From: a virus
IMG/VR virus record: IMGVR_UViG_3300026164_000002
Location: 1-22,628 of that record
DNA length: 22,628 nt
Direction: 5' to 3' (one strand)
The stretch's first letter is position 1, and the number at the start of each line of letters is the position of its first letter. The position numbers and the translations under genes are program-made. The notes under the pieces are model-generated. The model saw only the letters and a list, made by a program, of their open reading frames with translations, was not told the DNA's origin and did no database searches. Below, one piece after another: positions 1 through 22,628 of this stretch.

Positions 1-262
1 CTTTATTTATCTTGTCCCCTTTGTAAAGAAGCCATTGTTTTAAATCCCCGTCTACCAAACCTTGCAAATGTACTTTAGCTTCGGTGTACATAGTATTTTT
101 ATCCTTATCCCAATACTGACTCATATTCGTTTTAGAGAGGTCTAATAGGTCTAAAAGAGACTCTACATACACAACGTTGTATATAGGGCCTTTGCCCTTA
201 CAGAAGCGAAATATATCCGTCTGTGCGTTAGATACAATTAAGGTTAAGATAGGACTACTCAT
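1..262 (-). CDS. Partial unknown protein, leftward operon (runs off left edge)
   Basis: An open minus-strand frame begins at an ATG at 262-260 and continues without a stop to the window edge, giving at least 87 residues (start MSSPILTLIVSNAQ). It overlaps the stop of the upstream 101 aa gene by 8 bp, typical of a translationally coupled operon. The start is preceded by GTAACT-ATG, matching the AACT-ATG context of the other two leftward genes. The visible part is a mixed soluble sequence with an acidic/leucine stretch (ESLLDLLDLS) and aromatic residues; I see no signal peptide, membrane segment or motif I recognise. Function is unknown. The C-terminus lies outside the window. Confidence 0.72.
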   Translation of the reverse strand, partial: MSSPILTLIVSNAQTDIFRFCKGKGPIYNVVYVESLLDLLDLSKTNMSQYWDKDKNTMYTEAKVHLQGLVDGDLKQWLLYKGDKINK

Positions 263-560
263 AGTTACTAAGCTCGTTTACTACGTCTTCTGCTGTAACA
301 GCTTCCCCGCCTTGAACTAAATAAGAGATTGTATAATTCTCTGGATTCTCTAATACCCACTCAGAAACTAAACTTTGAGGGTAATGCTTCCCTTGTGTGT
401 AAGTTTCATTAACAATGTGTAGAAGTAGGGTTAGTGAAAGCTTGAAACTCGCTAAATACTCTACATCATGAATATCATACCCTCTTAAAAAATTAATCTC
501 TGATGAGGTTTCTTTTATGTCTTCGAGCCACCCCACAAGCTCTTTGGTTCTTGTTTCCAT
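255..560 (-). CDS. Small unknown protein, leftward operon (101 aa)
   Basis: A 101-residue soluble, acidic protein (METRTKELVGWLEDIKE...). A TTG at 584 is in frame, but it lies inside the -10 element of the promoter at 581-612 and so cannot be in the mRNA. The ATG at 560, about 20 bp past the -10 box and preceded by AATAACT, is the likely start. The middle (FKLSLTLLLHIVNET) is hydrophobic but reads as a buried helix rather than a convincing membrane segment. The next gene starts inside its 3' end. No family is recognised. Its place at the head of a short phage operon, facing away from the structural genes, suggests an early or middle accessory role; that is inference only. Confidence 0.7.
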   Translation of the reverse strand: METRTKELVGWLEDIKETSSEINFLRGYDIHDVEYLASFKLSLTLLLHIVNETYTQGKHYPQSLVSEWVLENPENYTISYLVQGGEAVTAEDVVNELSNYE

Positions 561-580
561 AGTTATTGTCTTATTTACCT

Positions 581-612
581 GCAATATACGAAATACCTAC
601 GACTTATCCAAA
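581..612 (-). promoter_or_regulatory. Promoter for the leftward small-gene operon
   Basis: Read on the minus strand: TTTGG (612-608), exactly 19 bp, then TATATTGC (588-581). The same TTTGG-N19-TAT arrangement occurs at 1902-1934, 2030-2062 and 10139-10171. It resembles the Bacteroidota vegetative promoter (TTG/TTTG, then TAnnTTTG). The predicted transcript would begin roughly 15 bp before the ATG at 560. Confidence 0.62.
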
Positions 613-617
613 TAAAT

Positions 618-670
618 ACCCCATTATTTTCAAATTTTGTTATGTCTTTTTTTATAACACAATAAGGGGT
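618..670. repeat. Long imperfect hairpin upstream of the leftward promoter
   Basis: Outer arms ACCCC-A-TTATT (618-628) and AATAAGGGGT (661-670) pair with one bulged A. Inside, TGTTAT (639-644) pairs with ATAACA (654-659). The structure begins 6 bp upstream of the -35 box at 608-612. It lies downstream of the stop of the 351 aa leftward gene, so it could act as its terminator, but no clean T-run follows on the minus strand. It could also be an operator. Role unresolved. Confidence 0.4.
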
Positions 671-723
671 CTGTCTTTTTAAGGACAATTCCTCAAAAAG
701 TAAAATTTCCGATTTTTTTCGTA

Positions 724-743
724 TATTGAATATTTATTCAATA
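724..743. repeat. Perfect 20-bp palindrome (9-bp arms, TT centre)
   Basis: TATTGAATA, TT, TATTCAATA: a perfect inverted repeat in the intergenic region between the two leftward genes. Arms of this length with a 2-bp centre are typical of dimeric regulator operators rather than terminators. The sequence just before it (TTTTTTTCGTATATTG) resembles the -10 area of the promoter at 1902-1934, but no TTTGG lies 19 bp upstream. Candidate operator; no binding protein can be assigned. Confidence 0.5.
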
Positions 744-772
744 ATAATAGAAAAAGCACTATACAAAACTTT

Positions 773-861
773 GTTACTAAAAGGATAAGTTGTTTTTTAA
801 ATCCCTTTTTATTTGTTTTGTTTAGTTTGATGTTTTAGTAACAGAAAAGGTGTTACTAAAC
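773..861. repeat. Iterated 9-mer GTTACTAAA (three copies, two forming a hairpin)
   Basis: GTTACTAAA occurs at 773-781, in reverse complement at 834-842, and again at 852-860. The last two form a perfect 10-bp stem (TTTAGTAACA / TGTTACTAAA, 834-843 and 851-860) around a 7-base loop. A fourth copy (TTTAGTAAC) lies at 1226-1234 inside the neighbouring gene, and an 8-of-9 match (GTTACTAAG) at 264-272. The cluster spans the 3' end of the 351 aa leftward gene and the spacer after it. It could be a binding-site array (operator or replication iterons) or a 3' mRNA hairpin. Confidence 0.45.
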
Positions 862-1864
862 ATCTTATACGAAATATCGGAATAGAAGTAGTTATATTTC
901 TAATTGAATGTAACAACATAACCTGATTACTACATCTAGTAAATAAAGTAGAATTGCCGCGAAACTTTTTACTTATTTTTTTTCCTTCAACAGGAATATA
1001 TAAGTTTTTAGTAAAGTAGCTATTATACCTTGCTTTATGTCTCCAATTAGATAGAGTTCTAGCTGTGATATTAGCAGTCCCATTAGGATTTAAAAAATCA
1101 ACTATAAACGAGTCTTTTAACTTACCTTCATAAAAAGATTGGTTTCTCTTAAACTTCATTTCTCTAACACTATTAGAAGTGCTAGAATACTGTTCAGTGA
1201 CCCATTTTCTTTTTACTTCATCAAATTTAGTAACCCCTTTAGTTTCTTTTTTATGTATCCCCCGTAGCATATAAGATTCTACGGCAGCTAGAATAAAGGA
1301 CTTATAAGCGTTTTTACTTTTCAAAATGAAATAAGGTAAAAACACCCATTCTTGAATAGGACTAAAATACAAAGAAGCATTTCGATAATTGTGTACTTTT
1401 TCAAAATCACAAAAACCAAAACTTTTAAGAACCTTTAAAGATTCGTAAGTTTGACTTTTGATATTACACTTTTTACCTAATTGCGCTTTCTTTCTAAAGT
1501 AACCCCCGTTTTTCTCTCCAGCACATCTAAGCCGTTGAAGAAGGAAATCTTCATTTAAGAACCCTTTTCGTATTAATTCAACACTAGTTCCTAAATTAAC
1601 AAGAAGTCCTAACTTATTTCCTTTCTTGTTTTTATAAGTAGAAAAGAAGTTTTGTCTATCTTGGATTCCCTCATTAAACACATCGAGTTTAACTAATCTA
1701 TTCGTATCAATTAAATCTCGGGTAATGTATTTATCAATGTCATCAATTAAAGCATCATTAACAACTTGGTGTTTATTAAGCACAGGAAGGGCTCTATCAG
1801 TAGCTGACGCTGAGAACTGATAAAACCCTTTCTTTACTATTGGTGCTTGTTTAAACCCTAACAT
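809..1864 (-). CDS. Putative DNA-binding protein with helix-turn-helix-like segments (351 aa)
   Basis: A basic 351-residue protein. The open frame could begin at a TTG at 1933, but that codon lies in the -35 box of its promoter (1902-1934); the ATG at 1864, preceded by AACAACT, is the sensible start. Residues about 128-150 (SQTYESLKVLKSFGF) read like a winged-helix recognition helix and wing. Residues about 262-285 (ITARTLSNWRHKARYN) look like a second helix-turn-helix. The last 40 residues are rich in Ile, Thr and Leu and overlap the iterated 9-mer hairpin. The gene diverges from the structural operon, 95 bp between -35 boxes, which suits a regulator of the switch or a replication-initiation type protein. 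No family was firmly recognised. The DNA-binding role is inferred from these motifs and overall charge. Confidence 0.65.
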   Translation of the reverse strand: MLGFKQAPIVKKGFYQFSASATDRALPVLNKHQVVNDALIDDIDKYITRDLIDTNRLVKLDVFNEGIQDRQNFFSTYKNKKGNKLGLLVNLGTSVELIRKGFLNEDFLLQRLRCAGEKNGGYFRKKAQLGKKCNIKSQTYESLKVLKSFGFCDFEKVHNYRNASLYFSPIQEWVFLPYFILKSKNAYKSFILAAVESYMLRGIHKKETKGVTKFDEVKRKWVTEQYSSTSNSVREMKFKRNQSFYEGKLKDSFIVDFLNPNGTANITARTLSNWRHKARYNSYFTKNLYIPVEGKKISKKFRGNSTLFTRCSNQVMLLHSIRNITTSIPIFRIRCLVTPFLLLKHQTKQNK

Positions 1865-1901
1865 AGTTGTTGCTTCCTGCCCATAATTTCTGCAATGAAC
1901 T

Positions 1902-1934
1902 GCAATAATACGAAAAAAAATTGAGACTACCAAA
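1902..1934 (-). promoter_or_regulatory. Promoter for the 351 aa leftward gene
   Basis: On the minus strand: TTTGG (1934-1930), 19 bp, TATTATTGC (1910-1902). Spacing is identical to the three other sites in the window. It reads away from the structural operon. It places the transcript start near 1895, giving a leader of about 30 bases before the ATG at 1864, and rules out the TTG at 1933 as a start. Confidence 0.65.
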
Positions 1935-1946
1935 TAAAAACATAAC

Positions 1947-1958
1947 TTTTTTAAAAAA
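1947..1958. promoter_or_regulatory. TTTTTTAAAAAA palindrome between divergent promoters
   Basis: A 12-bp A/T palindrome sits in the 95-bp spacer between the back-to-back -35 boxes (1930-1934 and 2030-2034). The whole spacer is very AT-rich and has no gene. It may act as an UP-like or bendable element, or as a protein site. Composition alone could produce it. Confidence 0.3.
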
Positions 1959-2029
1959 TATTTAGTTTATGCTAATTGTAACAAAAACCAAAAACAGTAT
2001 AACAAATTACAAAAATATACCCTAATTTA

Positions 2030-2062
2030 TTTGGTTATTCCAATTCTTTTTCTTATATTAGC
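2030..2062 (+). promoter_or_regulatory. Promoter for the packaging/head operon
   Basis: TTTGG (2030-2034), 19 bp, TATATTAGC (2054-2062). The site at 10139-10171 has the same -35, the same spacing and an identical 9-base -10 block. The first start codon (2089) lies 26 bp beyond it, after a short A/G-rich leader ending in AACAAC. It should drive the row of small genes, and terminase and portal if the hairpin at 4319-4373 is read through. Confidence 0.7.
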
Positions 2063-2088
2063 GGTTGTAAAGGGAAAAGGGGAACAAC

Positions 2089-2484
2089 ATGGCATTAGAA
2101 ATTAAGTCTTCGACTGGATGTGAAAATCTTTATGCTGAAACAGGTAATGTTTTAGAGTATTACACTACATTGATTAACTTGATAGGTTTAACAATGGATA
2201 AAGAGAATAGGTTAAGCGAAAAGCAAACCTATTTTTTAGCTCATTGCTGCAAGTTTAAGCAAGAAGGCGGTAATATAAGCAACATGGCGGCTTTATCAAG
2301 ATACTTTTTAAACAACGAGTATTTGAATGGTAGGCAACAGATAAGAAACTATAAAAATAAGATTGGGGTAGCGAAGTGGGCTAAGACAGGATACAACATA
2401 TTTGAAATTATTCCTAGACCTTTAGCCTCACCTCCTGGAGCTTTTTCTTTGAAAATAGGATATGGGGAGAAGGAAGAAGAGTAA
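2089..2484 (+). CDS. Conserved-looking phage protein, possible DNA-binding (131 aa)
   Basis: First gene of the rightward operon, started by an ATG preceded by GGAACAAC. The 131-residue product is soluble. Residues about 45-105 (from LSEKQTYFLAHCCKF through a Lys/Arg/Asn-rich stretch to KIGVAKWAKTG) have the helix-rich, basic feel of a helix-turn-helix domain. The C-terminus is acidic (GEKEEE) and its coding sequence overlaps the next gene by 23 bp. Position at the head of the packaging module would suit a regulator or a small-terminase-like DNA-recognition protein, but no signature proves either. Function unassigned. Confidence 0.72.
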   Translation: MALEIKSSTGCENLYAETGNVLEYYTTLINLIGLTMDKENRLSEKQTYFLAHCCKFKQEGGNISNMAALSRYFLNNEYLNGRQQIRNYKNKIGVAKWAKTGYNIFEIIPRPLASPPGAFSLKIGYGEKEEE

Positions 2485-2887
2485 AGAAGAGATAGAGGCG
2501 TTAAAAAGGCGCATAGCGACTACTAAGGGTTGGGTAAATGTTCCGATGGGTAAAATACTTAACCAAGTAGGAAAAGAAATGGGAATGGACCCTAAGCATG
2601 TTAAAGAGATATTTCAATTATCTTGGTATAACATAAAGGAGACTTTAAATGAGAATGAGTTCCCAAACATAAGCATAGAGCATTTTGGTCGGTTACTGCC
2701 TCGTATAACTAAAGTAGAGAAGTTAAAAGAGAAGTATTTAGATCAGTTAATGGCTTCAAGGAGGGCTAAAAGGAGAAACCCTCAACGGATAGAAACATAT
2801 AAAAAGAAGTACGAAGCGGCATTGGCTGCTTGTGATAGAATTAAGAAGGAAAAGAAGAGGAAACGAGAAATTCATAAAAAGAAATAA
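2462..2887 (+). CDS. HU/IHF-like DNA-binding protein with basic tail (141 aa)
   Basis: A strongly basic protein. Residues about 26-81 follow the layout of the HU/IHF family: an N-terminal two-helix unit (PMGKILNQVGKEMG, then a second helix HVKEIFQLSWYNIKETL), then a strand segment I-S-I-E-H-F-G-R-L-L-P-R resembling the HU 'I-x-G-F-G-x-F-x-x-R' block. The canonical DNA-gripping beta arm is not obvious; residues from about 100 on form a Lys/Arg-rich tail instead. HU/IHF homologues are known in crAss-like phages, where they may bend or condense DNA. It overlaps the preceding gene and shares its promoter. Assignment rests on pattern only; a small basic virion or packaging protein is the alternative. 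Confidence 0.6.
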   Translation: MGRRKKSKEEIEALKRRIATTKGWVNVPMGKILNQVGKEMGMDPKHVKEIFQLSWYNIKETLNENEFPNISIEHFGRLLPRITKVEKLKEKYLDQLMASRRAKRRNPQRIETYKKKYEAALAACDRIKKEKKRKREIHKKK

Positions 2888-2894
2888 CAACAAC

Positions 2895-3560
2895 ATGGGT
2901 ATAAATAAAGATACGGGATTGATTTATAATGATTCAGTAGAAGAAAAAAAAGTAAGTGATAATAATGGTTTGGCGGATGAAAAATTAGAGTTTTCATTAA
3001 CCCAAAAAGATTACAGGAACTTATTTACGTCTTTTGAGGATTTCATAAATCAGGATATCGAGGATTTGTGGGATAACTATAATATAGGGGGAAAGAACCT
3101 TATTGTACGAGTATTTACATTCAACCCTACTGATTTCCATGAAGACACTCCTGATATTGCTTTAGGTATGATTTCAAGTAAGGAGCTAAAGCTTTTGACG
3201 TTCCCAGTAGCGATTGTACTTAACGCAGGAAGGCAAGCTACTTACATTAATGATGAGGGGGAAGAAGTAAATTATAAGAAAGGGGATTTTGTTAAGTTAC
3301 AAGACCGTGATGCACGAATGATTAGTAATCCTGATTATGAAGCTTGGATTGATAATGGGATGTCTAATAGCAATGCAACTCAGATTGGTCAGGCTCCCCC
3401 TTCAAAGATTGCTGCTTTGCGCAGGAATTTTGCTAAGTACACAGTAATGGCAAACCCGTTTGACTTTTTTGTTGAGCGTAAAGACTTGTTCACTTTTAAT
3501 TTACCTTTGAATTATATTGATGGGTACATTAAGGATGTAAATAAGTTTTTAGATGTTTAG
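2895..3560 (+). CDS. Unknown protein, packaging operon (221 aa)
   Basis: The frame is open from a GTG at 2832, but that start would overlap the HU-like gene by 56 bp. The ATG at 2895 is preceded by AACAACAAC, the leader motif used elsewhere in this window, and is preferred. The product is acidic and soluble, with no membrane segment. Its first 35 residues look disordered. A strand-rich core follows (LIVRVFTFNP..., then LLTFPVAIVLNAGR, and YKKGDFVKLQDRDA, which has a small-beta-barrel look), and an aromatic C-terminal part (NPFDFFVERKDLFTFNLPL). The next gene starts 8 bp before its stop, so the two are coupled. No family recognised; a conserved phage protein of the head/packaging module is the best description. 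Confidence 0.8.
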   Translation: MGINKDTGLIYNDSVEEKKVSDNNGLADEKLEFSLTQKDYRNLFTSFEDFINQDIEDLWDNYNIGGKNLIVRVFTFNPTDFHEDTPDIALGMISSKELKLLTFPVAIVLNAGRQATYINDEGEEVNYKKGDFVKLQDRDARMISNPDYEAWIDNGMSNSNATQIGQAPPSKIAALRRNFAKYTVMANPFDFFVERKDLFTFNLPLNYIDGYIKDVNKFLDV

Positions 3561-3942
3561 TACAGCGTTATTGGTATTTTTAGGAGGTTATTCTATTTGT
3601 GTAGGGGCTGCTTATTTTGCGTCCCCCAGCGGAGTTCGATTTGCAGATGCGGCTAATCCTGTTAAATGGGTTCATTTTGTTGAGGGTGTGTTGATGAGAA
3701 GAGCATTAGAACCTCACATTATTGAGCAATTATTTATTCGGATAAACGACTTTGAATGTAGGGAGTGTGTAGCTGCGGGAAAATGTAAAGAGTGTGGATG
3801 TAAGATGCCTGAAAGAGCAATGTCTTTTAAAGAGTCCTGCTCTAAGGGAAATTGGGGTCCGATTATAACCGACTTAGAAGAATATAAAAAATTTAGGGAA
3901 GTTGTTCCTATAAAAATAGAAATTGAGTATGAAGGCGTTTAA
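3553..3942 (+). CDS. Membrane-anchored Cys-rich (zinc-ribbon-like) protein (129 aa)
   Basis: The N-terminus (residues 4-23, ALLVFLGGYSICVGAAYF) is a single hydrophobic segment, fitting a membrane anchor or signal anchor. Residues 69-83 carry C-x2-C-x5-C-x2-C-x-C, with another Cys at 96, in a C-R-E-C ... C-K-E-C-G-C context; this looks like a zinc ribbon or other metal site. The following SCSKGNWGPI segment looks conserved, and I recall similar small proteins beside terminase genes of Bacteroidota phages, without a known role. It overlaps the upstream gene by 8 bp and the downstream DUF1573-like gene by 14 bp, so the three are probably co-translated. A membrane protein in a packaging operon is unusual. 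Confidence 0.75.
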   Translation: MFSTALLVFLGGYSICVGAAYFASPSGVRFADAANPVKWVHFVEGVLMRRALEPHIIEQLFIRINDFECRECVAAGKCKECGCKMPERAMSFKESCSKGNWGPIITDLEEYKKFREVVPIKIEIEYEGV

Positions 3943-4300
3943 AAGCATAAGCGTAGATGTAGGCGAAATAAAAGCGGGCTCTAAAGGCAATGAGGTGTTT
4001 TGGGAGTTTCAAGACCTAACAAGAGATTTGATTGCACAATATACCAAAGGGGAGGATATCGTTTATTTGGTTCGCCCTCAATGCGGGTGTACCGCAAATT
4101 TAGAGATATTAGATAATGGTATTAAGGCAAGTTACAATGACAATGGAAATAACATCGGGGATGTCATTAAACGTGTTAGTGTGTATTTAAAGCCCAAAGA
4201 AAATATTCCCGTGCAGGTTAAAAACAAACGAGGTGTATTGATACCTAATCCTAAGTTGGGTAAGGTTACATTAAGTTTCACAGCAAATATAGTTACATAA
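3929..4300 (+). CDS. DUF1573-like small protein (123 aa)
   Basis: Residues about 44-60 (IVYLVRPQCGCTANLEI) match the signature of DUF1573 proteins, where a strand leads into C-G-C-T; here the cysteines are C52 and C54. The rest alternates as beta strands (VIKRVSVYLKP, GKVTLSFTANIVT), fitting the Ig-like fold of that family, which is abundant in Bacteroidota. Unlike exported family members it has no signal peptide. An in-frame TTG at 3923 is possible, but the ATG at 3929 is preferred. It overlaps the Cys-rich membrane gene by 14 bp and is followed by the terminator-like hairpin, so it ends the first transcription block. Molecular role unknown; a virion or assembly component is plausible. Confidence 0.72.
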   Translation: MKAFKSISVDVGEIKAGSKGNEVFWEFQDLTRDLIAQYTKGEDIVYLVRPQCGCTANLEILDNGIKASYNDNGNNIGDVIKRVSVYLKPKENIPVQVKNKRGVLIPNPKLGKVTLSFTANIVT

Positions 4301-4318
4301 GGATACCCTTCCTCTCGA

Positions 4319-4373
4319 CCTTATCAGGAGTGCGTTGCCAATGCCACGGCAGCCCTCCTTGATAGGGTTTTTT
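4319..4373 (+). terminator. Structured hairpin with T-run inside the operon
   Basis: A two-part stem. The outer arms CCTTATCAGGAG (4319-4330) and CTCCTTGATAGG (4355-4366) pair with one bulged T on each side. The inner arms GTTGCC (4334-4339) and GGCAGC (4348-4353) pair fully with one G-U around an 8-base loop. Six T follow at 4368-4373. This is a good intrinsic terminator shape, located between the DUF1573-like gene and the 41 aa gene. No promoter of the window's type follows, so it may be an attenuator that lowers, rather than ends, transcription into the terminase and portal genes. Confidence 0.68.
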
Positions 4374-4388
4374 CAATAAAATAACAAC

Positions 4389-4514
4389 ATGAAAAGCAGA
4401 GAAAAAAGTTTTTGGTTTGATGGGGTAAAGACAAAGGAAGATAAGGAGACTGGTATGAAGTTTAAATACTGGTATCTTGAGGGAAGAATAATGGCAATAA
4501 AAAGAGTAAAATGA
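4389..4514 (+). CDS. 41-residue microprotein
   Basis: A short frame directly after the hairpin, started by an ATG preceded by AATAACAAC, the strongest leader motif in this window. Its stop overlaps the next start as ATGA (4511-4514), a classic coupling arrangement. The product is basic with two aromatic clusters (KSFWFDG and KFKYWYLEG). No family recognised. Start context and exact overlap are the reasons to call it real despite its size. Confidence 0.6.
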   Translation: MKSREKSFWFDGVKTKEDKETGMKFKYWYLEGRIMAIKRVK

Positions 4515-4717
4515 GTAAAAAGCAACAAGAATTAACAGCGGGTATGGTCAAAACTATGTTAGAAGAAATAGATGATAATATGCCTTTTTCGGTAGCTTTA
4601 GCAGATAGCGAGGGGAACTTAACATCGTTACCGTTTGACATAGACGTATTAAAAGCAACTGACCCTAATACTGGTGAGGAAGTTACTGTTTTTGCGGTAG
4701 TAGGAATGCAACAATAA
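4511..4717 (+). CDS. Small acidic unknown protein (68 aa)
   Basis: Starts in the ATGA overlap with the 41 aa gene and ends 4 bp before the next start, so it is a tight operon member. The 68-residue product is acidic: an N-terminal helix (LTAGMVKTMLEEID), then alternating strand-like segments (FSVALADSEGN, VTVFAVVGMQQ). It has no cysteines, membrane segment or signal peptide. No function recognised. Confidence 0.72.
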   Translation: MSKKQQELTAGMVKTMLEEIDDNMPFSVALADSEGNLTSLPFDIDVLKATDPNTGEEVTVFAVVGMQQ

Positions 4718-4721
4718 TTCT

Positions 4722-5228
4722 ATGGAATGGCAATTAGTAAAAGGCGATTCAAGGTTTCCGTTTTTTGAGCAAAACCCTGACTTAGCGTATTTTCCTTGTA
4801 TTAAGAATTTAATAAACGAAAAAGGAGAAGAGCAAGCGGGGAGGATTATGTGGGCTATACACATGACGGAAGATATCAATGGTGTCTTTTACGGATTGCA
4901 AGAAGAGGAAAAGCGTAGGTTAGTAGATGAGAGTTTCTTTGAAGGTAAAAAGAGATTTGAGTGGGATGAACCTATAATAGAAAAAGTTATTCGTAGGTAT
5001 CCTGATATAACTATGCCTCCTAAAAAAAGAAGATATAAGCGGCTTCAAGATTCTTTTGATGTGATGTTAAAGGATTTGGAAGCGGGCGAAGATAAAACAT
5101 TAGCTATTCAGAGGCTGCAAAAAGTACTAAGTACCGCAGAAGATGAATGGATAGAAGAAACAAATAAAATGGAGTCCTCCAAGGGGGACAAGCAAGAAAA
5201 TTCCTTTTGGAATAAACAGAAGAATTGA
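4722..5228 (+). CDS. Conserved protein directly upstream of large terminase (168 aa)
   Basis: A soluble, highly charged 168-residue protein. Its middle (GRIMWAIHMTED..., then EEEKRRLVDESFFEG and the aromatic FEWDEP block) resembles, from memory, a family of about 200-residue proteins encoded just before terminase in Bacteroidota and some large phages. The C-terminal half is helical and probably coiled (PPKKRRYKRLQDSFDVMLKDLE, then LAIQRLQKVLSTAEDEW). It ends in a 4-bp overlap with the terminase start. This position is where a small terminase or terminase partner would sit, but there is no diagnostic DNA-binding motif, so the role is left open. Confidence 0.78.
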   Translation: MEWQLVKGDSRFPFFEQNPDLAYFPCIKNLINEKGEEQAGRIMWAIHMTEDINGVFYGLQEEEKRRLVDESFFEGKKRFEWDEPIIEKVIRRYPDITMPPKKRRYKRLQDSFDVMLKDLEAGEDKTLAIQRLQKVLSTAEDEWIEETNKMESSKGDKQENSFWNKQKN

Positions 5229-7579
5229 ATTTAGAACCTGTAAAACTAATACCGTTTCGGCTTCATGATATTTCAGATTTCATGAACCAGGAGCATCCTG
5301 AACTTCATCCGAAAACACCTCAATTTGAGATTTATTGGAAAGAACAGTTCGATTATTGTATAAACGGTAAATGGGGACATGACTATGATTCTTTAAAAGA
5401 CGAGGGGGGATATAGATGGATGCCTAATACTTTGTATTTTTACATAAGCATGGGTGTTATTACCCAAGAGGGGGATTTTGGTACAGAAGTTGAAAAATCT
5501 CCTTTGTTAAGGGATGTAGAGTGGTTTATTTTTTATGGGCTCGCAGAGTGTGAAGGGTTTGCAGGTTTTTCGGAGGATAAAGAAAGAAGCTGTTATAGAC
5601 CTTTAGAAAAGATACAAAAAGGAATACCTTTAACTAATGCGGAGCGTATATACTTAAATAAATACAAAAAGTATTTAACTAAGCCTAATGGGGATTACAA
5701 GGAATATGTTTCGGCTAGAGAAATGTTATACTCTACTCATGAAAAACCTTTAGGTAAGCCTTTATGGTTAAATGAGTGTCAAGACTTTTTATTAGTTTCT
5801 ACAAGGGGGGTAGGTAAGAGTTTTTCTATTGCTCAGGGATTAGTTGGGCACGATTATAATACAAACGGGGCTAAAACGGTAGACGAGTTTTTACAAGGTA
5901 CTACTAAGTCTACTACAGTAGTAGGGTCAGGGGACTCTTCAAAATCTTCTGAGTTTTTATCTAAGTTTAAAACGTTACAAGAACATTTACGTACTAAGGT
6001 AGGAGCTTATCAAAAAGGGTTACAGGAGGAGCAAGGTATTTTTTGGAAACCTTCAACAGGTAGTTTAGCCCCTGGAACTGATAATCCATTTACTAATGAG
6101 GTTAAACTAAAAGGTAATGCAGGTACAAAGGGTCCTGGGTCTAAAGTTGTTCATGTTTCGTATCACGTAAACCCATCAGCGGGGGTTGGTTATCGTGCTC
6201 GTAAAATGGTTATTGAAGAGGTTGGGCTTACGCCTAGGTTTGAAAGAGTACATGCTGAGAACCAAGGGTCTTTAACGAGAGATACTCGGTTTGGGTTTTG
6301 TGCGTATATAGGAACAGGCGGGCAAGTAGAAAAAACAAAAGAAGTACAGGATGCTTTTGAAAACCCAAAGGCTTACAATATATTAGGGTACGATGACCAT
6401 TTTGGGAAAAGTGGAACTCAGATAGGGGCTTTTATACCTTCTTACTATAGAAAGAATATTTATAAAGACGAGAACGGTAATACTAATATAGAGGAAGCCT
6501 TCAATGATGAAATTACCGCAAGGGAGTCTAAGAAAAAAGATTCAGAGATTGCTTACGAAGGTTATTGTATTTCCTATCCTATCATACCGCAAGAGATGTT
6601 TTTGGCTACTGCGGACAATCCATTTCCAATAGCTACTATTGATGATAGACTTACTGAGTTAAATAGTGGGCTTTGGAAAAAGAAAGCTATTGTAGCTAGG
6701 ATAGATTATACAAATTCAGAAAAAACAAAAGCTACATACAAGCCGATAGATAGAGAGAACGTGCAACCTATCTATAAGTTAAGGCAGGAAAATACATTAC
6801 AAGGAAAAGAGCCTGTTGGGGCTACTGTTATTTATGAGCCTCCTGTTCCAGATGCATCTTCTTGGGATTCTTATACACCTTTATACATAGTAGCATATGA
6901 CCCTGTTTTAAAAGAGGATGGGGGGACATCTATGTGTGCGGTTACTGTTTTTAAATTAATGCGTCCTCGGGCGGCTGATGGCGAAGTGAGGTTTAACATA
7001 GTAGCTGAGTGGATAGGTCGGTATAATGATACTAATAAAAACCATGAAAAAGCATTTGAGTTAGCAGCTTTGTACCAATGTAAAATACTATCGGAAGACA
7101 ACATAAATAGTATTGTTAGATATTCAAGAAGTACAAACAGAGAGCACTTATTAGAAATGCGTCCTGATAACGCTTTAAGTAAAATAAAAGTAAAACAGAA
7201 AAGGTCTAATGTTTATGGTATTCAGATATTACCAGGGATGATTCCTAAATTAGAAAAAGCATTAGTAGATTTATTAGATGTTAATACTTTACAACCTGAC
7301 GAAAGAGAATATGTCGGCGAAGATGGAATAATAGAAAGGGAAAGACGTATGGTAGAGGAGTGTTTATCTATACGGTTTCTTGAAGAAATGAAATACTATA
7401 AAAGGGAAGGTAATTCGGATTACGTTTCTGCTATGTTTATGGTAGCCCTTTGGGTACAAGAGATAGAAATAAGACCAGTAGAAAGTTACGATGACCAAAG
7501 AAACAAAGATACAAAAGTTAAAGATGTATTGAGTTTCATACACAAACGTAATAGAAGTAAACCTATTTATGAAAAATAA
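5225..7579 (+). CDS. terL: Large terminase subunit (TerL), packaging ATPase/nuclease (784 aa)
   Basis: The motor that cuts concatemeric DNA and pumps it through the portal into the prohead. Walker A is T-R-G-V-G-K-S (residues 193-199). The Walker B segment is M-V-I-E-E-V-G with E331 E332, where D-E is more usual. The RNase H-like nuclease has D559 (YIVAYDPV), E624 (CKILSEDN) and D732 (SDYVSAMFM), in the expected order. At 784 aa it is long for TerL but fits crAss-like phages. The start is a TTG overlapping the previous stop (TTGA); the first in-frame ATG is codon 20, so a slightly shorter form is possible. The portal gene begins 11 bp before its stop. Function is confident; family placement less so. 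Confidence 0.93.
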   Translation: MNLEPVKLIPFRLHDISDFMNQEHPELHPKTPQFEIYWKEQFDYCINGKWGHDYDSLKDEGGYRWMPNTLYFYISMGVITQEGDFGTEVEKSPLLRDVEWFIFYGLAECEGFAGFSEDKERSCYRPLEKIQKGIPLTNAERIYLNKYKKYLTKPNGDYKEYVSAREMLYSTHEKPLGKPLWLNECQDFLLVSTRGVGKSFSIAQGLVGHDYNTNGAKTVDEFLQGTTKSTTVVGSGDSSKSSEFLSKFKTLQEHLRTKVGAYQKGLQEEQGIFWKPSTGSLAPGTDNPFTNEVKLKGNAGTKGPGSKVVHVSYHVNPSAGVGYRARKMVIEEVGLTPRFERVHAENQGSLTRDTRFGFCAYIGTGGQVEKTKEVQDAFENPKAYNILGYDDHFGKSGTQIGAFIPSYYRKNIYKDENGNTNIEEAFNDEITARESKKKDSEIAYEGYCISYPIIPQEMFLATADNPFPIATIDDRLTELNSGLWKKKAIVARIDYTNSEKTKATYKPIDRENVQPIYKLRQENTLQGKEPVGATVIYEPPVPDASSWDSYTPLYIVAYDPVLKEDGGTSMCAVTVFKLMRPRAADGEVRFNIVAEWIGRYNDTNKNHEKAFELAALYQCKILSEDNINSIVRYSRSTNREHLLEMRPDNALSKIKVKQKRSNVYGIQILPGMIPKLEKALVDLLDVNTLQPDEREYVGEDGIIERERRMVEECLSIRFLEEMKYYKREGNSDYVSAMFMVALWVQEIEIRPVESYDDQRNKDTKVKDVLSFIHKRNRSKPIYEK

Positions 7580-10088
7580 AGAAAACTGGTCTAAATTAAT
7601 AGATAAAGACGGGGTTTCATATTTAAACGATATGAACCCTCAGTTACGATTACTAATTAGTGAGAGTGAAAAGAGAAAAGGGGGGCAAGCGTTAGCGGAG
7701 GCGATGATTGATTACCATGATTCTTTATCTACAAAAACAGAAGAAGATTATGCTTATTACGATGAAAACGCAGAACTTCATAGGGGTTCTTGGTCTACTT
7801 TAGAGGAGCATCAAGATGATATTAGTTTTAAGTTAAATGGAAAAGATCAATCCTTAGGCGGCTTAAAGCTTAGGCATTTCCCTATCATAAATACGATTAG
7901 TATGCGTATTTTGGGGGAAATTGTACAACGTCCTTTAATAGCTGGGGTTAGAGATTACTCAGCTACATCAAGAAATTACAGGGACCGTTATAGAAATAAA
8001 TTAACTAAAGAGTTTTTATATCAAAAGTTAATAAAGCCTAAAGAAGATGCAATTAGGCAGCAGTTTTACCAAGGATTAGGTATAGAGGACCCAAGGCAGC
8101 TAAATAGTGAGCAAGGGCAACAAGTAGAGCAAGAAATACAAAAACAACTTCAAAACACAATACCTGATGATTTGCAGGAAACGATGGAGTTGCAGCAATC
8201 CCCTGAGGAAATTATATTTCAAAAGTTTTTGACTCATATAATAAAAGAGCAGAACATTGAGAATAAATTAATTCAGGGTGCTGAGAATGCTATTACTTTT
8301 GCGGAGGAGGCATACCGATTAAACGTAATAAACGGTAAGCCCAGAGTAGAAGTATTAAATCCTAAGTATGTGTGTTGGGATGGTTCTGAGCATGTAGAGA
8401 AAATACAAGATGGTACTTTTGCTAAGTATGAGCAGTATTTAACGCCGCAAGACATTATACAAAAGTATGGTTCTCATTTAATGACAAAAGACTTAAAAGA
8501 GTTGGAGTCGTTGTTTACTGACTATGGAGGAAGCTCGGGTCAAAATGCTAATGAGTGGAAAGAGTTAGAGTTTACAGAAGCTTTAGCCAATAACCCTGAG
8601 TTACAAGATTATATAGGTCAGGTTAATACAAGAGAGGGTCAGGAAAAATTAAATTTAATCTACGCTATGGTTTCGGGGCGTAGAAGAAACCCTAATAATC
8701 GGTCAGGGACTTGGGGAATACGAGAAAGTTACGTTTGTTGGAAATGGCAACGATGGATGAAGTTGGTAACAAGAGAGGTGCAAGGGAAGCGAGTAGAGCT
8801 ATGGAAGGCCGACCACTACAAAAAAGATATAACTAAGGGCGATTTAAAAGTAGAGCGGCATTTAGTTCCTCAGGTATGGCATGGTGTAGTTTTGGGAGAA
8901 ATAGGGAGTTCTATAAAAATAAAAGTAGAGCCCGTACCTTGGCAGTATAATAGTTTAAAAGACCCATTTGATGTAAAGCTTCCTATATTTGGTAGGACGT
9001 ACAATACACAAATGAATAACTCCAAGAAAGTTTCTTTCATTGATTTGGGTAAGCCTTATCAGTACGAGTATAATTCTTTGCGGAGAGATTGGGAAAAATA
9101 TAGACGTACTAATTTAGGTAAAGTGATATTAGGTACTGTAAACATGCTCCCTGATAACATGGACTTTCAGGACTTTTATACCATGCTGGATAATTTGAGT
9201 TTTGGTTTGGTCAATGATAAGTATGAAGGTCAAGACCCGAGATACGACATGAATGCTTTCCGTAATTTTGATTTAAGCAAGACTTCGGATATGGCATCCG
9301 TTCTTAAAGATATGGAATATGTTAAGAATGAGATGTATCAAGCTATGTACTATAATGTATCTAAATTAGGTCAGCAGGGTCAATACACTACGGCTACGAC
9401 TGCTCAAATGAATGTACAGGCGGCTGATGCACAATTAGCTAAGTTCCATAATGAGCGGCGAGAATTAAAAAGAGACGTATTAGAATACACATTAAACCTA
9501 ACCTTAGCTGCTTACGCTGATGATGAGGATATGAAGGCTAAAGTATTAGATGATATGTCTATTGCTTATATGTCTACTAATTACGAGTTTTTAAGTACCA
9601 GGGAGTACAATATCTTTGTTGTTGACGATTACAGGGAGACACAGCGGTTAGAGTTCGTTAGACAGCAAATGCAAGCGTTTATACAAAACGGAGCTAATGT
9701 TAAGGAAGTTATTGCATTAGCTAAGGCAGAGTCTTTTGCTGAGTTGGAAGAGATTGCAGAGAAGGTTTCGAGACGGCAATCTAAACAAGTACAACAGGCG
9801 CAGCAAGCGGAAATAGAAGCGTTGCAGCAAAAAACTAAACAAGAGATGGATATGAAGAAATACGTTGAAGAAATGAAGGCACTACGACAGGAGCGTTCCG
9901 ATGAGGTTAGTTTGGCTATGGCTGAGTTAAATGCTATGCAGATGGCTAATGCGAATGACATTGACGATAACACAGTTCCTGATTCATTACAACGTAGTAT
10001 GTTTGAAATGAAAGTTAAAGAACGTATGAAAGATAAGGAATTAGCATCTAAAGAACGTATTGCAATGGCAAAAAACAGTGAATTTTAG
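7569..10088 (+). CDS. Portal protein (839 aa)
   Basis: The portal is the dodecameric ring at one head vertex through which TerL packages DNA. Evidence is mainly order (immediately after TerL, overlapping by 11 bp), size and general sequence. The N-terminal half is mixed helix/strand, with a segment (HFPIINTISMRILGEIVQRPL) typical of the portal wing region. A block near residues 465-500 (DVKLPIFGRTYN) resembles crAss-like portals, as does the following SFIDLGKPYQYEYNSLRR. From about residue 735 the chain is Gln/Glu/Lys-rich helix (QQAQQAEIEALQQKTKQ), probably the coiled barrel or a tail inside the head. It has only two cysteines, unlike the later virion genes. Over 800 aa is large for portals generally but normal for crAss-like phages. 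Confidence 0.87.
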   Translation: MKNKENWSKLIDKDGVSYLNDMNPQLRLLISESEKRKGGQALAEAMIDYHDSLSTKTEEDYAYYDENAELHRGSWSTLEEHQDDISFKLNGKDQSLGGLKLRHFPIINTISMRILGEIVQRPLIAGVRDYSATSRNYRDRYRNKLTKEFLYQKLIKPKEDAIRQQFYQGLGIEDPRQLNSEQGQQVEQEIQKQLQNTIPDDLQETMELQQSPEEIIFQKFLTHIIKEQNIENKLIQGAENAITFAEEAYRLNVINGKPRVEVLNPKYVCWDGSEHVEKIQDGTFAKYEQYLTPQDIIQKYGSHLMTKDLKELESLFTDYGGSSGQNANEWKELEFTEALANNPELQDYIGQVNTREGQEKLNLIYAMVSGRRRNPNNRSGTWGIRESYVCWKWQRWMKLVTREVQGKRVELWKADHYKKDITKGDLKVERHLVPQVWHGVVLGEIGSSIKIKVEPVPWQYNSLKDPFDVKLPIFGRTYNTQMNNSKKVSFIDLGKPYQYEYNSLRRDWEKYRRTNLGKVILGTVNMLPDNMDFQDFYTMLDNLSFGLVNDKYEGQDPRYDMNAFRNFDLSKTSDMASVLKDMEYVKNEMYQAMYYNVSKLGQQGQYTTATTAQMNVQAADAQLAKFHNERRELKRDVLEYTLNLTLAAYADDEDMKAKVLDDMSIAYMSTNYEFLSTREYNIFVVDDYRETQRLEFVRQQMQAFIQNGANVKEVIALAKAESFAELEEIAEKVSRRQSKQVQQAQQAEIEALQQKTKQEMDMKKYVEEMKALRQERSDEVSLAMAELNAMQMANANDIDDNTVPDSLQRSMFEMKVKERMKDKELASKERIAMAKNSEF

Positions 10089-10138
10089 TATTTATTTTAT
10101 TCATGCTACATATAGAACAAAATAAAGAACCTAAAATA

Positions 10139-10171
10139 TTTGGAAATTAAAAATATTATTTGTATATTAGC
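10139..10171 (+). promoter_or_regulatory. Promoter for the scaffold-capsid operon
   Basis: TTTGG (10139-10143), 19 bp, TATATTAGC (10163-10171), matching the promoter at 2030-2062 in both boxes and spacing. It lies in the 123-bp gap after the portal gene, the longest gap on the right-hand strand, and would give the capsid block its own, presumably strong, transcription. Confidence 0.7.
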
Positions 10172-10183
10172 CACCGAAGGTGG
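10171..10183 (+). promoter_or_regulatory. Palindrome at the start of the capsid operon leader
   Basis: CCACC-GAA-GGTGG, a perfect 5-bp stem with a 3-base centre, begins at the last base of the -10 block and spans the expected transcription start. It could be an operator that blocks the promoter, or a 5' hairpin that protects an abundant mRNA. The otherwise similar promoter at 2030-2062 lacks it. Confidence 0.4.
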
Positions 10184-10211
10184 TGAAATAGTTAGTTAAA
10201 GACTTAAAATT

Positions 10212-11399
10212 ATGAGCAAGGAAACATCACCATTCACGTTACTTAATGATAAAATAAACGATAATGGCATCCAAGACAATGAAAAGCGCAGCGAAGAAGA
10301 AGTGCAAAGCGACAAAAATGTGGAAAAAGCCAGGAAAGAAGATGTACGGGGGCAAAGCGAAGAAGTAAAACCTAAGCAGGAGCCTCAATTACCTCCTGAG
10401 CAAGAGGAACAAGAACAAGAGGGGGAACCTCCTTTTGGGAAAAAACTACAAGAAGAGGAAGCCGAGGGTAATGATGAACCTGAGGTAAAAGTTGAAGTAG
10501 AAGGAAATTTACACACGCCTGTAGCAGAAGTAATGAAAGCTAACGGGTACTTACCTGAGGATTATGAAATCCCTGAGGACCTAACTGACGAGCAGCTTGA
10601 AGAGGCAATCGTAGAGAATTATAAGAAAAAAGCAGAGAGTCGCATCAAAGGGGAAATGGCTCATGAAATGCAACAATATGGGGTAGACCCTAAGTTGGCG
10701 GAACTAAATAAGATTAAGTCTTATGGAGTAACGGAAGATGAGCTTAATAAACTACATAGTTATAATCAAATAGTTAATGCTGATGTAGATAAGGACTCTG
10801 AAGATTTTGAGGACTATGTTTCTTCTTTAGGAAAGGCTTACTTTAAGTCGCGGAACATAGAGGAAGACGACATTGAAGATTATGTAGAGACGGATTTAGC
10901 CAAGTACGGCTTAGAAAAACTACATAATAAGTATAAGAAATATTTTGAAAAGGAGTTTGGTTCTTTACAAGAAACTATTTCGAGTAAAGTAGAAACTGGG
11001 AAAGCTCAGCAAAAAGAGCAAGAGCGAGCCGAGCAGCAAGAACTAAAATCAAAGTTAGATAAAGGGGAGATAGATGGAAGGAAATATAGCGATGAGCAAA
11101 TATCTTTCATAAAAGACGCTTTATTTAACAAGAGTGAAACCTTAAAAGACCAAAAGGGTAATTATCGAAAGGTTACACGTTTAGAGAAGTTACAACACGA
11201 ACTTCAATCCAATCCTGAAAAGGAGTTACGTTTATTAGCTGACTTTTTATTAGGTTATGATTACGAAGCAAATGTACAGGAAGGGAAAATTAAAGGGAAG
11301 CGAACTTTGATTAATTCCTTAAATAAGAGTATAAAAGCAAAAAGAGTAGATACCGAAGAAACGGATGAAAAGTTCAAAGTGTTCGGTCAAAAGATTTAA
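10212..11399 (+). CDS. Acidic scaffold-like protein (395 aa)
   Basis: Likely head scaffold: an internal assembly core around which capsid protein polymerises. Residues 1-110 are Glu/Gln/Lys/Pro-rich and surely disordered (e.g. PPEQEEQEQEGEPP). The remainder is predicted helical, very charged and has coiled-coil character (about residues 255-285, KVETGKAQQKEQERAEQQEL). The C-terminus is basic (KSIKAKRVD, KFKVFGQKI), as in scaffolds that dock on coat protein. There are no cysteines or enzymatic motifs. It is the first gene after the second promoter and directly precedes the capsid gene, the canonical scaffold position. The role is inferred from position and composition; a head protease seems excluded by lack of any catalytic motif. 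Confidence 0.65.
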   Translation: MSKETSPFTLLNDKINDNGIQDNEKRSEEEVQSDKNVEKARKEDVRGQSEEVKPKQEPQLPPEQEEQEQEGEPPFGKKLQEEEAEGNDEPEVKVEVEGNLHTPVAEVMKANGYLPEDYEIPEDLTDEQLEEAIVENYKKKAESRIKGEMAHEMQQYGVDPKLAELNKIKSYGVTEDELNKLHSYNQIVNADVDKDSEDFEDYVSSLGKAYFKSRNIEEDDIEDYVETDLAKYGLEKLHNKYKKYFEKEFGSLQETISSKVETGKAQQKEQERAEQQELKSKLDKGEIDGRKYSDEQISFIKDALFNKSETLKDQKGNYRKVTRLEKLQHELQSNPEKELRLLADFLLGYDYEANVQEGKIKGKRTLINSLNKSIKAKRVDTEETDEKFKVFGQKI

Positions 11400-11465
11400 T
11401 TTTTTATTTAATTTAGAGAAGAGGGCGGGTATAAAAATAAAAAACGCCTATAAATATTTATTATT

Positions 11466-13037
11466 ATGGCAACTAGACCTTTAGAAAGTAAGTTTGAAAT
11501 TTACACGCAGAATGTGGATAAACATGCTGCGGTGTATAAGAAAATGGATTTAGCGGCTACCTTTCAGGTATTCCCGCAAATGCTAGATTATGAGATGTTG
11601 GAGCCTACCAGACGAAAGACTGCGGCTTATTCCAAGTCTCACATCATCGGGGAAGATGGGAGTTTAATGCGTGTATTTGAGGACCAAGCGGCTGTACAGT
11701 CTGTTAGTTCTAAGTACATCCACTGGCGACTTTACACTGAGAATGCGGATGTCCGTTCTTTTTTCAGTAAAAATTACGAACCCGATGGGGCTCAGTCAGG
11801 TATTGGCGATACTATTTTTGACATCGGGTTGGATACTGACAATTTAGGGCCTAACGATGTTTTTGTATTTGAGGATTTCCGCGATCATCCAGTTTTGGTT
11901 GTAAGTGACCCTAATCCTGATGGAGATACATTCCGATATGAGTGTCAAATCTGGTCAGCGGATATTGATTACATGGAATTGGATATGATTGGAGTAGGTA
12001 CTCGAATTGTACAGATTGGTTCCATTATACCTGAGGCTACTACACGAAGAGGTAATGTAACCTTATCAGGGGGTAATTCGTTTGTAGACTTTGAGGTTCC
12101 AATGACTCGTATGGGTTGGTCCATGAAAGTTACAGATGATGCTTGGAAAGCGGCTAAAGACTTCTTGCTTACAAGCAAAGGAGATTCTGAGGTAGATAAT
12201 GCACTTACTGAAGGTTTAGGTTCACCAAAAGATATTTTGCACTCGGAGCTTGATAACAAGTTCTTCCGAGCAACAAACCGTCAAATTGACATGTGGCTTA
12301 CATATGGTAAGTCAGCAGACCGATTTGCATCTAGATTCTTAGATGGTTTGAACCAACGTGAAATTATGGCAGGTCCAGGACTTTATGAGTTCTTAGATTC
12401 TGCATGGAAAGAAGAGTATCCTGTTGAGAATGGCAGTTTAGATATTTTCCGTAATTTCTTGAAACGTATTTGGTTAAACAAAGTAGACGTACAAGAGCGT
12501 GTTGTACACGTACACACAGGGTCTGCTGGATTAGAACTTATCCAAAAATGGTGTCGTGCTGAGGATATTGCTCAAGTAGAGCAGCCACCTGAGCTTCACT
12601 ATGGTCGACAAGATGGATTTGATGCTAATAAGAATGGAGTTGTTATTGGCAAGAAACAGTATGTAGGGTTTGAGATACAACCTTTCGGTACTGTATATTT
12701 CCACTATTTACCATTCCTTGATAATACTGCGGTAGACACGAGAACGTATAAGGGTTACCCTTATTCTTCTTACCAATTTATTATCTTTGATTTTGGTTAT
12801 GGAGATATCCGAGACGGCAAAAACGTTAAAATCTTAAAAGATTCAGGGTATGATAACTTTGGTTATGGTATTGGTACATGGGGACCTTTCGGACCAGCGT
12901 TGAATGACCCTAAATCAAATAATTTTAGAACTACGTTAGGTAATGAGAATGCGTATGAGTACATACGAGAGACTTCAATGGGCTTTTTGATTGAGGATAT
13001 CTCTTCTGTATTATTCATGCAACCTGCATTATCGTAA
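11466..13037 (+). CDS. Major capsid protein candidate (523 aa)
   Basis: A 523-residue, nearly cysteine-free (two Cys) globular protein that follows the portal and scaffold genes; this order and size point to the HK97-fold shell protein. It begins MATRPLESKFEIYTQNVDKH. Features that fit are an extended N-terminal part, a long helix-rich middle (WKAAKDFLLTSKG; LDGLNQREIMAGPGLYEF), and a strand-rich, aromatic C-terminal part (YVGFEIQPFGTVYFHYLPF). It has no signal peptide or membrane segment. The ATG lies in an AT-rich leader (TTTATTATT-ATG) with no Shine-Dalgarno. Position gives most of the confidence; I did not recognise a diagnostic motif. Codon choice seems to include more C-ending codons (TTC, ATC, CGT-rich stretches) than neighbours, which would suit high expression, but I did not count them. 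Confidence 0.78.
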   Translation: MATRPLESKFEIYTQNVDKHAAVYKKMDLAATFQVFPQMLDYEMLEPTRRKTAAYSKSHIIGEDGSLMRVFEDQAAVQSVSSKYIHWRLYTENADVRSFFSKNYEPDGAQSGIGDTIFDIGLDTDNLGPNDVFVFEDFRDHPVLVVSDPNPDGDTFRYECQIWSADIDYMELDMIGVGTRIVQIGSIIPEATTRRGNVTLSGGNSFVDFEVPMTRMGWSMKVTDDAWKAAKDFLLTSKGDSEVDNALTEGLGSPKDILHSELDNKFFRATNRQIDMWLTYGKSADRFASRFLDGLNQREIMAGPGLYEFLDSAWKEEYPVENGSLDIFRNFLKRIWLNKVDVQERVVHVHTGSAGLELIQKWCRAEDIAQVEQPPELHYGRQDGFDANKNGVVIGKKQYVGFEIQPFGTVYFHYLPFLDNTAVDTRTYKGYPYSSYQFIIFDFGYGDIRDGKNVKILKDSGYDNFGYGIGTWGPFGPALNDPKSNNFRTTLGNENAYEYIRETSMGFLIEDISSVLFMQPALS

Positions 13038-13057
13038 ACATAAAAAGAAACAACAAT

Positions 13058-14002
13058 ATGTCTGAAATAACTACAGTTCAGGTAACTAAGTCGAATAATT
13101 TCATTAAGAGTATTGGGGACCCCAGAGTTAGGCGTGAGTTTGACGATGGGACTACCCAAATTCGTAAGTTTTCTGGAAATGTAATTCCAGGGGTGGAACA
13201 AGGAAAACGTATTCATTATGTAAAAAAAGAGGGTCGTTTTCCTATTACCCTACCTCAAGAGGAGTTAGATGAAATAGTGCAAAGTATGCACTTGTTTGAT
13301 AATGAGGGTAATGCTATAACGACTGCAAATCGTAAAAACGCGGCAGACCCTTTTTTCACTCACGAAGAACTACGATTAGGATTTGAAGATGGTTTGACTT
13401 CTTACGAGAAGGAATCGCCCTTAGGTAAATTGTGGCGTAATTATATGGAAAATCATATTGATTACAAATCAAGAGTTATGGGCAATCAACCTGTTGGGTT
13501 GTTTCAAGGGCGAGCATCAATGACGTTTGTAGACAATAAGAGTTTAGAACGTGCTGAGGAAGAAGCTAATTTAGATTTATATGAAAAGGCTTCTAACTTA
13601 ATGGCGAGTATGGATTTGACTACAAAAGTTCAAGCTTTACGTGCACTTGGAGTAGATGTGAGAAATTCACAAATCTCGGATAAAGGAATTGGTAGAAGTT
13701 TAACTAAAAAAGTGTTAAGGGAAGCGGAAGCTAAAAACCCAAGCGGGAAAACTAACATAGAGACCTTTATTGATATTGCGGAAACTCCTAAGGAGGAGCT
13801 AAACATACAAAGTTTGGTAAAACATGCTCGGGATTTACGAATTATCATAAAAGAGAATAAAGGGAGTAAAGGGGTTACGTATAAGTACGGTGAAATTCCA
13901 ATGGGCTCTACTTTAGCTTTAGTTGCAGAGTTTTTATCAGATAAAGATAACGCTTCTATTCTTTCAGAGATTTCTGAGGCAATAGAGCAAAATGATAAGT
14001 AG
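13058..14002 (+). CDS. Head-associated unknown protein (314 aa)
   Basis: Follows the capsid gene by 20 bp; ATG preceded by AACAACAAT. The 314-residue product appears to have no cysteines. A strand-rich N-terminal third (TTVQVTKSNNFIKSIGDPRV; GKRIHYVKKEGRFPITLP) leads into a helical remainder with Ala/Glu-rich segments (LERAEEEANLDLYEKASNLMA) and a KKVLREAEAKNPSGKTNI block. The stop overlaps the next start by one base (TAGTG). Location between capsid and adaptor genes suggests a head decoration, minor capsid or completion protein. No family recognised. Confidence 0.78.
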   Translation: MSEITTVQVTKSNNFIKSIGDPRVRREFDDGTTQIRKFSGNVIPGVEQGKRIHYVKKEGRFPITLPQEELDEIVQSMHLFDNEGNAITTANRKNAADPFFTHEELRLGFEDGLTSYEKESPLGKLWRNYMENHIDYKSRVMGNQPVGLFQGRASMTFVDNKSLERAEEEANLDLYEKASNLMASMDLTTKVQALRALGVDVRNSQISDKGIGRSLTKKVLREAEAKNPSGKTNIETFIDIAETPKEELNIQSLVKHARDLRIIIKENKGSKGVTYKYGEIPMGSTLALVAEFLSDKDNASILSEISEAIEQNDK

Positions 14003-14724
14003 TGATAAAAGCATCTAAGTTAATCTATGATTTTGATAGGGAGTATGCGAGGTTTAACACTTCCCATGCAAAAAAGTTAAAATTAATAGATAAGGTTGCT
14101 ATTATCAACAAAGCGCAAGACATATTAGTAAGGTATGCGGCTCCTTTAGTAGAAACGGATTCTAGGTATAGAAATATATTAATTCCGATTGAAGAGAAAG
14201 GGGTTGAGTTAAAGGAGGTTAGAAAATCAGATTTATATACTGTTTACGAAGGTAAATCAGATTCTGTACGTGTTTTAAGCAATAGGGTTTCTATTAAGAA
14301 AGAAGGATGCGGAACCAAGGAGTTAGATGTAACGCTGTTGCGAACAGACGCTTTAAACAGGGCTAGAAATAATCCAAATTGGAAATCTAGTTTTGCTTGG
14401 GAGCAAGTTATTGGAGATGGAGGTAATGAGGGGTTAATTGTATATCATGAAGGGGACTTTGAAATATTAAAGGTCTATCAGGATTATATAAGAAAACCTC
14501 AAACTATACATATACCATCGCTTAGTAAACCTTCGGGGACGTATGTAGATTGGAATAAAGAAACGATTACAAAAGATGCGGATTGTGAGTTAGATAAGGG
14601 GTATGCGGATGTCATTATAACTAATTTAGCGGTAATGATAGCGAGTTCTACCACAAACGACACCAACAAATACGCATTAAAGATTAAAGAGATAGTAGAA
14701 AGCAGCCAAGTCTCGACAATTTGA
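14002..14724 (+). CDS. Head-tail adaptor/ring protein candidate (240 aa)
   Basis: Starts with GTG overlapping the previous stop by one base; no upstream ATG is available. The N-terminal helical region (residues about 25-65, DKVAIINKAQDILVRYAAPLVETDSRYRNILI) follows a pattern I associate with ring/adaptor proteins of Bacteroidota phages: an 'Asn-x-Ala-Gln' helix, then an acidic-aromatic helix. The middle and end are strand-rich with an Asn-Pro-Asn-Trp turn and a PQTIHIPSLSKPSG segment, as in connector subunits that plug onto the portal. Only three cysteines. Its position after the head genes fits a head-completion role. This is pattern and position evidence; sequence identity to a known adaptor has not been shown. 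Confidence 0.66.
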   Translation: MIKASKLIYDFDREYARFNTSHAKKLKLIDKVAIINKAQDILVRYAAPLVETDSRYRNILIPIEEKGVELKEVRKSDLYTVYEGKSDSVRVLSNRVSIKKEGCGTKELDVTLLRTDALNRARNNPNWKSSFAWEQVIGDGGNEGLIVYHEGDFEILKVYQDYIRKPQTIHIPSLSKPSGTYVDWNKETITKDADCELDKGYADVIITNLAVMIASSTTNDTNKYALKIKEIVESSQVSTI

Positions 14725-14748
14725 TAATAAAATTACAATAATAATAAA

Positions 14749-16566
14749 ATGAAGAGTTTTAATAGAGTAAATGTATTAGCTACCAAAGGAAACTTAGCAG
14801 TAAAAACTGCGGGGGAAACCGTATATACTAAGTATGGGGTTAATGCTAAGGAAGGGGAAGTTCTTGTTTTTAACCCTAAAACAAATAAAACATTAGGAGT
14901 AGGTGATTTGGCTACGGCTTCACATATATCGGTTGCGGTAGGTGTTAAGGAGCGTGGTAAAATGGCATTGAAGCATGTAAGCGGCAGTCGTTTTAATTTA
15001 AAGAATAGTAAGTTTACTGTAACTGCTACCACTCCATCTTGTGGGTGTCCGCAGGTTATTGATATCTTCCCTAGTTGTTTAGAGTGTGGAGAAACATATT
15101 CTATCAATGTACGGTTAGATGACTATTTGGTTCGTTCTCGATTTGACTTCAATGAGCAGTTAAATTATGTGTTTACTGAGCGTATCAAATGTACGGACTG
15201 TGATGATTGTACAGAGGAAGCTGATGCGGTTGCATGGTTGTCTGCGATTCGAGATAAAATCAATGATAAGTCACGGACTGCTTTGGAAGACCAAGTGTTA
15301 CCACGTGTAGGGTTTAATGCGGAGCAGTATCGCCCATTTAAAGCCTCTTTGCTTTATGACAACACGTTTACGTATACGTTACCTTTAGGTGATGATGATT
15401 GTGAGCAATGCAGTAATTTTGCTGCGGTTGCAGGAGCGTTGGTAGACGGTAAAACTTTCCAGTTTGTAAATACTGTAGACCCTTCGGATAACACTCAGAC
15501 TTTAGTAGAACAGAAGCAAGCGTTAGAAGATCAGTTGAACGAAGCATTGGACGGCACAGGTGGTTCTGCTTATATTACTACTTCTGATTTGGCATGTTGT
15601 CCTTTTAAGATTGAGATTAATACATGTGATTCGTCTTTTGAGCTTCATGACGAAAACGGAGCAGAGATTACTCCTGATGGGGGAGCAGCTACAAATCCAT
15701 TGACGGCATATACTAAAGAGGGTGCTTATAACTCTTGTTCTAACAATGATACTTCTATTACACCTACGGTAGGGCTCCGTATTTTTGTAGACCCTATTGA
15801 TTGGGCTGTAGAAGGAGATGGTTTGATTGATACTAATGAGGTAATTCCTAATATCTTTATTCGTAGAGCGGATGTAGAGCAATTAGGATATGGTTGGGAT
15901 AAAGCAAGTTTGCATGTACGAGAAGTATGTAAGCCTCAGAATATCCACGGCCAAGGTTTGTATTGGTTGGATAAGGAGCGTAAAATGAATCACACAGGGG
16001 GTTCAGGAAACAACCACCGTTATTCCAGTCGAAACATTGGACGTAACAATATTCCTGACAAATATTCTAAAGTACGTAATTTAATTACGAACTCAAAAGA
16101 GACTTATTGTGTGTACAACTGGCTTCAAGACTTTGAAGGCCGAGCGCAAGGAAGTAACATACGCTCAGTAGCACAGGATAACTTAACATGGTTATTGGTT
16201 CCTCAGAAGGATACTACTACTCAAACGAGTTTAGAGTTGTTTGGTAATAAGTTTAATCAGTTGGGTTATGCTATGGAGTTTGCGACATGTTTAGGTGTTG
16301 TTGATGATGTAGTGGAAGGAGCCACAGAAGCGGCTGAAGAAACTGTTGATGTATCAACTAATGACACTGTTGACCTTAGCGAATGTGAAGCCGTAACTTA
16401 TGAAGTTACTGGATTTACAAATGCAGAAACTGTAAGCATTTCGGATGCTGGGTCTTTAACCTTTACTCCAAGCGCAGCGGGAGAGTTTACGGTTGGATAC
16501 CAAGTGTTTTGTGATGGTATTTTAGTTGGCGGTGGTACTGTTTCAGGAACAGCGTCAGCAGCGTAG
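14749..16566 (+). CDS. Cys-rich virion protein with C-terminal Ig-like domain (605 aa)
   Basis: A 605-residue protein with about 18 cysteines, many paired: C98-G-C100, then C-L-E-C, C-T-D-C-D-D-C, C-E-Q-C and a C-C pair. The N-terminal part (MKSFNRVNVLATKGNLAVK) and the long mixed middle look like a tail or head-surface structural protein. From about residue 525 a low-complexity linker (EGATEAAEETVDVS) leads to a strand-rich domain ending GGGTVSGTASAA, which reads as an Ig-like add-on of the kind found on virion surface proteins. The gene is the last before a strong terminator, so it is the final member of the capsid transcription block and probably abundant. Tail tube/sheath, head fibre or collar are all possible. 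Confidence 0.75.
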   Translation: MKSFNRVNVLATKGNLAVKTAGETVYTKYGVNAKEGEVLVFNPKTNKTLGVGDLATASHISVAVGVKERGKMALKHVSGSRFNLKNSKFTVTATTPSCGCPQVIDIFPSCLECGETYSINVRLDDYLVRSRFDFNEQLNYVFTERIKCTDCDDCTEEADAVAWLSAIRDKINDKSRTALEDQVLPRVGFNAEQYRPFKASLLYDNTFTYTLPLGDDDCEQCSNFAAVAGALVDGKTFQFVNTVDPSDNTQTLVEQKQALEDQLNEALDGTGGSAYITTSDLACCPFKIEINTCDSSFELHDENGAEITPDGGAATNPLTAYTKEGAYNSCSNNDTSITPTVGLRIFVDPIDWAVEGDGLIDTNEVIPNIFIRRADVEQLGYGWDKASLHVREVCKPQNIHGQGLYWLDKERKMNHTGGSGNNHRYSSRNIGRNNIPDKYSKVRNLITNSKETYCVYNWLQDFEGRAQGSNIRSVAQDNLTWLLVPQKDTTTQTSLELFGNKFNQLGYAMEFATCLGVVDDVVEGATEAAEETVDVSTNDTVDLSECEAVTYEVTGFTNAETVSISDAGSLTFTPSAAGEFTVGYQVFCDGILVGGGTVSGTASAA

Positions 16567-16578
16567 TAATAATAAATA

Positions 16579-16606
16579 GCAAGGCTCTTCGGGGTCTTGC
16601 TTTTTT
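16579..16606 (+). terminator. Intrinsic terminator with UUCG tetraloop
   Basis: GCAAGGCTC (16579-16587), loop TTCG (16588-16591), GGGTCTTGC (16592-16600), then six T (16601-16606). The stem pairs throughout with G-U wobbles, and the C(UUCG)G loop is an especially stable one. It ends the scaffold-to-605 aa transcription block. No promoter of the window's type is visible before the next gene at 16629. Confidence 0.85.
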
Positions 16607-16628
16607 ACAACTAAAAAACAAAATAATC

Positions 16629-16871
16629 ATGGCAAAGCCGAATATAAATATAAAGCAGTCTGCGGGGATTGTAGATAAAGACGGAAAAGCTTTCCGTAGT
16701 TTTGATGCTATTCTTAAAGCGGTACACTGTAATTTCAAAATACACCCTGAGTTACCTGCTATTGAGATGAGAGATATTTCAACAGGGGAAATTAAATTTG
16801 TTGTAGTAGAAGATGGGTCTTTATCTTTTTACGACACCTATGCAGAAGTGTGTACGGCTAAAAACTCATAG
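16629..16871 (+). CDS. Small unknown protein, tail-side module (80 aa)
   Basis: First gene after the terminator; ATG preceded by AACAAAATAATC. An 80-residue protein: a basic N-terminus (MAKPNINIKQSAGIVDKDGK), then a helix and alternating strands (IEMRDISTGEIKFVVVEDGSLSFYD). Two cysteines. It ends 2 bp before the Cys-rich 163 aa gene, so they are surely co-transcribed. No family recognised; a small virion or chaperone-type protein for the tail fibres is possible. Confidence 0.72.
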   Translation: MAKPNINIKQSAGIVDKDGKAFRSFDAILKAVHCNFKIHPELPAIEMRDISTGEIKFVVVEDGSLSFYDTYAEVCTAKNS

Positions 16872-16873
16872 GA

Positions 16874-17365
16874 ATGCAATGTGGATGTATCAAAAACATA
16901 TACAATGCTTATGTAAGCAATAATGGCTGTAAGGAGTTAATATACGAAGACAGCAGTTTATGGATGGAAGAAACTGGGTATTCTATACCTGAATCTTATG
17001 ATGTTACAATAACTACTCCTAATGGAGCGGTTAAGACATTAGACTTAAAGGTTGGTTGCAGGAATAAAATTACCTCAGCCGACCTTTTTACGTCTAACGG
17101 GCTTTGTTTAGAAGATGGTATTTATTGTTTTGAAGTAGAGAGTTGCGGAGTTAAGTATAAGATTAACAAAGCCTTTTTATGTAATACAGAATGTTCTTTA
17201 TCTAAATTTATAGCGTTAAATGATAATTTTGAAAAAGTTGTTTACTACAATAGTTTAATAGAAGCGGTTAAGTCTAATGCTGAGTTAGGTAATGTAATAG
17301 AAGCTAACAAGATTTTAGATTATCTGAATCGTCAATTTGAAAATTTGAATTGTGAAAATTGTTAA
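16874..17365 (+). CDS. Cys-rich phage protein (163 aa)
   Basis: A 163-residue protein with 11 cysteines, beginning MQCGC and ending NLNCENC. The core (SYDVTITTPNGAVKTLDL, then LCLEDGIYCFEVESCGVKYK) is a series of beta strands with a 'Asp-Gly-Ile-Tyr-Cys-Phe ... Ser-Cys-Gly' block, a pattern I associate with small tail-module proteins of Bacteroidota phages. The C-terminal 45 residues are helical (SLIEAVKSNAELGNVIEANK). There is no signal peptide. It overlaps the next gene by 14 bp. Probable structural or assembly protein of the tail apparatus; the cysteines may bind metal or form disulphides after cell lysis. Confidence 0.75.
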   Translation: MQCGCIKNIYNAYVSNNGCKELIYEDSSLWMEETGYSIPESYDVTITTPNGAVKTLDLKVGCRNKITSADLFTSNGLCLEDGIYCFEVESCGVKYKINKAFLCNTECSLSKFIALNDNFEKVVYYNSLIEAVKSNAELGNVIEANKILDYLNRQFENLNCENC

Positions 17366-18170
17366 TAGAGACGGTTGTAGAAATCATACAGATACAGGAT
17401 GTTATAAGCTTAGACCTTCTGAACTTAGGGATGTAGTAATTGACATTTCTTATTCGATAGGGAACTTTGGTAAGGAATGGATACAAGAATTAGAATGGGG
17501 TTACTCTAAGGAGACGAAGAAACCTAAAACTTATTATGTCCTAAGTCTTTACAAAGACATCATAATAAAGCACATGAATGCCTTACGATTAGAGCATCGG
17601 CCTTGTTTAAGTGACTGTGAGATACAAAGAGTTATAGAAAAGGCAAGGATAGAAACAGGGAAAATAAAGTGTGGGGAAAATGTAGATTTACAAGAAGTTG
17701 ATAGAACGGGTATGGATGCAAGTGAATCGTGTGTGCCTTATGAACTTTGGGAAAAAGCAAAATACATTAAATTACCTAAGATAACGCCCACTGTAGAATT
17801 AAAAGAGTGTCTTAGGTTTGCATATGAGGTTGAAGTAATTTCGAGCAAAGAGAAAGCTTGTGAAATTATTTATGACCTATCGGTTATCCAAAGAGATGTT
17901 TGCAATATAGAATATACAGTTGATGTAGATTTAAACAAATGTCAATTAGAATACCAAACTATTGTAGAAAACAACCAATGTGAAATTAAATTAGATAACT
18001 ACATAAAGATGAGGGAGTGTGGTTTGTCTTATGAAGTGATAAGTGATTTGGTTGAGTGTTCTATTACTCCTATATATGAAGGGGAGTCGGGTAACATTTT
18101 ATTAAAAACACCACAGGGCAACACATATAATTATAACGAACTTAATTCTTTAGGAAAGATTAATAAATAA
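17352..18170 (+). CDS. Cys-repeat protein with 13-residue period (272 aa)
   Basis: Starts with GTG inside the end of the previous gene (14-bp overlap); the next in-frame ATG is codon 74, so GTG is preferred. The N-terminal half is mixed and helical (GKEWIQELEWGYSKETKK; CEIQRVIEKARIETG). From residue 153 the cysteines become periodic: C153, C170, C184, C197, C210, C223, C236. The last four intervals are exactly 13 residues, each unit reading roughly C-x-[IL]-x-[YL]-x, as in CNIEYTVDVDLNK, CQLEYQTIVENNQ and CGLSYEVISDLVE. This suggests a small beta-solenoid or ladder with a cysteine stack. There are 13 cysteines in all. Located just before the giant gene; a fibre-associated or baseplate-like role is inferred. 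Confidence 0.75.
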   Translation: MKIVNRDGCRNHTDTGCYKLRPSELRDVVIDISYSIGNFGKEWIQELEWGYSKETKKPKTYYVLSLYKDIIIKHMNALRLEHRPCLSDCEIQRVIEKARIETGKIKCGENVDLQEVDRTGMDASESCVPYELWEKAKYIKLPKITPTVELKECLRFAYEVEVISSKEKACEIIYDLSVIQRDVCNIEYTVDVDLNKCQLEYQTIVENNQCEIKLDNYIKMRECGLSYEVISDLVECSITPIYEGESGNILLKTPQGNTYNYNELNSLGKINK

Positions 18171-18173
18171 GAA

Positions 18174-21100
18174 ATGGCAGCTTTAGAATATACTATACAC
18201 CTTAACGATATATCTGCGGTAGGCGCAACTTGTAATGATTTCAACATAGAGTGGGAAGACGACTTATCATGTGGTAACATTACTTGTATTATAAATGATA
18301 ACGTATTAAAAGTACAAATTCCTGAATCGTGTAAGAATGAGTGTGTAGAGGCACTTATAACATGTGCGGAGCCTTGTACTAATTGCGAACCTTTACGACT
18401 TACTATTTGCCCGTGTGAGACAGATGCAGATTGTGACGATTGTTCTTCTTGTATAGATAACATGTGCGTATCTATATGTAAGGACGATGAGTTCTGTTCA
18501 GAGGGGCAATGTAAGGAATGTGATGATGAGAACCCATGCCCTGACGGTCGGGTTTGTGTAGGCGGAGAATGTGTTTGTCCTCCTGGGCTCGTTGAGAACG
18601 ATAGGGGAGAATGCGTACCTTGTTTACCTGAAACTACACCAAACTGTTACATTTGTACTCCTGATGGTATTGTGCCTAAAGAATGTCCTGATGGTCAGGT
18701 GTGTAATCCTAACACAGGCGATTGTGTAGATTGTATAGGCTCTGGTGATTGCGGGGAAAATGAAAAATGCGAAGGTGGTGACTGTGTATGTGAAGAAGGT
18801 TATCGTAGAGACCCTGTAACAGGGGAATGTATCCCATTGCCTGATTGTGATGAAGATGCGGATTGTCCTCCTTGCTTTGTTTGTAATGAGTTTGGGGATT
18901 GTGTACCTAAAGAATGTCCTGACGGTCAAGTTTGTGTTGATGGGGAATGTAAAACTCCTTGCGAAGATGGTACAGACTGCCCTGATGGGTTTGGTTGTAA
19001 TCCTGATACGGGTTTTTGTGAGGAATGTGCAGACCAAGATTGCTCCACTCCTGATTGTGATAATTTGTTAGGGTGTAATTGCAACAGTTCGGGAGATTGT
19101 GTAGATTCTGATAATTGTGGTAACCAAACATGTAATAATGTGTTTGACTGTCCTGAGGGATGTGTTTGTTATAAAGGGGAATGTGTAGATTGTAGTAATT
19201 TTGCATGTGACGGATGTACTATACCAGGGTGTGAGTGTATAAACGGGGATGATTGTGTATCTGACCCTGACTATACATGTGAAGATGAGGTTCGTGTGTA
19301 TAAAAAAGATGCGGAGTGTGATTTAATCGGGGAAGCTACATTAAAAGATAATTGTGCTTGTGACCCTATTACATTAACATGGAAAGCTATTAGTACAGGG
19401 ACTGAGGAAGATAATCGAGTTCAGGTTAGTTTTGAATTTAATGCACGAAAAGGAAAAGCTTCTAATTACAACTCTGCTGTACAACTACCTACATTAGATA
19501 ACACTTCTAATGCGAATATTGCGGATAATGATGTTCCTGAATCAGGGGCGGTTACTTTAGTTCAAGAAATAACAGTAGTTCGTATTGACGAGAATGGTAA
19601 TACAATTCCAAATACCCAGGCAGTTGAAGTTATGTTTGATGAAACATTAGACTTTTCTGATTCGGCTAGTCAAACAATAAACTCACTTTGGGTTTATAAG
19701 CGAGGGGAGGAAATTGTTTTAAATTCCGAGGACCACCGAATTATTGGGGTAAGAGTAAAAGCAGTTCAAAATGATGACTTTAACTTTGAGAACCGAAGTG
19801 GTTGTGTATATGAGAGTTCTAACACAATAGGGTCTATTTCTGTATCTTCCACTCGATATTCATCTTTAGTATCAGGCGACTTATCTATATTCAATTCTTT
19901 TGTAAGTTTGTTTAGTGATAATGCAAGAAACCCTTTATTTAAGTGGTTTAGAAAAAGCCCTAACGCTGCTTCTTATAATAATTTGACTGATGTATTTAGA
20001 AAAGTGTACAAATCTGACATAGGCGGAGGTGTATACAGAGATACTTTATTTGGGCCTGACGAAATTCCTGCGTTAAATAATACTGATTTAGAACCTTTTG
20101 AAGGTGAATTGTGGTCAGGTTACAGTTATGCTTTGGAAGTAGATTGTGCTTGTGGGGATAATTATGATAACTTCGGTAAAGTTGCTTTTTGTCAGCCTGA
20201 AAATTTAGAGCGCACGCTTAACTCATGTAATACGACTATACAGTTAGGGTCGTTTACAGTATGTGATGTTAATGAGGATGTTACTCAGTTTAGTAATGTT
20301 CCTGGTAAAGCGCAAGTCTTTTTTGATTTGTACTTAAACGGTCAAGTGTTTGGCACGTATAAGCATGATGAGGGGACTAATCAAATTTTAAATGTTGATG
20401 ATGCTAATGAAAGTTTGTTTGATGAACATTCTTTAGTAAACAGTGAAGAAATCACTTCGGCAAAATTAGTTCAACGCACATCAGAAACTGAATTGTGTGT
20501 ACAGGAAATAGATATTCCTGCTTTAGCAGATAGAGAAGTTACTATTTATGATATTAAGTGTAATGAAGGGGATAATTATAGAGTAGAAATAGAGGCAGAC
20601 CAAACCCCTTCGGATATAGATAGAATTGTAGATTGGGGGAATGTTGTAAACGGTATATTTTCTAAAGCCTTCCCTAAAGGGAGCCCAGCCTCTTTTGAGG
20701 TTATATTTGACGATGGGTGTTCTAAGGCAGTTACTTTAAACCCAAGTTGTTGTGATTCAAGAAATATTATATCTACAGGAATACCAGCAGTATCGGAGGG
20801 GAGCCCTATTCCTATGGGTTTTGAAGCCGTTAATTTAGCATCTCCTTTGACTTATGTCGTATATCCTCCTACATTACCTTCCTTTAACGGAACGGCCCCT
20901 AGTCAAACTAATTTTAATATCACAATACCTGCTAATAGGGTAGAGAAAGGAGATTACAGAGTAGTGTTTACAGATGGTACTCCTGACTGTAATAATATTG
21001 AGGTTATTGTAAATGTAGATTTCTTAGCTCAAAATGAGCCTGAGGTTATAACAAATACAGGGGAATTTAGTTTTTGCGAGGGGGGTTCGGTTGAAGTGTT

Positions 21101-22628
21101 TGTAAACATGGAGTCTGAGGCTATTGGGGGAACACTAAAATATACACGAACCGATTTAAGTTCGGCGGGCAGTCCAACCACTCAAGGAACAGTGGCAATA
21201 GACAGTGGCCAAGTATTGATTGAAGAAGTTACTAAAGAAACAGCTTTCCAATTCACATCTTTAGAAAAGAATGGACAAGAGGTATTCTTTAATGTACCTG
21301 TAACAATAGAAGAAAAAGCTAAACCTACCGTATCTTCTTTTACGGTGGAAGAATCTTCTATTTGTTTGACGGATGATGTAGTTATAAACATTGAAGGTAC
21401 TCCAAACAGTACTGTATCGCTTAATCAAGGTATAGGGGATGTTATTTTAAACGCTTCGGGAGAAGCTACGGTAACACATACTCCTGAAACTACGGGTACG
21501 ATTCAGTATTCTGTGGTTGGGTTGAGTTCCGATAGTTGTCCTAGAGAAAACGTATCTAGTCCAAATGCAGTAGTTACTGTTTCAGAGGGCCCAACGATTG
21601 ATGCTTCGGCTGAATGTGAAAACTCAAATCCTAATTCTGATAAAACATTAACATGGGAAGTAGGGGACACAGGAGGTACTTTTGCTGCATTTGAAACAGA
21701 TAATGAAACTAACACATTAAGTGTGAGTGGAGGAAATAATGGAGATGGTACTTCTACTTATACAGTAACAGTACCTGCATCTTCTGAGATAGAGGTAGTT
21801 ACAGGGGAGTACACAAATGCGAGTGGTTGTAAAGTTGTAGCTTTACAAGCAGTTCCTACTAATTGTGCTTGTCCTAACTTAGATGTAGATGGTACGGCAA
21901 CTTCGGTTTGCGAAGGCAGCGGAGATAATATCGTATTTACAATTAACGAGGTTGTTGTGGAAGGAGTTACTTATGGAACAGGCGATATTTCGGTAAGTTG
22001 GAGAGATTTGTCGGGAACAGAAGTATCTACAAGTAATCCTTACAATTATGACAGCACAGGAGAAGCTGCGGGAAATATTCAATTCTTATATGAAGTGACG
22101 ATAGAAACAGGAGCTCATGACGGATGTTCTACTAACGGTTCTGTAACAGGGAGTGTATTATCTCCTCAGCAAGTAGATATTGCAGTAAGTGGAACTACGG
22201 GTAGTTTTGATGGAACATTGTGTGACGGAGGGGCTATGGAGTTTATTTCTACTATTGAAAGTCCTACAGATACGTACAGTTGGAAGATTGATGGAGCTGA
22301 GGTAGGAACAAGTAGGACTTATACGTTTAATGAGGCTGCACAAGCTTCTAACTATGTACTTAGTGTAGAGGTAGAGGATGAAAATGGATGTACGTCAGAA
22401 GATGACCAAGAAATATTTGTTACGTCTTGTGGGTGTGCAGTTCAGTATGTAGATATTCCAGGGGCTCCAACTTTAGACTTTATTGAGTTTACAGATGGGC
22501 AGCGTATTAGTTTAAGTGACTTACAAGTAGGGGTGTTTCCTGAATTAGCAGCGGGGGATACTAAAAATGATGCAATAGTTACTCAAATAGAAAACTCGTT
22601 ATCTGCTAATAATGATTCAGGCAGTGTT
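18174..22628 (+). CDS. Giant Cys-rich, Ig-domain virion/adhesin-like protein (partial, at least 1485 aa)
   Basis: The frame is open from the ATG at 18174 to the window end; I read every codon to check for stops. Residues 1-395 hold about 69 cysteines in C-x-D-x-D-C / C-P-D-G-x-x-C / G-x-C-x-C patterns, resembling disulphide-rich EGF- or Dickkopf-like modules. A strand-rich region with a helical insert follows (about 575-640, e.g. NPLFKWFRKSPN). From about 950 come Ig-like domains opened by [ST]-x-C-x-x-[GD] at C968, C1064, C1246 and C1350 (C1148 is a less exact match), spaced about 85-105 residues apart, as in Bacteroidota surface adhesins. C-[AG]-C motifs at 394, 658, 1231 and 1419 fall near domain edges. 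There is no signal peptide, as expected for a virion part. Likely a tail fibre or host-contact protein. Confidence 0.85.
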   Translation, partial: MAALEYTIHLNDISAVGATCNDFNIEWEDDLSCGNITCIINDNVLKVQIPESCKNECVEALITCAEPCTNCEPLRLTICPCETDADCDDCSSCIDNMCVSICKDDEFCSEGQCKECDDENPCPDGRVCVGGECVCPPGLVENDRGECVPCLPETTPNCYICTPDGIVPKECPDGQVCNPNTGDCVDCIGSGDCGENEKCEGGDCVCEEGYRRDPVTGECIPLPDCDEDADCPPCFVCNEFGDCVPKECPDGQVCVDGECKTPCEDGTDCPDGFGCNPDTGFCEECADQDCSTPDCDNLLGCNCNSSGDCVDSDNCGNQTCNNVFDCPEGCVCYKGECVDCSNFACDGCTIPGCECINGDDCVSDPDYTCEDEVRVYKKDAECDLIGEATLKDNCACDPITLTWKAISTGTEEDNRVQVSFEFNARKGKASNYNSAVQLPTLDNTSNANIADNDVPESGAVTLVQEITVVRIDENGNTIPNTQAVEVMFDETLDFSDSASQTINSLWVYKRGEEIVLNSEDHRIIGVRVKAVQNDDFNFENRSGCVYESSNTIGSISVSSTRYSSLVSGDLSIFNSFVSLFSDNARNPLFKWFRKSPNAASYNNLTDVFRKVYKSDIGGGVYRDTLFGPDEIPALNNTDLEPFEGELWSGYSYALEVDCACGDNYDNFGKVAFCQPENLERTLNSCNTTIQLGSFTVCDVNEDVTQFSNVPGKAQVFFDLYLNGQVFGTYKHDEGTNQILNVDDANESLFDEHSLVNSEEITSAKLVQRTSETELCVQEIDIPALADREVTIYDIKCNEGDNYRVEIEADQTPSDIDRIVDWGNVVNGIFSKAFPKGSPASFEVIFDDGCSKAVTLNPSCCDSRNIISTGIPAVSEGSPIPMGFEAVNLASPLTYVVYPPTLPSFNGTAPSQTNFNITIPANRVEKGDYRVVFTDGTPDCNNIEVIVNVDFLAQNEPEVITNTGEFSFCEGGSVEVFVNMESEAIGGTLKYTRTDLSSAGSPTTQGTVAIDSGQVLIEEVTKETAFQFTSLEKNGQEVFFNVPVTIEEKAKPTVSSFTVEESSICLTDDVVINIEGTPNSTVSLNQGIGDVILNASGEATVTHTPETTGTIQYSVVGLSSDSCPRENVSSPNAVVTVSEGPTIDASAECENSNPNSDKTLTWEVGDTGGTFAAFETDNETNTLSVSGGNNGDGTSTYTVTVPASSEIEVVTGEYTNASGCKVVALQAVPTNCACPNLDVDGTATSVCEGSGDNIVFTINEVVVEGVTYGTGDISVSWRDLSGTEVSTSNPYNYDSTGEAAGNIQFLYEVTIETGAHDGCSTNGSVTGSVLSPQQVDIAVSGTTGSFDGTLCDGGAMEFISTIESPTDTYSWKIDGAEVGTSRTYTFNEAAQASNYVLSVEVEDENGCTSEDDQEIFVTSCGCAVQYVDIPGAPTLDFIEFTDGQRISLSDLQVGVFPELAAGDTKNDAIVTQIENSLSANNDSGSV
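18675..18935 (+). repeat. Internal repeat in the Cys-rich region (30-bp unit, two copies)
   Basis: Copies at 18675-18704 and 18906-18935 both encode PKECPDGQVC and differ only at third codon positions (GAT/GAC, CAG/CAA, GTG/GTT). The spacing is 231 bp, or 77 residues. Conserved protein with silent differences points to an old, selected module duplication rather than a recent copy. Confidence 0.7.

Follow-up and report, generated by a model that had tools for sequence, protein, structure and literature searches.

A cysteine-module region at the front of a giant protein, a probable tail-collar appendage, of a crAss-like phage

The DNA analysed here (the window) is a 22,628-base IMG/VR virus record, and the contig is that of a crAss-like phage. 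The major capsid protein (MCP) scores well above the Pfam cut-off of 27 for its crassvirus family, and the gene order from the large terminase (TerL) through the portal protein and MCP to the auxiliary capsid protein (AUX) is collinear with that of Flavobacterium phage Fpv3 (Table 1). Among cultured phages, Cellulophaga phage phi14:2 has the closest TerL. Genes for proteins of 314, 240, 605, 80, 163 and 272 aa lie 3' of the MCP gene, in that order, and are followed by a giant open reading frame (ORF). Upstream of the structural genes, a 374-aa ORF lies on the opposite strand (809-1933, -) and has no Pfam match. A 129-aa protein encoded at positions 3553-3942 has a hydrophobic N-terminus and the cluster CRECVAAGKCKECGC; no family scored above cut-off for it. 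Another contig, L003 (IMGVR_UViG_3300026157_000038), encodes a capsid protein 100% identical to that of the window and stops before the giant gene.

Table 1. Features of the structural gene run and of the giant ORF; residue numbers are those of the giant protein, and cysteine columns are those shared with the related contig L002
Feature	Position	Strand	Evidence
Large terminase (TerL)	5225..7579	+	phrog_6681 2.3e-61; 31% to phi14:2
Portal protein	7569..10088	+	phrog_6547 3.5e-57
Crassvirus-type major capsid protein	11466..13037	+	PF23898 77.5 bits
605-aa auxiliary capsid protein (AUX) homologue, 18/18 Cys	14749..16566	+	phrog_15060 1.7e-6; hhalign to Fpv3 gp17, E 1.3e-6
163-aa protein, 11 Cys (8/10 columns shared), candidate tail-hub (THA) equivalent	16874..17365	+	Position as Fpv3 gp18 and phi14:2 gp098
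272-aa protein, 13 Cys (11/13 columns shared), possible hub component	17352..18170	+	Role suggested by position
Giant ORF, probable tail-collar appendage/fibre	18174..22628	+	Relative at L002:9995-12994
N-terminal domain, residues 1-80, 9 Cys	18174..18413	+	Beta strands in low-confidence model
Cysteine-module region, residues 81-396, 60 Cys	18414..19361	+	All Cys conserved in L002
Module CDDENPCPDGRVCVGGEC, residues 116-133	18519..18572	+	Other-virus module profile 19.1 bits
Module CIGSGDCGENEKCEGGDC, residues 187-204	18732..18785	+	Other-virus module profile 19.2 bits
Module, residues 225-243	18846..18902	+	Other-virus module profile 13.5 bits
Module CVPKECPDGQVCVDGEC, residues 243-259	18900..18950	+	Other-virus module profile 23.5 bits
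Module CEDGTDCPDGFGCNPDTGFC, residues 263-282	18960..19019	+	Other-virus module profile 16.1 bits
Giant protein body with few Cys; Ig/PKD-like at least towards its visible end	19362..22628	+	
PKD_3 (PKD-like) match, residues 1365-1400	22266..22373	+	27.8 bits (cut-off 26.3) for the terminal piece scanned alone; 25.1 for the whole protein

The giant ORF begins with an ATG at 18174 and runs off the 3' end of the contig, with 1485 aa present. An earlier note, made from the sequence alone, had counted about 69 cysteines in the first 395 residues, which is right to within one: there are 68 in residues 1-395, 69 in residues 1-396 and one in the next 250. Counted per 50 residues, the cysteines number 3, 11, 10, 8, 9, 9, 12 and 7, then 0 and 0. 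The stretch that the note drew as far as position 19390 is real and ends slightly earlier, at residue 396 (nt 19361). Other genes of the window encode proteins with 0-6.7% cysteine, with MCP and portal at 0.2-0.4%. As the note had also claimed, the N-terminus carries no signal peptide; nor does it carry a transmembrane segment, the best 19-residue hydropathy within the first 60 residues being only 0.83. The first 80 residues are probably a domain of their own and a candidate for docking. Behind them, the internal repeats of residues 81-396 match one another by BLAST, and many have the form C-x4-5-C-x5-C-x-G-x-C. No relative of the long body that follows was detected among cultured phages by tblastn.

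One independent relative of the cysteine region was found, on contig IMGVR_UViG_3300038660_000054 (L002/L005; L002 hereafter). Over the first 396 residues the two proteins are 65% identical; all 69 cysteines are kept, against 58% identity for the other residues, and the chance of this at background identity is 0.578^69 = 4e-17. Beyond residue 396, cysteines are again kept in full (13/13) and other residues are 47% identical, which brings the total to 82/82 over 1000 residues. With dN at 0.27 and dS at about 2, this must be a real, constrained coding region. A sequencing or frame artefact is rejected by these rates and by the 69 cysteines kept in L002, and the cysteine-rich front described in the earlier note is thus upheld. 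The same comparison was made for the neighbouring proteins: cysteine columns are wholly or largely retained in the AUX homologue and in the 163-aa and 272-aa proteins (Table 1), as opposed to 0/4 in the portal, 1/3 in the MCP and 0/3 in the 314-aa protein. Cysteine conservation follows protein type, and conserved cysteines are therefore found mainly in proteins expected on the outside of the particle or on its tail. Scans of viral contigs with the MCP, cysteine region, 163-aa protein, AUX and body as queries, single and aligned, returned the same few contigs only. By tblastn, the cysteine region and the 163-aa, 272-aa and AUX proteins had no matches among cultured phages, and no match was found in plasmids.

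Low-complexity chance was rejected for the cysteine region by an analysis of spacing. Within the modules, C-x5-C occurs 21 times against 11.1 expected (sd 2.7), CC is absent (11.1 expected), CxxxC is depleted (3 vs 11) and CxxC stands at chance level (11 vs 11.2). CxxC is the usual signature of zinc-finger and rubredoxin sites. Because the spacing is regular, CxxC is not enriched and residues 1-396 contain one histidine, the pattern favours disulphide-paired modules rather than metal clusters. Were the cysteines instead to bind metal, as zinc sites, Fe-S clusters or a metallothionein-like sink, they would do so in both cytoplasm and virion. In favour of such a role, the protein lacks a signal peptide and is made in the cytoplasm, 12 CxxC pairs lie in residues 1-396, and that region is strongly acidic (90 Asp/Glu vs 18 Lys/Arg). 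However, the acidity could serve calcium instead of thiolate metals and the modules resemble disulphide modules of secreted type; given also the spacing counts and the single histidine, we regard metal binding as quite improbable. The earlier note had offered disulphides formed after lysis, metal binding or an unusual maturation route; the first is the best supported, and spacing and the near-absence of histidine argue against the second. Disulphides have been described in phage particles. In the collar of crAss001, disulphides tie gp38 to gp39 and these two to ring proteins (PMC10172136), and in Agrobacterium phage Milano a disulphide network staples the virion, including links from fibre to baseplate (PMC10811340). 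Virions from the bacterial cytoplasm can therefore carry disulphides; going from these cases to 69 cysteines in a single region is an extrapolation by analogy on our part.

No curated domain family passes its cut-off within the cysteine region. The EB module comes nearest (PF01683; residues 80-150, 7.9e-5, 23.1 bits, gathering cut-off 24.3). EGF_Teneurin reaches 17.9 bits (gathering cut-off 24.3), DUF7107 (PF23416) gives 14.8 and 14.0 bits (gathering cut-off 24.6), and Dickkopf_N (PF04706) is not listed at E values up to 10. EB, DUF7107 and Dickkopf_N are families of mostly secreted eukaryotic proteins. The earlier note had seen EGF/Dickkopf-type patterns; modules of extracellular type are supported by the sub-threshold EB match, and the particular assignments to EGF and Dickkopf_N fall short of the cut-offs. 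A 25-residue match in the PDB, with an insect metalloproteinase inhibitor (E 0.003), was set aside as a short cysteine-pattern match. Structure prediction, which the note had proposed, gave a weak AlphaFold model of the region (mean pLDDT 61.6) in which the first ~80 residues look beta-rich, and a Foldseek search of this model against the PDB returned nothing below 0.001. The top two Foldseek matches among viral models, of 1166 aa and 1306 aa, have lengths that fit a protein of the ANMV-1 virus and half of gp084 of cyanophage P-SS2. With TM-scores of 0.13-0.18 they carry little weight and represent local or compositional similarity.

Modules of this kind were found on other viruses by running a DNA pattern for CPDGQVC over viral contigs, which returned L012, L013, L018 and L015. 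The L012 protein (854 aa, 111 Cys) passes the DUF7107 cut-off with 57.9 bits and by our reading adjoins fibre-like and capsid-region genes, and the 1127-aa protein of L013 also passes it, with 30.9 bits. The protein on L018 (2384-5392, -) is a T4-like baseplate hub of the gp5 type (phrog_1922, 1.8e-289) with DUF7107 (5.9e-5) and Dickkopf-like matches; it also has a Calx-beta domain. L015, a T4-like contig, encodes two adjacent cysteine-rich proteins (3-2204, 68 Cys; 2211-3020, 27 Cys) upstream of the terminase gene. Used as a query, L012 matches five phage records; P-SS2 gp084, the baseplate hub of Synechococcus phage S-SCSM2R and a protein of the ANMV-1 virus are matched. ANMV-1 is an archaeal virus, and its 1166-aa protein (L026:3747-7247) has 166 evenly spread cysteines. 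Cellular matches to the modules are proteins of Myxococcota, of secreted type, and of Deltaproteobacteria. Nearest in sequence to the window region are the Myxococcota proteins and the modules of other viruses.

A profile was built from 36 modules of P-SS2, L012, L013, L018 and ANMV-1, with the window excluded. It scores 157.1 bits on the window region, compared to 40.9 (sd 8.9, maximum 73.5) for shuffles with the cysteines held fixed, none of which reached the real score (0/500). For L002 the score is 133.6 bits and the shuffle maximum 83.4 (0/500). Scores this far above cysteine-fixed shuffles mean that the likeness exceeds cysteine spacing. Units of 18 residues are too short to decide whether it stems from shared ancestry or from convergence towards a short motif.

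P-SS2 gp084 (L025:9706-17544) is 2613 aa long and contains 282 cysteines; tblastn from the window region did not find it. In the 2009 proteome study, mass spectrometry of purified virions identified 43 peptides of ORF 084, which was entered as a structural protein of unknown function, and the main text does not mention cysteine (PMC2784084). A protein with many such modules therefore reaches the phage particle, the detection being at the protein level. No description of gp084 as cysteine-rich was found in the open papers searched. An open-access search for cysteine-rich, Dickkopf or EGF-like phage proteins gave nothing relevant, and published work may exist. In a search of 50,697 phage records, residues 1-1900 of gp084 matched no records but its own, and this kind of module appears to be rare on phage proteins. 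The earlier note had called such a module at the front of a probable fibre striking, a judgement that softens given a 282-cysteine protein found in virions in 2009. Cysteine-rich phage modules have an unremarked precedent in P-SS2, and what is new is their place at the front of a crAss-like appendage.

The likely position of the giant protein in the particle was considered from its gene neighbourhood. The AUX homologue of the window matches Fpv3 gp17, which we take from its position to be the AUX protein. At 605 aa it compares with 411 aa in Fpv3 and 333 aa in crAss001, and it has a weak Ig-like Big_9 match (E 0.015) near its C-terminus. In Fpv3, gp17 is followed by gp18 (13 Cys) and gp19, which has all of its 6 cysteines in the first 26 residues; in the gp099-097 run of phi14:2, gp098 has 6 cysteines and the next gene, gp097, encodes a tail protein that contains an Mtd_N domain. 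The 163-aa, 272-aa and giant genes of the window fill the same slot after AUX. The order in crAss001 is AUX gp36, an inserted endonuclease gene, tail-hub gp38 and gp39. The 163-aa protein has no detectable similarity to crAss001 gp38 (by hhalign), Fpv3 gp18 or phi14:2 gp098, and its model (pLDDT 36) is too poor for a fold search. From gene order, the 163-aa and 272-aa proteins are candidate hub components and the giant protein is a probable fibre. The phage structural locus proposed in the earlier note is supported by these genes, and its term "probable fibre" draws on synteny.

The giant protein could alternatively be a fibre of the head (capsid) or an adhesin that decorates the head, with the same cysteine stalk mounted on the capsid. 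Its gene follows the auxiliary capsid cluster, a body of PKD-like type would be appropriate for a surface adhesin, and two head fibres are known in crAss001 (PMC10172136). However, crAss001 has its head fibre genes, gp21 and gp29, between those for portal and MCP, and both are short; the position after AUX and a small cysteine-containing protein is taken by a tail protein in phi14:2 and, in Fpv3, by a protein with a cysteine-rich N-terminus. We consider a position on the head unlikely.

On balance we lean towards the giant protein being a tail-collar appendage of a crAss-like phage with a rigid cysteine stalk that is oxidised after lysis. Most likely a tail-collar fibre, it would be docked to the hub by its first 80 residues. 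Residues 81-396 would make up the stalk, as small beta-hairpin modules in tandem related to the EB/DUF7107/Dickkopf-type class, and the remainder would be a long body with Ig/PKD-like domains and a tip beyond the end of the contig. Synthesised in reduced form in the cytoplasm, the chain would assemble onto the tail together with the cysteine-containing proteins encoded next to it; once lysis exposes it to oxic water, its cysteines could pair into disulphides and give a stiff, protease-resistant stalk. As read from sequence, the module most likely hardens with disulphides after the virus leaves the cell, because every cysteine is kept in the relative and such modules occur on virion or probable virion proteins of unrelated ocean phages. 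A role outside the virion, with the protein exported or released at lysis to act at the surface of its host or on cells nearby, would fit the secreted appearance of the cellular module proteins, among them a Myxococcota relative with what we read as a lipoprotein-like N-terminal segment. The giant protein, however, lacks a signal peptide and sits within the structural gene run, and virions of P-SS2 contain gp084, whose modules are of the same kind; this role is very improbable.

The usual view is that modules so dense in cysteine require a secretory route that is oxidising and supplied with chaperones. It is possible, and we put it forward tentatively, that unrelated lineages (a crAss-like phage, P-SS2, T4-like cyanophages in their baseplate hubs and possibly ANMV-1) have repeatedly equipped their surface appendages with secreted-type disulphide-ladder modules that are synthesised in the reducing cytoplasm and do not fold until the host lyses, an unremarked oxidise-on-release maturation. 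If phages do produce such modules in the cytoplasm and leave folding until after lysis, this would be a distinct late step of virion maturation that bears on how stable particles are in oxic water and on the production of disulphide-rich proteins in bacteria. P-SS2 gp084, an unknown structural protein in 2009, gains a likely class, and how phages fold disulphide-rich modules without secretion becomes a question that can be addressed in a cultured virus.

Among known systems, the likeness to crAss001 gp38, gp39 and gp22 is one of gene neighbourhood. The disulphide-stabilised collar with a docked fibre N-terminus is that of crAss001, where the fibre gp22 docks at the collar via residues 1-26 (PMC10172136). 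In contrast, the hub candidate of the window has no sequence match there and gp22 has no cysteine-rich front, so the stalk is not standard equipment of crassviruses. Fpv3 gp17-gp18-gp19 present the same succession of an AUX homologue, a 13-cysteine protein and a protein with N-terminal cysteines; gp19, however, has 663 aa and a short cysteine leader only, whereas the giant protein of the window has no match among cultured phages. Milano differs in that its cysteines are sparse (2.1% in structural proteins) and not arranged in cysteine-rich modules. The likeness to EB, DUF7107 and Dickkopf_N lies in the C-x4-5-C-x5-C-x-G-x-C type of the modules and stays below every curated cut-off. P-SS2 gp084 belongs to an unrelated Prochlorococcus siphovirus and has cysteines over most of its length, but it shares with the window very cysteine-rich tandem modules of the same kind, encoded in a structural module.
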